From Labrys sp. KNU-23 (lineage in GTDB: Bacteria; Pseudomonadota; Alphaproteobacteria; Rhizobiales; Labraceae): 64,000 nucleotides of DNA. The notes beneath the pieces are model-generated. The model worked only from the letters and a program-made list of their open reading frames with translations, did not search any database and was not told the DNA's origin. The first letter of the stretch is position 1, and the number at the start of each line of letters is the position of its first letter. The DNA is taken from NCBI RefSeq assembly GCF_008330945.1, contig NZ_CP043489.1, positions 1,674,001 to 1,738,000 of the forward strand, written 5' to 3'. Both the position numbers and the translations under genes were made by a program. Shown here piece after piece: positions 1-64,000 of this stretch.

Positions 1-2
1 AG

Positions 3-1091
3 GGCGATGCCATCATCGTCGACGGCTCGGTGGGCGAAGTCCAGGTGCGTCCGGCCGCCGACGTCGAGCATGCCTACGCCGAGAAGGTGCGCTTCCGGGC
101 CAAGCGGCAGGAGCAGTATCTCGCCTTGCGCCACAAGCCGAGCCGCACCCGTGACGGCTGCGACATCAGGCTCTACATCAATGCCGGCCTCCTGGTCGAC
201 CTGCCGCATATCAAGGAGAGCGGCGCCGACGGCATCGGGCTGTTCCGCACCGAACTGCAATTCATGATCGCCTCGCAGTTCCCGCGCACCGGCGAGCAGT
301 ATGCGCTCTACAAGGCCGTGCTGGAGGCCGCCGGCGACCGCCCGGTGACCTTCCGCACCCTCGACATCGGCGGCGACAAGGTGCTGCCCTACATGCATCA
401 GGTCGAAGAGGAGAATCCGGCGCTCGGCTGGCGCGCCATTCGCCTCGGCCTCGACCGTCCCGGCCTGATGCGCTCGCAGCTTCGCGCCTTGCTGCAGGCC
501 GCCGCCGGGCGCGAGCTCAGGGTGATGTTCCCGATGATCTCGGCCTCCGAGGAATTCGACCAGGCCCGCGCGGTGGTGGAACGCGAGATCACCTTCCTGC
601 GCCGCCACGGCAAACCCCTGCCCGATCTCGTCAAGCTCGGCGCCATGGTCGAGGTGCCCAGCCTCCTGTTCCAGCTCGACGAGATCCTGCAGCGCACCGA
701 CTTCCTGTCCGTCGGTTCGAACGATCTCTTCCAGTTCCTCTATGCGGTCGATCGCGGCAATGCGCGCGTGGCGGGCCGTTTCGACACGCTCTCCCCCTCG
801 GTGATGCGGGCCCTGAAGATGATCGCCGATAAATCCAACGCCGCCGGCGTGCCGGTGACGCTGTGCGGCGAGCTGGCCTCCAGGCCGCTGGAGGCGCTCG
901 CCTTGATCGGCCTCGGCTTCCGGCAATTGTCGATGACGCCGTCCGCGATCGGCCCGGTCAAGGCCATGCTGCTCGAGATCGACGCGGCCGAGATCACCGA
1001 GCTCGTCAATCACTACCTCAAGCCGGAAGCGGAGAAGCCGCTGCGCCTTGCCCTCCGGGAATTCGCCGCCGAACGCGGCATTCCGTTATAG
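3..1091 (+). CDS. ptsP: Phosphoenolpyruvate-protein phosphotransferase PtsP (EI-Ntr), 3' part
   Basis: This is the C-terminal part of enzyme I of the nitrogen-related PTS, which takes phosphate from PEP and passes it to NPr. The reading frame is open from the window edge and ends with TAG at 1089-1091. The first visible residues (DAIIVDGSVGEV) are the end of the swivelling phosphohistidine domain; the PEP-binding TIM-barrel domain follows, with the signatures GADGIGLFRTE, SVGSNDLFQF and VTLCGELASRP, the last holding the active-site cysteine. The N-terminal GAF domain expected for PtsP lies outside the window, so the PtsP rather than PtsI call rests partly on the prfA-prmC context, which is common in Rhizobiales. 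Confidence 0.9.
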   Translation, partial: GDAIIVDGSVGEVQVRPAADVEHAYAEKVRFRAKRQEQYLALRHKPSRTRDGCDIRLYINAGLLVDLPHIKESGADGIGLFRTELQFMIASQFPRTGEQYALYKAVLEAAGDRPVTFRTLDIGGDKVLPYMHQVEEENPALGWRAIRLGLDRPGLMRSQLRALLQAAAGRELRVMFPMISASEEFDQARAVVEREITFLRRHGKPLPDLVKLGAMVEVPSLLFQLDEILQRTDFLSVGSNDLFQFLYAVDRGNARVAGRFDTLSPSVMRALKMIADKSNAAGVPVTLCGELASRPLEALALIGLGFRQLSMTPSAIGPVKAMLLEIDAAEITELVNHYLKPEAEKPLRLALREFAAERGIPL

Positions 1092-1104
1092 CGAGGCTGC
1101 TCCG

Positions 1105-1179
1105 GGAGCGCGGACGTCTTCGTCCGCTTTTTCTCCCCATGCACATCGTTTCCAGATGCGGACAAGATGTCCGCGCTCC
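1105..1179. repeat. Palindromic intergenic element holding a ptsP terminator-like hairpin
   Basis: The ptsP-prfA gap contains 11-base inverted arms GGAGCGCGGAC (1105-1115) and GTCCGCGCTCC (1169-1179). Inside are two smaller hairpins: GCGGACG-TCTT-CGTCCGC (1110-1127), directly followed by TTTTTCT, and GCGGACA-AGA-TGTCCGC (1158-1174). The first has the form of a Rho-independent terminator on the + strand. Similar GCGGAC/GTCCGC pairings recur near 23869-23907. Confidence 0.7.
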
Positions 1180-1199
1180 GACACTCCCAGGACCGCCCT

Positions 1200-2279
1200 A
1201 TGCTTCCCCTCGACCGCCTTGATGCCCTGCTTCGCCGCCGCGATTTCGTCGAGGCGGAGCTCGCCTCCGGCCCGGATGCCGAGTCCTATGTGGCCTTGGC
1301 GCGCGAACTTGCCGAACTCGATCCCGTAGCGGAGATCATCCGCGAATGGCAGGGCGCCCAGGAGGAATTGAAAGGCGTCGAGGCGATCATCGCCGAGCCC
1401 GCCATGGCCGGCGAGATGGCCGAGATGGCGGAAGAGGAGCGCAAAGCCCTGCTCGAGCGCCTCGGCGAGCTGGAAACCGCGATCAAGCTGTCCCTGCTGC
1501 CCAAGGATGCCGCCGACGAAAAGTCGGCCATCCTGGAAGTGCGCGCCGGCACCGGCGGCGACGAGGCCTCGCTTTTCGCCGGCGACCTCCTGCGCATGTA
1601 TATGCGCTATGCCGATCTCCAGGGTTGGAAGACCGAGATCCTGACCGAATCCGAAGGCACCATGGGGGGCTACAAGGATGTGGCCGTGGCTGTCAGGGGC
1701 AAGGGCGTCTTCGCCAAGCTGAAATTCGAATCCGGCGTGCATCGCGTACAGCGCGTGCCGGTGACGGAAGCGGGCGGACGGATCCACACCTCGGCCGCCA
1801 CGGTCGCCGTGTTGCCCGAAGCCGAAGAGGTGGACATCGCCATCGAGGAAAAGGACCTCAAGGTCGACGTCTTCCGGGCCTCCGGCGCGGGCGGCCAGCA
1901 CGTCAACACCACCGACAGCGCCGTGCGCATCACCCATCTGCCTACCGGCATCGCCGTGGCGGTGCAGGCCGAGCGTTCCCAGCACAAGAACCGAGCGCAG
2001 GCCATGGCGATGCTGCGGGCCCGGCTCTACGAGGCCGAGCGCGAGCGCGTCGACAGCGCCCGCGCGGCCGACCGGCGCGACCAGGTCGGCTCGGGCGATC
2101 GTTCCGAACGCATCCGCACCTATAATTTCCCGCAGGGGCGGCTGACCGATCATCGCATCGGCCTCACCCTCTACAAGCTCGACCAGATCATCGCCGGCGA
2201 CGCCCTCAATGAGGTGATCGACGCGCTGGTGACCGAGAACCAGGCCAGGCTTCTCGCGGCCAGCGAGGCCCGGGCGTGA
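1200..2279 (+). CDS. prfA: Peptide chain release factor 1
   Basis: RF1 recognises UAA and UAG at the ribosomal A site and triggers peptide release. The protein is 359 residues, normal for the family. The stop-codon recognition motif PVT lies in [13 protein letters not shown], and the catalytic GGQ lies in [20 protein letters not shown] (a P-x-T motif) marks RF1 rather than the SPF of RF2. The ATG at 1200 is chosen because it gives the usual N-terminus ([13 protein letters not shown]); an upstream in-frame ATG at 1167 falls inside the palindromic element. The gene for its methylase, prmC, follows 46 bases later. Confidence 0.96.
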
Positions 2280-2325
2280 GAGGCAGGCCTTACCCGCACG
2301 AGAAACACCACGCCCGGGCGCTTCC

Positions 2326-3195
2326 ATGACCACGCTCGGCGGCCTCTATCGGGAGATCCTGACGGACTTCCGGGCAGCAAGCCTTGCCACGCCCGAGCTT
2401 GACGCGCGGTGGCTGGTCGCCGAGGCCGCCGGGCTGCCGGCGACCGCGATCACGCTCTCTCCCGACAGCCCGATAACGGCCGAGACCGCTGCGAAAGCCC
2501 ATTCCTTCCGCGCCCGGCGCCTGAGCGGGGAGCCGGTCGATCGCATCCTCGGGCATCGCGCGTTCTGGAGCCTGGAATTCCGCCTCGGCCCGGCGACATT
2601 GTCCCCCCGCCCGGATACCGAGACCATCGTCGAGACCTGCCTTGCCCTGCTACCCGAACGGGAAGCGGCCTATCGCCTGCTCGATCTCGGCACCGGCACC
2701 GGCGCCATCCTGATCGCCCTGCTCCATGAAAGACCCGAGGCAAGCGGGATCGGTATCGACCGGGCCGCCGATGCCCTGACCGTCGCGACCCTGAATGCTG
2801 CCGACAATGGCGTTGCCGAGCGCGCCCAGTTCCGGCTGGGGAACTGGATGGAGGGCCTGGAGGATGAATTCGACCTCATCGTCTCCAATCCGCCCTACAT
2901 CCCTTCCGCCGACATTGGCGGGTTGGAACGGGAGGTCCGTGAGCATGATCCGAGGCTCGCCCTCGATGGCGGCACCGACGGCCTCGACGCCTATCGCGCC
3001 ATCGCCGCCGATGCGCCCCGCCTGCTGCGTCCCGGCGGGCTGCTGGTCTTCGAGCTCGGCATCGACCAGGAAGAGGCCGTGGCGACGCTGATGCGCCGCG
3101 CGGGCTTCGAGATGATCGGTCCGGCCCGCAAGGATCTCGGCGGCATCGCCCGCGCTCTGGCGGGCAGGTCGACGGGGAAACCGCAGCCGGTCTGA
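2326..3195 (+). CDS. prmC: Release factor glutamine N5-methyltransferase PrmC (HemK)
   Basis: PrmC methylates the glutamine of the GGQ motif in release factors using S-adenosylmethionine. The 289-residue protein has an N-terminal helical domain, then a Rossmann methyltransferase core with the SAM-binding loop LDLGTGTGAILIAL and the signature NPPY in VSNPPYIPSADI, which binds the target glutamine side chain. The position directly after prfA supports the assignment. No strong ribosome-binding site is visible before the ATG, so it may depend on translation or transcription through prfA. Confidence 0.95.
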   Translation: MTTLGGLYREILTDFRAASLATPELDARWLVAEAAGLPATAITLSPDSPITAETAAKAHSFRARRLSGEPVDRILGHRAFWSLEFRLGPATLSPRPDTETIVETCLALLPEREAAYRLLDLGTGTGAILIALLHERPEASGIGIDRAADALTVATLNAADNGVAERAQFRLGNWMEGLEDEFDLIVSNPPYIPSADIGGLEREVREHDPRLALDGGTDGLDAYRAIAADAPRLLRPGGLLVFELGIDQEEAVATLMRRAGFEMIGPARKDLGGIARALAGRSTGKPQPV

Positions 3196-3212
3196 AAGGC
3201 CCGGATACGCCT

Positions 3213-4124
3213 TCACCCGGTGGCCTCACGCAAGAAGTGCTGCAGCCGCGGCACAAAAAAATCCAGGAATGTCCTGACGCGCTGGGGAATATGGCCGCCG
3301 CCGAAGAAGAGGGCATGCATGTCCTCCTCGTCCGGCTCGATCGCATCGGCCATGATCTCGACGAGGCGGCCGGCCGCCAGATCGCCGCGAACGTGATAAT
3401 CGGCAAGGCGAGCCAGGCCCACGCCTGCGATAGCCATGCGGCGAAGCGTTTCGCCATTATTGGCGAGCAGGCAGGTACGCACGCCTCGATCGACCACCCG
3501 TCCGCTCCCGCTCAACGGCCATACCGCCACGGCGCGGCGGAAGCTGAAGCCCAGGCAATTATGGCTGGTGAGATCATCGATCGATCGCGGCGTGCCAAAT
3601 CGCTCGAGATAAGCGGGCGCGGCGACGATCCGCCGCCAGGACCTGCCGATATGGCGGGCGCGCAGGCGCGAATCCGGCAAGGCGCCGACGCGGAAGGCGA
3701 CATCCATATGCTCCAGGTAGAGATCGAGCCTCTCCTCCGACAGGGACAGGTCGATGGTGACCTCCGGATAGGCCTGCCAGAAGGCCGGCAGGATGGGCTC
3801 GATCCCGAGCATGCCGAAGGCGAGCGGCGCCGTCACCCGTACCGTGCCGCTGGGATTGCCCGCTTGCCCGCTCAGGTCCCGTTCGATGGCGTCGAAATCG
3901 TCGATGACGGCGATGCCGCGCTCATAATAGGCCTGTCCTTCCCCGGTGAGGGAGAGGCGGCGAGTCGAGCGCTCGAACAATCGCAAGCCGAGCCGCGTCT
4001 CGATCCGGGCGATCAGCTTGCTCACCGTCGAGGGCGTCATGCGCAACTGCCGGGCGGCGTGCGAGTAGCTGCCGGTCTCGACCACCAGCCGGAACACCTG
4101 CATCTCGCCAAAGCGATTGTCCAT
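3213..4124 (-). CDS. LysR-family transcriptional regulator
   Basis: A 303-residue LysR-type regulator. The N-terminal winged helix-turn-helix covers about residues 1-60 (GSYSHAARQLRMTPSTVSKLIARIE), and the rest is the two-lobed effector-binding domain. The start is supported by the purine-rich stretch GAGAGGGGG just upstream. It is transcribed away from the MFS exporter gene at 4295, the usual arrangement in which the regulator controls the divergent gene and itself. The effector cannot be read from the sequence. The C-terminal segment resembles the CrgA/AaeR-like group often paired with efflux or detoxification genes, but that placement is inference. Confidence 0.88.
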   Translation of the reverse strand: MDNRFGEMQVFRLVVETGSYSHAARQLRMTPSTVSKLIARIETRLGLRLFERSTRRLSLTGEGQAYYERGIAVIDDFDAIERDLSGQAGNPSGTVRVTAPLAFGMLGIEPILPAFWQAYPEVTIDLSLSEERLDLYLEHMDVAFRVGALPDSRLRARHIGRSWRRIVAAPAYLERFGTPRSIDDLTSHNCLGFSFRRAVAVWPLSGSGRVVDRGVRTCLLANNGETLRRMAIAGVGLARLADYHVRGDLAAGRLVEIMADAIEPDEEDMHALFFGGGHIPQRVRTFLDFFVPRLQHFLREATG

Positions 4125-4143
4125 TGCCGGCCCCCTCTCATTG

Positions 4144-4158
4144 ATGAAACGATTTCAT
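4144..4158. promoter_or_regulatory. Candidate LysR operator
   Basis: A perfect interrupted palindrome ATGAAA-CGA-TTTCAT lies in an A+T-rich patch between the divergent LysR and MFS genes, 20 bases upstream of the LysR start. It fits the T-N11-A pattern of LysR sites (T at 4145, A at 4157). Role inferred from position and symmetry. Confidence 0.45.
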
Positions 4159-4294
4159 AAATAAGGTGATCGCGCGCGCCTTTCCAGCATCCGCCGACAA
4201 TCCCATTTCCGTCTCGACTGCAGCAGCGGCTGGGCGGAACCTGCCGAGGCCGCGGCTGACCGGAACCGATGGAATCGAAAGTCGAGACACAACA

Positions 4295-5533
4295 ATGGAT
4301 GCTAGGCCTGCACAACCGCGTACCGCCCAAGCCGGCACGCCCTCCAGCTTCTGGCCGCTGACGGCATTGGCCATCGGTGCCTTCGGCATCGGCACCACCG
4401 AATTCTCACCCATGGGCATGCTGCGCGAGATCGCGCAGGGCGTCAGCGTCGACATCCCGACCGCCGGCCTTCTGATCAGCGCCTACGCCATCGGCGTGAT
4501 GGTCGGTGCTCCCATCATGACGCTGCTGCTGGCGCGCCTGCGCAAGCGCACGGCCCTGATCGCGCTGATGAGCATCTTCGCGCTCGGCAATCTGCTGGCA
4601 GCGCTCGCACCAGGCTATTGGACCCTGGTCGCCGCCCGCATCATCACCAGTCTCAATCACGGCGCCTTCTTCGGGCTGGGCTCCATCGTCGCCGCCAGCC
4701 TCGTACCCCGGGAACGCCAGGCCAGCGCCATCGCCGCAATGTTCCTGGGCCTGACCATCGCCACCATCGGCGGCGTGCCGGCAGCCACCTGGATCGGCCA
4801 GGCCATCGGCTGGCGGCAGACCTTCGCCGCGACGGCCTTGCTGGGGTTGCTCGCCATGCTCGTCCTCTACCTGGCCCTGCCGCAGGGAGAGCCCGGGCGT
4901 ATGCCCGACATCAAGCGCGAACTCGGTGCCATCGCCCAGCGCAGCGTGCTGACGGCCATGGCAGCGACCGTCCTGGGGGCGGGCGCCATGTTCGTCCTCT
5001 ACACCTATGTCACCTCCGTGCTGGTCGAGATCACCCATGCCGGTGCGAGCTTCATCACCCTGGCCCTCGCTCTGATCGGCGTCGGCCTGACGCTCGGCAA
5101 TACGCTGGGCGGCCGCCTGGCCGACTGGTCTCTCGATGGCGCCGCCAGGCTCTCGCTGGCAGCCCTCGGCCTGATCATGATGGTGCTGCCGCTTGCGCTG
5201 ACCAGCCAGTGGGGCGCCGCCATCGGCCTGGTGGTGTGGGGCATGGCCGCCTTCGCCATCGTGCCGCCGTTGCAGATGCGGGTGATGCAGGTTGCTTCCG
5301 CCGCGCCGGGCCTGGCCTCCTCCATCAATGTCGGCGCCTTCAATCTCGGCAATGCTCTCGGGGCGGCCATTGGCAGCGCGACGCTCAGCCAGGGTCTGGG
5401 CTATGCCGCCATTCCCATCGCCGGCGGATTGCTGGCTCTGGCTGGCCTCGTCCTTACCTGTCTCGGTAATGAGAAGGCACCGATCCCCCAGACCGAGCCG
5501 GAGGTTTGGTCCGACTGCCCCGATCCGACCTGA
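4295..5533 (+). CDS. MFS transporter, DHA1 family efflux type
   Basis: A major facilitator superfamily protein of 412 residues with about twelve hydrophobic segments and the family start signature LAIGAFGIGTTEFSPMG, typical of the AraJ/YdhP-like drug or sugar efflux group. Motif A is seen as LLLARLRKRTAL in the loop after the second membrane segment. An upstream in-frame ATG at 4166 would add 43 residues that look non-membrane and poorly conserved, so the start at 4295 is preferred. It is divergent from a LysR regulator at 4124. The substrate is not predictable. Confidence 0.85.
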   Translation: MDARPAQPRTAQAGTPSSFWPLTALAIGAFGIGTTEFSPMGMLREIAQGVSVDIPTAGLLISAYAIGVMVGAPIMTLLLARLRKRTALIALMSIFALGNLLAALAPGYWTLVAARIITSLNHGAFFGLGSIVAASLVPRERQASAIAAMFLGLTIATIGGVPAATWIGQAIGWRQTFAATALLGLLAMLVLYLALPQGEPGRMPDIKRELGAIAQRSVLTAMAATVLGAGAMFVLYTYVTSVLVEITHAGASFITLALALIGVGLTLGNTLGGRLADWSLDGAARLSLAALGLIMMVLPLALTSQWGAAIGLVVWGMAAFAIVPPLQMRVMQVASAAPGLASSINVGAFNLGNALGAAIGSATLSQGLGYAAIPIAGGLLALAGLVLTCLGNEKAPIPQTEPEVWSDCPDPT

Positions 5534-5623
5534 GGCGGGTTGCTTCAAGACACAGGCCGAACCAGCGAGTCTGCGGCATCGATCTTGCGGCAGCCTCGAC
5601 CTTTCTCGCCTCGCAGACAAAAG

Positions 5624-5647
5624 AAAACCCCGCCGAAGCGGGGTTTT
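5624..5647. terminator. Bidirectional Rho-independent terminator
   Basis: Perfect 10-base stem AAAACCCCGC with a CGAA loop and GCGGGGTTTT. A run of T follows the stem on one strand and of A precedes it, so it can work both ways. It sits between the convergent MFS gene (ending 5533) and carD (ending 5674). Confidence 0.9.
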
Positions 5648-5673
5648 CGTATTTCTGATGGATGGAAAGCGCC

Positions 5674-6264
5674 TCAGGCGGCGGCTTCCTCCTCCTCTTC
5701 GGCGGCATCGTCGAATTCCGCCTCGGCTTCCTTGGCGCCACCGCGCTTGGGGCCCTTGGCGAGATTGGCCTCGATCACCTTCACGGCCTCGGAATCGATA
5801 AGGTCGTCGACGGCGGCGAGTTCACGCGCCATGCGATCGAGAGCCGCCTCATAGAGCTGGCGCTCGGAATAGGACTGCTCGGGCTGAGCGTCGGAGCGAT
5901 AGAGATCGCGCACGACCTCGGCAATGGCGATCAGGTCGCCCGAATTGATCTTGGCTTCGTATTCCTGTGCACGGCGCGACCACATGGTGCGCTTGATGCG
6001 GGCACGGCCTTTGAGCGTCTCGAGCGCCTTGGCGACCACAGCCGGCTCCGACAGCTTGCGCATGCCGACGGAAGCGATCTTGGTGGTGGGCACGCGCAGC
6101 GTCATCTTGTCCTTGGAGAAGGAGATCACGAACAGCTCAAGCTTGAAACCGGCGACTTCCTGCTCGTCGATCGACACGATTTTGCCGACGCCATGCGAGG
6201 GGTAAACAATGCTCTCGCCCGTCTTGAAACCCTGCTTCGTGGACGTCTTCTTCGCTGTCGTCAT
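5674..6264 (-). CDS. carD: CarD-family (CdnL-like) transcription regulator
   Basis: CarD/CdnL proteins bind the RNA polymerase beta subunit and stabilise open promoter complexes, especially at rRNA promoters. The 196-residue protein has the N-terminal RNA-polymerase-interacting Tudor-like domain (GESIVYPSHGVGKIVSI through LRVPTTKIASVGMR), then the helical domain with the hallmark KRTMWSRRAQEYEAKINSGD, in which the conserved tryptophan contacts promoter DNA. An acidic, Glu- and Ala-rich tail ends the protein. In alphaproteobacteria the gene is monocistronic and near fdxA, as here. A long A+T-rich region upstream (about 6530-6650) probably carries its promoter. Confidence 0.93.
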   Translation of the reverse strand: MTTAKKTSTKQGFKTGESIVYPSHGVGKIVSIDEQEVAGFKLELFVISFSKDKMTLRVPTTKIASVGMRKLSEPAVVAKALETLKGRARIKRTMWSRRAQEYEAKINSGDLIAIAEVVRDLYRSDAQPEQSYSERQLYEAALDRMARELAAVDDLIDSEAVKVIEANLAKGPKRGGAKEAEAEFDDAAEEEEEAAA

Positions 6265-6787
6265 GACGCTTCAACGCTCCTATCATTGGCGGATGCCGAA
6301 CCGGCAGCCGCACCAAACCACGGGCAGGCTCGCGCCTGTTGCCGCAAACACCATTCGACAGTGAAACCAGGCCAAAGCTTCAAGGAGCCGCCGCGAGGAA
6401 CGTCGAACTGAAGGACGGTCAAAAATTCCATGTATCTATCGGCGCGACACGCACCGACCGACTGAGATCCCTTGAAGCTGAGCACAAAAAAATTGCCCCT
6501 GTGCGGAGCAGCGGCGGGGGTAACTCGGTCTCTCTCTTGACCATGCCGTGTGTATACACCAAAAATCGGCAAAAATCAACGCTTTTACGCGCAAAAACGG
6601 CGCGTAAAGCGCTCGTTAAGGTTGATACCACGCGGTTTTTGTGAATAGCCGCTATGCAAAAAGCGCCGGGCACATGCGAGAGCATCTCTACGGCCGCCTG
6701 CGGCCGAGGCCCTGAAAACGGGCAGTTACGCCGCCCGTGCAGTGGTGCCGAACCCAATCGAATTCGGCGAGAATCCACTGCATTCTG
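6265..6787. other. Non-coding gap between carD and the fdxA region
   Basis: About 520 bases with no convincing gene. The stretch 6530-6650 is unusually A+T rich and holds an inverted repeat TTTACGCGC/GCGCGTAAA (6584-6592 and 6600-6608). It is the likely promoter region for carD; I could not fix -35 and -10 boxes. Short open frames here look like chance. Confidence 0.5.
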
Positions 6788-6870
6788 CGTTTAGACGGGA
6801 TCGTCAAGAATCGCAACGACGCGTTGAAACGAGATGCTGAGCAAACAGGCATTCAGTCATGAACGCGCTT
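6788..6870. repeat. Dispersed intergenic repeat R1, copy 1
   Basis: Shares with the copy at 38056-38158 the order AAGAATCGCAA, GACGCGT, GAGCAAACA, then GAACGCGCTT, with only small changes. Related copies are at 20494-20578 and 45127-45210, with a shorter match at 17171-17246. All are in intergenic DNA, as expected for a REP/RIME-like element. Confidence 0.7.
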
Positions 6871-6881
6871 GGCCCCGAGCA

Positions 6882-6983
6882 GCGCCCTCCTGATCGAGCC
6901 GTGGGCTCGATCAGGAGGGCGCAGCAAGATATCAGACATTTGCAGCATTTCCGGCAAAGCCCGTCCACAGGCCCTGCCGGAAA
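6882..6983. repeat. Double-hairpin element R6, copy A
   Basis: The first hairpin has perfect 19-base arms (6882-6900 and 6904-6922; left arm starts GCGCCCTCCTGATC) closed by GTG. The second has 9-base arms TTTCCGGCA (6948-6956) and TGCCGGAAA (6975-6983). It lies 14 bases beyond the stop codon of the first fdxA gene, so on the minus strand it would form the 3' end of that mRNA, although no U-run follows. A second copy at 38267-38376 has a different but fully paired main stem. Confidence 0.75.
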
Positions 6984-6997
6984 ATCCGGATTGGCAA

Positions 6998-7336
6998 TCA
7001 GGCGTCGCCTTGGCCCGGTTCCGGCGAGAGCAGCGGCAGCTTGTCCGGCTTGCCGTCCCACTCCTTGGCATCGGGGAAACTGTCGCGCTTGACCGTGATG
7101 TTGGGCCAGCTCTGCGCGAATTTGGCATTCAGCTCGAGCCAGGCTTCCAGGCCCTTCTCGGTATCGGCCTTGATGGCATCCGCCGGGCATTCGGGCTCAC
7201 AGACACCGCAATCGATGCATTCGTCGGGATGGATGACGAGAAAATTCTCACCCTCGTAGAAGCAGTCTACCGGGCAGACTTCCACGCAGTCCATGTATTT
7301 GCACTTGATGCAGTTCTCAGTGACCACGTAGGTCAT
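6998..7336 (-). CDS. fdxA: 7Fe-8S ferredoxin FdxA
   Basis: A small electron carrier of 112 residues with one [3Fe-4S] and one [4Fe-4S] cluster. The cysteine pattern is clear: [18 protein letters not shown], then [12 protein letters not shown]. The C-terminal extension ([19 protein letters not shown], then [13 protein letters not shown]) is typical of alphaproteobacterial FdxA of the Azotobacter FdI type. A closely related paralogue lies upstream in the same direction, 147 bases away. Its electron partners are not evident here. Confidence 0.94.
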
Positions 7337-7483
7337 GCCAGAAAATCCCGAAAGTTTATAATCTTGCTAAAACTGCCTAGCCGAACTGTGCCGACGGTTC
7401 AAGGCACACCAGCACAGAGCAGCCATTCGTCGCGGTGCTGGCTATAGCTAATTTCAGCACAAACGGCATGCGCCGCCTGTCCC

Positions 7484-7834
7484 CTACCCGGCCTGTCCTG
7501 CATCCCCGGCACCGGACAGCGCTGAGAACAAGGCGAACTTATCCGGCCTGCCGTCCCATTGCCGGGCATCGGCTGCAGGCTCGCGCCGCACCGTGATCTC
7601 AGGCCATAGATTGGCATAGCGCGCGTTCAATTCAACCCAGGACTCCAGCCCACGCTCGGCCCCCGAGCGGATCGCATCCGCCGGGCAGGCCGGTTCGCAG
7701 ATGCCACAATCGATGCACAGCAAGGGATCGATGACGAGCATATTCTCGCCTTCGCGGAAGCAGTCCACCGGGCATTCGGCGACGCAGTCCATATATTTGC
7801 ATCTGATGCAGTTTTCGGTGACCACATAGGTCAT
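7484..7834 (-). CDS. Second 7Fe-8S ferredoxin, FdxA paralogue
   Basis: A 116-residue tandem paralogue of the gene at 6998. All cluster cysteines are kept ([18 protein letters not shown] and [12 protein letters not shown]), while the C-terminal half has drifted ([19 protein letters not shown]; ends in a Gly/Ala-rich tail). The start at 7834 matches the MTYVVTENC start of the neighbour; an in-frame ATG three codons upstream (7843) is also possible. Two fdxA genes side by side imply duplication followed by divergence, perhaps with different redox potential or expression. Confidence 0.9.
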
Positions 7835-7905
7835 GGCGGCCATTCCATTCGGGAGAAGCCCTCAATGGAATGGCCGGGTGTGGCACGCCCAAGGCGCAAT
7901 TGCGG

Positions 7906-9906
7906 TCACAAGTGATCGCGGGCGATTTTCTCATGCCAGCAGCGCTCGGCCGCCACTTCCCCATTGGCGAGCGCCTTGAGCTCGCCTTCCAGGATGAAAT
8001 CGGTGGCGGTCGCCTGCATCGCTGTCTTCACCTCGATACGGATCTGCCAGCCCTCGCGCCCCATCTCATAGCTCTCGGTGAGGTGGTAGCGCGCACTGAG
8101 GGGATCATCGCCCCTGATGGTCAGCTCGCGCCGGAGACTGTGGGAAAGCGTGGTGTCGATCTCGTCGAAACGCAGAACGCCCTCGCCGAACAGGCCGCCC
8201 TCCCCCTCCGTGACATAGGTCGCGACATCGCTCAGCAGATCGAGCGACGTGGTGCGCGCCATGCGTCCCTCGGCAACCTTGGTCATCGGCGTGCGGGCCG
8301 CACTCAGCGCAGGCTCGAAGACGACAGGCGGCTCGTCCGTGCCTGCCTTGCGCACCGGCAGGCTCAGCCGGCCCGGGCAGCGCAGGGTCAGTGTCACCGG
8401 TTCGGGCGCCGGCCAGATCAGCGGCCAATAGGCCGTCGACAAAGCCAGCCTGAGGCGATGGCCCGGCGCGAGGGCATAGCCACAATCGTTGAGCTTGAGA
8501 CGGATGGGATAGAAGCGGCCGGGCACCAGCGCCTCGGGCTCGGCATGGCTGTCGCGATGGGTCAGGTTGAGCACCGCATAGGCGATGCGGCGCGAAGAGC
8601 CATCCGGCGCGACGTCGCAGAGCCGGGCGCAGAGCTGGGCCAGGGCTTTGTCGGAAGCGATCTCGACCTCGATCTCCGCCGCGCCAAGCAGATCAAGCCG
8701 CTCCTGGAGCACAGCGCTGTCGAAACTGCAGGAGAAGGCGTCGTCATGGCGCTGGTCGGCCGGTTCCTCGCCGGTGACGCCGGTGCCCATCCATTCGCCG
8801 GCCGCCACTCCCGTCCAGGCCAGTGAGCTGAAGGCAATCTCGACCGCCGGACCCGGCCCCGACGCCAGGACGCCTGGTGCCAGATGCAGGACCTTCGAGA
8901 CGATTTCGGGCGAGGGCCAGCGCATCTCGCCGACAAAGCGGCCGGGCACCGGATCGCGATGACCGGGCGGCGTCCACTCCTCGATGAAGGCCCGCATCAT
9001 CGGCTCCGCCATGATGCCGCTATCCTGGCCCTTCAGCCAGTGGTCCCACCAGCGCGTCGCCTCCTGCAGGAAGCCGATGGCCGGGCCCGGCACGCCGTCC
9101 TGCGGATAGATATGGGCCCAGGGCCCGATCAGGCCGAGCCTGGGCACCTCCAGCCCCTCCAGCAGGCGCGGAATGGCATTGGTATAGGCATCGCCCCAAC
9201 CGCCGACGGCGAAGACCGGGCATTGCACCGCCGAGAAATCCTCGCAGATCGAGCCGTGCCGCCAATAGGCATCGCGCCTCTGATGGGCGAGCCAGAGCGC
9301 CGGGAAGAACGGCAGATGGTCGAGCCTGTTCTGCCATTGCGCCCGCCAAGCTTCACCGACCAGGGCTGGGTCAGCCGGGCGCGCCTGGTAGGCCAGCATG
9401 ATGCTGCCCCACCACAGATTGTCGTTGAGCAGGGTGCCGCCCATGAAATGGATGTCGTCGGCATAGCGGTCGTCGGTGGAGCAGACGGTGATGACAGCCT
9501 TGAGCGCCGGTGGCCTGAGCGCCGCAACCTGCAGGCAGTTGAAGCCGCCCCAGCTCTTGCCCATCATGCCGACGGCGCCCGTGCACCAGGGCTGGGCCGC
9601 GAGCCAGGCGATCACTTCGCAGGCATCGTCGAGTTCGCGCTGCAGATATTCATCCTCGAGCAGGCCGTCGGATTCGCCGCTGCCGCGCATGTCGACGCGA
9701 ATGGCTCCATAGCCATTGGCCGCGAACCAGCCATGCATCGGCTCGTCGCGCCCGCGCGTGCCGTCGCGCTTGCGGTAGGGGATATATTCGAGGATCGCCG
9801 GCACCGGCCTGGCCTCGGCATCCTCGGGCAGCCACAGGCGGGCGGCAAGCCGGGTGCCATCGGCGAGGGGAATGAAGAAATGTTCGATCGTGCGGACTGG
9901 GGACAT
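7906..9906 (-). CDS. CocE/NonD-family alpha/beta hydrolase (S15-type peptidase family)
   Basis: A 666-residue protein of the X-Pro dipeptidyl-peptidase S15 / CocE family, which hydrolyses acyl or peptide bonds (cocaine esterase, glutaryl-7-ACA acylase and relatives). Visible features are the N-terminal alpha/beta-hydrolase strand LEYIPYRKRDGTRGRDEPMHG, the nucleophile elbow GKSWGGF (GxSxGG), a candidate catalytic His in LGLIGPWAHIYPQDG, and a C-terminal jelly-roll domain. No signal peptide is seen, so it is probably cytoplasmic. The ATG at 9906 is preferred over a TTG at 9930 next to a terminator stem. Its position after a peptide-type ABC importer suggests that it cleaves the imported substrate. 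Confidence 0.88.
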   Translation of the reverse strand: MSPVRTIEHFFIPLADGTRLAARLWLPEDAEARPVPAILEYIPYRKRDGTRGRDEPMHGWFAANGYGAIRVDMRGSGESDGLLEDEYLQRELDDACEVIAWLAAQPWCTGAVGMMGKSWGGFNCLQVAALRPPALKAVITVCSTDDRYADDIHFMGGTLLNDNLWWGSIMLAYQARPADPALVGEAWRAQWQNRLDHLPFFPALWLAHQRRDAYWRHGSICEDFSAVQCPVFAVGGWGDAYTNAIPRLLEGLEVPRLGLIGPWAHIYPQDGVPGPAIGFLQEATRWWDHWLKGQDSGIMAEPMMRAFIEEWTPPGHRDPVPGRFVGEMRWPSPEIVSKVLHLAPGVLASGPGPAVEIAFSSLAWTGVAAGEWMGTGVTGEEPADQRHDDAFSCSFDSAVLQERLDLLGAAEIEVEIASDKALAQLCARLCDVAPDGSSRRIAYAVLNLTHRDSHAEPEALVPGRFYPIRLKLNDCGYALAPGHRLRLALSTAYWPLIWPAPEPVTLTLRCPGRLSLPVRKAGTDEPPVVFEPALSAARTPMTKVAEGRMARTTSLDLLSDVATYVTEGEGGLFGEGVLRFDEIDTTLSHSLRRELTIRGDDPLSARYHLTESYEMGREGWQIRIEVKTAMQATATDFILEGELKALANGEVAAERCWHEKIARDHL

Positions 9907-9933
9907 TGGAAAATACTTCAAGAAAAACAAGCG

Positions 9934-9961
9934 AAAGGGCCGGTCCGAAGACCGGCCCTTT
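9934..9961 (-). terminator. Rho-independent terminator or attenuator between the ABC ATPase and hydrolase genes
   Basis: Perfect 12-base stem AAAGGGCCGGTC with a CGAA-type loop and GACCGGCCCTTT; on the minus strand a T-rich stretch follows. It sits between the ATPase stop (9977) and the hydrolase start (9906), so hydrolase expression would need read-through or its own promoter. Confidence 0.8.
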
Positions 9962-9976
9962 CAACGAACCATTGGA

Positions 9977-11605
9977 TCACGCCACCTTGCGGCTGGCGAG
10001 AATATTGTCGAGCCAATGCGTATCCATCTCCGGCACGGAGCTGATCAGCTTCTCCGTATAGGGATGGAACGGCGGGGCGAAGATATCTGCCGTGGGCCCC
10101 TGGGCGATGATCTCGCCCTTGAACATCACCGCCGTGCGATGGGCGATGCGGCGCACGGTACCGAGATCATGGGTGATGAAGATATAGGCCAAGCCGAGAT
10201 CGTCCTGCAGCTTCTTGAGGAGCTTGAGCACGTCCTCCGCCACCAGCGGGTCGAGCGCGGAGGTCGGCTCGTCGCAGATGATCACCTCCGGCTCGGCCGC
10301 CAGGGCGCGCGCGATGCAGACACGCTGCTTCTGGCCGCCGGAGAGCTGGCCGGGCCGGCGATCGGCGAACTCCTCGGGCAAGCCGACCTGGCGCAGCAGT
10401 TCGAGCACGCGCTTGCGCACGTCCCCCGCCGAACGGTTGAAATAGAAGCTCACCGGGCGTCCGATGATCTGCCCCAGGGTCTGGCGGGGATTGAGCGCCA
10501 CGTCCGGCATCTGGTGCACCATCTGCAGGCGCCGCAGGATGTCCTTGCTGCGCTGAGGCAAGGCCGGCGGCAAGGTCTTGCCGTTGAGCGAGACGTCGCC
10601 TTCCCAGCGCGGCAGCAGCCCGACCACGATACGCGCGATCGTGCTCTTGCCGGAACCGGACTCGCCCACCACCGCCAGGGTCTCGCCTTTGGCGAGCTTG
10701 AAGGAAGCGTTCTTGACGATCGCCACCGGGCCGTAACCGGCAGTGACATTGGTCATCGAGAGCACGGGCTCTGCCCCCTCCGGCGGAGCGGTGAGCTGGA
10801 GATGCTCGGCGTCGCGACGCTCGTTCACCAGGGCACGGGCATAGTCGGTGCGGGGCGCCTCGAGCACCTGCTGCGCATCGCCGACCTCGACGGTCTTGCC
10901 ATGACGCAGCACCATGATGCGGTGAGCGATCTGGGCCACCACGGCAAGGTCATGCGTGATGTAGAGGCCGGCCGTGCCGAATTCCCGGATGAGGTCGCGC
11001 AAGAGCGCCAGCACCTCGATCTGGGTGGTGACGTCGAGCGCCGTGGTCGGCTCGTCCAGCACGATCACGTCAGGCCGGCAGCTCATCGCCATCGCCGCCA
11101 TGGCGCGCTGAAGCTGGCCACCCGAGACCTGATGGGGATAGCGGTCGCCAATCGTATCGGGATTGGGCAATTGCAGGATGCGGAAGAGCTTGCGGGCATA
11201 GGCTTCCGCCTCCGGCCGCGTCATCACGCCATGCACCACCGGCGCCTCGCAGACCTGGTCCATCAACGTCATGGCCGGATTGAAGGAGGCGGCAGCGCTC
11301 TGGGCGATATAGGCGATGCTCTTGCCGCGGAAATTGCGGCGCTGCGCGGCAGTGGAGGCACGCAGTTCCGTACCGTCGAGCTTGATCGAGCCGCCGGTGA
11401 TGCGCATGCCGGCCCGGGCATAGGCCATCGACGCCAGGCCGATGGTGGACTTGCCGGCGCCCGATTCACCGATGAGGCCGAGGATTTCGCCCCGGCGCAG
11501 CGTCACATCGACATTGTCGACCAGGACGCGGCCGGTGACGGTCTCGACCCTGAGCTTTTCCAGTTCGAGGATCAGGTCGGAAGAGGTCTTGTCGTCTGCC
11601 ATCAT
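9977..11605 (-). CDS. ABC transporter, fused double ATP-binding protein (DppD-DppF type)
   Basis: One 542-residue protein carries the two nucleotide-binding domains that power a peptide/nickel-type importer. Domain 1 has Walker [10 protein letters not shown], signature VSGGQLQRA and Walker [13 protein letters not shown]; domain 2 has [18 protein letters not shown] and [12 protein letters not shown]. Each domain ends with the oligopeptide-transporter-type tail. Paired ATG codons (11605 and 11602) follow AAGGGGG at good spacing, and the gene starts a few bases after the stop of the upstream permease, showing an operon. The fusion is common in rhizobia (compare GsiA). Confidence 0.93.
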
Positions 11606-11612
11606 AGCCCCC

Positions 11613-12446
11613 TTACATTTCCGCCTGCGCGCCGGACGGGCGGGCATCGATCGACAGGAACCAATCGACCACCAGGTTGATGCCGATGGTGAGCAGGGCG
11701 ATGGCGGCGGCAGGATAGAGCGCCGCGGCCCGCCCCAGCTTGAGGCTGGTGATGTTGTCGCGCACCATGCCGCCCCAGTCCGCATAGGGCAAGGGAACAC
11801 CGAGGCCGATGAAGCTCAGCGCCGCGATGAACAGGAAGTTGAAGCAGAAGCGCAGGCCGAATTCCGACATCAGGGGCGCTGCGGCGTTGGGCAGGATCTC
11901 CCGCCACACCACCCACCAGATCCCTTCGCCGCGCAGCCTGGCCACCTCGACGAAATCGAGCGAGGCGAGATTCATGCCGAGAGCGCGGGCAAGGCGATAG
12001 ACGCGGCTGGAGTCGAGGAAGGCGATGGTCAGCACCAGCGAGGTCAGGGTCTGGCCGAAGATCGACAGGATGATCAGCGCCCAGATCAGCAGCGGCACCG
12101 ACATCACGATATCGACGGCACGCGAGAGCACGGCGTCGATCCAGCGCCCGGTGACGGCCGCCACCAGGCCGAGCGTGATGCCGATGGCGAAGGACATGAT
12201 GGTAGTGACCAGCGCGATGCCGATGGTGAGGCGGGCGCCATAGATCAGGCGTGTAAGCATGTCGCGGCCGATCTGGTCGGTACCCAGCCAGTTGGCCGCC
12301 GAGATCGTCGCCCAGGTCTTGCCGACGGTCTGCGTCTCCGAATAGGGAGCGAGCCAGGGGCCGGCAATGGCGATGACGACGTTGAGCGCGATGATGAACA
12401 GGCCGATGACGGCAGTGAGCGGCGCTTTGTGTCCGAAAATGACCAT
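11613..12446 (-). CDS. ABC transporter permease (DppC type)
   Basis: A 277-residue inner-membrane permease of the binding-protein-dependent family. It has an N-terminal membrane segment (PLTAVIGLFIIALNVVIAIAG), then a periplasmic stretch with the signature NWLGTDQIGRDMLTRLIYGAR that marks DppC/OppC proteins. The EAA loop that touches the ATPase is seen around EVARLRGEGIWWVVWREILPNAAAPL. AGAGGG precedes the ATG. It lies 10 bases after its partner permease. Confidence 0.93.
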   Translation of the reverse strand: MVIFGHKAPLTAVIGLFIIALNVVIAIAGPWLAPYSETQTVGKTWATISAANWLGTDQIGRDMLTRLIYGARLTIGIALVTTIMSFAIGITLGLVAAVTGRWIDAVLSRAVDIVMSVPLLIWALIILSIFGQTLTSLVLTIAFLDSSRVYRLARALGMNLASLDFVEVARLRGEGIWWVVWREILPNAAAPLMSEFGLRFCFNFLFIAALSFIGLGVPLPYADWGGMVRDNITSLKLGRAAALYPAAAIALLTIGINLVVDWFLSIDARPSGAQAEM

Positions 12447-12456
12447 GCTGCCCTCT

Positions 12457-13407
12457 TTACCGTGGATGCCGCAGACGCGGATTGAGGATGATCGCCAGCA
12501 CGTCGGCAATCGTGTTGAGGATGATGAAGACGGCCGCGAACAGGATGCCGCAGGCGAGGATCGCCGGCACGTCGCGCTTGGTCACCGCATCGATCATGTA
12601 TTGGCCGACGCCCGGATAGGTGAAGACCTTCTCGATGACGACCACGCCGACCACCAGATAGGCGATGTTCAGCGCGACTACCGAAATGATCGGGGAGGCC
12701 GCGTTCGGCAGCGCATGCTTGGTGACGACGCGGGCCCGCGTCAGGCCCTTGAGGAAGCCCATTTCCACATAGGGCGTCGACATGATCGACAGCACGGAAT
12801 TACGCGTCATGCGCATCATATGGGCGGTGACCAGACAGGTCAGCGCCACCGCCGGCAGGAAGGTCACGTAAAGGCGGATGAAGAAACCCATGTCGGGATT
12901 GACCGTCGCCAACGGCGGGAACCAGCGCCAATAACCGGCAAAGAGCAGGATCAGCACTCCGCCGATGAAGAATTCCGGCAGCGAGATGGCGATCAGCGCC
13001 AGCACGTTGGCGGCACGGTCGGCCAGGCGTCCCTCGGTGATGGCGCAGGTGATGCCCGTGATAACGGCAAGCGGCACGGCGATCACGGCGGCGTAGCACG
13101 CCAGGAACAGCGTGTTGGTGAAGCGCGGCCACAGATCGTTCACGATGACGTTCTGGTTGGTGTAGGAGCGGCCGAAGTCAAAATGCGCGACGATGTTCCA
13201 GAGCCAGGTCAGATAGCGCTGCCAGGCCGGCACATCCAGACCGATGCTCCGTTCGAAGGCGGCTTTCGTTTCCGCCGTTGCAGCCTGGCCGAGCACGGCA
13301 TCAGCGGCATTACCCTGCAGGTTGAGGGTTAGAATGAAGAGAATAAGAGAGATGGCGAAGAGCGTCACCACCCCCTGGACGATGCGCCAACCAATAAGAC
13401 GTCCCAC
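12457..13407 (-). CDS. ABC transporter permease (DppB type)
   Basis: A 316-residue permease, the partner of the DppC-type protein. The N-terminal segment GWRIVQGVVTLFAISLILF, the large periplasmic loop (RSIGLDVPAWQRYLTWLWN and FDFGRSY) and the motif EKVFTYPGVGQYMIDAVTKRD near the C-terminus are typical of DppB/OppB. The EAA loop lies near YVEMGFLKGLTRARVVTKHALPNAA. It is separated from the binding protein by 126 bases containing a stem-loop, a common way to lower permease relative to binding-protein expression. Confidence 0.93.
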   Translation of the reverse strand: MGRLIGWRIVQGVVTLFAISLILFILTLNLQGNAADAVLGQAATAETKAAFERSIGLDVPAWQRYLTWLWNIVAHFDFGRSYTNQNVIVNDLWPRFTNTLFLACYAAVIAVPLAVITGITCAITEGRLADRAANVLALIAISLPEFFIGGVLILLFAGYWRWFPPLATVNPDMGFFIRLYVTFLPAVALTCLVTAHMMRMTRNSVLSIMSTPYVEMGFLKGLTRARVVTKHALPNAASPIISVVALNIAYLVVGVVVIEKVFTYPGVGQYMIDAVTKRDVPAILACGILFAAVFIILNTIADVLAIILNPRLRHPR

Positions 13408-13497
13408 AATGTGCCCTTTCGACCTGTTGCCGACGGAAGCCGGGCACGCTGCAGTTCCCCCCGCACGCGCCCGCTCTTCTGCAGTTTGAAAGGAAAG

Positions 13498-13526
13498 GGG
13501 CGAGACGCCTCACGCGCGTCGCCCCA
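13498..13526 (-). other. Stem-loop between binding-protein and permease genes
   Basis: Imperfect inverted repeat with outer arms GGGGCGA and TCGCCCC just beyond the binding-protein stop. Such structures often protect the 3' end of binding-protein mRNA. No U-run follows, so a true terminator is less likely. Confidence 0.45.
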
Positions 13527-13533
13527 GGAGCTG

Positions 13534-15108
13534 TTAGGCGAACCAGCCTTTTTCAGCGATGCGCTGGTCGCACATGTCGTAGCGCGGATGCGGTGCCGTG
13601 CCCATGACCTTCTTGGAATAGGCGTCGAGATAATCGCCCACCGCGTAGCAGACCATGCCGCCATCGTCGTGGATCATCTTCTGGCAATCGGCGTAGATCT
13701 GCGCGCGCTTGGCATCGTCGCTCTCGACGCGAGCGGAGATCAGCAGCTTGTCGAATTCCGGCCGCTTCCAATGGGTATCGTTCCAGTTGGCGGTCGACAG
13801 GAAGGTCTGCGAGAGCTGCAGATCGATATTGGGGCGCCCGCCCCAATAGACGGCGCAGAAGGGATCCTTCAGCCAGATGTTCGACCAGTAGCCGTCGCCC
13901 GACACACGGGTGACCGTCAGATCGATACCCGCCTGCTTCATGGCTTCCTGATAGAGCAGGCCGGCATCCGTTGCGCCGTTATAGGCACCTTCGGAGACCT
14001 TGAGCTCCACCTTGGGACTACCGGCCTTCTTGTAGTGGAAGGCGGCCTTCTCCGGATCGTAGGGCGTCTGGGGCACGTCCTTGGCATAAAATTTGTGCGA
14101 CGGGCTGATGGTGGTGTCGTTGCCGACGGTGGCGTAGCCCTGGTAGACCGTGTCGACGATCTTCTTGCGGTCCATGCCATATTTGAGCGCCCAGCGCAGG
14201 TCGGCGCTGGTATAAGGATCGGTGTCGCACAGGGCCACGAAGGCGAAGCGGTTGCCGGTGCCCTTGCTCTGGACCACGCTCACGTCGGGCGAAGAGGTCA
14301 CGATATCCATGGTCTTGGCATCGAGACGGTTGATGGCGTCGACCTGGCCCGAAATCATGGCCTGCAGGCGGGAAGCCTGGTCCTGGATATATTGCAGCTC
14401 GATCCCGTCGAAATTGCCGCGTCCCGACTTCCAGTAATTCCCGGTGTTCTTGGTCACCACGCGCACGCCGGGCTCGAACACTTCGAGCTTGTAGGCGCCG
14501 GTGCCGATCAGCTTGGAAAAGTCGGTGTAGCCATTGGGCACGCACAGGACATGGTAATCGGACAGATTGTAGGGCAGGTCGAGATTGCCCTCGGACAAGG
14601 TGATCTGGATCTGGTTGGCGCTGAGCTTCTTGACGTCGGTGATCGAGCTCAGCAGGTCCTTGGCGGCGGATTTGGTGTCACCGCGATGCAGGTTGATCGA
14701 ATAGACCACATCGTCGGCGTCGAGCGTCTTGCCATTATGGAACGTGACGTCCTTGCGGACGTTGAAGATCCATTCCTTGGCGCCGGGCTTGTACTCCCAG
14801 CTCTCCAGCAACTCGCCCTTGGGCAGGCCATCATCGCCGATTTCCACGAAACCGTTGCAGATCTGGTAGCCGTATGAAATCGGCACGGAGTCGGCATAGG
14901 TGCGCGGATCGAGACTGTCGGAGGCCGAGCCGCCCTCCATGCCCAGCTTCAGCGTGCCGCCCTTCTTGGGGGCATCGGCCGCCAGCGCCGGGCCGCCGAG
15001 CGCGCCCAAACCGCCGAGGCTCAAGCCGAGCGCGGCCGCACTCTTCATCAACTCGCGACGATCAAGGATCAGGCCCGACCCTTGTTGCGTGAAATTCTTA
15101 CCCATCAT
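13534..15108 (-). CDS. ABC transporter substrate-binding protein, peptide/nickel family (SBP family 5)
   Basis: A 524-residue periplasmic binding protein that delivers substrate to the two downstream permeases. The N-terminus carries a twin-arginine-type signal (DRRELMKSAAALGLSLGGLG, cleavage likely after ALAA). The family-5 fold is shown by NVRKDVTFHNGKTLDADDVVYSI and the helix pattern around RWALKYGMDRKKIVDTVYQG. A twin-arginine signal on a family-5 binding protein is seen in some alphaproteobacteria. It is the first gene of the operon, with AGGGA before tandem ATG codons. The ligand is unknown; the neighbouring hydrolase favours an acylated or peptide-like compound. Confidence 0.92.
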   Translation of the reverse strand: MMGKNFTQQGSGLILDRRELMKSAAALGLSLGGLGALGGPALAADAPKKGGTLKLGMEGGSASDSLDPRTYADSVPISYGYQICNGFVEIGDDGLPKGELLESWEYKPGAKEWIFNVRKDVTFHNGKTLDADDVVYSINLHRGDTKSAAKDLLSSITDVKKLSANQIQITLSEGNLDLPYNLSDYHVLCVPNGYTDFSKLIGTGAYKLEVFEPGVRVVTKNTGNYWKSGRGNFDGIELQYIQDQASRLQAMISGQVDAINRLDAKTMDIVTSSPDVSVVQSKGTGNRFAFVALCDTDPYTSADLRWALKYGMDRKKIVDTVYQGYATVGNDTTISPSHKFYAKDVPQTPYDPEKAAFHYKKAGSPKVELKVSEGAYNGATDAGLLYQEAMKQAGIDLTVTRVSGDGYWSNIWLKDPFCAVYWGGRPNIDLQLSQTFLSTANWNDTHWKRPEFDKLLISARVESDDAKRAQIYADCQKMIHDDGGMVCYAVGDYLDAYSKKVMGTAPHPRYDMCDQRIAEKGWFA

Positions 15109-15405
15109 GTCAATGTTCCCTGCGGCTCGCCTGTATGGAATTTGCGCTCGTTGCCCGAGCGTTCGACCTGCCCACTATCGTGTCCTGCAAGCCGCTGTGC
15201 AAGAGACCTACAAACGACATCAAATGACAGCAGGGCGACGTTCTTTCATTTTCATGAAACCTGAATCGGGCTCGATTTGCCGATTTGAGCGTCGGGTAAA
15301 GGCCAATTTTCCATGAGCAGGCCCGATTTTCATCAATTCCGGCTGAAAAAGAACACTCGCGGCGCGAGCGATGATAGCCGATATCCGGCCCGTCCGCCCC
15401 GAAAA
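15109..15405. promoter_or_regulatory. Upstream region of the ABC operon
   Basis: About 300 non-coding bases between the binding-protein gene and the amt terminator, both read on the minus strand. The promoter of the ABC operon must lie here; I could not identify convincing -35/-10 or -24/-12 boxes. No gene is seen. Confidence 0.4.
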
Positions 15406-15432
15406 CCGAAAACCCCGGCCATAGGCCGGGGA
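15406..15432 (-). terminator. Rho-independent terminator after amt
   Basis: Stem CCCCGGCC-ATA-GGCCGGGG (15413-15431). Read on the minus strand it is followed by TTTTCGGTTTTC, as expected for termination of glnK-amt. Confidence 0.88.
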
Positions 15433-15457
15433 TCGGATCTTTGGCACGCCGTCGGGA

Positions 15458-16771
15458 TCAGCTGTGATAGGCGCGTTCACCATGTTCGACGATATCGAGG
15501 CCTTCGGCCTCGGTCTGGCGGTCGACGCGCAGGCCGACGACGAGATCGACCAGCTTGAACAGGATCGCCGAACCGATGCCCGTCATCGCCACGGTGAAGG
15601 CGACCGCCTCGACCTGGACCCAGAGCTGGCTCGCCATGGTGACGCCGTCCGCATAGCCGACACCGCCCAGCGAGGGCGACGCCAGCACGCCGGTGCCGAG
15701 GGCGCCGAGGATGCCGCCGATACCGTGCACGCCGAAGACGTCGAGGCTGTCGTCATAGCCGAAGGCATTCTTCACGGTCGTCACGAAGAAGAAGCAGACG
15801 ATACCGGCAATGAAGCCGAGTGCGATGGCGCCGGCGGGACCGATGAAGCCGGCAGCAGGCGTCACCGCCACCAGGCCGGCGACCGCGCCCGAGATTGCGC
15901 CCAGCATCGAGGGCTTGCCATGGGTGAGCCACTCGATCAGCGCCCAGCCGAGGATCGCCCCGGCCGTGGCGACGAAGGTCGTCATCATGGCAAGGCCCGC
16001 GCTGGCACCGGCCGAGAGCGCCGAACCGGCATTGAAGCCGAACCAGCCGACCCACAGCATGCCGGCGCCGACCCAGGACAGAGTGAGCGAATGAGGCGGC
16101 ATCTGCTCCTTGCCGAAGCCGGTGCGCTTGCCGATCATCAGGCAGCCCACCAGGCCGGCGACGCCCGCATTGATGTGCACGACGGTACCGCCGGCGAAAT
16201 CAAAGGCGCCAAGCTTGAACAGCCAGCCCGTCGACTGCCACACCGAATGGGCGACCGGGATGTAGATGAAGGTGACCCAGAGCAGGCAGAACAGCACCAC
16301 GGCCGAGAACTTCATGCGTTCGGCGAAGGCGCCGACGATGAGGGCGGGTGTGATAGCCGCGAAGGTCATCTGGAAGCAGACGAACACATATTCGGGAATG
16401 GTGCCGCTCAGCGTATCCTTGGTGATGCCGGCGAGGAAGGCCTTGGAGAAGCCGCCGAAGAGCGGGCCGCCATCGCTGAAGGCGAGCGTGTAGCCATAGA
16501 AGACCCAGACCACCATCACCACCGAGGCGACGATCAGCACCTGCATGAGGATGGAGAGCATGTTCTTGGCACGCACGAGGCCGCCGTAGAACAGGCCGAG
16601 GCCCGGCGCGATCATCATCAGCACCAGCGCGCAGGATACCAGCATCCAGGCGGTGTCGCCGGAGTTCAGCGTGGGCGGCGGCGCCGCGGTCTGGGCGAGA
16701 GCGGGGCCTGTCAGCAGCCCGGCGCCGAGCAAGGCCGATACCGCGAGTTTGAGGGAACGGAAGGAAGTCAT
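15458..16771 (-). CDS. amt: Ammonium transporter Amt
   Basis: A 437-residue ammonium channel of the inner membrane, with a signal peptide (residues 1-26, ending GPALA) and eleven predicted membrane segments. Signature regions are GLFYGGLVRAKNMLS, the pore region around DFAGGTVVHINAGVAGLVG (pore histidine) and HGIGGILGALGTGVLA near the C-terminus (second pore histidine). The ATG at 16771 follows AGGATC at good spacing and gives a clean signal peptide. It forms an operon with the PII gene just upstream; GlnK binds and closes Amt when nitrogen is plentiful. Confidence 0.95.
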   Translation of the reverse strand: MTSFRSLKLAVSALLGAGLLTGPALAQTAAPPPTLNSGDTAWMLVSCALVLMMIAPGLGLFYGGLVRAKNMLSILMQVLIVASVVMVVWVFYGYTLAFSDGGPLFGGFSKAFLAGITKDTLSGTIPEYVFVCFQMTFAAITPALIVGAFAERMKFSAVVLFCLLWVTFIYIPVAHSVWQSTGWLFKLGAFDFAGGTVVHINAGVAGLVGCLMIGKRTGFGKEQMPPHSLTLSWVGAGMLWVGWFGFNAGSALSAGASAGLAMMTTFVATAGAILGWALIEWLTHGKPSMLGAISGAVAGLVAVTPAAGFIGPAGAIALGFIAGIVCFFFVTTVKNAFGYDDSLDVFGVHGIGGILGALGTGVLASPSLGGVGYADGVTMASQLWVQVEAVAFTVAMTGIGSAILFKLVDLVVGLRVDRQTEAEGLDIVEHGERAYHS

Positions 16772-16818
16772 CGGGAAAGGATCCTGTCTCATGGGAGTCG
16801 AGGGCATCGGCGGCAGAC

Positions 16819-17163
<345 letters not shown>

Positions 17164-17170
17164 CTATCCC

Positions 17171-17246
17171 CTAAAAGCGTTTTGCGATTTGGCGGTCGGG
17201 CATGCTCTTTCAAGCCGCGTGCCAACTGCGAAACGCCGTGCTAAAG
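17171..17246. repeat. Partial R1-like repeat in the glnK leader
   Basis: AAAGCGTTTTGCGATTT here is identical to the start of the R1 copy at 38056. The match then fades, so this is a fragment or degenerate copy lying across the glnK promoter and leader. Confidence 0.4.
17210..17226 (-). promoter_or_regulatory. Probable sigma-54 promoter of glnK-amt
   Basis: On the minus strand the sequence reads TTGGCACG-CGGC-TTGA. This matches the -24 consensus TGGCACG perfectly and the -12 element TTGC except for its last base, with the right spacing. The predicted start of transcription lies roughly 40 bases before the glnK ATG. Confidence 0.65.
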
Positions 17247-17283
17247 TTATGAAAAATCACGATAAAAATTACCTTTGCCCAAT

Positions 17284-18057
17284 ATGAGAGCCACTCGCTT
17301 GCCAAGGTCTGCGCAAATTTTAGGCACAATGGTCGCAGTTGCGGTATTTTCGAGCAACCTGCCTGCGGCGTTGGCCAATCCGTGCGTCGTCCCGGCGGAA
17401 GCGGGCGAAAACGTGACGATTGCGGGCAAGAGTGACGAGGGCTATCTCCTGCTCGCGGATCGCCGCAGGATCCGGCTCGCGGGCGTGGACATGGCCTCGC
17501 TGCGCCTGCCCGATCTGGTCGATACCGCCGCGACCTTGGTGGCATCGGCGACGCCCGACAGGCACGGCGCCCTGCGCGGAGCGCTCTATCTGGAGGGGCG
17601 CGACCTGGCGGCCGATCTTGCGGCCCGTGGATTGGCGCGCATTCGCCCTTCCGTTGGGGAAGATGTGTGTTACACAGAATTAATGACTGCAGAGGACAAT
17701 GCCCGCCGGGCTCGGCTTGGCCTCTGGGTCGAACCGGGCTATGCAGTCGCCGATGCGGCGACTCCCGAGGCCGTTGCCCGCCACGCCGATGGCTTCGCCA
17801 TCGTGGTGGGACGCGTGCTGCATGTTGGAGTGACGAAGACGACCGTGTGGATCGATTTCGGCAAAATCTGGCGCGAAGACGTGACTTTGGCGATACCCGC
17901 CAAACAATGGCCACGTTTCGAGGCAACCGGTCTCAGCGCTGCTGCCCTCGAGGGCAGCTATGTCAGGGCCCGCGGTGTCGTGACGATGCGCGACGGGCCC
18001 CGCATCGAAATTACCGAACCGGCGGCGATCGAACAGATCGCTCCGGTATCGCCGTGA
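17284..18057 (+). CDS. Secreted thermonuclease-fold (SNase-like) protein
   Basis: A 257-residue protein with an N-terminal signal peptide (about 1-32, ending PAALA) and a degenerate staphylococcal-nuclease-like domain: DRRRIRLAGVDMASLRLPD resembles the first SNase strand-loop, GRDLAADLAARGLARIRP the helix, and EDNARRARLGLW the conserved segment that ends many such domains. The usual glutamate after GVDxP is not evident, so nuclease activity is doubtful. A second half (about 150-257) looks like an OB-type beta-rich domain. The ATG at 17284 gives a clean signal peptide. The M48 protease gene follows 22 bases later. Confidence 0.7.
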   Translation: MRATRLPRSAQILGTMVAVAVFSSNLPAALANPCVVPAEAGENVTIAGKSDEGYLLLADRRRIRLAGVDMASLRLPDLVDTAATLVASATPDRHGALRGALYLEGRDLAADLAARGLARIRPSVGEDVCYTELMTAEDNARRARLGLWVEPGYAVADAATPEAVARHADGFAIVVGRVLHVGVTKTTVWIDFGKIWREDVTLAIPAKQWPRFEATGLSAAALEGSYVRARGVVTMRDGPRIEITEPAAIEQIAPVSP

Positions 18058-18079
18058 GAGGAGTGGAGAGCTGAGCGAG

Positions 18080-19534
18080 ATGCTGGGGGGCGCGGCAAGA
18101 CAACCGAACTGGCGGCGGGTTTGTGCCCTGGCGGTCGCGCTTGGCCTGTCCTCCTGCGCGACCGTCGGCGACAACGACCAGGCGGGCGATATCCCGCGTG
18201 CCACGCCGGCGGCTCTCCCTGCCGAGGCCCCGCGCGTCATCGCTCCCCCCAATGCGGAGGACCGCGAAAGCGCCCGCGTTCTCGCCTCCTATGGCGGCGC
18301 CTATCGCAATGCCGCCCTGGAGCGCTATCTTGACGACCTCGTCCAGCGCCTTGCCGCCCAGTCGGACCGGCCCGACATTCCCTACAAGCTGACGGTGCTG
18401 AACGCCTCGTCGATCAACGCCTTCGCCCTGCCCTCCGGCCGCCTTTACGTGACGCGCGGCCTGCTCGCGCTCGCCAATGACGATGCCGAAATCGCCGCGG
18501 TGATCGCCCATGAGATGGCGCATGTTTCCGCGCGTCACGCCGCCGCGCGCGCCGATCGCGAACGCCAGTCCCTGGTCGTCTCCAAGGTGGCGAGCGTGGT
18601 GCACAATCCCGGCCTGGTGTCATCGAGCCAGAACAGCCTGGCGAGCTTCTCTCGCCAGCAGGAACTGAATGCCGACGAGATCGGCATCCGCACCATCGCC
18701 AAGGCTGGCTTCGATCCTTACGGCGCCGCGCGTTTCCTGGCCTCGATGCGCCGGCAGGTGGAGGCGCGTTCGCGCCAGACCACGCCGGACTTCCTGTCGA
18801 CCCATCCCTCCACGCCGGAACGCATCGCCAAGGCCAACACCGAGGCAGCCCAGTATGGCGCTCCCGGTTCTGGCGAGCATGACAAGTTCCGCTATCTGTC
18901 GGTGATCGACGGGCTCACCTATGGCGACGATCCGGCACAGGGCTATGTGCAGGGCCGCATCTTCTGGCAGCCGCGCCTGGCCTTCACCTTCACCACGCCG
19001 CCCAATTTCACCCTCGACAACACGCCGCAGGCGATTCTCGGCGTCGACGGCAATGGCCGCGCGCTGCGCCTCGACACGGTCAAGACCAAGGATGGCCAGT
19101 CGCTTACCGACTATCTCGCCTCGGGCTGGATCAGCGGCGTCGATACCACCTCGGTCTCCACCCTGCGCATCAACGGCAACGAGGCGGCGACCGCCCTCGC
19201 CCGCGGCCAGGACTGGAGCTTCCGCCTCTATGCCATCCGCTTCGGCAGCGACGTCTACCGGCTGATCCTGGCGGCACGCGATCTCAATGCCGCGACCGAC
19301 GCGCTGTTCCAGGAGACCGCTAACAGCTTCCGGCGCATGACGCCGGAAGAGCAGCGCAATGTGCGTCCCGAGCATATCGACATCGTCACCGTGCGCTCGG
19401 GCGACACGCTGCAGTCCCTGGCCGCCCGCATGGCCGGCCCCCAGGACCAGCTCGAACGCTTCCTGGTACTGAACGGCTTCGACGAAACCAGTCCGCTCAG
19501 GCCAGGCGACCGGGTCAAGGTCGTCACGCAGTAG
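18080..19534 (+). CDS. M48-family metalloprotease, lipoprotein with LysM-like end (BepA-like)
   Basis: A 484-residue periplasmic zinc protease. The N-terminus is a lipoprotein signal with lipobox LSSC. The M48 zinc motif HEMAH (H144-H148) and third-ligand region QQELNADEIG are intact, followed by a Ser/Thr-rich substrate helix and the family stretch THPSTPERI. The C-terminus has a LysM-type fold (VRSGDTLQSLAARM to LRPGDRVKVV) that could bind peptidoglycan. BepA-type proteases check outer-membrane protein assembly; the middle domain may bind partners. Overall confidence in the protease call is high, in the BepA-like role moderate. Confidence 0.88.
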   Translation: MLGGAARQPNWRRVCALAVALGLSSCATVGDNDQAGDIPRATPAALPAEAPRVIAPPNAEDRESARVLASYGGAYRNAALERYLDDLVQRLAAQSDRPDIPYKLTVLNASSINAFALPSGRLYVTRGLLALANDDAEIAAVIAHEMAHVSARHAAARADRERQSLVVSKVASVVHNPGLVSSSQNSLASFSRQQELNADEIGIRTIAKAGFDPYGAARFLASMRRQVEARSRQTTPDFLSTHPSTPERIAKANTEAAQYGAPGSGEHDKFRYLSVIDGLTYGDDPAQGYVQGRIFWQPRLAFTFTTPPNFTLDNTPQAILGVDGNGRALRLDTVKTKDGQSLTDYLASGWISGVDTTSVSTLRINGNEAATALARGQDWSFRLYAIRFGSDVYRLILAARDLNAATDALFQETANSFRRMTPEEQRNVRPEHIDIVTVRSGDTLQSLAARMAGPQDQLERFLVLNGFDETSPLRPGDRVKVVTQ

Positions 19535-19623
19535 CGGTGGGGGCCTTCTCCCCCTGCGGAGCCTTGGTACCCCCCAAGGAAACGCCTTGGATAGTGGCAG
19601 CCGGAGGGCGGTGGAGCCACCCC

Positions 19624-20478
19624 TCACCCGAGCCGATAGAACGCCGCCGCATTGTCCCTGAACAGCTTGCGCCGCTCCGATGGCGAGCAGTCATGTACGA
19701 TCTCGTCGACCACATGCACCCAGTCGGGATAGGTCCCCGCCAGCTCCAGCACATGCCAGTCCGAGCCAAACATCACGCGCTCGAAGCCGAAGCTCTCCAG
19801 GGCATGCTCGACATAGGGCGCGATCTCCTGGCGGGTCCAGCTGCGGTGATCGGCCTCCGTGCACACGCCGGAGATCTTGCAATGGACGTTGGGCAACGCG
19901 GCAAGTCGCTTCAAATCGGCGCGCCAGGGCTCCATCTCACCCGCCTTGATCGCCGGCTTGCCGATATGGTCGAGCACGAAGCGGACATCCGGGCATTGCT
20001 GCACCATGCGGATCGCGTTCGGCAGTTGGTGATGCAGGATGCAGATGTCGAAGGACAGGTCGTGGCGGGCCAGCAGCTTGAGTCCAGCCAGGAAATCGGG
20101 CTGCAGGCAGAATTCCGGATCGGGCTGGCCCTGGATCAGCCGCCGGATGCCCCGCAGCGGCTTGTGCTCGCGCAGGCGCTCGAGATCCGCCTCCACCGCT
20201 GCCCCCTTTTCGAGCGGCAGGCTCGCCACCATGGCGCCGAGCCGGGGCTCGGCCGCTGCAAGCTCGGTCACCCAGGCGGCTTCGTCGAGATGCTGGCCAG
20301 CATCGACATCGACTTCCACGAAGACGAAACGCTCGATCTCGACCGGCCCGGCCGCAGCGAACACATCTGATGGCACCGCCTTCGAGCGCAGGCCGGTGAC
20401 GCCCTCAGCCCAGGCATAGCCCAGGCGCGCCGGGTCGAGCAGATGAACATGGCTATCGATGATGGGGTAGTCGAGCAT
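19624..20478 (-). CDS. Amidohydrolase family protein (COG3618, PDC/lactone hydrolase type)
   Basis: A 284-residue TIM-barrel hydrolase. It starts with the metal motif IIDSHVHLLD, and later strands carry LDHIGKP, CKISGV and FGSDWHV, the usual motif set of the 2-pyrone-4,6-dicarboxylate lactonase and L-rhamnono/L-fucono-lactonase group. Substrate is therefore likely a lactone. No operon partner reads in the same direction; the lyase homologue starting at 22156 reads the same way but a repeat separates them. Confidence 0.85.
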   Translation of the reverse strand: MLDYPIIDSHVHLLDPARLGYAWAEGVTGLRSKAVPSDVFAAAGPVEIERFVFVEVDVDAGQHLDEAAWVTELAAAEPRLGAMVASLPLEKGAAVEADLERLREHKPLRGIRRLIQGQPDPEFCLQPDFLAGLKLLARHDLSFDICILHHQLPNAIRMVQQCPDVRFVLDHIGKPAIKAGEMEPWRADLKRLAALPNVHCKISGVCTEADHRSWTRQEIAPYVEHALESFGFERVMFGSDWHVLELAGTYPDWVHVVDEIVHDCSPSERRKLFRDNAAAFYRLG

Positions 20479-20493
20479 GATATCGGGCCTATG

Positions 20494-20578
20494 GCGTTCT
20501 GCGCTTTGATGGCATCACCAAGAAGTGCAAAGACGCGTTCGAACAAGGAGTTGGAACAAAAGCGCGGTTGGGCCTAGA
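20494..20578. repeat. Dispersed intergenic repeat R1, copy 2
   Basis: Matches other R1 copies at CCAAGAA, GCAAAGACGCGT, GAACAA and AGCGCGGTT, and ends GGGCCTAG. It separates the amidohydrolase start from the lyase homologue stop. Confidence 0.6.
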
Positions 20579-20668
20579 TGCGCTCGCTCCGGACGGCGTT
20601 GCTCTTTTTGGTCGAGGCAATGGTATTGCCTGACAAATAGGCGGTCAACCGGGAGGCAAACGGCGTTC

Positions 20669-22156
20669 TCACCACCCCTGCGCCCTGATCGCCTCCGCCA
20701 GGCGGGAGACGTCGGGGCCGCTCGGGCGATCCTCTTCCAGGCGCTCGACATGGGCACGCACGAAATCGCGGATGCGCGCGGTGCCCTCGCCGAGCGCGAC
20801 CGTGCCGCGCAGGTCGATGCTCTGGGCCGCCACCATCATCTCGCAGGCCGCCAGCACCAGCACCCGCGCCGCGCTTTCGCCGAGCTTGGTCACGGCGGCC
20901 GGCGCATTGGCGGCGTGGTCCTCGACGCCGTCGGCCGCATGCAGCAAGGCCAGGGTCGCCGGCTGGGCCCGCGCCCGAATCTCGCCTTCCAGGGCACCGA
21001 TGGCCTTCTGCAGCGTGGCGAAGCCGGTGCGGCTCTGCCCCATCGGGGTGAGGAAGCGCGGCTGGTCGGAATAGACGGGCGACATCAGCTTCAAGGCGCG
21101 CTGGGCCGAGATCGTCGCCACATGGGAGAGCGCCTGCGACAGCGCCTCGAAGCGCAGAGTAAAGCCGGTCATGTCGAAATTGCCGTTGGAAACCAGCTGC
21201 CCCTCGACGATCACCGGATTGTCGCCGGAATGGTTGAGTTCGAGCAGCACCATCGCTTCCGCCTCGGCAAAGGCGGTGCGCGCGGCACCGTGCACCGGTG
21301 CGACGCAACGGAAGGAGAGCGGATCCTGAACCCGCCGGCTCGCCTTGTTGTCGCCGAGGGGGCCACCGGCCAGCAGGGCATAGATCGCGCGGGCCGCCTC
21401 GCGCTGACCCGGGGCCGGACGGGCCGCGTTCACCGCCTCGGACAGGGGGGTGATATTGGCACCGAAGGCTTCCATCGACAGGGCGGCGGCGCGGTCAAGC
21501 GTATCGAGCGCCAGGCGCGCTTCGGCGAGCGCCAAGGCGCCGCGGCCGGTGGAGGCGGCATTGGCCACCACCAGGGCATGCCCGTCCTTCGGCCCGATCG
21601 GTACCGGCTGCAGCCCGGCCCTCCGCAGCGCCTCGGCGCCGGCCAGGCGCTCGCCGCGATAGTCGACCTCGCCCTCGCCGAGCAGCGCCAGGGCCATATG
21701 GGCAAGCGGTGCGAGATCGGCGGCGCCGATCGAGCCGATCGTCGGTACGATGGGATGAAATCCGGCATTGAGGGCAGCGGCCAGCGCTTCCACGACCGCG
21801 AGCGACACGCCGGTCTGGCCGACGCTCATGCCGGCAATGCGCGCCGCCATCATGGCCCTGACCTCGGCGACCGGCATTTCATCGCCCACCCCGACCGCGC
21901 GGGCAAAGGCGACGCGCCGCTGGAAAGCGGCAAGATCGTCGGCGGAAAGCCGGGTGTCGACGCCGGCGCCGAGCCCGGTGGTCAGGCCGTAGACCGGCTT
22001 GTTCTCGGCAATGGCCTGCTCGATCACCGAGCGCGCCGCACCGATACGTTCGCGGGCAGCGGATGACAGGACGACCGGGCAGCGCTCGCGGGCTATGGCC
22101 GTCAGCGCATCGATGGTCAGGGGCGCATCGCCGATCACCACGGTTTCGCCGGACAT
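20669..22156 (-). CDS. Histidine ammonia-lyase homologue lacking the MIO triad
   Basis: A 495-residue protein of the HAL/PAL superfamily (HutH is about 510). The overall alignment is clear: VYGLTTGLGAG, GEGEVDYRGERLAGAEALRRAG, VQDPLSFRC, and GVEDHAANAP. But the segment that should read GSVGASGDLAPLA reads GSIGAADLAPLA (GAAD at residues 144-147), so the Ala-Ser-Gly that forms the MIO cofactor is absent. The tyrosine of QDPYSLRC is leucine, and the Asn of the ALINGTQ region is not kept. The Tyr of YG.TTG, the Arg of SFRC and the Glu of EDH remain. No other hut gene is near. It may be inactive or catalyse something else. AGGGAACC precedes the ATG. Confidence 0.88.
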   Translation of the reverse strand: MSGETVVIGDAPLTIDALTAIARERCPVVLSSAARERIGAARSVIEQAIAENKPVYGLTTGLGAGVDTRLSADDLAAFQRRVAFARAVGVGDEMPVAEVRAMMAARIAGMSVGQTGVSLAVVEALAAALNAGFHPIVPTIGSIGAADLAPLAHMALALLGEGEVDYRGERLAGAEALRRAGLQPVPIGPKDGHALVVANAASTGRGALALAEARLALDTLDRAAALSMEAFGANITPLSEAVNAARPAPGQREAARAIYALLAGGPLGDNKASRRVQDPLSFRCVAPVHGAARTAFAEAEAMVLLELNHSGDNPVIVEGQLVSNGNFDMTGFTLRFEALSQALSHVATISAQRALKLMSPVYSDQPRFLTPMGQSRTGFATLQKAIGALEGEIRARAQPATLALLHAADGVEDHAANAPAAVTKLGESAARVLVLAACEMMVAAQSIDLRGTVALGEGTARIRDFVRAHVERLEEDRPSGPDVSRLAEAIRAQGW

Positions 22157-22270
22157 TTTCAAGGTTCCCTCATCACTGTCGGCCCGCGCCATCGTTTGCG
22201 TGACCTCGCACCGCCAATCGCATAGAAGGGGACGCATCTCCAAGGAAATGTGCATGCCGCGAGGATGAGA

Positions 22271-23038
22271 ATGAGCGCGCTGATCGAACTGTTCTTGTGC
22301 CGGAGCGACAATTTCGGCGTGCTGCTTCATGACGAGGCGACCGGACGCACGGCGGCCATCGACGCACCGGAAGCCGAAGCGATCGAAGCCGCCCTCGAAC
22401 GACGTGGCTGGCGGCTGACCGACATCCTGGTCACCCATCATCACGCCGACCATGTCGAGGGCATCGAAGAATTGAAGGCGTCCTATGGCTGCCGGGTGGT
22501 GGCGGCCAAAGCCGATGCCCACCGCATCCCGGCCGTCGACGAAACCGTTGCGGAGGGCGACATCGTCACCGTCGGCTCGCTCGCGGCCGAGATCATCGAC
22601 ACGCCCGGCCATACCGTCGGTCATATCGCCTATTGGTTCGCCGAGCAGAAGCTGCTGTTTGCCGCCGATACGCTGTTTTCGCTCGGCTGCGGCCGGCTGT
22701 TCGAGGGCTCGCCGGCCGACATGTGGCGGTCCCTGCTGAAATTGCGAGCCTTGCCCGACGATACGCAGCTCTATTGCGGGCATGAATACACCCTTGCCAA
22801 TGCCCGCTTCGCCCTCACGGTCGACCCCGCCAACCAGGCGCTCGTCCGGCGCGCCGCCGAGGTCGAGGCCCAGCGCGGCGCCCACCGCTTCACCCTGCCG
22901 GTGCTGCTGGGCGCCGAAAAGCAAGAAAATCCGTTCCTGCGCGCTGACGATCCCGGCGTCGCCAAGGCCGTCGGGCTGGCCGGAGCCGATCCCGTCGCCG
23001 TGTTCGCCGAACTGCGCGAGCGCAAAAACCGGTTCTGA
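22271..23038 (+). CDS. Metallo-beta-lactamase-fold hydroxyacylglutathione hydrolase (glyoxalase II type)
   Basis: A 255-residue two-zinc hydrolase. The metal motif THHHADH and the later ligands in DTPGHTVGHIAYW, FAADTLFSLGCGRLFEGS and YCGHEYTLANARFA are all present, matching GloB closely, including the C-terminal helical region that binds glutathione thioesters. It would hydrolyse S-lactoylglutathione to lactate. The start at 22271 follows GAGGA. It is divergent from the lyase homologue and is followed by a cupin gene with a short gap. Confidence 0.92.
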   Translation: MSALIELFLCRSDNFGVLLHDEATGRTAAIDAPEAEAIEAALERRGWRLTDILVTHHHADHVEGIEELKASYGCRVVAAKADAHRIPAVDETVAEGDIVTVGSLAAEIIDTPGHTVGHIAYWFAEQKLLFAADTLFSLGCGRLFEGSPADMWRSLLKLRALPDDTQLYCGHEYTLANARFALTVDPANQALVRRAAEVEAQRGAHRFTLPVLLGAEKQENPFLRADDPGVAKAVGLAGADPVAVFAELRERKNRF

Positions 23039-23055
23039 ATACCCTCTTCGACACA

Positions 23056-23496
23056 ATGGAAATGATCATGAAGACCGCCGCCGAGATCATCGCCCTCCTC
23101 GACATGCAGCCCCACCCCGAGGGCGGCCACTATGTCCGCACGTTCGAAGACAGCGCCCTTCACGGCGACCGGTCGGCCTCGACCGCGATCTATTACCTGC
23201 TCCAGGCCGGCGAGCGTTCGCATTGGCATCGGGTCGACGCCTCCGAGATCTGGCACTTCCATGCCGGCGCGCCGCTGGCCCTCGACCTCTCGGCGGATGG
23301 AATTGCCACCAAGCGCCTGATCCTCGGCACCGATTTCGCCGCAGGCCAACGGCCGCAGGGCGTGGTACCGACGGGCGTGTGGCAGGCGGCTCGCAGCCTC
23401 GGCGACTGGACTCTGGTGGGCTGTACGGTTGCCCCCGGCTTCCGTTTCGAAGGCTTCGAACTGGCGTCGCCTGATTGGGCGCCGGGAGCGAAATAG
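23056..23496 (+). CDS. Cupin domain protein (DUF985 / YML079w type)
   Basis: A 146-residue single-cupin protein. It shows the family signatures MQPHPEGGHYVRTFE, RSASTAIYYLL and SHWHRVDASEIWHFHAGAPL, then VPTGVWQAARSLGDWTLVGCTVAPGFRFEGFEL. The histidine cluster suggests a small-molecule or metal pocket. Function in the family is not settled. Three possible ATG codons lie close together (23056, 23062, 23068). It starts 17 bases after the glyoxalase II-like gene, so both are probably cotranscribed. Confidence 0.88.
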   Translation: MEMIMKTAAEIIALLDMQPHPEGGHYVRTFEDSALHGDRSASTAIYYLLQAGERSHWHRVDASEIWHFHAGAPLALDLSADGIATKRLILGTDFAAGQRPQGVVPTGVWQAARSLGDWTLVGCTVAPGFRFEGFELASPDWAPGAK

Positions 23497-23539
23497 CGAT
23501 TTGCTTGATGGGGTGGCTCAACTGCAGGCACGTTCGGGT

Positions 23540-23797
23540 ATGCATCTTCAGATTCAGAGGCTCACCATGCGGGTCGCCAAGTGAGGCAATAGTCTGGCAG
23601 TTCGCATTCCCGCCGTGGTCGTCGAAGCCCTCCAATTGAAAGAGGGCGACGACATCGAAATCCGCATCGCTGGCCAGCGTCGGCTGGAAATCGCCCGCAC
23701 GCCAAACCGCGAGGAACTGCTGCGCAGATTGCGGGTCTTCCCTGGGCGGCTCCCTGCGGATCTCAGCCTCGATCGCGACGACGCGCATACGCGCTGA
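23540..23797 (+). pseudogene. MazE/AbrB-type antitoxin gene interrupted by a nonsense codon
   Basis: Translating through one stop gives MRVAK-stop-GNSLAVRIPAVVVEAL, then LKEGDDIEIRI and a C-terminal tail ending at TGA 23795. MazE-family antitoxins read VAKWGNSLAVRIP here, so the TGA at 23582-23584 replaces the conserved tryptophan codon TGG by one base change. The remaining frame is intact with no other stop. No toxin gene (PemK/MazF or VapC) follows; the next 230 bases are non-coding up to the kdp operon. It is therefore an orphan, recently broken antitoxin remnant. A start at 23567 is more family-like than 23540. Confidence 0.75.
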
Positions 23798-23868
23798 AGC
23801 AACGTACGGCCCCGCTCGGGGCATTCCATCTTGTCCGCCTCTTTCCGCCGGCTATCGGAGCCAAGATG

Positions 23869-23907
23869 CGGACATCGCGACATGCAGGCAGGTCGCTGCG
23901 AAGTCCG
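23869..23907. repeat. Nested inverted repeat, related to copies elsewhere
   Basis: GCGGAC/GTCCGC outer arms enclose GCGAC/GTCGC. The minus strand of 23874-23898 matches 32739-32763 with two mismatches over 25 bases, so this is another dispersed short repeat, and the outer arms recall the ptsP-prfA element. Confidence 0.55.
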
Positions 23908-24024
23908 CGCTCCTGGCCCGTCATCCTTACACTTTCCTTATGCCCGGGCCCGATAATCGGAATCGAACCCTGACGCGCTTTGGTGGCAAACCACATCCAT
24001 GCCCAATCGGGTTGGAGTTTTGTC

Positions 24025-24108
24025 ATGCTAGATCTTGCCTATGTGGCGCTGGGGCTCGGTGGCCTGTTCCTGATGGTCCTTTATGCCCGCGTCCTCGACA
24101 GGCTGTGA
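24025..24108 (+). CDS. 27-residue membrane peptide ahead of kdpF
   Basis: A very short open frame whose product, beginning MLDLAYVALGLGG and ending LYARVLDRL, is one hydrophobic helix with a basic C-terminal end. GGAG lies about 7 bases before the ATG (GTTGGAGTTTTGTC). The stop TGA is 8 bases before the kdpF ATG, suggesting coupled translation. I do not recognise it as a named Kdp subunit; it could be a duplicated KdpF-like stabilising peptide. Its conservation in other genomes would decide whether it is real. Confidence 0.6.
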   Translation: MLDLAYVALGLGGLFLMVLYARVLDRL

Positions 24109-24116
24109 GGCGCATC

Positions 24117-24203
24117 ATGTTCGATCCCCTCCTCGGCCTCCTCGTGGCCGTCCTGCTCGGCGCCTATCTCGTCTTCACGCTGGTGCGCCCCGAACGCTTC
24201 TGA
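24117..24203 (+). CDS. kdpF: K+-transporting ATPase subunit KdpF
   Basis: A 28-residue single-span peptide, starting MFDPLLGLLVAVLLG and ending with the hallmark YLVFTLVRPERF. KdpF stabilises the KdpABC complex in the inner membrane. It is the normal first gene of kdpFABC. Confidence 0.93.
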   Translation: MFDPLLGLLVAVLLGAYLVFTLVRPERF

Positions 24204-24267
24204 GTTTTACGGCTTCACCGCCTTTCTTCGCCGGCCGCCCCCGCGCCGGCGCGATGGCGCGTGACGG

Positions 24268-24302
24268 GAGCGGGGCCGGCTCATCGGGAAACGGCCCCGC
24301 TC
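24268..24302 (+). other. Stem-loop between kdpF and kdpA
   Basis: Perfect 11-base arms GAGCGGGGCCG (24268-24278) and CGGCCCCGCTC (24292-24302). No U-run follows, so this is more likely an mRNA-stabilising or processing structure than a terminator. Confidence 0.6.
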
Positions 24303-24383
24303 TCTGCTCCTTCTCGCTTTTCCGGGCTCCACGCCAATCTCGCACAAGATTTGGCGGGGCCCGTGTTCTTTTGGAGAATTTCC

Positions 24384-26093
24384 ATGTCCTTGAACGGATG
24401 GCTTCAGATCATCCTTCTGTTCGCTTTGGTGCTCGCAGCGGTGAAGCCACTGGGCGCCTATATGGCCCGTGTCTTCTCCGGTGAGAGAACCTTCCTCTCG
24501 CCCGTCCTGGCACCCGTCGAGAAAGGTTTCTACAAACTTTCCGGCATCGATCCCGCCCGGGAACAGGGCTGGCTCGCCTATACGCTCGCCATGCTGTTCT
24601 TCAGCATGGCAGGCTTTGCCTCGCTCTATGCGATCTTCCGGCTGCAGGCCTATCTGCCGCTCAACCCGCAGGGCTTCGACAATCTGGCGCCGGATCTGGC
24701 CTTCAACACGTCGATCAGCTTCGTCACCAACACCAACTGGCAGAACTATGCCGGCGAAAGCACCATGAGCCATTTCAGCCAGATGGCGGGCCTCACCGTG
24801 CATAATTTCGTCTCGGCCGCCACCGGCATCGCCCTTGCCATCGCCCTGACCCGGGCCTTCGCGCGTTCGAGCGCGACCACGCTCGGCAATTTCTGGGTCG
24901 ATCTCACCCGCTCCACGCTCTATGTGCTGCTGCCCATCGCCATCATCGTGGCGCTTGCCTTCGTCGCCATGGGCATCCCGCAGACCCTGCAGGCCAGTGT
25001 CGATGCCACCACGCTGGAAGGTGCCAGGCAGACCATCGCCATGGGACCGATGGCGAGCCAGGAAGCCATCAAGCAGCTCGGTACCAATGGCGGCGGCTTC
25101 TTCAACGCCAACTCGGCCCATCCCTTCGAGAACCCGACGGCTCTCGCCAACTACCTGTCGATCTTCTCGATGCTCGCCATCGCCGCGGCCCTGACCTACA
25201 CCTTCGGCCAGATGGTCGGCGTCCGCCGCCAGGGCTGGGCCCTGCTGTCCGCCATGGCCGTCATCCTGATCGCCGGCGCCGCCGTGGTCTACTGGTCCGA
25301 AACGGCAGGCAATCCGATCCTGGCGCATCTCGGGCTCGACGGCGCGCTCGGCAACATGGAAGGCAAGGAGATCCGCTTCGGCCAGGCGATGACCGCCGTC
25401 TTCGTGGCCGTCACCACCGGCGTGTCCTGCGGCGCGGTCAACGCCATGCATTCCTCGCTGACCCCGCTCGGCGGCCTCATTCCGATGTTCCTGATGCAGC
25501 TCGGCGAAATCCTGCCCGGCGGCGTCGGCTCGGGCCTCTATGGCATGATCGTCTTCGCCATTCTCAGCGTGTTCATCGCCGGCCTGATGGTCGGTCGCAC
25601 GCCGGAATTCCTCGGCAAGAAGATCGAGTCGCGCGAGATGAAGTTCGCCGTGATGGCGATCCTGATCCTGCCCACCGCGATCCTCGGCTTCACCGCGATC
25701 TCGGCCATGGCGCCCTTCGCCCTGTCGCAGCTGGGCAATGCCGGCCCGCACGGCCTTTCGGAACTGCTCTATGCCTACACTTCGACGACCGCCAATAACG
25801 GTTCGGCCTTCGGCAGCCTTTCGGCCAACACGCCCTGGTTCAATGCCACGCTCGGCATCGCCATGCTGCTGGGACGCTTTGCCTATGTCCTGCCGGTGAT
25901 GGCGATCGCAGGCTCCCTGGCCGCCAAGACCAAGGTGCCTGCCTCGGCCGGTACCTTCCCGACCCACACGCCGCTGTTCGTCGGCCTGCTGGTCGGCGTC
26001 ATCCTGATCGTCGGCGGCCTGCAATTCTTCCCCGCGCTCGCGCTGGGGCCGATCGTCGAGCACTTCGTCATGCTCGCGGGAAAGACGTTCTGA
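24384..26093 (+). CDS. kdpA: K+-transporting ATPase subunit KdpA
   Basis: The 569-residue potassium channel-like subunit of the Kdp pump. It is highly hydrophobic and has the four selectivity-filter-like regions, e.g. [60 protein letters not shown] and [25 protein letters not shown] precedes the ATG at 24384; an earlier in-frame start would run through the kdpF-kdpA hairpin and is rejected. Kdp is a high-affinity K+ uptake system induced by K+ limitation through KdpDE. Confidence 0.97.
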
Positions 26094-26162
26094 CTGCAAA
26101 ACCTTCTGAGGCCATCCCGAGCCGTACCGGCTCGGGACACCCTTAGCCCCTTACTTCATCGT

Positions 26163-26206
26163 GCATTTTCTTCACGCGAACCGGTACCCACTTCGCTCGA
26201 AAATGC
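26163..26206. repeat. RIME/REP-like palindromic repeat between kdpA and kdpB
   Basis: Arms GCATTTTC (26163-26170) and GAAAATGC (26199-26206) enclose CACGCGAACCGGTACCCACT. This wording (ACGCGAACCGGT, CCACTTCGCTCGAAAA) matches the style of a short intergenic repeat familiar from rhizobial genomes; this is from memory, not a search. Confidence 0.65.
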
Positions 26207-26224
26207 TTTCCGGGAACGGCTATC

Positions 26225-28276
26225 ATGTCTTCCAAACCCACCTCCCCGTCGATGTTCGACGCGGCCATCCTGCTGCCCGCCATCAAGGATGCCTTCATCA
26301 AGCTCAACCCCAGGCTGCTCGTCCGCAATCCGGTGATCTTCGTTACCGAGGTCGTGGCCGCCCTGGTCACCGTGCTCAGCCTGCGTGACGCCTTTACCGG
26401 CGCCGGCATCGGCTTCAGTGCCCAGATCGCCGCCTGGCTGTGGTTCACCGTGCTGTTCGCCACCTTCGCCGAAGCCATAGCCGAAGGGCGCGGCAAGGCG
26501 CAGGCCGAGAGCCTCAAGCGCACCAAGTCCGACCTCAAGGCCAAGCGCATGCCTTCCGCCGCGGCCGACCTGGGAAACTTCCAGGTCGTCGACGCCACGC
26601 GGCTGGCGATCGGCGACATCGTCATCGTCGAGGCTGGTGACCTCATCCCCGGCGACGGCGAGGTGATCGAGGGCGTCGCCTCGGTGAACGAAAGCGCCAT
26701 CACCGGTGAATCCGCCCCGGTGATCCGCGAATCCGGCGGCGATCGCTCCGCCGTCACCGGCGGCACGCAGGTGCTGTCAGACTGGATCAAGGTGCGCATC
26801 ACCACCCAGCCCGGCTCCTCCTTCATCGATCGCATGATCGCGCTGGTCGAGGGCGCCGAGCGCCAGAAGACCCCCAACGAGATCGCCCTGTCGATCCTGC
26901 TGTCGGGCATGACGCTGATCTTCCTGATCGCCGTGGTCACGCTGTGGGGCCTTGCCGGCTATTCCGGCACGCTGCTCTCCATCACCGTGCTGGTAGCACT
27001 GTTGGTCACCCTCATCCCCACCACCATCGGCGGCCTGCTTTCGGCCATCGGTATCGCCGGCATGGATCGCCTGATCCGCTTCAACGTGGTGGCAACCTCC
27101 GGCCGCGCGGTCGAAGCCGCCGGCGACGTCGACACCCTGCTGCTCGACAAGACCGGTACCATCACCTTCGGCAACCGCATGGCCACCGAGTTCCTGCCGG
27201 TGCCCGGCGTCAGCGAACAGGACCTGGCAGAGGCCGTGCTGCTGGCCAGCCTCGCCGACGAGACGCCCGAGGGTCGTTCCATCATCGCACTCGCCCAGGG
27301 CGAATATGGCCTGACCCAGCCGGACCTGACCTGCAAGGCGATCACCACCATCGCCTTTGCCGCCCAGACCCGCCTGTCGGGCATTGACATCGACGGCCGC
27401 TCCATCCGCAAGGGCGCGGTCGATGCCATCGTGAAATTCGCCGGCACCACGCTGGAGGCCGCCCCCGCCGCCTTCCGGCAGGCAGTCGAGAAGGTCGCCC
27501 GCACGGGCGGCACCCCGCTTGGCGTCACCGACGGCAGCCGCGTCCTCGGCGTCGTCCACCTCAAGGACGTGGTGAAGCCCGGTATCAAGGAGCGCTTCGC
27601 CGAACTGCGTTCGATGGGCATCCGCACCGTGATGGTGACGGGCGACAACCCGATCACCGCCGCCGCGATCGCCTCCGAGGCCGGTGTCGACGACTTCCTG
27701 GCCGAGGCGACGCCGGAAGAAAAGCTCGCCTATATCCGCAAGGAGCAGACGGGCGGCCGCCTGATCGCCATGTGCGGCGACGGCACCAATGACGCACCGG
27801 CGCTGGCCCAGGCCGATGTCGGCGTCGCCATGCAGACAGGCACCCAGGCGGCGCGCGAAGCGGGCAACATGGTGGATCTGGACTCCAGCCCCACCAAGCT
27901 GATCGAGATCGTCGGCATCGGCAAGCAGTTGCTGATGACGCGCGGCTCGCTCACCACCTTCTCGATCGCCAATGACGTCGCCAAATATTTCGCCATCATC
28001 CCGGCTCTGTTCATCGCGACCTATCCCGAACTCGGTGCGCTGAACGTCATGAATCTGGCGTCGCCCCAGTCGGCCATCCTCTCGGCTGTGATCTTCAACG
28101 CCTTGATCATCGTGGCCCTGATCCCGCTGGCCTTGAAAGGCGTCGCCTACCGGCCGGTCGGCGCGGCCGCGCTGCTCAGGCGCAACCTCCTGGTCTACGG
28201 CCTCGGCGGTCTGCTGGTGCCGTTCGCCGGCATCAAGCTGATCGACCTGGTCGTCGCCGCCCTGCACCTGGCGTGA
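26225..28276 (+). CDS. kdpB: K+-transporting P-type ATPase subunit KdpB
   Basis: The 683-residue catalytic subunit, which hydrolyses ATP and drives K+ transport. The phosphorylated aspartate is D308 in [13 protein letters not shown]. Other P-type motifs present are [17 protein letters not shown] (actuator, TGES), KGAVDAI (nucleotide binding), [14 protein letters not shown] and [21 protein letters not shown] (hinge). It begins 131 bases after kdpA, a long gap for this operon, occupied by a palindromic repeat. Confidence 0.98.
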
Positions 28277-28360
28277 CGGCGATGCGTAGGAGAAACGGAT
28301 GGAGCGTGGCCCGCTGGCTCGCTCTGTCCGGCCAGCACCGATCCCAGGCCCGCACACTGC

Positions 28361-28378
28361 CCCTCCCCACGGGGAGGG
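28361..28378. repeat. CCCTCCCC/GGGGAGGG repeat between kdpB and kdpC
   Basis: An 8-base inverted repeat with a two-base loop. The same arms recur at 29066-29087 after kdpC, so kdpC is flanked by two copies. Confidence 0.6.
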
Positions 28379-28428
28379 CTCCCGCCTTCCAAGGCAATCC
28401 CGTTTTCGCGCTCCAAGGGAGCAAGCCC

Positions 28429-29034
28429 ATGTTGACCCATATTCGCCCCGCCATCGTGATGATGGCCCTGTTCACCCTGCTGCTGGGCATCGTCTATCCG
28501 CTGCTCGTCACCGGCATCGCCCAGGTCGCCCTGCCCGGCCAGGCCAATGGCAGCCTGATCACCAGCAACAACACGGTGATCGGCTCGTCCCTGATCGGCC
28601 AGAACTTCACCTCGGAACGCTATTTCCAGGGCCGTCCCTCGGCGACCTCCGGCACCGATCCCAATGATGCCAGCAAGACCGTGGCTCAGCCCTACAACGC
28701 TGCGAGCTCGACCGGCTCCAATCTCGGCCCGACCTCCAAGGCGCTGGCCGATCGCGTGGCTGCCTCGGTCGAGGACCTGCGCAAACAGGGCGTGACCGGC
28801 GCTGTTCCCGCCGATGCGGTGACGACATCGGGGTCCGGCCTCGACCCAGATGTCTCCCCGGCCGATGCCGCGCTGCAGATCCCGAGGGTCGCCAAGGCCC
28901 GCAATCTGCCCGAGGCGGAGGTGAAAGCTTTGGTCGATGCCCAGACCTCCGGCCGGCTCCTCGGGGTGATCGGCGAGCCGCGCGTCAATGTTCTCGGGCT
29001 GAACCTGGCGCTTGATGCTATGAAGCCGAAGTGA
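28429..29034 (+). CDS. kdpC: K+-transporting ATPase subunit KdpC
   Basis: A 201-residue subunit with one N-terminal membrane helix ([21 protein letters not shown]) and a periplasmic domain holding the family motifs [37 protein letters not shown], and [12 protein letters not shown]-like [19 protein letters not shown]. The ATG at 28429 follows AAGGGAG; upstream in-frame starts would overlap kdpB and run through the repeat and are unlikely. It helps assembly and ATP affinity of KdpB. Confidence 0.96.
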
Positions 29035-29065
29035 GACGTTTCGGCAACGGAATGGCGCTGAGAAT

Positions 29066-29161
29066 CCCTCCCCGACTTCGGGGAGGGTGGACCGGCGAAG
29101 CCGGGACGGGTGGGAGAGAGTGGCGCGACTGGGGATTTTTCCGGTCGCGCCACTCTCTCCC
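29066..29161. repeat. Two hairpins between kdpC and kdpD, one with an 18-base perfect stem
   Basis: First, CCCTCCCC-GACTTC-GGGGAGGG (29066-29087), matching the repeat before kdpC. Second, perfect 18-base arms at 29112-29129 and 29144-29161 (left arm starts GGGAGAGAGTGG) around a 14-base loop with five T. Very stable; might terminate or attenuate between kdpFABC and kdpDE, although only a weak U-tract follows. Confidence 0.75.
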
Positions 29162-29259
29162 TTCCGTCATTTCTTCGAAATGAACAGCCATATCTTCGGA
29201 ACGAAGATGTGGCGGACTTCCTCGAAACCGAGGAAGGATTAAGGTCGTGCCGTTCACCA

Positions 29260-31935
29260 ATGCCTAATGCTCATGCCCCCTCCGACAAACGTCCCGATCC
29301 CAATGCCCTGCTGAGCCTGGCGGGACGGGAAGGTCGCGGCCGCCTCACCGTCTTTCTCGGCGCGGCACCAGGGGTCGGCAAGACCTATGCCATGCTGTCG
29401 CGGGCACGGAGGGAGAAGGAAGCGGGCATCGACGTCATCGTCGGCATCGTCGAAACGCATGGCCGCAGCGAGACGGCGGCCCTGACGGATGGGCTCGAGA
29501 TCCTGGCGCGGCGGACGGTCGACTATCGTGGCCGCCAGCTCGAGGAATTCGACATCGACGCGGCGCTCGCCCGCAGGCCACGCCTGATCATCGTCGACGA
29601 ACTCGCCCATACCAATGCGCCCGACAGCCGCCATCCCAAGCGCTACCAGGACGTCGAGGAACTGATCGGCGCCGGTATCGATGTCTGGACGGCGCTCAAC
29701 ATCCAGCATCTGGAAAGCCTCACCGACGTCGTCTCGCGCCTCACCGGCGTGACGGTGCGCGAAAGCGTGCCCGACAGCGTGATCAAGAAGGCGGACGAGG
29801 TCATCGTCGTCGACATCACGCCCACCGAACTGATCCAGCGCCTGGAGGACGGCAAGGTCTATCTGCCCGACAATGCCAAGCGCGCCGCCGACGGCTTTTT
29901 CAAGCCCGGCAACCTCACCGCCCTGCGCGAGCTTGCGCTGCGACGGACCACGGAACGCGTCGATGACCAGATGCTGGCCTATCTGCGCCAGAATGCCATC
30001 GAAGGCCCGTGGGAGACGGCCGACAGGCTGATCGTCTGCATCGGCTCCGACAATTTTTCCCAGCAGGTGGTGCGGGCGGCGGGGCGCCTGGCCACCGGGC
30101 TCAATGCCGACTGGCTGGCCGTGACGGTCGAGCGCCCGGGACAAGAGGTTGGTGGTGAGGCGCTTGCCCAGCTCGAGGCCAATCTGCGCCTGGCCGAGCG
30201 CCTGGGCGCGGAAGTTAGGCGCCTCAACGGCCATGATTATGTCGGCGAGATTCTCAGGCTCGCCAGGGCCGAAAACGTCACGCAGATCGTGCTGGGCAGT
30301 GGCAAGGCGAGCTGGTGGCAGCGCCTGACCGGCCGCTCTTTGGCCGACGACCTCCTGCATCGCTCCGAAGAGATCAATGTCACCATCATCACCAACACCA
30401 CGGCGGAAGCCCCGCCGGCGCGACGATGGTGGCTCCGGATTGCCCTGCAGCCTTCGCTGGCCGGCCTCGCCATGGCCATGGGCTGCGTGGCGGCCGCCGT
30501 TGGTATCGGTATCGGCCTCCGGCATTTCGTCTATCTGCCCAACGCCTCGATGCTGTTCCTCATGGCGGTGCTCGCCAGCGCCCTCACGGTCGGGCGCTGG
30601 AGCGCCATCACCGCAGCGGTCCTGTCCTTCTTCGCCTATAATTTCTTCTTCATCCCGCCGCTCTACAACTTCACCATCGCCGAGCCGCACGAGGTCTTCG
30701 CCCTCGCTGTGTTCCTGATCGTTGCCGTGGTGGCGGGTGACCTCGCGGGGCGGGTGCGCGAAAGGGCGGAGGGCGAAGGGCGGCGTGCCGCCAATATCAT
30801 GTCGCTCTACGAGTTCTCCCGTAAGCTTTCCGGCATCACCAGCCTGGATGACGTGCTCTGGGCCGCCGTCGCCCATGCCCAGGCGACGCTGCACGGACGG
30901 GTCGTCATCGCCGTGCCGCAGGACGACGAACTCACGGTCACCGCCGCCTGGCCGCCGGATATCAGCCTCGACACCACCGACATGACGGCGCTGCGCTGGG
31001 CCTTCGAGAAGAAGGAGGTCTCCGGCAGGGGCACCGGCACCCTGCCCAACATCGCCTTCGAATTCAGGCCGATCCTCACCCCGAACGGAGCCGTCGGCGT
31101 GCTCGGCCTGGCCCAACCCCAGGGAGCCGAACCACTCTCGCCGGCCGAGGAGCGCATTCTCGTCGCCATTCTCGACCAGACCGCCATCGCCATCGACAGG
31201 GCCAAGCTCGCCAAGGAGAATGTGCGCACCGCCGCCCTCGAGGAAAGCGAGAAGCTGCGCAGCGCCCTGCTCTCCTCGCTCTCGCACGATTTGCGCACGC
31301 CCCTGGCCTCCATCACCGGCGCCGTCACCACGTTGCGCCAGCTCGGCACCAAGATGAGCGAGGAAAGCCGCGACGATCTGCTCGCTTCCATCGAGGAAGA
31401 GGCCGCCCGGCTCAGCCGCTTCGTCGCCAATCTCCTCGACATGAGCCGCCTGGAAGCCGGTGCCCTCAATGCGCGGCGCGATTTCATCGACGTGGCCGAC
31501 GTCGTCCGCGCAGCGGTGGATCGCGCCCGCAAGGCCTTCCCAGCCCGCTCGATCGAGACCAGCCTGGCAACCGACCTGCCGCCGGTGCGCGGCGACCAGG
31601 CCCTGCTCGGCCAGGTCCTGTTCAACCTGCTCGACAACGCCCACAAATATGGCGGGGAGGATTCCTCGACCGCCGTGTTCGCCCGGCGCGAGGACGGCGA
31701 GGTGGTTGTTACCATCACCGATCAGGGCAAGGGCATTCCGCCTGACGACCTAGAGAAGATCTTCGACAAGTTCTATCGGCGGGGCAAGGTCGACGGCCGG
31801 GCGCCGGGCACCGGCCTCGGCCTTTCGATCAGCCGCGGCTTCGTCGAAGCCATGGGCGGCACCATCACCGCCGAGAGCCCCGCCGTGCGCAAGCGCGGCA
31901 CCCGCATTGTCATTCGCCTGCCGGTCGAGGCATGA
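29260..31935 (+). CDS. kdpD: Sensor histidine kinase KdpD
   Basis: An 891-residue sensor for K+ limitation and envelope stress. Domains in order: KdpD N-terminal ATP-binding domain (Walker A GAAPGVGKT, then VDELAHTNAPDSRHPKRYQDV), a universal-stress-protein domain (about 230-370), four membrane helices (about 395-500), a GAF domain, then the kinase core with H676 in SLSHDLRTPLASI and ATPase boxes NLLDNAHKYGG, GKGIPPDD and GTGLGLSISRG. The ATG at 29260 lacks a strong ribosome-binding site. It controls kdpF-C through KdpE. Confidence 0.96.
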   Translation: MPNAHAPSDKRPDPNALLSLAGREGRGRLTVFLGAAPGVGKTYAMLSRARREKEAGIDVIVGIVETHGRSETAALTDGLEILARRTVDYRGRQLEEFDIDAALARRPRLIIVDELAHTNAPDSRHPKRYQDVEELIGAGIDVWTALNIQHLESLTDVVSRLTGVTVRESVPDSVIKKADEVIVVDITPTELIQRLEDGKVYLPDNAKRAADGFFKPGNLTALRELALRRTTERVDDQMLAYLRQNAIEGPWETADRLIVCIGSDNFSQQVVRAAGRLATGLNADWLAVTVERPGQEVGGEALAQLEANLRLAERLGAEVRRLNGHDYVGEILRLARAENVTQIVLGSGKASWWQRLTGRSLADDLLHRSEEINVTIITNTTAEAPPARRWWLRIALQPSLAGLAMAMGCVAAAVGIGIGLRHFVYLPNASMLFLMAVLASALTVGRWSAITAAVLSFFAYNFFFIPPLYNFTIAEPHEVFALAVFLIVAVVAGDLAGRVRERAEGEGRRAANIMSLYEFSRKLSGITSLDDVLWAAVAHAQATLHGRVVIAVPQDDELTVTAAWPPDISLDTTDMTALRWAFEKKEVSGRGTGTLPNIAFEFRPILTPNGAVGVLGLAQPQGAEPLSPAEERILVAILDQTAIAIDRAKLAKENVRTAALEESEKLRSALLSSLSHDLRTPLASITGAVTTLRQLGTKMSEESRDDLLASIEEEAARLSRFVANLLDMSRLEAGALNARRDFIDVADVVRAAVDRARKAFPARSIETSLATDLPPVRGDQALLGQVLFNLLDNAHKYGGEDSSTAVFARREDGEVVVTITDQGKGIPPDDLEKIFDKFYRRGKVDGRAPGTGLGLSISRGFVEAMGGTITAESPAVRKRGTRIVIRLPVEA

Positions 31936-31945
31936 TGACACCATT

Positions 31946-32011
31946 GGGGGCGGATCGTCAGACCCGCCTCATGCGGTCCGCGTAGCATGACGGGTCCGAA
32001 GACCCGCCCCC
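31946..32011. repeat. Folded palindromic element between kdpD and kdpE
   Basis: Outer arms GGGGGCGGATC (31946-31956) and GACCCGCCCCC (32001-32011), one mismatch. Inside, GACCCG..TCATGC pairs with GCATGA-CGGGTC. It fills most of the 99-base gap between the kdpD stop and kdpE start. Confidence 0.65.
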
Positions 32012-32034
32012 GTTTCCGTCAAGAGTCTTTCTGC

Positions 32035-32715
32035 ATGCACATCCTGGTTGTCGACGACGAGCCGCAGATCCAGCGTTTCCTCAAGCCGGCGCTGATCGCC
32101 GCCGGCTATGAGGTGACGCCGGCCGTCAACGGCGCCGACGCCATGCGCCTGATCGCCACCGCCGCGCCGGATCTCGTCATTCTCGATCTCGGCCTGCCGG
32201 ACATGGACGGCAAGGACATCATCACCAAGGTGCGGGAATGGTCGAAAGTACCCATCATCGTGCTGTCTGCGCGAGACCGCGAGACGGAGAAGATCGCCGC
32301 CCTCGACCTCGGTGCCGACGACTATGTCGAAAAGCCCTTCGGCATCGGCGAATTGATCGCCCGCATTCGCACCGCCCTGCGCCATCGGGCTCATGATGAA
32401 GGCAACGCCACCCGCTTCGAGAGCGACGGCCTCGTCATCGACACACTGAAGCGGCTGGTGAGCCGGAACGGCGAGGCCATTCGCGTCACGCCCAAGGAAT
32501 ATGACCTGCTCGCCATGCTGGCGCGCCATGCCGGCCGCGTCGTCACCCATCGCCAATTGCTGACTTCGGTTTGGGGCCCGGCGCATGTCGAGGACTTGCA
32601 TTATCTGCGCGTCTTCATCGGCCAGCTCCGGACCAAGATCGAACGCGATCCCGCCAATCCCCGCATCATCCAGACCGAACCCGGCATCGGCTACCGGCTG
32701 AGGGACGAGGAGTAA
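32035..32715 (+). CDS. kdpE: Response regulator KdpE
   Basis: A 226-residue OmpR/PhoB-type response regulator. The receiver domain has the acidic pair in VVDDEPQ, phosphoacceptor D51 in VILDLGLPDMDG and the conserved lysine in VEKPFGIGEL. The C-terminal winged helix is seen as VTPKEYDLLAMLARHAGRVVTHRQLL to YLRVFIGQLRTKIE. Phosphorylated KdpE activates kdpFABC. KdpE is the last gene of the operon. Confidence 0.96.
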   Translation: MHILVVDDEPQIQRFLKPALIAAGYEVTPAVNGADAMRLIATAAPDLVILDLGLPDMDGKDIITKVREWSKVPIIVLSARDRETEKIAALDLGADDYVEKPFGIGELIARIRTALRHRAHDEGNATRFESDGLVIDTLKRLVSRNGEAIRVTPKEYDLLAMLARHAGRVVTHRQLLTSVWGPAHVEDLHYLRVFIGQLRTKIERDPANPRIIQTEPGIGYRLRDEE

Positions 32716-32738
32716 TTCCCTTGGGATCGCAGGCATCT

Positions 32739-32812
32739 CAGCGACATGCTTGCATGTCGCGATTGCCTGCCCTTGGAATTCCCGCGTTTCAAACAGTGCA
32801 GGCAATCGCAAA
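32739..32812. repeat. Hairpins and repeat after kdpE
   Basis: GCGACATGC-TT-GCATGTCGC (32741-32760) is a perfect 9-base stem and part of a 25-base repeat also found at 23874-23898 on the other strand. It is followed by GCGATTGCCTGC ... GCAGGCAATCGC, 12-base arms about 25 bases apart. Together these may end kdp transcription, though without a classic U-run. Confidence 0.6.
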
Positions 32813-32818
32813 AAGTGC

Positions 32819-33418
32819 TCAAATCACCAGTTTCAGAGCGAGCCCGCACATGGTCATGCCGATCAGGCCGTCCAGCACCCGCCAGGCGCCCGGCCGGGCG
32901 AAGAGCGGGCGCAGCAGGCGGGCGCCATAGCCGAGCGAGAAGAAGAACAGGAAGGAGGCGCAGACCGCGCCGAAGCCGAAGGCGGCCTTGGCGTTCGGAT
33001 ATTGCGTGGAGATCGAGCCGAGCAGCACCACCGTGTCGAGATAGACGTGCGGGTTGAGCCAGGTGAAGGCGAGGCAGGTCGTGAGAGCACGCCCCAATCC
33101 CAGCCCTGCGCCCCCGGCCGGATCGAGCCCGCCATGATCGGCAAGCGCAGAGCGGAAGCTGCGCAGGCCATAGAGCGCCAGGAAAGCGGCCCCGCCATAG
33201 CGCATCACCGGCTCGATCCAGGGCACGGCTACGCCGACCGCGCCGAAACCGGCCACGCCGGCGCTGATCAGCACGGCATCCGACAAGGCACAGGTGAGGC
33301 TGACCCAGAACACATGCTCACGTCGCAGGCCTTGCCGCAGCACGAAGGCGTTCTGCGCCCCGATCGCCACGATCAGGCTGAGGCCGAGCAGGAATCCGGA
33401 TATGAGCGCGTTGGTCAT
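32819..33418 (-). CDS. LysE/ArgO-family amino-acid exporter
   Basis: A 199-residue inner-membrane protein with about five to six hydrophobic segments. The start GFLLGLSLIVAIGAQNAFVLRQGL and the segment AFTWLNPHVYLDTVVLLGSIS are hallmarks of the LysE/ArgO group, which exports basic amino acids such as lysine or arginine. GGGGAG precedes the ATG. It is divergent from an ArgP/LysG-type regulator at 33532, the standard arrangement in which amino-acid excess induces export. Confidence 0.92.
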   Translation of the reverse strand: MTNALISGFLLGLSLIVAIGAQNAFVLRQGLRREHVFWVSLTCALSDAVLISAGVAGFGAVGVAVPWIEPVMRYGGAAFLALYGLRSFRSALADHGGLDPAGGAGLGLGRALTTCLAFTWLNPHVYLDTVVLLGSISTQYPNAKAAFGFGAVCASFLFFFSLGYGARLLRPLFARPGAWRVLDGLIGMTMCGLALKLVI

Positions 33419-33484
33419 GGTCTCCCCTTCAGAGCGTGCGCCGGTGCCGTCGCCCGTGCAGAATTTGACTACACACCTCCGCAT

Positions 33485-33505
33485 GATTAGAAAATTTAAA
33501 TAATC
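33485..33505. promoter_or_regulatory. Candidate operator 1 for the ArgP/LysG-type regulator
   Basis: Inverted repeat GATTA-N11-TAATC in the A+T-rich gap between the exporter gene and its regulator. The 11-base spacer fits LysR-type sites. Confidence 0.5.
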
Positions 33506-33512
33506 TACTCCT

Positions 33513-33531
33513 GGATTAGGAAAATTAATCC
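33513..33531. promoter_or_regulatory. Candidate operator 2, abutting the regulator start
   Basis: Inverted repeat GGATTA-N7-TAATCC ends directly before the regulator ATG at 33532. It occupies the place where a ribosome-binding site would be, which suggests a leaderless transcript or tight autoregulation. Confidence 0.5.
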
Positions 33532-34416
33532 ATGCTGGACTATGCCCTGCTGGAAGCCGTAGCCGCCGTGGTACGCAGCGGCTCCTTCGACAAGGCCGCC
33601 CAGGAGATCGGCGTGACGCCCTCGGCGATCTCGCAGCGGGTGAAGCTGCTGGAGGAGCGCCTCGGCACTGGCCTTATCGTCAGGGGGCAGCCCTGCACGG
33701 CGACACCGGCCGGCAAACGCCTCTGCCGCCATGCCGAGGAAGTCGGCTTGATGGAGCATAGCCTGCGCAGCGAACTTGGCGGCCTGGTGCTATCAGGCCC
33801 GCCCCCCACCGTGCGCATCGCCGTCAATGCCGACAGCCTGGCGACCTGGTTCCTCCCCGCCTTGTCCGGATTGGAGGGGTGCCTGTTCGATCTCGTGCTC
33901 GACGATGAAAGCAACACGGCCGAATGGCTGCGGCGCGGCGAAGTCAGTGCGGCGGTAGGTACTTCTCCGGGGCCCGTCCAGGGCTGCGGTAGCCGCGCCT
34001 TGGGCATGCAGACCTATGTCGCCACCGCCAGCCCCGCCTTCATGCAGCGCTGGTTTCCCGACGGTTTCGATGAGCAAGCGGCGCGGCACGCCCCCTGCCT
34101 CACCTTCAACGCCAAGGACGCACTGCAGGACCGCTGGCTGGTCGAGACTTTCGGCCGGCATATCGGCCGGCCCAGCCATTGGGTCCCCTCCTCCAGCGCC
34201 TTCGTTGACGGCGCCCTGGCCGGGCTCGGCTGGGGCATGAACCCGCTATCGCTGGTCAAAACTCATCTCGACCAGGGATCCCTCGTCGCGATGCGCCCCG
34301 GCTCGCGGCTGATGGTGCCGCTCTACTGGCATTGGAGCCGGGCCGTCGAAAAGGGGCTCAAGGACATCACCGCTTCGATCGTGCGCACGGCGAGGGCAAG
34401 GCTGGCACAGGCGTGA
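33532..34416 (+). CDS. ArgP/LysG-type LysR regulator
   Basis: A 294-residue LysR-family protein of the ArgP (IciA)/LysG branch. The N-terminal HTH reads GSFDKAAQEIGVTPSAISQRVKLLEERLG, and the signature TPAGKRLCRHAEEVGLMEHSL is typical of ArgP. The C-terminal domain senses a basic amino acid. It very probably activates the divergent LysE/ArgO-type exporter gene. No Shine-Dalgarno sequence is visible; an operator-like palindrome touches the ATG. Confidence 0.91.
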   Translation: MLDYALLEAVAAVVRSGSFDKAAQEIGVTPSAISQRVKLLEERLGTGLIVRGQPCTATPAGKRLCRHAEEVGLMEHSLRSELGGLVLSGPPPTVRIAVNADSLATWFLPALSGLEGCLFDLVLDDESNTAEWLRRGEVSAAVGTSPGPVQGCGSRALGMQTYVATASPAFMQRWFPDGFDEQAARHAPCLTFNAKDALQDRWLVETFGRHIGRPSHWVPSSSAFVDGALAGLGWGMNPLSLVKTHLDQGSLVAMRPGSRLMVPLYWHWSRAVEKGLKDITASIVRTARARLAQA

Positions 34417-34507
34417 TATCGCCATCCCCCTCTGGACAGGGCGGCGTTTGCCACTACCATTGTCGGACAAATCAGAATCCAACCTTCAAGATCCAGGGAC
34501 GGAACCC

Positions 34508-35545
34508 ATGCAGCTCCCCATCATGCCCGGCAATGCCGCGCCTCGCCGGCTCGGCAAGACCTCCGTCATGCTCACACCCGTCGGCCTCGGCGGCGGCCCG
34601 ATGGGGGACATGTTCGAGAACCTCGACGAGGACAAGGTTCGCGCCACCTTCAGGGGCGCCTGGGACGCCGGTATCCGCTATTTCGACACTTCGCCCTGGT
34701 ATGGCCGGGGCCTCAGCGAATTGCGCTTCGGCGAGGCGCTGCGGCAAAGGCCGCGCTCGGACTTCATCCTCTCCACCAAGATCGGGCGCACCTTCCACCG
34801 GCCCAAGGACGTCGATAATTTCAAGGGACCGTTCTGGTATGGCGGCCTCTCCTTCCAGGAGCGTTTCGACTACACCTATGACGGCGTGATGCGCGCCTAT
34901 GAGCAGAGCCAGATGCGGCTCGGCATCAACCGTATCGACCTCCTGCTCATCCATGACCTCGACGTTCCGCATGTCGGCTCGGCCGACCTGGTCGCCCAGC
35001 ACTTCCTCGACCTGGAGCGCTCGGGCTGGCGGGCGCTCGAAATGCTCAAGCATTACGGCGAGATCCAGGGCATCGGCGCCGGCGTCAACGTGCTCGGTAC
35101 CATTCCCGAAATGCTCAAGCGCTTCGACCTCGATTTCTTCTTGGTCGCCATGCCCTACACGCTGATCGACCAGGGCCCGCTCGACCTCGAATTCCCGCTC
35201 TGCCAGGAGCGCGGCGTCGGCGTGGTGATCGGCTCGCCCTTCGCCTCCGGCATTCTCGCCACCGGTGCCGGCGTGCCCACGCCCTATTATCGCTACACCC
35301 CGGCCGCCCCGGAGATCATCGAGAAGGTGCGCAAGATCGAGGCCGTCTGCGCCGCCCACAACGTGCCGCTCAAGGCGGCGGCCTTCCAGTTCGTGCTGCG
35401 CCATCCCATCGTGGCGAGCGTGATCTCCGGCGCCGTCACCCCCGAACAGGCACGCGAAAATGTCAGCCTGCTCGGCGTCGCCATCCCCGACGCCTTCTGG
35501 AGCGATCTGCGCCAGCAGGGCCTGATCGATGCGAGGGCACCGTAG
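34508..35545 (+). CDS. Aldo/keto reductase (D-threo-aldose / L-fucose dehydrogenase group)
   Basis: A 345-residue NAD(P)-dependent oxidoreductase with a TIM-barrel fold. The catalytic set Asp, Tyr, Lys is seen in RYFDTSPWYGRGLSE and STKIGR, with the Asp-His region at LLLIHDLDVPH. The early motif VGLGGGPMGDMF and the late segment RHPIVASVISGAVTPEQARENV fit the group that oxidises L-fucose, D-threo-aldoses or pyridoxal. GGGACGG lies 9 bases before the ATG. No neighbours define the pathway. Confidence 0.9.
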   Translation: MQLPIMPGNAAPRRLGKTSVMLTPVGLGGGPMGDMFENLDEDKVRATFRGAWDAGIRYFDTSPWYGRGLSELRFGEALRQRPRSDFILSTKIGRTFHRPKDVDNFKGPFWYGGLSFQERFDYTYDGVMRAYEQSQMRLGINRIDLLLIHDLDVPHVGSADLVAQHFLDLERSGWRALEMLKHYGEIQGIGAGVNVLGTIPEMLKRFDLDFFLVAMPYTLIDQGPLDLEFPLCQERGVGVVIGSPFASGILATGAGVPTPYYRYTPAAPEIIEKVRKIEAVCAAHNVPLKAAAFQFVLRHPIVASVISGAVTPEQARENVSLLGVAIPDAFWSDLRQQGLIDARAP

Positions 35546-35666
35546 GAGCTTCAAAGAAATCAACCTCGGAGGACGGCAACCATCCGCATCCATCATTGCA
35601 AATCATCAGGCAAAAATGTGCATCCTCATCGAGGTAATTACGACAAATTCGAGTGGTGCTCGGAGC

Positions 35667-36194
35667 ATGAACATCTCGTCGGACTGGTTAAAGTTGCAGA
35701 TCGAGACAGAGTTGAAGACGATCAATGATGCAGTCGTTCTAGCTTTCATCAGAGCGCGCTTGATCGAACCGCACATTGTCATGAGGGACTGGGACTACGG
35801 CGTGCCAACCCGACAACTTCCATGCTGGACGGTCTTCGAGGATTGTAGCAGGGACTTGGCATTGGTCTATTGCGATGAAGGTTTCGGGCCTCGGACGCCA
35901 TGGGGAATGGTTTGGATAGGTAACAGTGGACGGCCGACCTCCCTAGGAATGGATACGGGATGGCATCCCACATTCATGGACACCTTTCTCGACAGCCTCG
36001 TTGCGACAGAGCTACCAATATGGCGCGTCTACCATCAAAATGAGGATGGAAAGTTCGAGCCAATCACTGCGCCTTGTGAATGGGACATGACATGGGAGAG
36101 CCGCAGTAGCTTGGCAGCAGTATCTGAAAACGCTCGATACTGGGTATTGGATTCTCTGCGCGATCCCAATGAGTGGCTGTTGCGGAACCCTTGA
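35667..36194 (+). CDS. Protein of unknown function, lower G+C
   Basis: A 175-residue soluble protein that I do not recognise. It starts MNISSDWLKLQIETEL and is rich in aromatic residues, with segments such as RDWDYGVPTRQLPCWTVFED and FGPRTPWGMVWIGNSG and a C-terminal acidic WESRSSLAAVSENA stretch. No signal peptide or membrane helix. G+C in a sampled line (36001-36060) is about 48 %, well below flanking genes (about 62 %), suggesting transfer. The size and single-domain look would suit an immunity protein or a small enzyme regulator, but this is guesswork. Earlier in-frame ATG codons at 35616 and 35529 exist; the start is uncertain. Confidence 0.65.
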   Translation: MNISSDWLKLQIETELKTINDAVVLAFIRARLIEPHIVMRDWDYGVPTRQLPCWTVFEDCSRDLALVYCDEGFGPRTPWGMVWIGNSGRPTSLGMDTGWHPTFMDTFLDSLVATELPIWRVYHQNEDGKFEPITAPCEWDMTWESRSSLAAVSENARYWVLDSLRDPNEWLLRNP

Positions 36195-36273
36195 CCTTTG
36201 CTTCCAGATCCGGCGCAATGAAATCATTGTGCTTCATCAAGCCAAACACTCGATGCTACCGGCGGCGAGCAGC

Positions 36274-36570
36274 ATGACATACCCTCATGGTCCCTTCCCC
36301 GATTCAACGCAAAAGCTCGAATTCTGCAATAATGGGAAAAGACCTCTGGAAGTAATGGTAGAGATGACGCCTGATCGTTACGTGCTTCAACCGGGCGATT
36401 CTATGTATTTGGTTGCAGACGAAAAGGACGCACCTCGAAACGAGGGCTTCTCCGTGAATTACTATGAGGGTGGCGTTCAAATATACGCTCCCTGGGATTG
36501 GGAGCCCATTGTCTATATCAATGGAGAGATAGCCAAACCCGATTGGAATACGCCCACAACCTCTGCCTGA
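36274..36570 (+). CDS. Small beta-rich protein of unknown function, lower G+C
   Basis: A 98-residue protein that I cannot name. It begins MTYPHGPFPDSTQK and alternates hydrophobic and polar residues as in a small beta sandwich (LEVMVEMTPDRYVLQPGD, then GVQIYAPWDWEPIVYING). Acidic overall, no signal peptide. It lies 79 bases after the other orphan gene, and a sampled line is 50 % G+C, so both probably arrived together. The start could also be 36253 (105 residues). The paired small acidic proteins recall immunity genes left from a polymorphic toxin locus, without a visible toxin. Confidence 0.6.
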   Translation: MTYPHGPFPDSTQKLEFCNNGKRPLEVMVEMTPDRYVLQPGDSMYLVADEKDAPRNEGFSVNYYEGGVQIYAPWDWEPIVYINGEIAKPDWNTPTTSA

Positions 36571-36612
36571 ACTCTCTGCCAAGCGAGAAGGCTCAACCTT
36601 CAGCGTGCCTTC

Positions 36613-37338
36613 TCACCCCGCATACGCCTTGCGATGCGCCTCGGCCAATGCGCCGAGGCTGTGGAAATGAAAATCGGGCTCCGGCACGCCCTCCACCACC
36701 AGGGTGGCGCCGCCCTGCTTTCCAGCCCGGCGGTCGATCCAGGTCCGGGCCAGGCCAATCCGCGCCGCCGGGACATGATCATGGTGCAGGCTCTGGGCGG
36801 TGTGCAGCACATCGGCCGGCCCGAGGCCGAACTGCAGCGACAGATGCTCGAGCAGATAGGCGAAATTGCGCGGATCCGGCTTGTAGGAGCCGACATCCTC
36901 GGCGGTGTAGACAGCATCGAAAAGACCACCGAGCTTGGTGTTGCTGGCCGCGAAGCTGCGGCGATCGACATTGGAGAGCACAACCAGCCGGTAGTGCCGC
37001 TTGAGATAGGCCAGCGCCTCACGCGAATCCGGAAAGGCCGGCCAATCCGGCACGGAAGCGCCGAAGCGCTCATGCAGGTCGGCATGGGCGGCGATGCCCC
37101 AGTCCTGCGCCAGCCGCGCATGGGTGACCGCAAGCAGGGTCGAATAGAGCAGCGAGGGCGTCTCGAGTTCCTGCTCGGTCTCGCGGCGGGCGAAGGCGGC
37201 GAGCGCTTCCTCGCGGCCGATCGCCCGCCCGCCGGCGCTGAGCAAGGGCTGGAGCGCGTTCCAGATGCCGCTCTCCCAGTCGATCAGCGTGCCGTAGCAA
37301 TCGAAGGTCAAGACCTTGAAATCGGTGAGTTTCGGCAT
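36613..37338 (-). CDS. HAD-family hydrolase, haloacid dehalogenase type II
   Basis: A 241-residue HAD-superfamily enzyme. Motif I is TFDCYGTLIDWESG, with the nucleophilic Asp; motif II is VVLSNVDRRSF; motif III/IV is SYKPDPRNFAYLLEHL followed by HTAQSLHHDHVPAARIGLARTWIDR, the pattern of L-2-haloacid dehalogenases. The residue pattern fits both dehalogenase and phosphatase activity, so the substrate is open. GAGGAGGAAAAG precedes the ATG at 37338. Confidence 0.88.
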   Translation of the reverse strand: MPKLTDFKVLTFDCYGTLIDWESGIWNALQPLLSAGGRAIGREEALAAFARRETEQELETPSLLYSTLLAVTHARLAQDWGIAAHADLHERFGASVPDWPAFPDSREALAYLKRHYRLVVLSNVDRRSFAASNTKLGGLFDAVYTAEDVGSYKPDPRNFAYLLEHLSLQFGLGPADVLHTAQSLHHDHVPAARIGLARTWIDRRAGKQGGATLVVEGVPEPDFHFHSLGALAEAHRKAYAG

Positions 37339-37404
37339 CTTTTCCTCCTCCCGGGGCCTTGCGATCCACCCGCGTCGCAAGGCCGATGACACCATGACGC
37401 GAAA

Positions 37405-37426
37405 AGGGCGGTGTCGCCACCGCCCT
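37405..37426 (-). terminator. Rho-independent terminator after or near the HNH gene
   Basis: Stem AGGGCGGTG-TCGC-CACCGCCCT; on the minus strand it is followed by TTTTC. It lies between the HNH gene stop (37444) and the HAD gene start (37338) and would end HNH transcription. Confidence 0.85.
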
Positions 37427-37443
37427 CCTCCGGTCCGCAATCC

Positions 37444-37980
37444 TCACGAAACCAGTTCGCTGTCCCAGTAGAGATAGTCGACCCAGCTTTCATGCAGATA
37501 GTTGTGCGGATACTGCCGGCTCGTCTCCAGGAGTTCCCAGGGCGAAGGCCTCGCCGGCTTGCGCAGGGGCTTCATGTCCATGCGGTCCGCCTTGCGGGCG
37601 TTGCAGTCGCCGCAGGCCGCCACGATGTTCTCCCACGAGGTCGCGCCGCCCTTGGAGCGGGGAACCACATGCTCGAACTGCAAATCGCGCGCCTGGAAAC
37701 CATCGCCGCAATATTGGCAGGTGAAGCCATCGCGCAGGAACAGGTTGAAGCGGGTGAACGGCACCATGCGCTCCACCTTCTGGTAGTCGCGCAGGGCGAC
37801 GACCGAGGGCAGGCGCATCGTGGTCGACGGGCTGCGCACCACGGCATCATATTCCGCCACCACGCTCACGCGGTCGAGAAAAACGGCCCGCAGCGCATCC
37901 TGCCACGACAGCAGCGACAGCGGGAAATACCGCAAGGGTCTGAAATCGGCATTTAAAATCAAAGCGGGGTGGGACGACAT
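37444..37980 (-). CDS. HNH endonuclease
   Basis: A 178-residue protein with an HNH nuclease domain. The zinc and catalytic motif is FTCQYCGDGFQARDLQFEHVVPRSKGG, then WENIVAACGDCNARKADR, with two CxxC pairs. The N-terminal part (ALILNADFRPLRYFPLSLLSWQDA) is characteristic of a family widely kept in alphaproteobacteria, outside obvious restriction or phage context. GAGG lies 6 bases before the ATG at 37980. Its cellular target is unknown. Confidence 0.9.
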   Translation of the reverse strand: MSSHPALILNADFRPLRYFPLSLLSWQDALRAVFLDRVSVVAEYDAVVRSPSTTMRLPSVVALRDYQKVERMVPFTRFNLFLRDGFTCQYCGDGFQARDLQFEHVVPRSKGGATSWENIVAACGDCNARKADRMDMKPLRKPARPSPWELLETSRQYPHNYLHESWVDYLYWDSELVS

Positions 37981-38055
37981 GACTACCTCAACGCTCGAAC
38001 TCCGGGGATTGGGCACTGGTTTGAGAAATGGATGACCGGGTATCCGGCCGGCGGC

Positions 38056-38158
38056 TAAAGCGTTTTGCGATTTCTTGGAATCGCCAAGAATCGCAAAGAC
38101 GCGTCTCAACAAGAGCTAGAGCAAACAAGCGTTCACACTTGAACGCGCTTTGCTCTAG
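38056..38158. repeat. Dispersed intergenic repeat R1, best-preserved copy
   Basis: Starts AAAGCGTTTTGCGATTT and ends TTTGCTCTAG. Two nested inverted repeats are visible: TTTGCGATT.CTTGG with CCAAGAATCGCAAA, and CTAGAGCAAA (38116-38125) with TTTGCTCTAG (38149-38158). Copies or fragments lie at 6788, 17171, 20494 and 45127. Confidence 0.75.
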
Positions 38159-38266
38159 TTTTCGCTGTCTGACTCCCGGCCAGCCCCGTTGGCTGGTCTA
38201 GCTGGACAGTTGTCCGGCAACGAAAAGACGGAATGATGACAGTAGAATGATGGGCACGCAGCTCCG

Positions 38267-38376
38267 GCATTGTCCTCTCGATCGACGCATCGGTCGATCG
38301 AGAGGACAATGCGCGATACGAGCATCTGCAGAGTTTCCCGGCGAGGCCATTCAAGGGCCGCGCTGGGAAACTCTGC
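38267..38376. repeat. Double-hairpin element R6, copy B
   Basis: Perfect 20-base arms at 38267-38286 and 38293-38312 (left arm starts GCATTGTCCTCTCG), loop GCATCG. A second hairpin has 12-base arms GCAGAGTTTCCC (38328-38339) and GGGAAACTCTGC (38365-38376). Alignable with copy A at 6882-6983, but the stems differ in sequence and remain paired. Confidence 0.75.
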
Positions 38377-38466
38377 CTGGACAGGCATGCTCGGATTGCT
38401 TGGAGTGTGCCGCGGGCGTACATACCCTCCTGCCATCAAGGCGGAGGGGACTGCCCTGCCGCCGGT

Positions 38467-38685
38467 TCAGATTCTCGTGTGATCCAGCGCCAGTCGGGCG
38501 ACGATCATACGATTGCTATTCGACAATTCGCCGCCGCCATCTTTGCCCAGGCTGCAGATAGCCATGCCCATGCCTGGCACCAGGGCCGGCAACAGGGAGG
38601 CGTCATCCGCAAACGCAAAGATGTTGAAACTGGTCGGCAACGGCATGTCCGGTTCTTGAAGGAAGGGGCCCATCCCCTTCTCCAT
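38467..38685 (-). CDS. Possible small protein, unrecognised
   Basis: A 72-residue frame with codon usage like genuine genes here (third positions mostly G or C). The product begins MEKGMGPFLQEPD, has a middle part SFNIFAFADDASLLPAL and ends RLALDHTRI. No domain, signal peptide or homologue is recognised, and no clear ribosome-binding site precedes the ATG. It may be a short real gene, the end of a decayed gene, or chance. The R6 element lies about 90 bases beyond its stop, as it lies beyond fdxA in the other copy. Confidence 0.25.
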   Translation of the reverse strand: MEKGMGPFLQEPDMPLPTSFNIFAFADDASLLPALVPGMGMAICSLGKDGGGELSNSNRMIVARLALDHTRI

Positions 38686-38689
38686 GACT

Positions 38690-39052
38690 AGGCTTATGCC
38701 GCCCGAAAACGACAAAAATCAAGCGCGAAAGCACCAATCACTCGCGAAAACAGCAAAAATTTCGAAAGAATCTGGCGCTTTTCCGAGGACATCGATCCAG
38801 TCGGATAATATCTTATACGTACAGATAAAATGCCGGGAATTCAGGGCACCGGCTCATTCCGCCAACGATGAGGCTTGCGTTTCACGCAGCGCGATTCAGC
38901 TATGCGAAACTATATGTTGTCTCTCCCTACTTTTGCCATTTCGTCGGAACAAAAGCCTGCCTATAAATATCTAAGCGTCATGACCGGCGTCGAGTCGGCC
39001 ACCATTTTGGCCCGCCCTTCGGGACGGGCCTTGTCATGAATTGCCTGCTCCA
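38690..39052. other. A+T-rich non-coding stretch before the MFS gene
   Basis: About 360 bases without a gene and clearly richer in A and T than the surroundings, especially 38700-38960. A near-palindrome GGCCCGCCC-TTC-GGGACGGGCC lies at 39010-39031, just before the MFS start. The MFS promoter probably lies here. Confidence 0.4.
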
Positions 39053-40510
39053 ATGTCCGAAGTGACCGCCGGCCTGATGCCTCGAATGGCACGGCCCAAT
39101 TTCAGAACCACCGCGCTGATCATTGCCAGCGCCATGTTCATGGAACAGCTCGACGCCACCATCCTGGCGACCGCCCTGCCCACCATGGCAAACTCCTTCG
39201 ACGTGTCGCCGGCGCATATGAGCATCGCGCTGACCTCCTATCTGCTCAGCCTGGCGGTGCTGATCCCCGCCAGCGGCAAGATCGCCGACCGCTATGGCGC
39301 CCGCAGCGTGTTTTCCATCGCCATCGCCGTGTTCATGCTGGGCTCGATCCTGTGTGCCTGGGCGCCGACCCTGCCCGTGCTGGTCGCCGCGCGGCTGCTT
39401 CAGGGCGCGGGCGGGGCGATGATGGTGCCGGTCGGCCGCCTGGTGCTGCTGCGCACGGTCGACAAATCGGACCTCGTCTCCGCCATGGGCTGGCTGCTGG
39501 TGCCGGCGCTGATCGGCCCGATCCTCGGCCCACCGGTCGGCGGCTTCATCGTCACCTTCCTCGACTGGCGCTGGATCTTCTACATCAACATCCCGATCGG
39601 CCTGCTCGGTCTGGTGCTGACCCAGATCTTCATTCCCAACATGAAGGAGGACAAGCGCGAGCCCTTCGACATGAAAGGCTTCCTGCTCTCCGGCATTTCG
39701 CTCGCCTGCCTTTTGTTCGGCTTCGAAATGACCAGCCGCGGCAGCGCCGAGGAAGCACCTCTCGCCATCGCCCTGCTGGTGATCGGCATCGTGAGCGGTG
39801 CTGTTTATATCGTCCATGCCCGTAAGCCGCGCGACTTCGCCCCGATCCTCGATCTGACGCTGATGCGGGTGCGCACCTTCCGCATCTCGCTGGTCGCGGG
39901 CTCGCTCTCGCGCATCACGCAAGGCGCCCAGCCCTTCCTGCTGCCGCTGATGATGCAGATCGGCTTTGGCATGTCGGCGGCAGAGAGCGGTCTTCTCACC
40001 CTCGCCACCGCCTGCGGCTCCATGCTGATGAAGGCGGCGGCCAAGCCGATCCTCAAGCGGTTCGGCTTCCGCACCACGCTGATCTGGAACAGTGTGTTTT
40101 CCAGCCTGCTCTATGCGGCCTGTGCCCTGTTCCGTCCCGACTGGCCGCATTGGGCCATCTTCGCCGTGCTGCTGGTCTGCGGCTTCTCGATGTCGCTGCA
40201 ATTCACCGCCTACAACACCGTCTGCTACGACGACATTCCGCCGACCCGCACCTCCTCGGCCAACAGCTTCTACACCACCTTCCAGCAGCTGATGCTGTCC
40301 TTCGGCATCTGCGCCGGCGCCCTCGCCCTGACCGGCTCCAAGCTGGTGCTGGGGCACGAGCACGCCACGCTCACCGATTTCTCGATGGCGTTCCTGTTCG
40401 TCACTGCGATTTCCCTGCTGGCTTCGCCGGTGAACGCCAAGCTGCCCTCCAATGCGGGAGCATCGATGAGCGGCCATCGCAACCGGCACGAAGCCGAGCA
40501 GGCGACCTGA
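39053..40510 (+). CDS. MFS transporter, DHA2 (EmrB/QacA) family
   Basis: A 485-residue multidrug-type efflux protein with about fourteen membrane segments. The start TTALIIASAMFMEQLDATILATALPTMA is the DHA2 signature (motif D1 with the acidic residue), motif A is SGKIADRYGARSVF, and motif C-like glycine-rich sequence is LIGPILGPPVGGF. No membrane-fusion protein gene lies next to it, so it may act alone. The ATG at 39053 has no strong ribosome-binding site; a TTG at 39041 is an alternative. Confidence 0.9.
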   Translation: MSEVTAGLMPRMARPNFRTTALIIASAMFMEQLDATILATALPTMANSFDVSPAHMSIALTSYLLSLAVLIPASGKIADRYGARSVFSIAIAVFMLGSILCAWAPTLPVLVAARLLQGAGGAMMVPVGRLVLLRTVDKSDLVSAMGWLLVPALIGPILGPPVGGFIVTFLDWRWIFYINIPIGLLGLVLTQIFIPNMKEDKREPFDMKGFLLSGISLACLLFGFEMTSRGSAEEAPLAIALLVIGIVSGAVYIVHARKPRDFAPILDLTLMRVRTFRISLVAGSLSRITQGAQPFLLPLMMQIGFGMSAAESGLLTLATACGSMLMKAAAKPILKRFGFRTTLIWNSVFSSLLYAACALFRPDWPHWAIFAVLLVCGFSMSLQFTAYNTVCYDDIPPTRTSSANSFYTTFQQLMLSFGICAGALALTGSKLVLGHEHATLTDFSMAFLFVTAISLLASPVNAKLPSNAGASMSGHRNRHEAEQAT

Positions 40511-40529
40511 CGGCCGCGACAACCGGCTC

Positions 40530-41438
40530 TCAGGCCACCGGCCTTTCGCGCCGATAGGGCTCGAGGGCGTTGAGACCCAGGATTTCCGTCAGGCTGGCGC
40601 CATCGCTGACGCGCCGGAACCAGCCGGGTGCCATCCAGGGCGCGTCGCCGTCGACATTGGGCGCACCACGCCCGGCCACGACATCCTCGATCCAGAGCGT
40701 CCTCGTCTCCAGCGAAATGCGTGTGAAATCGGTGCTGTTGGGCACGCCGGCATGGGCATGCGCGCTGGAAAAGGCGATCACCTCGCCCGGCTCGATCACC
40801 ACCGGCTCGACAACCCCGACATCCACGGCTCCGCTCAGATGCGGGATGGCATCGTCGGCATCGACGGCATGGCGGCCCGCGATCTTGGCTCGGGCCAACA
40901 CGGCCTCGAGATCGAAGGAGGCACTGGTGTTGGGTACCGCTCGGGTCCACAGATCCGGATAGATCGCGAAAGTGCGCCCGGCGGTGATGGGATAGATCGG
41001 CGCCCACCAATTGGTCTGCGCATAGAGGTTGGAACCCCAGGTGTCGCGGTGAAAGGCGATGGTGGCGGTGCTGCGCGCCCTCGGCAGGTTCGCGGCGGGG
41101 GCCTGATGGGGCTGGAAGCGAAGATGCAGCCGGTCACGCGCGAGCTTCTCCGGATCGAGGCCGAGCGTGGCGAAAACCTCGCCCCACAGGCGCTTGACCT
41201 CTGCGGACTGGACGAACGCCTTCTGCAGCCGGGAAAATTCCTCGACCTGCCGGTCATGACCAAGGTGGCGATGAATCTCGGCCGGCTGATGCGGATAGAA
41301 AGCCTCTTCCAACAGGCTTCGTGTAAAGGCTACCAATGCCTGCATCGGCGAGAGGCCGGCGAAGCGCGCGATCTCGCCGGCATAGATGCGGTCATGGAAA
41401 TCGCGCGGCGGCACCGGAGCGGAGAAGGACGAATACAT
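40530..41438 (-). CDS. Phytanoyl-CoA-dioxygenase-like Fe(II)/2-oxoglutarate oxygenase
   Basis: A 302-residue protein with a cupin-type oxygenase core. The first two iron ligands are likely H and D in AFHRDTWGSN, and the distal His lies in SSAHAHAGVPN; TWGSNLYAQTNWWAPIYP and RISLETRTLWIEDVV fit the jelly-roll strands of the PhyH group. Such enzymes hydroxylate small molecules using 2-oxoglutarate. The substrate is not apparent; the gene stands alone, convergent with the MFS pump. Confidence 0.75.
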   Translation of the reverse strand: MYSSFSAPVPPRDFHDRIYAGEIARFAGLSPMQALVAFTRSLLEEAFYPHQPAEIHRHLGHDRQVEEFSRLQKAFVQSAEVKRLWGEVFATLGLDPEKLARDRLHLRFQPHQAPAANLPRARSTATIAFHRDTWGSNLYAQTNWWAPIYPITAGRTFAIYPDLWTRAVPNTSASFDLEAVLARAKIAGRHAVDADDAIPHLSGAVDVGVVEPVVIEPGEVIAFSSAHAHAGVPNSTDFTRISLETRTLWIEDVVAGRGAPNVDGDAPWMAPGWFRRVSDGASLTEILGLNALEPYRRERPVA

Positions 41439-41445
41439 TGCGGCT

Positions 41446-41530
41446 TGCCTGCATTTCCCAGAGATGGACCACGCTTCCTGCGATTGCGGGCATCGTTGCC
41501 TGCATCTTCCATTCCCGCAAGCGCAGCTTT
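41446..41530. repeat. Short GC-rich repeat upstream of the dioxygenase gene
   Basis: Contains TTGCCTGC twice and CATTCCCGC. The same wording (TTGCCTGC ... ATTCCCGC) occurs at 32764-32795, so a dispersed repeat is likely. No gene here. Confidence 0.4.
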
Positions 41531-41582
41531 TCCAGAAAAGAGCGGGCGAGGACGCCTGCGCTTGCGGAACATAAATTGCCCG

Positions 41583-42002
41583 TCAGTTCTGCCGGGCCAG
41601 GCGCGGCGGCTCGTGCAGGATCTCGTCCGGCGGCACCAGCCGCCCCTCTTCAGCCTTGTTGATATATTGGCTTGCCACCAGCACCCCCTTGATCGGGCGC
41701 AGGATGGGAATGCAGGAGAGCAGCAGGAAGGGCAGCGTGGTGACGAAATGCACCCAGAGCGGCGGCTCGAAGCTCAGTTCCATCCACATGCCGAAGCCGG
41801 TGGCCGGGAAGGCCATGGTCATCATCACGAAGAAGGCCGGCCCATCCGCCGGGTCGGCGAAGGAATAATCCAGCCCGCAGGTATTGCATTTGGGAGCAAT
41901 CGTCAGGAAGCTGTTGAAGAGCTTTCCCCGTCCGCAGCGTGGGCAGCGGCCACGCATGCCGCAACGCCAGATCGATTGAGAGGCTGCCGATTGTTCTTCC
42001 AT
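41583..42002 (-). CDS. DUF983 family membrane protein
   Basis: A 139-residue protein with an N-terminal zinc ribbon (MRGRCPRCGRGKLF, then KCNTCGLDY) and two membrane helices (PAFFVMMTMAFPATGF and WVHFVTTLPFLLLSCIPIL). DUF983 proteins are common in alphaproteobacteria and often sit near cytochrome oxidase genes; their role is unknown. Here it is divergent from a MocR-type regulator with shared palindromes, so it may belong to the MocR regulon. Confidence 0.9.
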   Translation of the reverse strand: MEEQSAASQSIWRCGMRGRCPRCGRGKLFNSFLTIAPKCNTCGLDYSFADPADGPAFFVMMTMAFPATGFGMWMELSFEPPLWVHFVTTLPFLLLSCIPILRPIKGVLVASQYINKAEEGRLVPPDEILHEPPRLARQN

Positions 42003-42028
42003 CGAAGGACTCCTTCGTCCTGGTAGAA

Positions 42029-42051
42029 TGTATGGATTGATATTCCATACA
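42029..42051. promoter_or_regulatory. Palindromic operator candidate, DUF983 side
   Basis: TGTATGG-N9-CCATACA, perfect 7-base arms, 27 bases upstream of the DUF983 start. It shares the ATACAAA edge with the second palindrome at 42137. Confidence 0.55.
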
Positions 42052-42136
42052 AATATCGTTATCTTGCCTATAAGAATCAGGAGACCGGCCCTTATAACTT
42101 AAAATCACGCGATTTCCTGGGTCGACCAGCACGATC

Positions 42137-42160
42137 TTTGTATTATTGTAGGCATACAAA
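42137..42160. promoter_or_regulatory. Palindromic operator candidate at the MocR start codon
   Basis: TTTGTAT-N10-ATACAAA, perfect 7-base arms. The last base is the A of the MocR start codon, so binding would block its own expression. Confidence 0.55.
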
Positions 42161-43581
42161 TGCAAGACAATTCGCCTGCGGCATTCTGGCTTCCCGCCGA
42201 ATTGGCGCGCGACGCGCCCAAATATCTCGCCATTGCCCAGGCACTGTCGGCCGATATCCGCTCGGGACGCCTGGCACCGGGCGTGCAATTGCCACCGCAA
42301 CGCCAGCTCGCCAAGGCGCTGGGCGTCGATCTCACCACGGTGACGCGGGCCCTCAACGAAGTCCGCCGCGCCGGACTGGTGGAGGGCAACACCAAGCGGG
42401 GCACCATCGTCAGCCTTGCCAGGGCCGCGCCTGCCCGCGTGATCGTCGACGAGCCCCGCCCGGCCGAGGCGATGGCCCTGATCGATCTGAGCATGAACAT
42501 GCCGCCCCAGCCGGCCGAGGCCGGGCTGCGCGAGGCCATCGCCGAAGGCGTCGCCACCGTCCTTGCCTCGCCCCATGCGCTGGCGCGGCTGCATTATCAG
42601 GACAATGCCGGCATTCCTGGCGACCGTGTGGCCGGCACGCGCTTCCTGGCGCCCCGCCTCGGCTCGGTCGCGCCCGAGCGGCTGGTGGTGACCTCGGGCT
42701 CGCAAGCCGCCCTCTTTGCGGTGATCTCGGCCCTGCTCGAGCCGGGCTCCGTGCTGGCGGCACCCGAAGTCACCTATCCCGGCCTGCGCTCGGTCGCAGC
42801 CCGCTGCGGCGTGAGGCTGGCACCGGTGCACACCGACGGGGATGGCCTGCTTCCCGACGCATTCGAAGAACTCTGCCGGACGAGCAGGCCGAGGGCGCTC
42901 TATTGCGTGCCGACGCTCGACAACCCGACCACCGCAACCTTGCCCGCCGAGCGCCGGCAGGCCCTGGTCGCCATCGCCCGCAAGCACGACATCGCCTTCA
43001 TCGAGGACGACGCCTATGGCGCCCTGCCCGAGCAGAGCCCACCTCCGCTCGCAGCCCTCGCTCCCGAGCGCAGCTGGCATGTCGCCACGCTGTCCAAATG
43101 CGCGACGCCCGCCCTGAGATTGGCCTATGTCGTCACGCCGGGCCAGGCCGAGGCACTCGAAATCACCGCCCAGACCCGGATCATCAACCTGATGGCGCCG
43201 CCCCTGATGGCGGGTCTGGCGACCGTCTGGATCAAGGACGGCACGATGGCGCGCCTGACGGCCGCCATCCGGCGCGAGAATCGCGCTCGGCAGAGCGTCG
43301 CCGCAACGGCGTTGAACGGCCTCACCTATCGTGCGGCCCCCGAAGCGCATCACCTCTGGCTGAGCCTGCCTTCCGCCTGGATCGGTGCCGATCTCAGCGC
43401 GGTCGCGCGCAAGGCCGGGCTCGCTTTGGTCGGCAGTGCCGCCTTCGCGGTCGGCGCGCCACCGCCGGCCCTGCGCATCTCGCTCGGTGCGGCGCCGAGC
43501 CAGGATGCCCTGCGCCAAGGCCTCAACACGCTGGCGGCCCTGCTTTCGGTACCACCGGAGGGTGTGCCGGGAATCGTCTAA
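42160..43581 (+). CDS. MocR-type regulator (GntR HTH fused to PLP aminotransferase fold)
   Basis: A 473-residue protein. Residues about 20-90 form a GntR winged helix (YLAIAQALSADIRSGRLAPGVQLPPQRQLAKALGVDLTTVTRALNEV). The rest is an aminotransferase-I fold with the PLP-binding residues VPTLDNPTTATLP (Asn), FIEDDAYGALP (Asp) and ATLSKCATPALRLAYV (Lys of SK). MocR proteins regulate pyridoxal or amino-acid genes rather than transaminate. The start codon is embedded in a palindrome. The gene is divergent from the DUF983 gene. Confidence 0.93.
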   Translation: MQDNSPAAFWLPAELARDAPKYLAIAQALSADIRSGRLAPGVQLPPQRQLAKALGVDLTTVTRALNEVRRAGLVEGNTKRGTIVSLARAAPARVIVDEPRPAEAMALIDLSMNMPPQPAEAGLREAIAEGVATVLASPHALARLHYQDNAGIPGDRVAGTRFLAPRLGSVAPERLVVTSGSQAALFAVISALLEPGSVLAAPEVTYPGLRSVAARCGVRLAPVHTDGDGLLPDAFEELCRTSRPRALYCVPTLDNPTTATLPAERRQALVAIARKHDIAFIEDDAYGALPEQSPPPLAALAPERSWHVATLSKCATPALRLAYVVTPGQAEALEITAQTRIINLMAPPLMAGLATVWIKDGTMARLTAAIRRENRARQSVAATALNGLTYRAAPEAHHLWLSLPSAWIGADLSAVARKAGLALVGSAAFAVGAPPPALRISLGAAPSQDALRQGLNTLAALLSVPPEGVPGIV

Positions 43582-43619
43582 CCTGACGTTCGCGTTTGAA
43601 CGAAAAGACACATCCATGC

Positions 43620-43719
43620 GGAGTGTCGGCCGGCTGACATCCTGGAAACGAAGCATTTGCCGGTCGGCAAGATGTCAGCCCCGCTCCGTCATCTGATGGG
43701 GCTGTGAGGCTGACACTCC
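43620..43719. repeat. Long palindromic intergenic element
   Basis: Outer arms GGAGTGTC (43620-43627) and GACACTCC (43712-43719) enclose inner arms GGCTGACATC (43632-43641) and GATGTCAGCC (43671-43680) and GCCCC/GGGGC. The stretch AAGATGTC and the GACACTCCC end also occur in the ptsP-prfA element, suggesting a shared family. Confidence 0.65.
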
Positions 43720-43929
43720 CAAGCGCACGCATCCAACCACCGCACAATCACACGAACGGGACAGTCCGAGCCCGTGCGTAAAGGGTTTGGTTACCAAGAT
43801 TGGGCAAAGATTTGCGGGTCGATCGGCGGATCGACGGCGCGAGGCGTTCCCCTCGTCGGCACCCGCATTCAGTACCCAACCGAAGGTCCTGGCGCCGCAA
43901 GGCCGCCTGGCCATCCGGAAGCGAGTAAC
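43720..43929. other. Non-coding gap upstream of the L,D-transpeptidase gene
   Basis: About 210 bases. The frame downstream is open back to 43774, but the upstream part lacks typical codon use and family resemblance, so it is taken as leader. An inverted repeat GTCGATC/GATCGAC lies near 43836-43853. Confidence 0.35.
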
Positions 43930-45117
43930 ATGACCTACGCCCGTCCCACCGGCAGCTATGTCCGAGGCCGCAGGCCTCGCCGGAATACCGCCGGCTGGAT
44001 GGCGCTCGCGGGCCTGTGTTTCGGGGCTGCCGCCGCGACCTGGACGGCGATCGCATTGGTGGCGCCTTCGATGGTCTCGGCCTCCAGGCCTGCCCATCTC
44101 CAACTGCGCGCCGAAGATCCCTTCGCCCCCAAGGCCCTGGTGCAGGCGGGTGTGCTCCGGCCGGCTCCGCGGCCTATGGAACACGAGACTCCCATCGCCG
44201 CTGCCGAACCCGCCCCCGACAATACCGGCCCCGAAATCGCGGAAGGCGTGCGCCTGCCTGCCCCGGGCGGACGCGTTCACCCGGCTTCCCCCGTGCTGGC
44301 CAGCCTGATGTCCTTTGCCCCGGACGCCGACGGCACGCATGAAGCCCTTCCCGTCATTCGATCCGTGCAGACGGTCGCGGCCTTGCCCTCACCGCCGGCG
44401 GAACAGGTGGCGCCGGATGTCGTCGTCACCGGCAGCGTGCCTGATACCGCAGCCGAAGCCCTGCCCCTGCCGCCGATCCGTCCTAGCGACGGCGGCCAGA
44501 TCGACAGTCGCCAGACTGACGGTATCTTGGCCGAAGGCGATCCAGCCGATCTGGTACCGCTGCCGCCCACCCGTCCGACCATTCCCCTGACGGCCCTGGC
44601 TTCCATCGCTCCCGACGAGGGGCGCCCCCTCGAGCGGCCTGCCATCGAGCTGCCCCTGTCGCGGCCGGCAGCCGGCAACCGCACCGCGGTCTACGATATT
44701 TCCGCCCGCACGGTCTTCATGCCCAGTGGCGAGCGCCTCGAAGCGCATTCCGGTCTCGGAGCGTATCTCGACGATCCCGGTTCGGTGCATGTGAAGAACC
44801 GCGGTGCCACACCACCCCAGACCTACGATCTCAGGCCGCGCGAAGCCCTGTTCCACGGTGTTGCCGCCCTGCGGATGATCCCCGCCAACGGATCCGGTAC
44901 CGTGCTCGGACGCGACGGCCTGCTGGCACACACTTACATGCTGGGGCCGCGCGGCGATTCGAACGGCTGCGTATCGTTCAAGGACTATGCCCGCTTCCTG
45001 CGCGCCTATCACAACGGCGAGGTTAACAGGCTGGTGGTCGTCACCGGAAACGGCAAGGCCAGCAGCCAGATCGCCTCGCGCAGCAAGAACCGTTGGTGGT
45101 TTGCCTCCGGACGCTGA
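43930..45117 (+). CDS. DUF2778/Tlde1-like L,D-transpeptidase-fold protein with Pro-rich stalk
   Basis: A 395-residue protein. An N-terminal basic stretch (VRGRRPRRNT) and one membrane helix (GWMALAGLCFGAAAATWTAIALVA) anchor it; a Pro/Ala-rich linker follows, with the near-repeats PLPPIRPSD and PLPPTRPTIP; the C-terminal 130 residues form the DUF2778 (Tlde1) domain. Its probable active site is the His of LLAHTYMLGPRG and the Ser/Cys of DSNGCVSFKDYARF, as in L,D-transpeptidases. Tlde1 of Salmonella is a type VI effector, but rhizobial DUF2778 proteins with a membrane anchor are more likely housekeeping peptidoglycan enzymes. GGAAGCGAG precedes the ATG. Confidence 0.85.
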   Translation: MTYARPTGSYVRGRRPRRNTAGWMALAGLCFGAAAATWTAIALVAPSMVSASRPAHLQLRAEDPFAPKALVQAGVLRPAPRPMEHETPIAAAEPAPDNTGPEIAEGVRLPAPGGRVHPASPVLASLMSFAPDADGTHEALPVIRSVQTVAALPSPPAEQVAPDVVVTGSVPDTAAEALPLPPIRPSDGGQIDSRQTDGILAEGDPADLVPLPPTRPTIPLTALASIAPDEGRPLERPAIELPLSRPAAGNRTAVYDISARTVFMPSGERLEAHSGLGAYLDDPGSVHVKNRGATPPQTYDLRPREALFHGVAALRMIPANGSGTVLGRDGLLAHTYMLGPRGDSNGCVSFKDYARFLRAYHNGEVNRLVVVTGNGKASSQIASRSKNRWWFASGR

Positions 45118-45126
45118 TCGCATCGA

Positions 45127-45210
45127 AGCACTTTGCGGCGTGAGGATAGCCCCTCCGCAAAGATGCGTCCAAACAACGGAGCGTTTACGCTCAAGCGCTT
45201 TTTGCTTTAG
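45127..45210. repeat. Dispersed intergenic repeat R1, copy 4
   Basis: Matches the best copy at CGCAAAGA.GCGTC, AACAA, AGCGTT.AC.CT.AA.GCGCTTT and TGCT.TAG, in the same order. Confidence 0.6.
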
Positions 45211-45269
45211 GATCGCAGCCTGTCATTCAAGCTGACAGATCCCGTTCGCACCTTGGCCGCACGGGCCGA

Positions 45270-45330
45270 GTAGCCGCATCGTATTGATGCCGCTGCCGCA
45301 ATATTCGCGGCAGCCTGCCCGCCCGGCTAC
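45270..45330 (+). other. Two-stem structured region upstream of the purine permease
   Basis: GTAGCCG (45270-45276) pairs with CGGCTAC (45324-45330) and encloses a perfect hairpin GCTGCCGC-N7-GCGGCAGC (45292-45314). It lies in a 580-base gap with no gene, about 370 bases before the permease start. It could be part of a long leader or an independent element. Confidence 0.4.
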
Positions 45331-45698
45331 ATGGGCATTATCACATCTGGCGCGGAAGTCCTTCCGATCGAGGCCGACTTCCAACGGCTTCTATCCTGAT
45401 GGATCATAGCTGCAATCAATAGAACTAAGTCAATTCTTCGAGTGCATGCTGGCCAAGGGAGACCGGAACGCTGCACTCCTTCGCCTGCGGCCCTTGAAAG
45501 CACCGCGGCACGCTACTCGCTACGTCCTGTCTGTTCGCCATTGCCTGAGCCCCCGCGCGGACGATGAGCAGCAGGCCAGATACCCGTTTTGCATGCGGGC
45601 TACCCCCCGCATGGGCTGACCGGCCGTCGCGGCGTCGTCACGCGCCCGCCTGGTCCGGGAATTGCATTCGATAAGAACGCGTAACGGAGGAAACCGGC
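45331..45698. other. Remaining leader or promoter region of the purine permease gene
   Basis: No open frame with gene-like codon use. An inverted repeat ATGCGGG.TACCC..CCCGCAT lies near 45594-45614. A riboswitch could be present in so long a leader, but I recognise none. Confidence 0.35.
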
Positions 45699-47186
45699 TT
45701 GAGTTCAACATCAATCGGCACCGCTGCCCCTGCCTTGCAGCGCCCCGAAGACGAGAATCTGGGCATCGGCGCCAACCTGGCCTATGGCCTGCAGCACGTC
45801 CTGACCATGTATGGCGGCATCGTTGCCGTGCCCCTGATCGTCGGCCAGGCGGCCGGCCTGGCGCCCGAGGAGGTCGGCATGCTGATCACCGCCTCGCTGT
45901 TCGCCGGGGGCCTGGCCACCATCCTGCAGACCTTGGGCCTGCCCCTGTTCGGCTGCCGCCTGCCCCTGGTCCAAGGCGTCTCCTTTGCCGGCGTCGCCAC
46001 CATGGTGGCCATCGTTGTCAGCCCCACCGGCGGCGGCCTGCCGGCCGTGCTCGGCGCGGTGATGGCGGCCTCCCTGCTCGGCCTTCTGATCACGCCGATC
46101 TTCTCCAGGATCACACAGTTCTTCCCGCCCCTGGTCACCGGTATCGTGATCACCACCATCGGCCTGACGCTGATGCCGGTGGCGGCACGCTGGGCGATGG
46201 GCGGCAATCCCAAGGCCCCCGATTTCGGCAGCGTGCCCAATGTCGCGCTCGCCGGCGCCACGCTCGGCATCGTGCTGCTCCTGAGCAAGCTCGGCAACGC
46301 CGCGATCTCGCGCCTGTCGATCCTGCTGTCCATGGTGATCGGCACGGCAATCGCCATGGCCTTCGGCATGACCGATTTCTCCAAGGTTGCCAGCGGCCCA
46401 ACCGCGGCCCTGCCCAGCCTGTTCCATTTCGGCTGGCCGACCTTCGGCGTCGCCGCCACGGTCTCGATGTTCATCGTCATCATCGTGACCCTGGTGGAGA
46501 CCTCCGCCGACATCCTGGCCGTGGGTGAGATCATCGGCACCAAGGTCGACTCGCGCCGCCTGGGCGATGGCCTGCGTGCCGACATGCTCTCCTCGACCCT
46601 GGCGCCGATCTTCGGCTCCTTCACCCAGAGCGCCTTTGCCCAGAATGTCGGCCTGATCGCGGTCACCGGCATCAAGAGCCGCTTCGTGGTGGCCACCGCC
46701 GGCCTCATCCTGGTGACGCTCGGCCTGCTCCCGGTGATGGGACGGGTGATCGCGGCCGTGCCTCCCTCGGTTCTGGGCGGCGCGGGTATCGTGCTGTTCG
46801 GCACGGTGGCGGCCAGCGGCATCCGCTCCTTGTCCAAGGTCGACTACACCAACAACATGAACCTCATCATCGTGGCGACCTCGATCGGGTTCGGCATGAT
46901 CCCGATCGCCGCGCCGCAGTTCTACGAGCACTTCCCATCCTGGTTCGTCACCATCTTCCATTCAGGCATCAGCTCGGCCGCCCTGATGGCGATCACGCTG
47001 AACCTGGTGTTCAACCATTTGCGGGCCGGCAACTCCGACCAGCAGTCGGTGTTCGTGGCCGGCATGGAACGTACTCTGCGCTACCAGGACGTCTCGATGC
47101 TGCATGAGGGCGACTATTTCCTCAACGGCAAGCTCTACGATGCCAAGGGCAGCGAGGTGAAGGTCGAGGGGCCGGGCCACCACTAG
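45699..47186 (+). CDS. Purine (xanthine/uric acid type) permease, NCS2 family
   Basis: A 495-residue nucleobase:cation symporter with about fourteen membrane segments. Start region YGLQHVLTMYGGIVAVPLIVG, the motif TLVETSADILAVGE (substrate-binding Glu) and SAFAQNVGLIAVTGIKSRFVV (the Q/N signature) place it in the xanthine/urate branch of NCS2 rather than uracil. The start codon is TTG at 45699, supported by CGGAGGAAA 8 bases upstream; no ATG is suitably placed. It stands alone with a long leader. Confidence 0.92.
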   Translation: MSSTSIGTAAPALQRPEDENLGIGANLAYGLQHVLTMYGGIVAVPLIVGQAAGLAPEEVGMLITASLFAGGLATILQTLGLPLFGCRLPLVQGVSFAGVATMVAIVVSPTGGGLPAVLGAVMAASLLGLLITPIFSRITQFFPPLVTGIVITTIGLTLMPVAARWAMGGNPKAPDFGSVPNVALAGATLGIVLLLSKLGNAAISRLSILLSMVIGTAIAMAFGMTDFSKVASGPTAALPSLFHFGWPTFGVAATVSMFIVIIVTLVETSADILAVGEIIGTKVDSRRLGDGLRADMLSSTLAPIFGSFTQSAFAQNVGLIAVTGIKSRFVVATAGLILVTLGLLPVMGRVIAAVPPSVLGGAGIVLFGTVAASGIRSLSKVDYTNNMNLIIVATSIGFGMIPIAAPQFYEHFPSWFVTIFHSGISSAALMAITLNLVFNHLRAGNSDQQSVFVAGMERTLRYQDVSMLHEGDYFLNGKLYDAKGSEVKVEGPGHH

Positions 47187-47199
47187 AACCGGGCAAGGC

Positions 47200-47237
47200 G
47201 CCGCCCCTGCCCCACCCATGCTGGAGCCAGGGGCGGC
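47200..47237. terminator. Terminator-like hairpin between convergent genes
   Basis: Arms GCCGCCCCTG and CAGGGGCGGC, 18-base loop, between the purine permease and the phosphotransferase gene. No clear U-run, so efficiency is uncertain. Confidence 0.55.
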
Positions 47238-47260
47238 CCAAGAAAATCAGAACAGCAGCG

Positions 47261-48166
47261 TCAGGCTGGCCCGTTCCCGGCATGCTCATGCAGGACGGCG
47301 GCGATCACCTCCCGGGCCGGTCGTTCGGTCGGCAGGGTGCTACCATGCCCGCAGCAGATGAGCAGGGCCTTCCACAGGGCCCAGCCGCGGGCCCGAGCCC
47401 AGATACTCTCGTCAAATCCCGCCTCCACCGCCAGCTTCGCCCTGAAGGCCACGCGGCTTTCGCCCCGCAGGAAGGTCCAGGCGATCACCAGGTCACAGGC
47501 GGGGTCGCCGACCGCACTGCTGCCGAAATCGATCACGGCGCTCAGCCGCCCCTCGCGCAGCAGCAGGTTGCCGACGGCGATATCGCCATGCACCCACACA
47601 GGAGGCCGCTGCCACCGCGTCGCCAGCGCCGCCTCCCAGACCCGGCCCGCCGCCTCGGCATCAATCTCATCCCGCAATTGGTCGAGGCAGCGCCGCGTCT
47701 CGGCGCCATAGAAGGAAAGCACCCCGCCCCGATGAAAATTATCCGCCCCGGCGGGTGGCCCTTCTGCAGGCGCACGCTGCAGCGCCAGCAGGAACTCCGC
47801 AAGATCGACCGCGAATTCGACGGGATCGGCAAAATGCTCGAACACCACCGGCTCGCCCTCGATCCAGCGATAGACCGACCAGGGATAAGGATAGTCCTGC
47901 GCCGGGCGGCCGAGGGCAAGCGGCGCCGGGATCGGCAATGGCAGATAAGGGGCCAGCTTAGGCAGAAAGCGCCATTCCTTCTCGACCTGCGGCACATAGG
48001 AGGCGGCAGTCGGCAGGCGCACCTTCTTGTCCTCACCCAGGCGAAAGGTGGAATTGTCCCAGCCATCGCGTTCCACCGGCCGGACCGGCTGACCGGCCCA
48101 GTCGGGAAACTGGCTGTCGACCAGGCGGCGCACCAGCCCGGTTTCGATGGTCAAGCGGCCAGCCAT
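47261..48166 (-). CDS. Aminoglycoside-phosphotransferase-family kinase
   Basis: A 301-residue kinase-like protein of the APH/choline kinase fold. The catalytic loop is VWVHGDIAVGNLLL, and the metal-binding loop VIDFGSSAVGDPACDLVIAW; the N-terminal part DGWDNSTFRLGEDKKVRLPTA carries the ATP-binding strand. This group is close to macrolide or aminoglycoside kinases but includes many enzymes of other small molecules, so resistance should not be assumed. AAGGGATG precedes the ATG. Confidence 0.88.
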   Translation of the reverse strand: MAGRLTIETGLVRRLVDSQFPDWAGQPVRPVERDGWDNSTFRLGEDKKVRLPTAASYVPQVEKEWRFLPKLAPYLPLPIPAPLALGRPAQDYPYPWSVYRWIEGEPVVFEHFADPVEFAVDLAEFLLALQRAPAEGPPAGADNFHRGGVLSFYGAETRRCLDQLRDEIDAEAAGRVWEAALATRWQRPPVWVHGDIAVGNLLLREGRLSAVIDFGSSAVGDPACDLVIAWTFLRGESRVAFRAKLAVEAGFDESIWARARGWALWKALLICCGHGSTLPTERPAREVIAAVLHEHAGNGPA

Positions 48167-48260
48167 GCAGCATCCCTTCGAATCGCGATCCGACCGAGGC
48201 ATTCAAGCGATCAGGCCCCCGCGCTGCAAATCATTCGGCAGCGCCGGCTGGGCCGGATGC

Positions 48261-48288
48261 AAAAATGGCCCGGGCTGGCCCGGGCCAT
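48261..48288 (-). terminator. Rho-independent terminator after the porin gene
   Basis: Perfect stem ATGGCCCGGG-CTGG-CCCGGGCCAT; on the minus strand a run of five T follows. It lies 61 bases after the porin stop. Confidence 0.9.
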
Positions 48289-48348
48289 TCGAGTTGGGGT
48301 CTTGGAGTCAAGCTACGCCTGTCTGGCCGACCAAGACCGGACAGTTCG

Positions 48349-49740
48349 TCAGAACTTGCGCTTGAGGCGGATGCCCGTCTGCCAAGCGTTGGCGTTGGCG
48401 GCAAGGTGCTGAGGCTGGTTCGGGGTCAGGCCATCGAGCTCGACCTTGGAATGGGTGTAGGCCACCTCGCCCGAGACGGTCAGCCCCTTGACGATCGTAT
48501 AGGTCAGATTGCCGGCGATCGTGTATTCTTTGGCGCTGTAATCGAACTGGGCGAGCACCCTGTCGCTCTTCATGTCGATATAGCTGCCGACCAGATTGGC
48601 GTTGAGGACGGGGGTGATGTTGCCGCCGAGTTCCGCCACGATCGACCAGCCCTTGGCCGTGCCGTTGCCGGTCACCACCTGCCCCGTAGCTGCATTCGGG
48701 AACAGATCGCCGGCCGACGTGCCGAAGAAGGCATTGCCAGCGCCGAGATAATCGAGAGCTCCCTTGGCATACTGGCCTTCGACCACAAAGTGCCCGCCAT
48801 CGATGAAGGGCAGCTTGATCAGCGCGCTGCCGCCGACCGCATAGCCCCACTTGTCGTCATGGGCGATGGCGAGCGTCTGGGTGGTTCCACCGGCCGTCAG
48901 GGTCGTCTCCGTCGCGGTCCGCAGTTGATGCAAAGCGCCCTGTACCGCCAGCGATCCCCAATCCTGGTCGAAGCGCAGCTGGGCGACGACGTCGGGAATC
49001 TGCTGCCCGCCCTGATAACGCCCTATGCTCACCGGGGCGGCACCTGGTTGGGACGCGACAGCCTGGAGCAGAGCCGTTCCGATCCAATTGTCGACGCGAT
49101 GGTCGCGACCGTCTTCGATCGACAGCGTGGCCTTGAAGCCGCCGCCGAACTCGGCCGTGTAGGCCAGCAGGTTGACGGTGTTGCTTTCGGCATAATAGGG
49201 CGCCCAGATGGTGTTGCCGAAGTCGTTGTCGTAGAAGCCGAAGAAGGAATGGGCGTAGCCCGCCGTCAATCCACCGAGCTGAATGAAGGCCTTGTCGACT
49301 GAGAAACGGTTGCCGTTATAGACGCCGCCGCGGCCCTGGCTGCTGATCGGGTGCGAATCGGCATTGATCTGGAAATAGGAGCGCAACAGGCCCCAATCCG
49401 TCTCGGTGCGGGCATCGAACCAGATGCGGCCCTGCGTGTTGAAGGCCGAACGATCATCGTTGCGGCTGAACTTGGCCGAGCGCAGTTGCAGGACATTGTT
49501 AATGTTGACGAGGCGGTAGCCGGAGTCGCCGCCGAAGACACGGTAATCGGCGCGAATCTCGCCGCCGATCTTCAAGCAGGTATCGGTGCCGGGAATGTAG
49601 AAGAAGCCTTCGCCAAAGGCCGAGCAGACCTTCACATACTCGACGGCTTCGCCCTTGGTCATGGGCAGATCGGCAGCCTCGGCAGCGCCGACGGCAGCAA
49701 TGGCGGCGGCAGCGCCGAGAAGAAGCGGTTTCAGGGACAT
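48349..49740 (-). CDS. Omp2/RopA-type porin (PF02530 family)
   Basis: A 463-residue outer-membrane porin with a signal peptide (1-22, ending AEA). The mature start ADLPMTKGEAVEYVKVC and CSAFGEGFFYIPGTDTC is the paired-cysteine segment typical of Rhizobiales porins; the constriction-loop region and a C-terminal aromatic end (LKRKF) complete the sixteen-strand barrel expected for this family. The start at 49740 follows GGAAGG; a longer in-frame extension to 49863 is rejected as it is not a signal peptide. It mediates diffusion of small hydrophilic solutes. Confidence 0.95.
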   Translation of the reverse strand: MSLKPLLLGAAAAIAAVGAAEAADLPMTKGEAVEYVKVCSAFGEGFFYIPGTDTCLKIGGEIRADYRVFGGDSGYRLVNINNVLQLRSAKFSRNDDRSAFNTQGRIWFDARTETDWGLLRSYFQINADSHPISSQGRGGVYNGNRFSVDKAFIQLGGLTAGYAHSFFGFYDNDFGNTIWAPYYAESNTVNLLAYTAEFGGGFKATLSIEDGRDHRVDNWIGTALLQAVASQPGAAPVSIGRYQGGQQIPDVVAQLRFDQDWGSLAVQGALHQLRTATETTLTAGGTTQTLAIAHDDKWGYAVGGSALIKLPFIDGGHFVVEGQYAKGALDYLGAGNAFFGTSAGDLFPNAATGQVVTGNGTAKGWSIVAELGGNITPVLNANLVGSYIDMKSDRVLAQFDYSAKEYTIAGNLTYTIVKGLTVSGEVAYTHSKVELDGLTPNQPQHLAANANAWQTGIRLKRKF

Positions 49741-50098
49741 CGGAACGACCTTCCAAAACTTTTTGTTGACGCCGGCGCACAGCACTTCCTGGCCGCTTAT
49801 CCATGCCGGATAGGCGGTTGCTTCAGACTGCGCGAAGACATTGACGGCAAGGGGTAACCCCAACCATAGGTTGCATTTACTTCACCAATTCGCGCAATGA
49901 GAATCAAAGCCATTGGTAAGAGGGGCGCACGATTTAGGGTATTATATTGCTTATTCGTCACATCACAGCGGCAACCAAATCATGTGATCTGGAGTGGCAT
50001 GTCCGTCGCAAAGGCCCAAAAAACCGACACAGGATGACGGTATTAAAATACGGCCAAGACCGAATAGGTAAGGCCACCCTCGCTCATTGCCCGAGTTG
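49741..50098. promoter_or_regulatory. Upstream region of the porin gene
   Basis: About 360 non-coding bases, rather A+T rich between 49860 and 50060. It should hold the porin promoter on the minus strand and the 3' end of the MFS gene mRNA. No definite boxes or terminator were found. Confidence 0.4.
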
Positions 50099-51289
50099 TC
50101 AGCCGGAGCGCCCAGCGAGGACGCGAATCGCCAGGAAGGACAGTCCGCCAAGGCCGCCCAGCAGCGCCGTAACCGCCAGCGACAAGCCGGCACCGATGGA
50201 GGTCAGCGCGAAGGCGAAGGCAAAGGGCGCCATCGCAGCCACGACCAGGCGGGCGGCCATCACCTTGCCCTGCAGCGTGCCATAGCCCTCACTGCCGAAC
50301 AAAGTCAGCGGCAGGGTGCCGATCACGATGCTGAACAGCCCATTGCCCAGGCCGAACACCACCGCAAACACCATCGCGCCGGTGGTCGAGGGAGCCGAGA
50401 GGGCAAGCAGCGCCACCGAGGCCGGCATCAGCGTCGCCGCGATTAGCGCCAGGGCGATCGGCGAGAGGTTGCGCCCGAACACCATGTTGACCAGGCGGCT
50501 GAGCACCTGGGCCGGGCCGAACAACGTACCGATCATCGCCGCGGACGCACCCAGCCCGAGGCCGGACAGCAGCGGGATCATGTGGACCAGGATGGCCGCC
50601 ACCACCAGCGACAAGGCGGCAAAGCCCACGATCATCAGCCGGAAGCCCGCCGGGCGCTGGGCCGGCGCGAGCAGGCCGGCCACTGCCGGCTGCTGGCCGA
50701 TCGCCCGACCGTTCCCCTTGGATAGGCCGAGCGAGAGCCAGACATACAGGGGAAAGCAGATCGCGAGATTGAGCCCTGCGAAGACGAGATAGACACCCTG
50801 CCAACTCATGCGCTCATGCAAGGCGGTGGTAACGGGCCAGAACACGGTGGAGGCAAAGCCGGCGATCAAGGTCAGGTAGGTGATGCTGCGCTGGGCCGCA
50901 CGTGGCCGGATCTGCACCAGCAGGGCGAAGGCAGCGCCATAGAGCACCAGGTTGGAGGCGGTCTCCATCACGATCAGCGCCGCCACGAAGGCCACGCCAC
51001 CGGGCGCCATCGCACAAGCAGCCAGTGACACCGAAGCAGCGAGGGAACCGACCGCCATCACCCGGCCCGCCCCGATCGCGTCGATCAGCCGGCCGACCCA
51101 GGGCGCCGTGGCGCCACCGATCAGCAGCGCGCCCGAAAGGGCGCCGAACACCCATTCCGTGGTCCAGCCCAGGCCCCGCGCCATGTCGGCGGCCAGGATG
51201 CTGAAACTGTAATAGAGCGTGCCATAGCCGATGATCTGGGTGACGCCCAGGGCGATGATGGCCGCAAAGGGCGAGCGTTCCGCGTGCAT
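50099..51289 (-). CDS. MFS transporter cotranscribed with arsC
   Basis: A 396-residue MFS protein with about twelve membrane segments (first segment IALGVTQIIGYGTLYYSFSILAADM, then WVFGALSGALLIGGATAPWVGRLIDAIGAGRVMAVGS with motif A). Its start is 20 bases after the arsC stop, so both are one operon. MFS proteins encoded beside arsC in other bacteria (ArsJ, ArsK) export arsenic species; whether this one does is inferred from location only. No ArsR gene, which usually controls such operons, is nearby. Confidence 0.85.
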   Translation of the reverse strand: MHAERSPFAAIIALGVTQIIGYGTLYYSFSILAADMARGLGWTTEWVFGALSGALLIGGATAPWVGRLIDAIGAGRVMAVGSLAASVSLAACAMAPGGVAFVAALIVMETASNLVLYGAAFALLVQIRPRAAQRSITYLTLIAGFASTVFWPVTTALHERMSWQGVYLVFAGLNLAICFPLYVWLSLGLSKGNGRAIGQQPAVAGLLAPAQRPAGFRLMIVGFAALSLVVAAILVHMIPLLSGLGLGASAAMIGTLFGPAQVLSRLVNMVFGRNLSPIALALIAATLMPASVALLALSAPSTTGAMVFAVVFGLGNGLFSIVIGTLPLTLFGSEGYGTLQGKVMAARLVVAAMAPFAFAFALTSIGAGLSLAVTALLGGLGGLSFLAIRVLAGRSG

Positions 51290-51308
51290 GATCCGGGGTA
51301 TGTCTCGA

Positions 51309-51716
51309 TCAGGTCCGGCGATAGGTCACGACCTCACCGTCTTCCTTGACGAAGTGCTCGACCGGCCGATCGAGCAGGTCGAGCACCGCCTCGGAAGGAC
51401 GGCACAGGCGCGTGCCGCGCGCCGTCTCGACGATGGGTCGGTTGATCAGGATCGGATGCGCCAGCATGAAGTCGATGATCTGCTCGTCGCTCCATTGCGG
51501 GTCACCCAGGCCGAGTTCGGCATAGGGCGTGCCCTTCTCGCGCAGCAGATCACGCGGCTGTATCGCCATGGCGGCCAGCAGTGCGACGAGCTTGTCCCGC
51601 AAGGGCGGCACGTTCAGATAGTCGATCACCACCGGCTCCTCGCCCGACTGTCGGATCATGGCGAGAGTGTTGCGGGAGGTGCCGCAACCCGGATTGTGGT
51701 AGATGGTGACGCTCAT
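51309..51716 (-). CDS. arsC: Arsenate reductase ArsC (glutaredoxin-coupled)
   Basis: A 135-residue enzyme that reduces arsenate to arsenite. The active-site Cys is C11 in YHNPGCGTSRNTL, and the arginines that bind arsenate are seen in LLREKGTPY, LINRPIV and ARGTRLCRPSE. The C-terminal tail is typical of the E. coli plasmid ArsC family rather than the thioredoxin-coupled type. The ATG at 51716 matches the family start. Confidence 0.95.
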   Translation of the reverse strand: MSVTIYHNPGCGTSRNTLAMIRQSGEEPVVIDYLNVPPLRDKLVALLAAMAIQPRDLLREKGTPYAELGLGDPQWSDEQIIDFMLAHPILINRPIVETARGTRLCRPSEAVLDLLDRPVEHFVKEDGEVVTYRRT

Positions 51717-51800
51717 CGCGGGGGGCTTTCGATCGAAACCACGAAGCCGGCGCTGACGCTGCTCCGACAAAACACCCATCGCATGGGCATGGCCTGTGGC

Positions 51801-52838
51801 TCAAGGCCCCTGCCCTGCGCCAAGGTGCCGCCGGAAGAAGCCCAGGATCTCGGCGTTGAAGTTCCGATGGAAGGCGCCCCGGTCGAAGCCCGCAGCATCC
51901 GTGCAGATCTCCGCCTCACCAAAATCGGCAGCGGCCTTGGAGAGTTCGGCGCTGCAGGGCGCCAGGAAGGCGAAATGCCCGGCCTTGGCGGCAACATGCA
52001 GTTCCGGCTTGACGGTGAGATTGCGCGCCACTGTCTCGGCATCCTTCGGCGCGACACCGTCGCCGCCGAATTCGGAGGCCCATAGTTGCACGGGAATGGT
52101 GACCGGCCGCAGGCCCGCCGCGGTGAACTGCGCCCCGAAGGCCGGATCGACGATCACGGCCGCCTTGATGCGCGCATCATGCGTCAGCGCCCGGCCGTCG
52201 GTCGCACCGGCCGCGACCTGTTCGCACCAGCGATTGCCCGGATAGGTCGGGCAGTGCCCGAGGATGAGCCGAAAGTCCGGCGTGCCGCCAATGGCGGCAA
52301 GACCGGTATAGCCACCCCTGGAAAAGCCGAACACGCCGATCCGCTTCGGCTCGATCCGGGCGGCGCCGGGCCAGCCCGCCAGCATGAAATCAACCAGGCG
52401 CTTGATATCATCGGGGCGTTCCAGCATGGAGGCGATGTCGCCCGGCCGCCTCGTTGCCGAGCGACCGCTATCCAGGGGATGGTCGATCGCCGCCACGACG
52501 AAGCCGGCATCGGCCAGCGCCTGCGCGGTGTCGCGATGGCTGAGGAAGGAGCCGCCGACACCATGCGAGATCACCACCAGCGGCAATTGCATGCCGGCAA
52601 GCGGGCAGTCGCGCGCCGCTTCCACCACGATGGGACCGAAGCGATTTTCGGCAAGGGCAGCGCCGGCGCAGGGGTACCAGACTCCTCCGGTGAGCCCCGG
52701 CCGAGCGCCATCGGCCGGAATCTCGATCAGTCTCAAGCCAGCCGCCAAGCCGGTGGTGGGCGGTTGCAGGACAAGCAGGACAGCGGACAGGGCGGCAGCC
52801 AGCAAGGCGCGCAGGGATCGCAGGGACGGCAAGGGCAT
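51801..52838 (-). CDS. Secreted alpha/beta hydrolase (dienelactone hydrolase / PAF-acetylhydrolase-like)
   Basis: A 345-residue hydrolase with a signal peptide (1-33). The oxyanion region is VVISHGVGGSFLSHRDTA, the nucleophile elbow GFSRGGYTG, and the Asp and His are probably in VIVDPAFGAQF-to-LWASEFGGDG and AGHFAFLAPC. Conserved cysteines suggest a secreted protein stabilised by disulphides. The start at 52838 follows GGAGAGG. Substrate unknown; likely an ester. Confidence 0.85.
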   Translation of the reverse strand: MPLPSLRSLRALLAAALSAVLLVLQPPTTGLAAGLRLIEIPADGARPGLTGGVWYPCAGAALAENRFGPIVVEAARDCPLAGMQLPLVVISHGVGGSFLSHRDTAQALADAGFVVAAIDHPLDSGRSATRRPGDIASMLERPDDIKRLVDFMLAGWPGAARIEPKRIGVFGFSRGGYTGLAAIGGTPDFRLILGHCPTYPGNRWCEQVAAGATDGRALTHDARIKAAVIVDPAFGAQFTAAGLRPVTIPVQLWASEFGGDGVAPKDAETVARNLTVKPELHVAAKAGHFAFLAPCSAELSKAAADFGEAEICTDAAGFDRGAFHRNFNAEILGFFRRHLGAGQGP

Positions 52839-52973
52839 CAGGCCTCTCCAGATCAAACATCGGGAGGCCGTTGTGCCAAGGCAAGGACGGCAGGTCGTGC
52901 CGGATCACGATCGAGGCCGTCCGCCGGCGCGATCCGGGTCCGACCAGCACCAGGCCTGCGGGCGGGAGGAGCG

Positions 52974-53462
52974 CTACAATGCCTTCTTGCCGAAGCGCTG
53001 CTCAAGGAAGCGGGTGATGATCTCCACCACCAGCTCATGATCGGCCTGCTGGGGCAAGCCCGATATGGTGATGGCGCCGACCAGGCCGGTGCCCTCCACG
53101 ATGATCGGAAAACTGCCGCCATGCGCGGCATATTCCTTGGGATCGACCATGAAGCGATCGTGGAAGGTGGGGCCGCCCGGCAGCGTCGACTGGCCCATAT
53201 AGAAGGAGGAATGCCCGAAACGGTAGACCACCGCCGATTTGCGCGCGATCCACTGATCATTGTCGAGCGAAGTGCCGGCCAGGGCAGCATGGAAGAGCTG
53301 CTGGCGGTTGCGCGTGACATTGATCGCCACCGGCAAGGCGCGTTCGCGGGCAATGCCAAGCGCCAGCGTGCCCAGATCAATGGCAATCTCGTTGTCGAAG
53401 GCTGGAAAGGTGAGCACCGCCTCCTGGCGCAGCAACTCGCTCAGCGTGATCTCGTCGGGCAT
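52974..53462 (-). CDS. UPF0303 / heme-degrading-domain-like (GlcG-HbpS superfamily) protein
   Basis: A 162-residue protein of the GlcG/HbpS/YBR137w fold. The signatures are FDNEIAIDLGTLALGIARE, ARKSAVVYRFGHSSFYMG and the glycine-rich AAHGGSFPIIVEGTGLVGAITISGLPQQADHELV. HbpS-type relatives bind heme; members of this family form pentamers or decamers of unclear function. It stands alone with 114 non-coding bases before the DUF899 gene. Confidence 0.85.
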   Translation of the reverse strand: MPDEITLSELLRQEAVLTFPAFDNEIAIDLGTLALGIARERALPVAINVTRNRQQLFHAALAGTSLDNDQWIARKSAVVYRFGHSSFYMGQSTLPGGPTFHDRFMVDPKEYAAHGGSFPIIVEGTGLVGAITISGLPQQADHELVVEIITRFLEQRFGKKAL

Positions 53463-53576
53463 GTCGGTCTCCTTGCCGCGGGATCATGCGGGGCGCCGCC
53501 GCCCCTGGCAAGACGGCAGGCGGGTTCCCGCACAGGCAAGGAACGCACAAGGTGACCAGGCAATGCTTCGGCGTTC

Positions 53577-54347
53577 CTATTTGCGGAAGCTCGCCTCGCC
53601 CGCATCCGACACCTGCACCCAGCGCCTGTCCGGCGCTGCGCCCGCGACATAGGCATCGTTCCAGTTCCACCATTTATAGGGCGGCGTCTGCGGATAGCCT
53701 TCGGGCGAATCCTCCCAGGCCTCCTGGCGGCCGAGCGGCGTAATGTCGAGATAGTTCCAGGTGCCGCCCATCTGCTCGTCGCCGCGACTGTTGACGAAAT
53801 AGGTGCGGAAGATCCTGTCGCCGTCGCGGTAGAACACGTTGGTGCCGTGCCACTCACCCACGCCGAAGTCCCAATCGAAGTCGTCGAGTACAGTGTACCA
53901 CGGCATGGTCCAGCCCATGCGCTGCTTCAGCCTGGCAATGTCGTCCTGCGGCGCCCGCGAGAGGAAGGCCAACGTGGTGTCGCGGGCATTGAGATGCGAG
54001 AGATGGGCGACCTGGTCGGCCACCATCGAGCAGCCCCGGCAGGCATGCTCGGGCCAGCCGAACACGCCCGGCTCGAAGAAGGCGCGATAGGCAATGAGCT
54101 GGCTGCGGCCCTCGAACAGCTCGGCGAGACTTGCGCGCCCCTGCGGCCCCTCGAAGACATAGGCCTTCTCCACCGCCATCCAGGGCATGCGGCGGCGCTG
54201 GGCCGCCAGGGCGTCGCGAGCGCGGGTATGGGCCTTTTCCATCGCCAGCAGCCGCTCATGCGCCGCCTGCCATTCCTGCGGCGATACCACCGGCGGGGTG
54301 TGCATGCCCGTGGCTCCGTTCTGTCCATTTCCGGCCGATGTCGTCAT
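53577..54347 (-). CDS. DUF899 family thioredoxin-like protein
   Basis: A 256-residue protein of the DUF899 family. Family features are LLAMEKAHTRARDALAAQRRRMPWMAVEKAYVFEGP near the start, then FGWPEHACRGCSMVAD (CxxC) in the place of the thioredoxin active site, and GVGEWHGTNVFYRDGDRIFRTYFVNSRG. Members may act as peroxiredoxin-like or redox proteins; none has a firm role. GGAG precedes the ATG at 54347. Confidence 0.88.
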   Translation of the reverse strand: MTTSAGNGQNGATGMHTPPVVSPQEWQAAHERLLAMEKAHTRARDALAAQRRRMPWMAVEKAYVFEGPQGRASLAELFEGRSQLIAYRAFFEPGVFGWPEHACRGCSMVADQVAHLSHLNARDTTLAFLSRAPQDDIARLKQRMGWTMPWYTVLDDFDWDFGVGEWHGTNVFYRDGDRIFRTYFVNSRGDEQMGGTWNYLDITPLGRQEAWEDSPEGYPQTPPYKWWNWNDAYVAGAAPDRRWVQVSDAGEASFRK

Positions 54348-54395
54348 AGCAGATCTCCTCATCCGGGCTTGCGGCGCCTCGCGCACCAAGCGCAT

Positions 54396-54706
54396 CGGCG
54401 CACCGCCCCTGGCTCGTTATCGGTGAGGAGAGAGTGCCACCGGGACGCAAAGGGGTGGGAGTAACAAGTGTGGCGGCATTCGGAAGGTGGAGGGTCCGCG
54501 CAAGCGGGAGGAGAATGCCCTTGGTCACACCGGCATGCCCGAATGCCGGACAGCGGCTCGTCCAGTTCCAGAACAGCCAAGGATAGGTATGTTGATCGAT
54601 TGGCCGTAGCTTGTCGCAGGAGGTTTTTCGGTTAGGGTGGGCAGGAGAGAGAACCCTGAAATAAGAAAAAGATCCGTAAAAAATTAGAATACCAAGAGGA
54701 AAAGTT
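54396..54706. promoter_or_regulatory. Gap upstream of the M20 peptidase gene
   Basis: About 310 non-coding bases between divergent genes. The last 70 bases are very A+T rich, and GAGGAAAAGTT just before 54707 is a good ribosome-binding site for the peptidase gene. No palindrome stands out. Confidence 0.45.
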
Positions 54707-56161
54707 ATGAGATTGGGTCCATCTATTCTTTCAAATTGCGTGGCATTTTTGGGTATTTTCGCTGTTATCGGTTCAGCGTCTCCGCTTTCGGCACAAGAAT
54801 CCGACAAGACCGTCGCGCTTCTTCAGCAGCTCCTGCGCTTCGACACGTCGAACCCTCCAGGAAGAACGCTGGAGGAAGTCACCTACCTCAAGAAGGTCTT
54901 CGACGATGCCGGCATCGAAAATGAAATCATCAAGACCCCCAAGGATGGGGTGGCTCACTTCATCGCGCGCCTGAAGGGCGACGGCAGCAAGAAGCCCGTG
55001 CTTCTGGCGGCGCATTCGGATGTGGTGCCGGTCGAACGGCACACCTGGAGCGTCGATCCTTTCGCCGGCGAGATCAAGGATGGCTATGTTCTCGGCCGGG
55101 GTGCCATGGACTTCAAGGGTGGGCAGGCAGTGTTCGTCCAGGCTCTCCTCGAGCTCAAGAAAAGTGGTGTCGCGCTGTCGAGGGATGTGATCTTCCTGGC
55201 CGAATCCGACGAAGAAGCCGGCGATTACGGCACCGACTGGCTGGCGAAAAATCACTGGGACAAGATCGATGCCGAATTCGTCTTGAACGAAGGCGGCTGG
55301 ATCTTCCAGGACAAGAAGGGGGTCACCCGGCAGGTCAACATCACGACGCGTGACAAGATCTATGCCGGCCTCCGGCTCAAGGTGATGGGTACGCCCACTC
55401 ACTCCTCGCGCCCACAACCGGACAGCGCCGTCGGCAAACTGACGAGGGCCCTGGCGAAATTATCGGTATGGGACACCGAGCCCACCCTCACGGGCCAGAC
55501 CAAGGCCTATTTCCAGGCCCTTGCCTCCAGCGCAACCGGGCAGATGAAGCGCGATCTCCAGACCTTGGCCTCGAGCAACGACCCTTCGGCGCTGAAGAAG
55601 GCCGGAAAACGCGTCTCTGCCACCGGCGATTACCCGCTGCTCTGGCATGCCCTGATGCGCAATACGGTGGCGACGACGATCATCAAGGCCGGTGTGAAGG
55701 AAAATGTCATTCCCGGCACGGCCGAGGCCTATGTGAATGTGCGCCTCGTGCCAGGCTCGACACCTTGGGACGTGCGAAGCCAGGTCGAAAAGGCCGTCGC
55801 CGATCCGGATATCAAGATCAGCGTCGACTCCACCCTGTCGGAAGACGACGCCAAGGCCTACTACAAGAAACGCACGGAAGCCGAGGCATCCCCGACCGAT
55901 ACGCCCCTGTTCAAGGCTCTCGAAACGGCCGGCAAGAAGACCTGGCCCGAAGCCACTGTGGTTTCGGCCCTGTTTGAGGCCGGCACGGATGCTTCCGCCT
56001 GGCGGGACCGCGGCATACCGACCTATGGCATCTATCCCTACCCGCTGGACAATGAAACGCTGGAGCGCATGCATGGCAATGACGAGCGCATCGCCGTCAA
56101 ATCCTTGAAGGAGGGTACAGCTTTCATCTACGACACGCTGGTCGGCGTGGCCGCGAAATGA
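54707..56161 (+). CDS. Secreted M20/M25/M40-family metallopeptidase
   Basis: A 484-residue zinc peptidase with an N-terminal signal peptide (1-29, ending PLSA). Zinc ligands and catalytic residues are in LLAAHSDVVPVERHTW (His, Asp), GRGAMDFKGG (Asp), AESDEEAGDYG (Glu pair) and ERMHGNDERI (His). An inserted dimerisation domain spans about residues 220-370. Periplasmic members of this group cleave dipeptides or N-acylated amino acids. The gene stands alone with a strong ribosome-binding site. Confidence 0.9.
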   Translation: MRLGPSILSNCVAFLGIFAVIGSASPLSAQESDKTVALLQQLLRFDTSNPPGRTLEEVTYLKKVFDDAGIENEIIKTPKDGVAHFIARLKGDGSKKPVLLAAHSDVVPVERHTWSVDPFAGEIKDGYVLGRGAMDFKGGQAVFVQALLELKKSGVALSRDVIFLAESDEEAGDYGTDWLAKNHWDKIDAEFVLNEGGWIFQDKKGVTRQVNITTRDKIYAGLRLKVMGTPTHSSRPQPDSAVGKLTRALAKLSVWDTEPTLTGQTKAYFQALASSATGQMKRDLQTLASSNDPSALKKAGKRVSATGDYPLLWHALMRNTVATTIIKAGVKENVIPGTAEAYVNVRLVPGSTPWDVRSQVEKAVADPDIKISVDSTLSEDDAKAYYKKRTEAEASPTDTPLFKALETAGKKTWPEATVVSALFEAGTDASAWRDRGIPTYGIYPYPLDNETLERMHGNDERIAVKSLKEGTAFIYDTLVGVAAK

Positions 56162-56204
56162 TCGCAGGCCGGCCTTCTCGCAAGTGGGAAGACCGGTTTG
56201 TAAC

Positions 56205-56228
56205 GCGGCGCCGGGGCCCCGGTGCCGC
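56205..56228. terminator. Hairpin between convergent peptidase and isochorismatase-fold genes
   Basis: Near-perfect arms GCGGCGCCGGGG and CCCCGGTGCCGC with almost no loop, between the two stop codons. No U-run. Confidence 0.5.
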
Positions 56229-56233
56229 AGGCT

Positions 56234-56881
56234 TCACTCTGTTGCCCGAGCCATCATCCCGGCCAGCGCCTCGCTCTGCGTCAGGATGGCGTCGCCCATA
56301 TAGGCGAGCGAGGTAAAGCTGCGCTCGGCAGCCTCCTGGTGGCCGGTGCCGCAGGCATCCTGGATGATGATGGGTACGAAGCCGAGATCGGCGCCGTGGC
56401 GGGCCGTCGGCTCGATGCCGATCTCGATGGCGACGCCCATGATGGCGAAGGCGATGAGGCCGCAATCGCGCAGGATGGTGGCGAGCGGCGTGTCGGCAAA
56501 GGCCGAGAAGGTGATCTTGTCGAGGATGGCCTCGTCCTCGCGTGGCGCCAGCTCGGGCGCGATCTCGAAGCCGGGCGAGGAGCGCAGGAACCAAGGCTTC
56601 ACCGCGGCGGGGTCGTCCGTGCGCTGCCAGGCCATGGCCTGGCGATATTGGAAGCGACCCATCAATTTGGGCGGCATGGACATGTGGCGCAGGAAGACGA
56701 CGCGGTAGCCGCCGGCCCGCGCGGCCTGCAGCACGGCGGCATTGCGCGCGATGATGGTGGCACCATCGGCGATCTGGCCGAGGATGCCCACCTGCATGTC
56801 ATAGACAATGACGGCCATGCGGTCGGGCCGGCAGAGCTCCGCGAGGGAGCCGTGGAGTTCGAGACCGAAGGGAGTCTTCAT
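56234..56881 (-). CDS. Isochorismatase-fold hydrolase lacking the catalytic cysteine
   Basis: A 215-residue protein of the cysteine-hydrolase / isochorismatase fold. The catalytic Asp is D28 in VIVYDMQVGI and the Lys is in ILDKITFSAF. Where cysteine hydrolases have GVATNVCVEAT-type sequence, this protein reads GVAIEIGIEPT, with Gly in place of Cys. True isochorismatases (EntB, PhzD) also have Gly there, so vinyl-ether-type chemistry is possible. No siderophore or phenazine genes are near. GGAG precedes the ATG; an upstream in-frame start at 56986 is rejected. Confidence 0.8.
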   Translation of the reverse strand: MKTPFGLELHGSLAELCRPDRMAVIVYDMQVGILGQIADGATIIARNAAVLQAARAGGYRVVFLRHMSMPPKLMGRFQYRQAMAWQRTDDPAAVKPWFLRSSPGFEIAPELAPREDEAILDKITFSAFADTPLATILRDCGLIAFAIMGVAIEIGIEPTARHGADLGFVPIIIQDACGTGHQEAAERSFTSLAYMGDAILTQSEALAGMMARATE

Positions 56882-56986
56882 GGGGTTCGGCTCCTTGCGG
56901 GGGAGGCCGCCGGCCTGATGACCGGCGCCATGATGGCTCCACACCTTACGGCGAGGCTCTCCGCAAATCACCCCTCCTGGCCGCAT

Positions 56987-57013
56987 GAAAACGGGCGGGA
57001 CCTGCCCGCCCGT
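56987..57013 (-). terminator. Rho-independent terminator after the BCCT gene
   Basis: Stem ACGGGCGGG-ACCTG-CCCGCCCGT; on the minus strand TTTTC follows. It ends 24 bases past the BCCT stop. Confidence 0.88.
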
Positions 57014-57036
57014 CCCGGGTCCGGCGCGTGGCCAGC

Positions 57037-58599
57037 TTATTCAGCCGGCGGCGCGAGCTTGGAGGTCTGGATCCTGGCGTCGTGCAGGACGCCATGGGTC
57101 TCCAATTCGTCCAGCAGGCCCTTCCACAGCGAGATGCACAGGCCGATCATCACCAGGAGGAAGGGGGCGGCGGCGATGATCGAGGCCGTCTGCAGGCCGG
57201 CGAGGCCGCCCATCACCAGGAGCACGCAGGCCGAGGCGCCGGCGAGCAGGCCCCAGAGCACCACGATGCCCGCCTGCGGATGGGGGGCGCCGCGGCTGGA
57301 GAGCATGCCCATCACCACCGAGGCGGCGTCCGCGCCGGAGACGAAGAAGATCGCCACCAGGAACATGGCGATGGTCGAGGTCACCGTCGCCATCGGATAT
57401 TGCGCCAGCAGGGCGAACAGCGATACCGGCGCGCCCTGGTTCTTGACCGCCTCGACCAGGCCGCCGGCGCCCATCAGTTCGGAATGGAGGGCGGTTCCAC
57501 CCATGATGGTGAACCAGATGAAGGTGACGGCGCTGGGGATCAGCAGGACGCCGACCACGAATTCGCGGATGGTGCGGCCGCGCGAGATGCGGGCGATGAA
57601 CACGCCCACGAAGGGTGCCCAGGAGATCCACCAGGCCCAGTAGAAGATGGTCCAATTGGCCAGCCACTTGCCGTCACTGAAGGCGGCGGTGCGGAACGAC
57701 ATCGAGACGAGGTCGCTGAGATAATAGCCGAGCGACTCGATCAGTGTGTCGAAGATGAACACGGTGGGGCCGAAGACTGCCAGGAAGAGCAGCAGTACCA
57801 CCGCGATCACCATGTTCATGTTGCTGAGGAACTGGATGCCCTTGCCGACACCGGACACCGCCGAGAGGATGAAGAGCACCGAGAGCACGGCGATGATGGT
57901 GAGGGCGATGGCGGCGGATTCGCCCGTGCCCCACAGATAGTTCATGCCGGAGTTGATCTGCTGCGCGCCGAGGCCGAGCGAGGTCGCAGTACCGAACAGG
58001 GTGGCGATGATCGCCAGCACGTCGATGGTGCGGCCGATCGGCCCGTGCACCCTGTCGCCGATCAAAGGCTGGAAGGCGCTGGACATCAGGGTCGGCAGAT
58101 CGCGGCGATAGCTGAAATAGGCGAGCGCCAGCCCGACGACGGCATAGATCGCCCAGGGATGCAGGGCCCAATGGAAATAGGCATATTGCATCGCCACGAT
58201 CGCCGCTTCCTTCGACTGCGGCTGGGCGAGCCCATGCGGCGGCGCGCCGAAATGCGACACGGGCTCGGCCACGCCCCAGAACATCAGGCCGATGCCCATG
58301 CCGACGCTGAACATCATGCAGACCCAGGAGACCGTGGAGAATTCCGGCTTCTCGTCGTCATGGCCGAGCTTGATCCGGCCGAAACGGCTGAAGGCCAGGA
58401 AGCCCGCGAAGACGAGAAAGAACGCCGTCGAGACGACGAAGCTCCAGCCAAAGGCATGGATGATGCCGTTGAGCGTCGCCGTGGCGACACTTGTCAGGCT
58501 GGCGGGGAAGAGCGTTCCCCATAATACGAAGCCTACGACAATAATAAGCGCCGGCCAGAAGACACCGGAATCCGATCCACGAAGCATTGCGCGCGACAA
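57037..58599 (-). CDS. BCCT-family betaine/choline/carnitine transporter
   Basis: A 520-residue inner-membrane symporter with twelve predicted segments. The family core is SVGMGIGLMFWGVAEP (GMGIG sodium-site-like segment), QYAYFHWALHPWAIYAVVGLALAYFSYR, and the Trp box WAWWISWAPFVGVFIARISRGRT that binds the trimethylammonium group. The start is TTG at 58599 because GGGGAGGA lies 9 bases upstream; an internal ATG at 58587 would be too far. It imports quaternary amines as osmoprotectants or nutrients. Confidence 0.93.
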   Translation of the reverse strand: MSRAMLRGSDSGVFWPALIIVVGFVLWGTLFPASLTSVATATLNGIIHAFGWSFVVSTAFFLVFAGFLAFSRFGRIKLGHDDEKPEFSTVSWVCMMFSVGMGIGLMFWGVAEPVSHFGAPPHGLAQPQSKEAAIVAMQYAYFHWALHPWAIYAVVGLALAYFSYRRDLPTLMSSAFQPLIGDRVHGPIGRTIDVLAIIATLFGTATSLGLGAQQINSGMNYLWGTGESAAIALTIIAVLSVLFILSAVSGVGKGIQFLSNMNMVIAVVLLLFLAVFGPTVFIFDTLIESLGYYLSDLVSMSFRTAAFSDGKWLANWTIFYWAWWISWAPFVGVFIARISRGRTIREFVVGVLLIPSAVTFIWFTIMGGTALHSELMGAGGLVEAVKNQGAPVSLFALLAQYPMATVTSTIAMFLVAIFFVSGADAASVVMGMLSSRGAPHPQAGIVVLWGLLAGASACVLLVMGGLAGLQTASIIAAAPFLLVMIGLCISLWKGLLDELETHGVLHDARIQTSKLAPPAE

Positions 58600-58871
58600 A
58601 ACGATCGTTCCTCCCCCGTTGAAGCGGGCGCTTCATCGTCTGCCAGCCGGGATTTCGACGTTCGCGAGTCCCAATAGCCACGCCCCTACGTCATAATGCC
58701 GCGATATACCTTTGCAATCCTCCCCAGTACCGACCTTCGGGGTTCCGAATCCGACCCCGAGTCCCAAAAGCCGACGGACATGCGCGGCAATGGGCGGATG
58801 CGGGCGCGCATCGTCTGGGCTTTCAGGATAGAAAGCCAGGCTCGTCATCGCCAGCCTGGCCAATCGAAGGA
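58600..58871. other. Non-coding gap between HxlR and BCCT genes
   Basis: About 270 bases with no convincing gene; a short open frame on the minus strand here lacks family resemblance. The promoter for the BCCT gene is expected in 58610-58720, where the sequence is more A+T rich. Confidence 0.35.
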
Positions 58872-59228
58872 TCAGGCTCGCAGCGACGGCACGGCGCAGG
58901 CCGCAGGCACAGGCTCGCTGAGGCCAAGCTGCTCGCCCCAGCGGCAGAGGGCAGCGCTGCTGGCGATGAGGCCGGCACCGCGCTCGCTGAGGGAATAGAC
59001 GACCTTGGCCGGCATCTGCTCATAGACCTTGCGGTGGATGAGGCCATCGGCCTCCAATTCGCGCAGCTTTTGGGCCAGCATCTTCTCGCTGATCGCCTGA
59101 ATGGCCCGGCGCAGCCGGCCGAAGCGGCGGGCGCCGGTGTGGAGCTCGCACAGGATGTCGAGCTTCCATTTGCCTTCAAGCATGCGGATCGCCGCCGCAA
59201 AGCCGCAATCATTCGCCGTATCCGCCAT
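58872..59228 (-). CDS. HxlR-family transcriptional regulator
   Basis: A 118-residue regulator with the HxlR winged helix: CGFAAAIRMLEGKWKLDILCEL at the start, FGRLRRAIQAISEKMLAQKLRELEADGLIHR as recognition region and VYSLSERGAGL as wing. Such proteins often sense reactive electrophiles or redox changes via a conserved Cys (here C8 is a candidate). AGGAGAGGGG precedes the ATG. It is divergent from an NAD(P)-dependent dehydrogenase gene, its probable target. Confidence 0.92.
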   Translation of the reverse strand: MADTANDCGFAAAIRMLEGKWKLDILCELHTGARRFGRLRRAIQAISEKMLAQKLRELEADGLIHRKVYEQMPAKVVYSLSERGAGLIASSAALCRWGEQLGLSEPVPAACAVPSLRA

Positions 59229-59249
59229 GCCCCTCTCCTTCGCCAGCCC

Positions 59250-59271
59250 TTACCACCAGGTAACCACTTAC
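59250..59271. promoter_or_regulatory. Overlapping palindromes, candidate HxlR operator
   Basis: TTACC-N4-GGTAA (59250-59263) overlaps GTAA-N4-TTAC (59260-59271). They lie 22 bases upstream of the HxlR start, in the gap shared with the divergent dehydrogenase gene. Confidence 0.55.
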
Positions 59272-59377
59272 GTGGGCGTGCGTATTGAGCGCCGCCACGC
59301 CAGCCCCATCTGCCCGAGGACGACGAAAGGCGCGGCAGGCATTCGTCAGCCCGCGCCGGTGGATATGGAGTGTCGAC

Positions 59378-60262
59378 ATGAAGCTTGCAATCGCGGTGCT
59401 GGGAACGGGACGCATGGGATCGGCATTGGCGCGCGCCCTGCTGGGCGCCGGCCACGAGGTGACGGTGTGGAACCGCACCCCGGCCAAGACCGGGCCGCTT
59501 GCCGCCCTCGGCGCGGTCGTCGCGCCCTCCGTGGCCGAAGCCGTGGCGGCGGGGGCGGTCGTCATCGTGAATGTCAGCGATTATGACGCCACCGCCGCGC
59601 TGCTGCGCGAGGCCGGCGTCGCCCGGGCCCTCGACGGCAAGCTCGTGGTCGAACTCACCTCCGGCACGCCCCAGGGCGCACGCGAGGCGGGAGGCTGGGC
59701 CGCCGCGCAGGGCGCCGCCTATCTCGACGGCGCCATCATGGCGACGCCCGATTTCATCGGCACCGAGGCCGGCACCATCCTGTTCGCCGGCTCCGGCCAG
59801 GCCTTCGAGGCGAACAAGCCGGTATTCCTTGCCCTCGGCGGCAATGTCCAGCATGTCGGAGAGGATGCCGGCCTCGCCAATGCACTCGACAGCGCCCTGC
59901 TCGGCCTGATGTGGGGAGCGCTGTTCGGCACGCTGAACGCCATTGCCGTGTGCCAGGCCGAGGGAGTGGCGCTCGGCATGCTGGGCCGGCTCTGGCAGAC
60001 CTTGGTGCCGGTGATCGACGGCCAGGTCGCCGACCTGATCAAGCGCAATGAGACCGGGCGCCTAGCCAGCGACGAGCAGAGCTTCGCCTCGGTCGCCACC
60101 CATTACCACGCCTTCGAACATTTGCTGGCAGTGATGCAGGCCCGCAAGATCGACCTCGGCGTCATCCTCGGCCAGGACAACCTGTTTCGGCGAGCGCTCG
60201 CGGCCGGCCGGGGCGAGGACGATTTTGCCGCGTTGTCGCGCTTCATGATCAAGCGAGATTGA
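59378..60262 (+). CDS. NAD(P)-binding dehydrogenase (6-phosphogluconate / imine-reductase-like)
   Basis: A 294-residue beta-hydroxyacid-dehydrogenase-type protein. The nucleotide-binding loop is VLGTGRMGSALARALLGAGHEVTVWNRT, with NRT suggesting NADP; the substrate region is ELTSGTPQGAREA, and the C-terminal part (NALDSALLGLMWGALFGTLNAIAVC to RNETGRLASDEQSFASVATHYHAFEHLL) resembles imine reductases more than hydroxyisobutyrate dehydrogenases. The catalytic Lys of classical dehydrogenases is not evident. GGAG lies 7 bases before the ATG. It is divergent from an HxlR regulator. Confidence 0.88.
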   Translation: MKLAIAVLGTGRMGSALARALLGAGHEVTVWNRTPAKTGPLAALGAVVAPSVAEAVAAGAVVIVNVSDYDATAALLREAGVARALDGKLVVELTSGTPQGAREAGGWAAAQGAAYLDGAIMATPDFIGTEAGTILFAGSGQAFEANKPVFLALGGNVQHVGEDAGLANALDSALLGLMWGALFGTLNAIAVCQAEGVALGMLGRLWQTLVPVIDGQVADLIKRNETGRLASDEQSFASVATHYHAFEHLLAVMQARKIDLGVILGQDNLFRRALAAGRGEDDFAALSRFMIKRD

Positions 60263-60396
60263 GCGAAGCGTTCACGTGAATGCGATTCACCAGCCGGGAA
60301 CTGTGATTTGCCGAAGAGGCTGGCGGCGTGAAGAGTGTCGTCGGGCTCGGCGAATCGGGCCGCTCGGGCTCTACAGCCCGCCAGCAAGGACATATC

Positions 60397-61023
60397 ATGA
60401 CATCTCGGCGCGCTCCGCTCCTGCTTCTCGGTGCCTTTCTTCTCTTCGTCAGCTTGGCCGGCTTCCTCGCGCCATCCGGCTCCGCCCGCGCGGCCTCCGC
60501 CGACATCGACGTGAACGACATCGTCACCGATCCCTCTTCCCCCGTGCTCGGCAATCCCAAGGGCAAGGTCACCATCATCGAGTTCACCGATTATCGCTGT
60601 CCTTATTGCCGGGTAATGCAGTCGCGTCTCGACGTCCTCCTGCGCGAAAACAAGGACATCCGGCTGGTGATCAAGGAATGGCCGATCTTCGGTGAAGCCT
60701 CGGTCTATGCCGCCAGGGTAGCGCTCGCCGCCAATTGGCAGGGCAAATATGGCGCAGTGCATGCCGCCCTCTTCGCCCTGCCGCGCACCATGGACAAGGA
60801 CGCCGTGCGCGAGGCGGCCGGCAAGGCCGGCGTCGACCTCATCAGGCTCGACAAGGATCTTGCCGCGCGAGGTCCGGAGATCGCCGCCATGCTGGCCAGA
60901 AACGATGTCGCCGCCCGCCTGTTCCAGCTCCAGGGCACGCCCGGCTTCGTGATCGGCCATGACGTCTATTTCGGCGCACTCAGCCTGGAGCAGTTGCGGC
61001 GCTATGTGAAGGCTGCAAAATAG
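60397..61023 (+). CDS. DsbA-family periplasmic thiol-disulphide protein
   Basis: A 208-residue thioredoxin-fold protein with a signal peptide (about 1-32, ending ARA). The active site is C68-P-Y-C71 in FTDYRCPYCRVM, and the cis-proline loop is QGTPGFVIG. It resembles the DsbA/DsbG-like com1 or BdbD-type proteins of alphaproteobacteria and would introduce or rearrange disulphides. AAGGA precedes the ATG. No DsbB partner lies in the window. Confidence 0.9.
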   Translation: MTSRRAPLLLLGAFLLFVSLAGFLAPSGSARAASADIDVNDIVTDPSSPVLGNPKGKVTIIEFTDYRCPYCRVMQSRLDVLLRENKDIRLVIKEWPIFGEASVYAARVALAANWQGKYGAVHAALFALPRTMDKDAVREAAGKAGVDLIRLDKDLAARGPEIAAMLARNDVAARLFQLQGTPGFVIGHDVYFGALSLEQLRRYVKAAK

Positions 61024-61056
61024 CCAGGTTAAATAGCCGGCAAACGAAAAACTTCT

Positions 61057-61791
61057 TCAATGCGGGCTCGCCGTCGGCCGTACCACGATCTCGCTGACAT
61101 CGACGTCATCGGGCTGGCCGATGGCATAGGCCAGCGCAGCGGCCACGGCCTCCGGGCTGATGGTAACGGCCCGGAACGCCTTCATCGCCTCCCGCGCGGT
61201 GGGATCGCCGATCGAGTCGGCAAGCTCGGAGGTGGTGGTGCCCGGCGAGATCACCGTGACGCGGATGCGATCCGTCTCCTGGCGCAACCCGTCCGAAATG
61301 GCGCGCACGGCGAATTTGGTGGCACAGTAGACGGCGGCGGTGGGTGAGACGCGATGGCCGCCGATCGAAGAGACATTGACGATCTGTCCCGTCCCCTGCT
61401 CCTCCATGATCGGCAGCGCCGCAGCGATGCCGTAGAGCACGCCCTTGATGTTGACGTCGATCATGCGGTCCCATTCCGCCACGCGCAGTGCCGCCAGCGG
61501 GGAGAGTGGCATCACCCCGGCATTGTTGACCATCACGTCGAGCCGTCCGAAAGCCTGCCGCGCGAAGCCGGCAAAGGCGGCGACCTCGGCCTGCAACGTC
61601 ACGTCAAGCGGGCGTACCCTCACCTCGCCGCCGTCAGCCACGATCGCCGCGGCGAGGCGCTCCAGCCTGTCGGTACGGCGCGCGCCGATCACCACGCGGG
61701 CGCCCGCCGCCGCCAGCACCCTCGCGCTGGCTTCGCCGATGCCGCTGCTCGCGCCGGTGATGGCCACGACTTTTCCTGCAATTGCACTCAT
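61057..61791 (-). CDS. Short-chain dehydrogenase/reductase 1
   Basis: A 244-residue SDR of the classical type. Nucleotide loop TGASSGIGEAS, structural motif NNAG, catalytic Ser in VSSIGGHRV and YCATK for Tyr-Lys. The Arg pair in GARRTDRLER fits NADPH preference. AGGA precedes the ATG. It forms an operon with a second SDR and an Atu4866-type gene. Substrate unknown; many such SDRs reduce quinones, aldehydes or ketones. Confidence 0.92.
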   Translation of the reverse strand: MSAIAGKVVAITGASSGIGEASARVLAAAGARVVIGARRTDRLERLAAAIVADGGEVRVRPLDVTLQAEVAAFAGFARQAFGRLDVMVNNAGVMPLSPLAALRVAEWDRMIDVNIKGVLYGIAAALPIMEEQGTGQIVNVSSIGGHRVSPTAAVYCATKFAVRAISDGLRQETDRIRVTVISPGTTTSELADSIGDPTAREAMKAFRAVTISPEAVAAALAYAIGQPDDVDVSEIVVRPTASPH

Positions 61792-61833
61792 CTCATATGG
61801 TCCTTGTTGAGGTGTTCGCGCCGAGGCGCGGCA

Positions 61834-62688
61834 TCAGGCCTTCGCCGGCCCGGGAAAATCGGCGCTCAGCGTGGTCTCGGCCCAGGTCTCGAAATTGAGG
61901 CTCAGCGCCTCCAGCCTTTGGCGGGCGATGCGCAAGGCCGGCGCCCCGAGCAGCAGGCGCAGCGGCGGCTCCGGCGCTTCGACGGCCTTGATGATGGCAA
62001 GGGCGGCGCGGGCGGGATCGCCGGGCTGGCGGCCGGAAACGGCGCGGGTCTGCTCGCGGCGCCTGCCGGCGGTTTCGGCATAATCGGCGATGACGGTGGG
62101 CGCCTCCACCATGGAGCGGCCAGCCCAATCGGTGCGGAAGGCCCCGGGCTCGACGATCGTCACCTTGATGCCGAGCGGCGCGACCTCCTGGGCAAGCGAT
62201 TCCGACAGGGCTTCCACGGCGAATTTGGTGGCGTGGTAATAGCCGGTCGCCGCAAAGGCCACGAGGCCACCCAGGGACGAGATATTGACGATATGCCCGC
62301 TCCGGCGCGCCCGCATGCCAGGCAAGATCCTCTTGGTAACGCCGATCAGCCCGAAGACATTGGTTTCGAACTGGGCCCGGATCGCGGCATCCTCGCCTTC
62401 CTCGATCGCTGCCAGATAGCCATAGCCGGCACTGTTGACGGCGACGTCGATATGCCCGAAGCGGGCCTCGGCCGTCGCCACGGCCTGCTCGATCGCGCCG
62501 GGATCCGTCACGTCGAGTTCGACGGCGAGAGCACGCTCGCCATGCGCAGCGGCAAGATCGGCCAGCGCTTCCAGCCGCCGCGCCGCCAGCACGGCCTGCC
62601 ATCCCCTGGCGAGAACGGCCTGTGCCAGTGCCAGGCCGAGGCCTGAAGAAGCACCCGTGATGAACCAGACCGGTGTTTGCTTTGTCAT
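61834..62688 (-). CDS. Short-chain dehydrogenase/reductase 2
   Basis: A 284-residue SDR with TGASSGLGLAL, AARRLEAL (NADPH-type Arg pair), NSAGYG, SSLGG and YYHATK. The longer C-terminus (about residues 190-284, EPGAFRTDWAGRSM to LLGAPALRIARQRLEAL) is typical of the ketoreductase group often annotated as oxidoreductase DltE-like. GAGGA precedes the ATG. It lies 42 bases before the first SDR in the same direction. Confidence 0.92.
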   Translation of the reverse strand: MTKQTPVWFITGASSGLGLALAQAVLARGWQAVLAARRLEALADLAAAHGERALAVELDVTDPGAIEQAVATAEARFGHIDVAVNSAGYGYLAAIEEGEDAAIRAQFETNVFGLIGVTKRILPGMRARRSGHIVNISSLGGLVAFAATGYYHATKFAVEALSESLAQEVAPLGIKVTIVEPGAFRTDWAGRSMVEAPTVIADYAETAGRRREQTRAVSGRQPGDPARAALAIIKAVEAPEPPLRLLLGAPALRIARQRLEALSLNFETWAETTLSADFPGPAKA

Positions 62689-62739
62689 GTCGGTATCCTC
62701 TTTTTCGGCCAGAGCGCGGAGTTCCAGCCCGGCAGCCGC

Positions 62740-63114
62740 TCAGCGGCGCCGAAACACCATGCCGCCGTGATGCAGCGTGTCGCGGTCGACGAATTCGCCA
62801 TCTGCGGTGAAGCCGGTGTCGTCCCAATAATCGATGTGCGCGCCGCGGACCTCGTAGCGGCCGCGATAGGCGCTCTTGCGGCTGCCGCGCGCTTCGTCAT
62901 AGCGCCCGTTCGCCAGCAATTCCTGCCGGATATGGCCGTCTTCCGTGACCCACATCCCCACATAGGGGTGTTCAGCCATGTTCGCCTCGTTTGTCATGAT
63001 CTGATCCTGGCCGGGAGACGGCGCATTCGAGGCCAGCGCCGGGTTCGCTCCCGTCAGCAGGGTCACGATCACCGCATGGGCCGCGATCTGCGTGGCGACA
63101 TTGCAATGCACCAT
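62740..63114 (-). CDS. Atu4866-type secreted protein
   Basis: A 124-residue protein with a signal peptide (about 1-28, ending NPALAS) and the Atu4866 domain: EHPYVGMWVTEDGHIRQELL, NGRYDEARGSRKSAYRG and HIDYWDDTGFTADGEF then LHHGGMVFRR. The domain is a small lipocalin-like beta barrel of unknown function. The ATG at 63114 lies at proper distance from GAGGAGG; the ATG at 63120 directly abuts it. It is the first gene of the SDR operon, divergent from a LysR gene. Confidence 0.88.
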   Translation of the reverse strand: MVHCNVATQIAAHAVIVTLLTGANPALASNAPSPGQDQIMTNEANMAEHPYVGMWVTEDGHIRQELLANGRYDEARGSRKSAYRGRYEVRGAHIDYWDDTGFTADGEFVDRDTLHHGGMVFRRR

Positions 63115-63192
63115 GGCCATCCTCCTCGCGTCAGGTTCCTGTTGCACGCGGAGCCGACCGTCGGCCCTGCTGGAATGCACCCTAGACCGACG

Positions 63193-63217
63193 GATTGGCG
63201 CGATCGAGTTGCCAATC
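63193..63217. promoter_or_regulatory. LysR operator candidate, distal site
   Basis: GATTGGC-N11-GCCAATC, perfect 7-base arms, in the gap between the LysR gene and the Atu4866-SDR operon. The 11-base spacer fits LysR-type recognition. Confidence 0.6.
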
Positions 63218-63226
63218 TGAGATGAC

Positions 63227-63247
63227 TTGGTTAGATTATCTAACCAA
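63227..63247. promoter_or_regulatory. LysR operator candidate overlapping the LysR start codon
   Basis: Perfect palindrome with 9-base arms TTGGTTAGA and TCTAACCAA around TTA. Its last base is the A of the LysR start codon, implying autorepression. Confidence 0.6.
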
Positions 63248-64000
63248 TGACCGATGTGTTCGAAGGCATCTCAACCTTTGTCGCTGTGGCGGAGGCCGGC
63301 AGTTTCCGTCTCGCGGCCGAGCGGCTGGGCGTCACCCGTTCGGCTGTCAGCCAGGGCCTGCAGCGCCTGGAGGATCGCCTCGGCGTCGCGCTCGTGCAGC
63401 GCACCACGCGCAGCGTGCGCCTGACCGAAGCGGGGGAGCAGCTCTACCAGAGCGTCAGCCCTGCCCTGTCTGAGGTGAAGACGGCGCTACACGCGGTTCA
63501 GGACGAGCGCGGGCGTCCAACCGGCACACTCCGGCTCAGCGTCTCCTCGATTGCCGAGACCTTCCTCTCGGGCGTCGCCCTGACGGGATTTCTGCAGGCC
63601 CATCCCGGCATCCGGCTCGATCTCACGGTGACGGACGAGGAAGACGACATCGTGCAGGCCGGCTTCGATGCCGGGGTGCGGCTGGGGGAGGTGATCGAAC
63701 AGGACATGATCGCCATCCCGGTCTCGGGCGAACAGCGCCAATTGGCGGTGGCCTCGCCCGACTACCTCGCCCGCTGCGGCGCCCCGCAGCATCCACGCGA
63801 TCTCCTGGCCCATGACTGCATCGGCTGGCGCGCCCGACCCGACCTCGCCCCCTATCGCTGGGAATTCACCGAGAACGGCCGTGACTTCGAGATCGCCGTC
63901 GAGCCCAAGGTGACGACCAACGACATGGCCACCATGATCCGGCTGGCCCGCGCCGGTGCCGGCATCACCTTCGGCGTCTACGACACTTTTCGCAGCTATC
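63247..64000 (+). CDS. LysR-family regulator, 5' part
   Basis: A LysR-type regulator truncated by the window end after 251 residues. The HTH reads GSFRLAAERLGVTRSAVSQGLQRLEDRLGVALVQRTTRSVRLTEAG, and the effector domain begins with GTLRLSVSSIAETF. It resembles the AaeR/DmlR-like group that controls adjacent SDR or quinone reductase genes. Two palindromes in the 132-base gap are likely operators for the divergent Atu4866-SDR operon and for itself. No Shine-Dalgarno sequence is seen, since the palindrome occupies its place. Confidence 0.92.
   Translation, partial: MTDVFEGISTFVAVAEAGSFRLAAERLGVTRSAVSQGLQRLEDRLGVALVQRTTRSVRLTEAGEQLYQSVSPALSEVKTALHAVQDERGRPTGTLRLSVSSIAETFLSGVALTGFLQAHPGIRLDLTVTDEEDDIVQAGFDAGVRLGEVIEQDMIAIPVSGEQRQLAVASPDYLARCGAPQHPRDLLAHDCIGWRARPDLAPYRWEFTENGRDFEIAVEPKVTTNDMATMIRLARAGAGITFGVYDTFRSY

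Follow-up and report, generated by a model that had tools for sequence, protein, structure and literature searches.

Two sites in the window, by which we mean the whole 64-kb stretch of DNA analysed here (G000:C1:1674001-1738000), are probably two occurrences of a palindromic DNA element of ~120 bp that is MITE-like and non-autonomous. This is a new family of mobile DNA, miniature and palindromic, within a kind that is already known. The Labrys genome that contains the window (G000) measures 7.55 Mb and consists of two replicons of 5.39 and 2.16 Mb; at carD its nearest named relative is Labrys okinawensis, with 98% identity. An earlier note on this DNA had described a long perfect stem-loop followed by a second hairpin at both sites, and this architecture was found in each copy, with perfect stems of 19 and 20 bp. 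The sites had been placed correctly; the true boundaries are slightly wider than first given. The two copies and their parts are as follows.

6874..6994, plus strand: full copy 1 of the double-hairpin element, carD-fdxA intergenic; covariance-model score of 104.7 bits over positions 1-122
6879..6925, plus strand: copy 1, hairpin 1; arms 6879-6900 and 6904-6925, with a 19-bp perfect core
6926..6941, plus strand: copy 1, linker, conserved and A+T-rich in the alignment with other copies
6942..6990, plus strand: copy 1, hairpin 2; core 6948-6983
38262..38380, plus strand: full copy 2; covariance-model score of 100.1 bits
38267..38312, plus strand: copy 2, hairpin 1; 20-bp perfect stem with a 6-nt loop
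38313..38327, plus strand: copy 2, linker
38328..38376, plus strand: copy 2, hairpin 2; 24-nt arms, 88% complementary

The perfect stem of hairpin 1 pairs positions 6882-6900 with 6904-6922 in copy 1, and 38267-38286 with 38293-38312 in copy 2. Nowhere else in the 64-kb window is there a perfect stem of 15 bp or more whose loop is 12 nt or shorter, and no such stem appeared in 20 windows simulated from its dinucleotide frequencies. The folding z-scores of the two copies relative to shuffled sequences were ~-8 and -11, as RNA and as DNA alike. Copy 1 does lie directly after fdxA (6998-7336, minus strand), ending 3 nt from its stop codon; this gene and its neighbour at 7484-7843 form a pair (n = 2) of minus-strand fdxA-type ferredoxin genes with Fer4 and DUF3470 domains. 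Copy 2 is flanked by an HNH-endonuclease gene (minus strand) and an MFS transporter gene (plus strand), as judged from Pfam domains of the neighbours, and the tiny minus-strand frame mentioned beside it in the earlier note is still a weak prediction.

DNA searches with each window copy retrieved many more copies in G000. The element is a dispersed repeat of ~120 nt, with two hairpins, a linker of ~16 nt between them and inverted ends, which are CCAAGCAGA...TCTGCTTGG in Labrys and CTAAGCAGG...CCTGCTTAG in the Azospirillum copies. The Labrys consensus reads CCAAGCAGATTCCTCTTGATCGAGCC-nnn-GGCTCGATCAAGAGGAATCTGC, followed by the linker AAGATATCAAACATTT and then GCAGAGTTTCCCGGCGAGGCCCATCCGTGGGCCTCGCCGGGAAACTCTGCTTGG. 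A closing stem pairing both ends was considered and rejected, because outside G003 the pairing is no better than expected from base composition. We built a covariance model from 20 family copies, both window copies among them; its E-values are rough, and the copies analysed score 53 to 141 bits, with independent copies outside the window reaching 138 bits. At the scores of the two window copies, the second hairpins are alignable base by base, as had been proposed, and a chance match is ruled out. The search of related genomes suggested in the earlier note was run with this model and found further structured homologues in Labrys and Azospirillum. The numbers of full-length copies were ~40 in G000, ~20 in G001, ~17 in G002 and ~7 in G003, and a few weak copies were found in G004, also a Labrys; the element is thus present in 5/5 Labrys genomes searched. 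Three truncated copies (L045, L036 and L044) contain hairpin 1 and parts of the linker without hairpin 2, and their sequences suggest decay via loss of the second half.

Among 194 other genomes of the order no match was found, with 18 candidates scored per genome, and among 385 Alphaproteobacteria, with nine candidates scored per genome, matches were confined to the window genome, G205 and G249; with so few candidates scored, absence elsewhere is weak evidence. The Azospirillum-like genome G249 contains four full-length copies (75-78 bits), and G205 one weaker match. A family limited to the genus was ruled out by the finding of G249 in this class-wide search. The three G249 copies that we compared are 92-97% identical, and their flanks are unrelated. 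The element also occurs in seven Azospirillum plasmid records, from A. lipoferum 4B, A. thermophilum, Azospirillum sp. TSH100 and B510. The G003-type Labrys consensus matches the Azospirillum element along its entire length by plain blastn, at 77% and E 5e-11; together with the Azospirillum copies, this match indicates a family common to two orders. The two other Labrys subfamilies gave no plasmid match, the Labrys consensus and the exact linker likewise retrieved nothing when plasmids and genomes were searched at the DNA level, and there was no match to the element among the phages searched. Rfam returned nothing at the element with gathering or relaxed thresholds, and no published description of the Labrys or Azospirillum element was found in the open-access literature searched. 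In two Azospirillum plasmid loci (L324 2501-2619 and L326 2501-2621), annotated genes run 4-5 nt into the element, whose CTAAG end apparently provides the stop codon of the gene beside it.

The distribution of copies between species points to mobility. All six G000 copies examined (6/6) are missing at the orthologous site in at least one sister species. Neither G001 nor G002 has copy 1 in its carD-fdxA spacer, and a second repeat that adjoins copy 1 in G000 is missing there too. Copy 2 is also missing from G001, and a short relic marks its place in G002. For four further G000-only copies, chosen because no element-carrying ortholog had been seen, the joined flanks align without a break in G001 and/or G002, and these are empty sites. 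A 2-bp target duplication fits some of these four sites and not all, and the ends of the Labrys element are mostly CA...TG, which are not direct repeats. Some of the absences in sister species may reflect loss, since copy 2 in G002 resembles a deletion relic. The element shares with MITEs a short length (~120 nt), terminal inverted repeats and the lack of a transposase gene, as well as multiple copies with both occupied and empty orthologous sites. An autonomous partner or a transposase with the same ends was found neither among 20 neighbouring genes nor, as split hairpins, in plasmids. A bias of insertion toward the lagging strand was considered and not retained: GC skew places 19 of 31 chromosomal copies on the putative lagging strand, which is not significant. 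On C1 of G000, GC skew and GGGNAGGG polarity switch at ~0.05-0.1 Mb and at ~2.45-2.6 Mb, and these two sequence features suggest that the main chromosome has its terminus and origin in these regions.

The repeat beside copy 1 is itself dispersed. It is ~104 nt long (...AATCGCAAAGACGCGTCTCAACAAGAGCTAGAGCAAACAAGCGTTCA..CTTGAACGCGCTTTGCTCTAG) and lies in the window at 38053-38160, 6797-6870 (truncated) and 20494-20560, with 11 copies in 464 kb of G000 and many in G001, G002 and G003. In G000 its copies lie mostly between co-directional genes (8-9, compared with two between convergent and 0-1 between divergent genes), a trend that differs from that of the double-hairpin element.

We then consider how the stems are conserved. 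Across the 20 copies, both partners have changed in 31 of 48 pairs, and 88.9% of cells are paired; none of 500 shuffles matched either figure, and pairing fell by half when the partners were shifted by one column. Between orthologous copies, whose flanks are mostly 87-96% identical, 44 double changes preserve pairing vs. 13 that break it, and 48 single changes keep a G-U or Watson-Crick pair vs. 86 that break it, these counts coming from genome pairs within the same ortholog sets and so not being all independent. The earlier statement that pairing rather than sequence is kept therefore holds. Its attribution to selection for structure was borne out as to conserved pairing and not as to selection being the only possible cause, because template-switch correction from one arm to the other in a DNA palindrome yields the same pattern; as far as the alignments go, either selection acting on a DNA hairpin or template switching between arms could have produced the covariation. 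A constraint acting on the transcribed RNA should make G-U commoner than A-C in that strand. The counts were 68 G-U vs. 97 A-C for copies no more than 60 nt from a start codon, 56 vs. 79 for co-directional copies and 126 vs. 140 for all copies, and relative to co-directional neighbour genes 19 copies have the same orientation and 22 the opposite one. Given the lack of a G-U excess and the random orientation, stem pairing seems to be kept at the DNA level.

The positions of the copies relative to genes were determined with a home-made gene finder, whose calls match Pfam at the two window loci. By these calls, 23-27 of the ~54 independent Labrys copies lie between divergent genes, 24-29 between co-directional genes and 0-1 between convergent genes, compared with ~27% divergent and ~13% convergent among control spacers of at least 150 nt; the probability of zero convergent among 52 copies is ~0.001. 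Of 52 independent copies, 31 have a predicted start codon no more than 60 nt away, and in divergent spacers the copies are close to one of the start codons (KS p 2.6e-4). The downstream genes are diverse and ordinary according to Pfam (DNA gyrase B, DNA polymerase III alpha, MurB, tRNA synthetase and ABC transporter). Simple random insertion does not account for the scarcity between convergent Labrys genes. The few annotated Azospirillum copies occur in all gene contexts, two of them convergent, so the position bias is not a property of the whole family.

Of the three readings offered in the earlier note, a small mobile element fits best, given ~40 copies, presence and absence between species, and homologues in Azospirillum. 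A structured RNA, or a 5΄-leader RNA element acting after transcription, for example on mRNA stability or translation, would agree with the strong covariation, with the stable folding of both strands (both hairpins being palindromic, a similar RNA would arise from either orientation) and, for a leader, with the many copies close to predicted start codons. However, G-U pairs do not exceed A-C in the transcribed strand, orientation is random, no Rfam family matches, the downstream genes have no function in common, orthologous genes of sister species lack the element, and convergent genes flank two of the Azospirillum copies. These sequence comparisons do not support a structured RNA, and we consider it improbable. 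An intrinsic terminator or 3΄-end stabilizer might be imagined from copy 1, just downstream of the fdxA stop codon, and from some Azospirillum copies at gene ends, but the hairpins are not followed by a T-run and Labrys copies avoid convergent gene ends, which leaves this role with hardly any probability.

A DNA site maintained by the host upstream of genes, for instance a cruciform to which gyrase or a nucleoid protein binds, would be in keeping with the rarity of convergent Labrys copies and their nearness to one start codon in divergent spacers. Negative supercoiling upstream of divergent promoters would favor a cruciform. On the other hand, the sites of the element are not conserved across species, the few Azospirillum copies do not show this position bias, the bias in Labrys rests on home-made gene calls, and a large share of the stem sequence is free to vary; we regard such a site as unlikely. 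It is likewise unlikely that a RAYT (TnpA-REP) transposase of G000 moves the element as a REP/REPIN or BIME. REPINs and BIMEs are small, dispersed repeats of two inverted hairpins with compensatory changes (PMC3116915, PMC8266576), and the element has the same layout and intergenic location (PMC3116915) in a genome with seven Y1_Tnp genes. The GTAG-type tetranucleotide that should precede the hairpins is absent, however, the consensus having CCAA or TTT before GCAGA. Moreover, at six of the seven RAYT loci, all those fetched (6/6), no copy lies alongside (best partial match 12 bits), and several have their own, different inverted repeats. These six RAYT-like loci are L078-L083; at L081, for example, GGAGTGTCAGCCTCCGGCTGACA flanks the Y1_Tnp gene on both sides.

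Several known families resemble the element in outline. The Rhizobium-specific intergenic mosaic element RIME1, which goes back to Osteras in 1995, is reportedly ~108 bp long, with two large palindromes, intergenic and repeated in Hyphomicrobiales. The likeness in size, palindromes and location is one of outline and not of comparison against the RIME1 sequence, and 300 kb of Sinorhizobium meliloti pSymB gave no convincing covariance-model match (best E 0.14). The Caulobacter CcrM-associated intergenic repeats (CIR; Chen and Shapiro 2003) have GANTC conserved in the terminal loop (PMC2229807). Like our element, compared here with the description of CIR and not its sequence, they are ~110 bp long, intergenic and multicopy in Alphaproteobacteria, with two long inverted-repeat arms and a linker, but GANTC is in or near the loop in 0/57 independent copies of our element; the motif is not enriched within the element either (18/57 vs. 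21 expected). TA-ended bacterial MITEs such as ERIC, Correia/NEMIS and RUP are dispersed repeats of ~100-155 bp with terminal inverted repeats (PMC2229807). Most Azospirillum copies have comparable ends (C-TA-AGCAGG...CCTGCT-TA-G), in which the TA duplication is only putative, but the element differs in having two separate hairpins and is not known to be related to these families in sequence.

The element displays dispersal to unrelated sites, presence and absence at orthologous positions, near-identical copies in Azospirillum and stem pairing despite sequence change. For a MITE-like element, a trans-acting enzyme, probably a transposase, would recognize the ends or hairpins as DNA, perhaps in a single-stranded form or upon cruciform extrusion, and would insert copies between genes. 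From one insertion to the next, complementarity may be maintained by selection on recognition, template-switch correction between arms, or both. Part of the position pattern would follow from the removal of insertions harmful to promoters or genes. The data are explicable without any host function. There is a small chance that this mobile double-hairpin family was co-opted in Labrys as an upstream DNA structure, in which a cruciform would alter promoter supercoiling, thus keeping copies near starts and away from convergent ends, while arm-to-arm correction would keep the stems perfect.

These results also caution against taking covariation by itself as evidence of a structured RNA; because Rfam has no model for the element, RNA searches in these genomes could flag it as a candidate RNA. 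As a mobile DNA, it is a miniature palindromic family that links Labrys (Hyphomicrobiales) and Azospirillum (Rhodospirillales), and its orthologous and recent copies could directly test whether palindromes are kept up by selection or by arm-to-arm correction.
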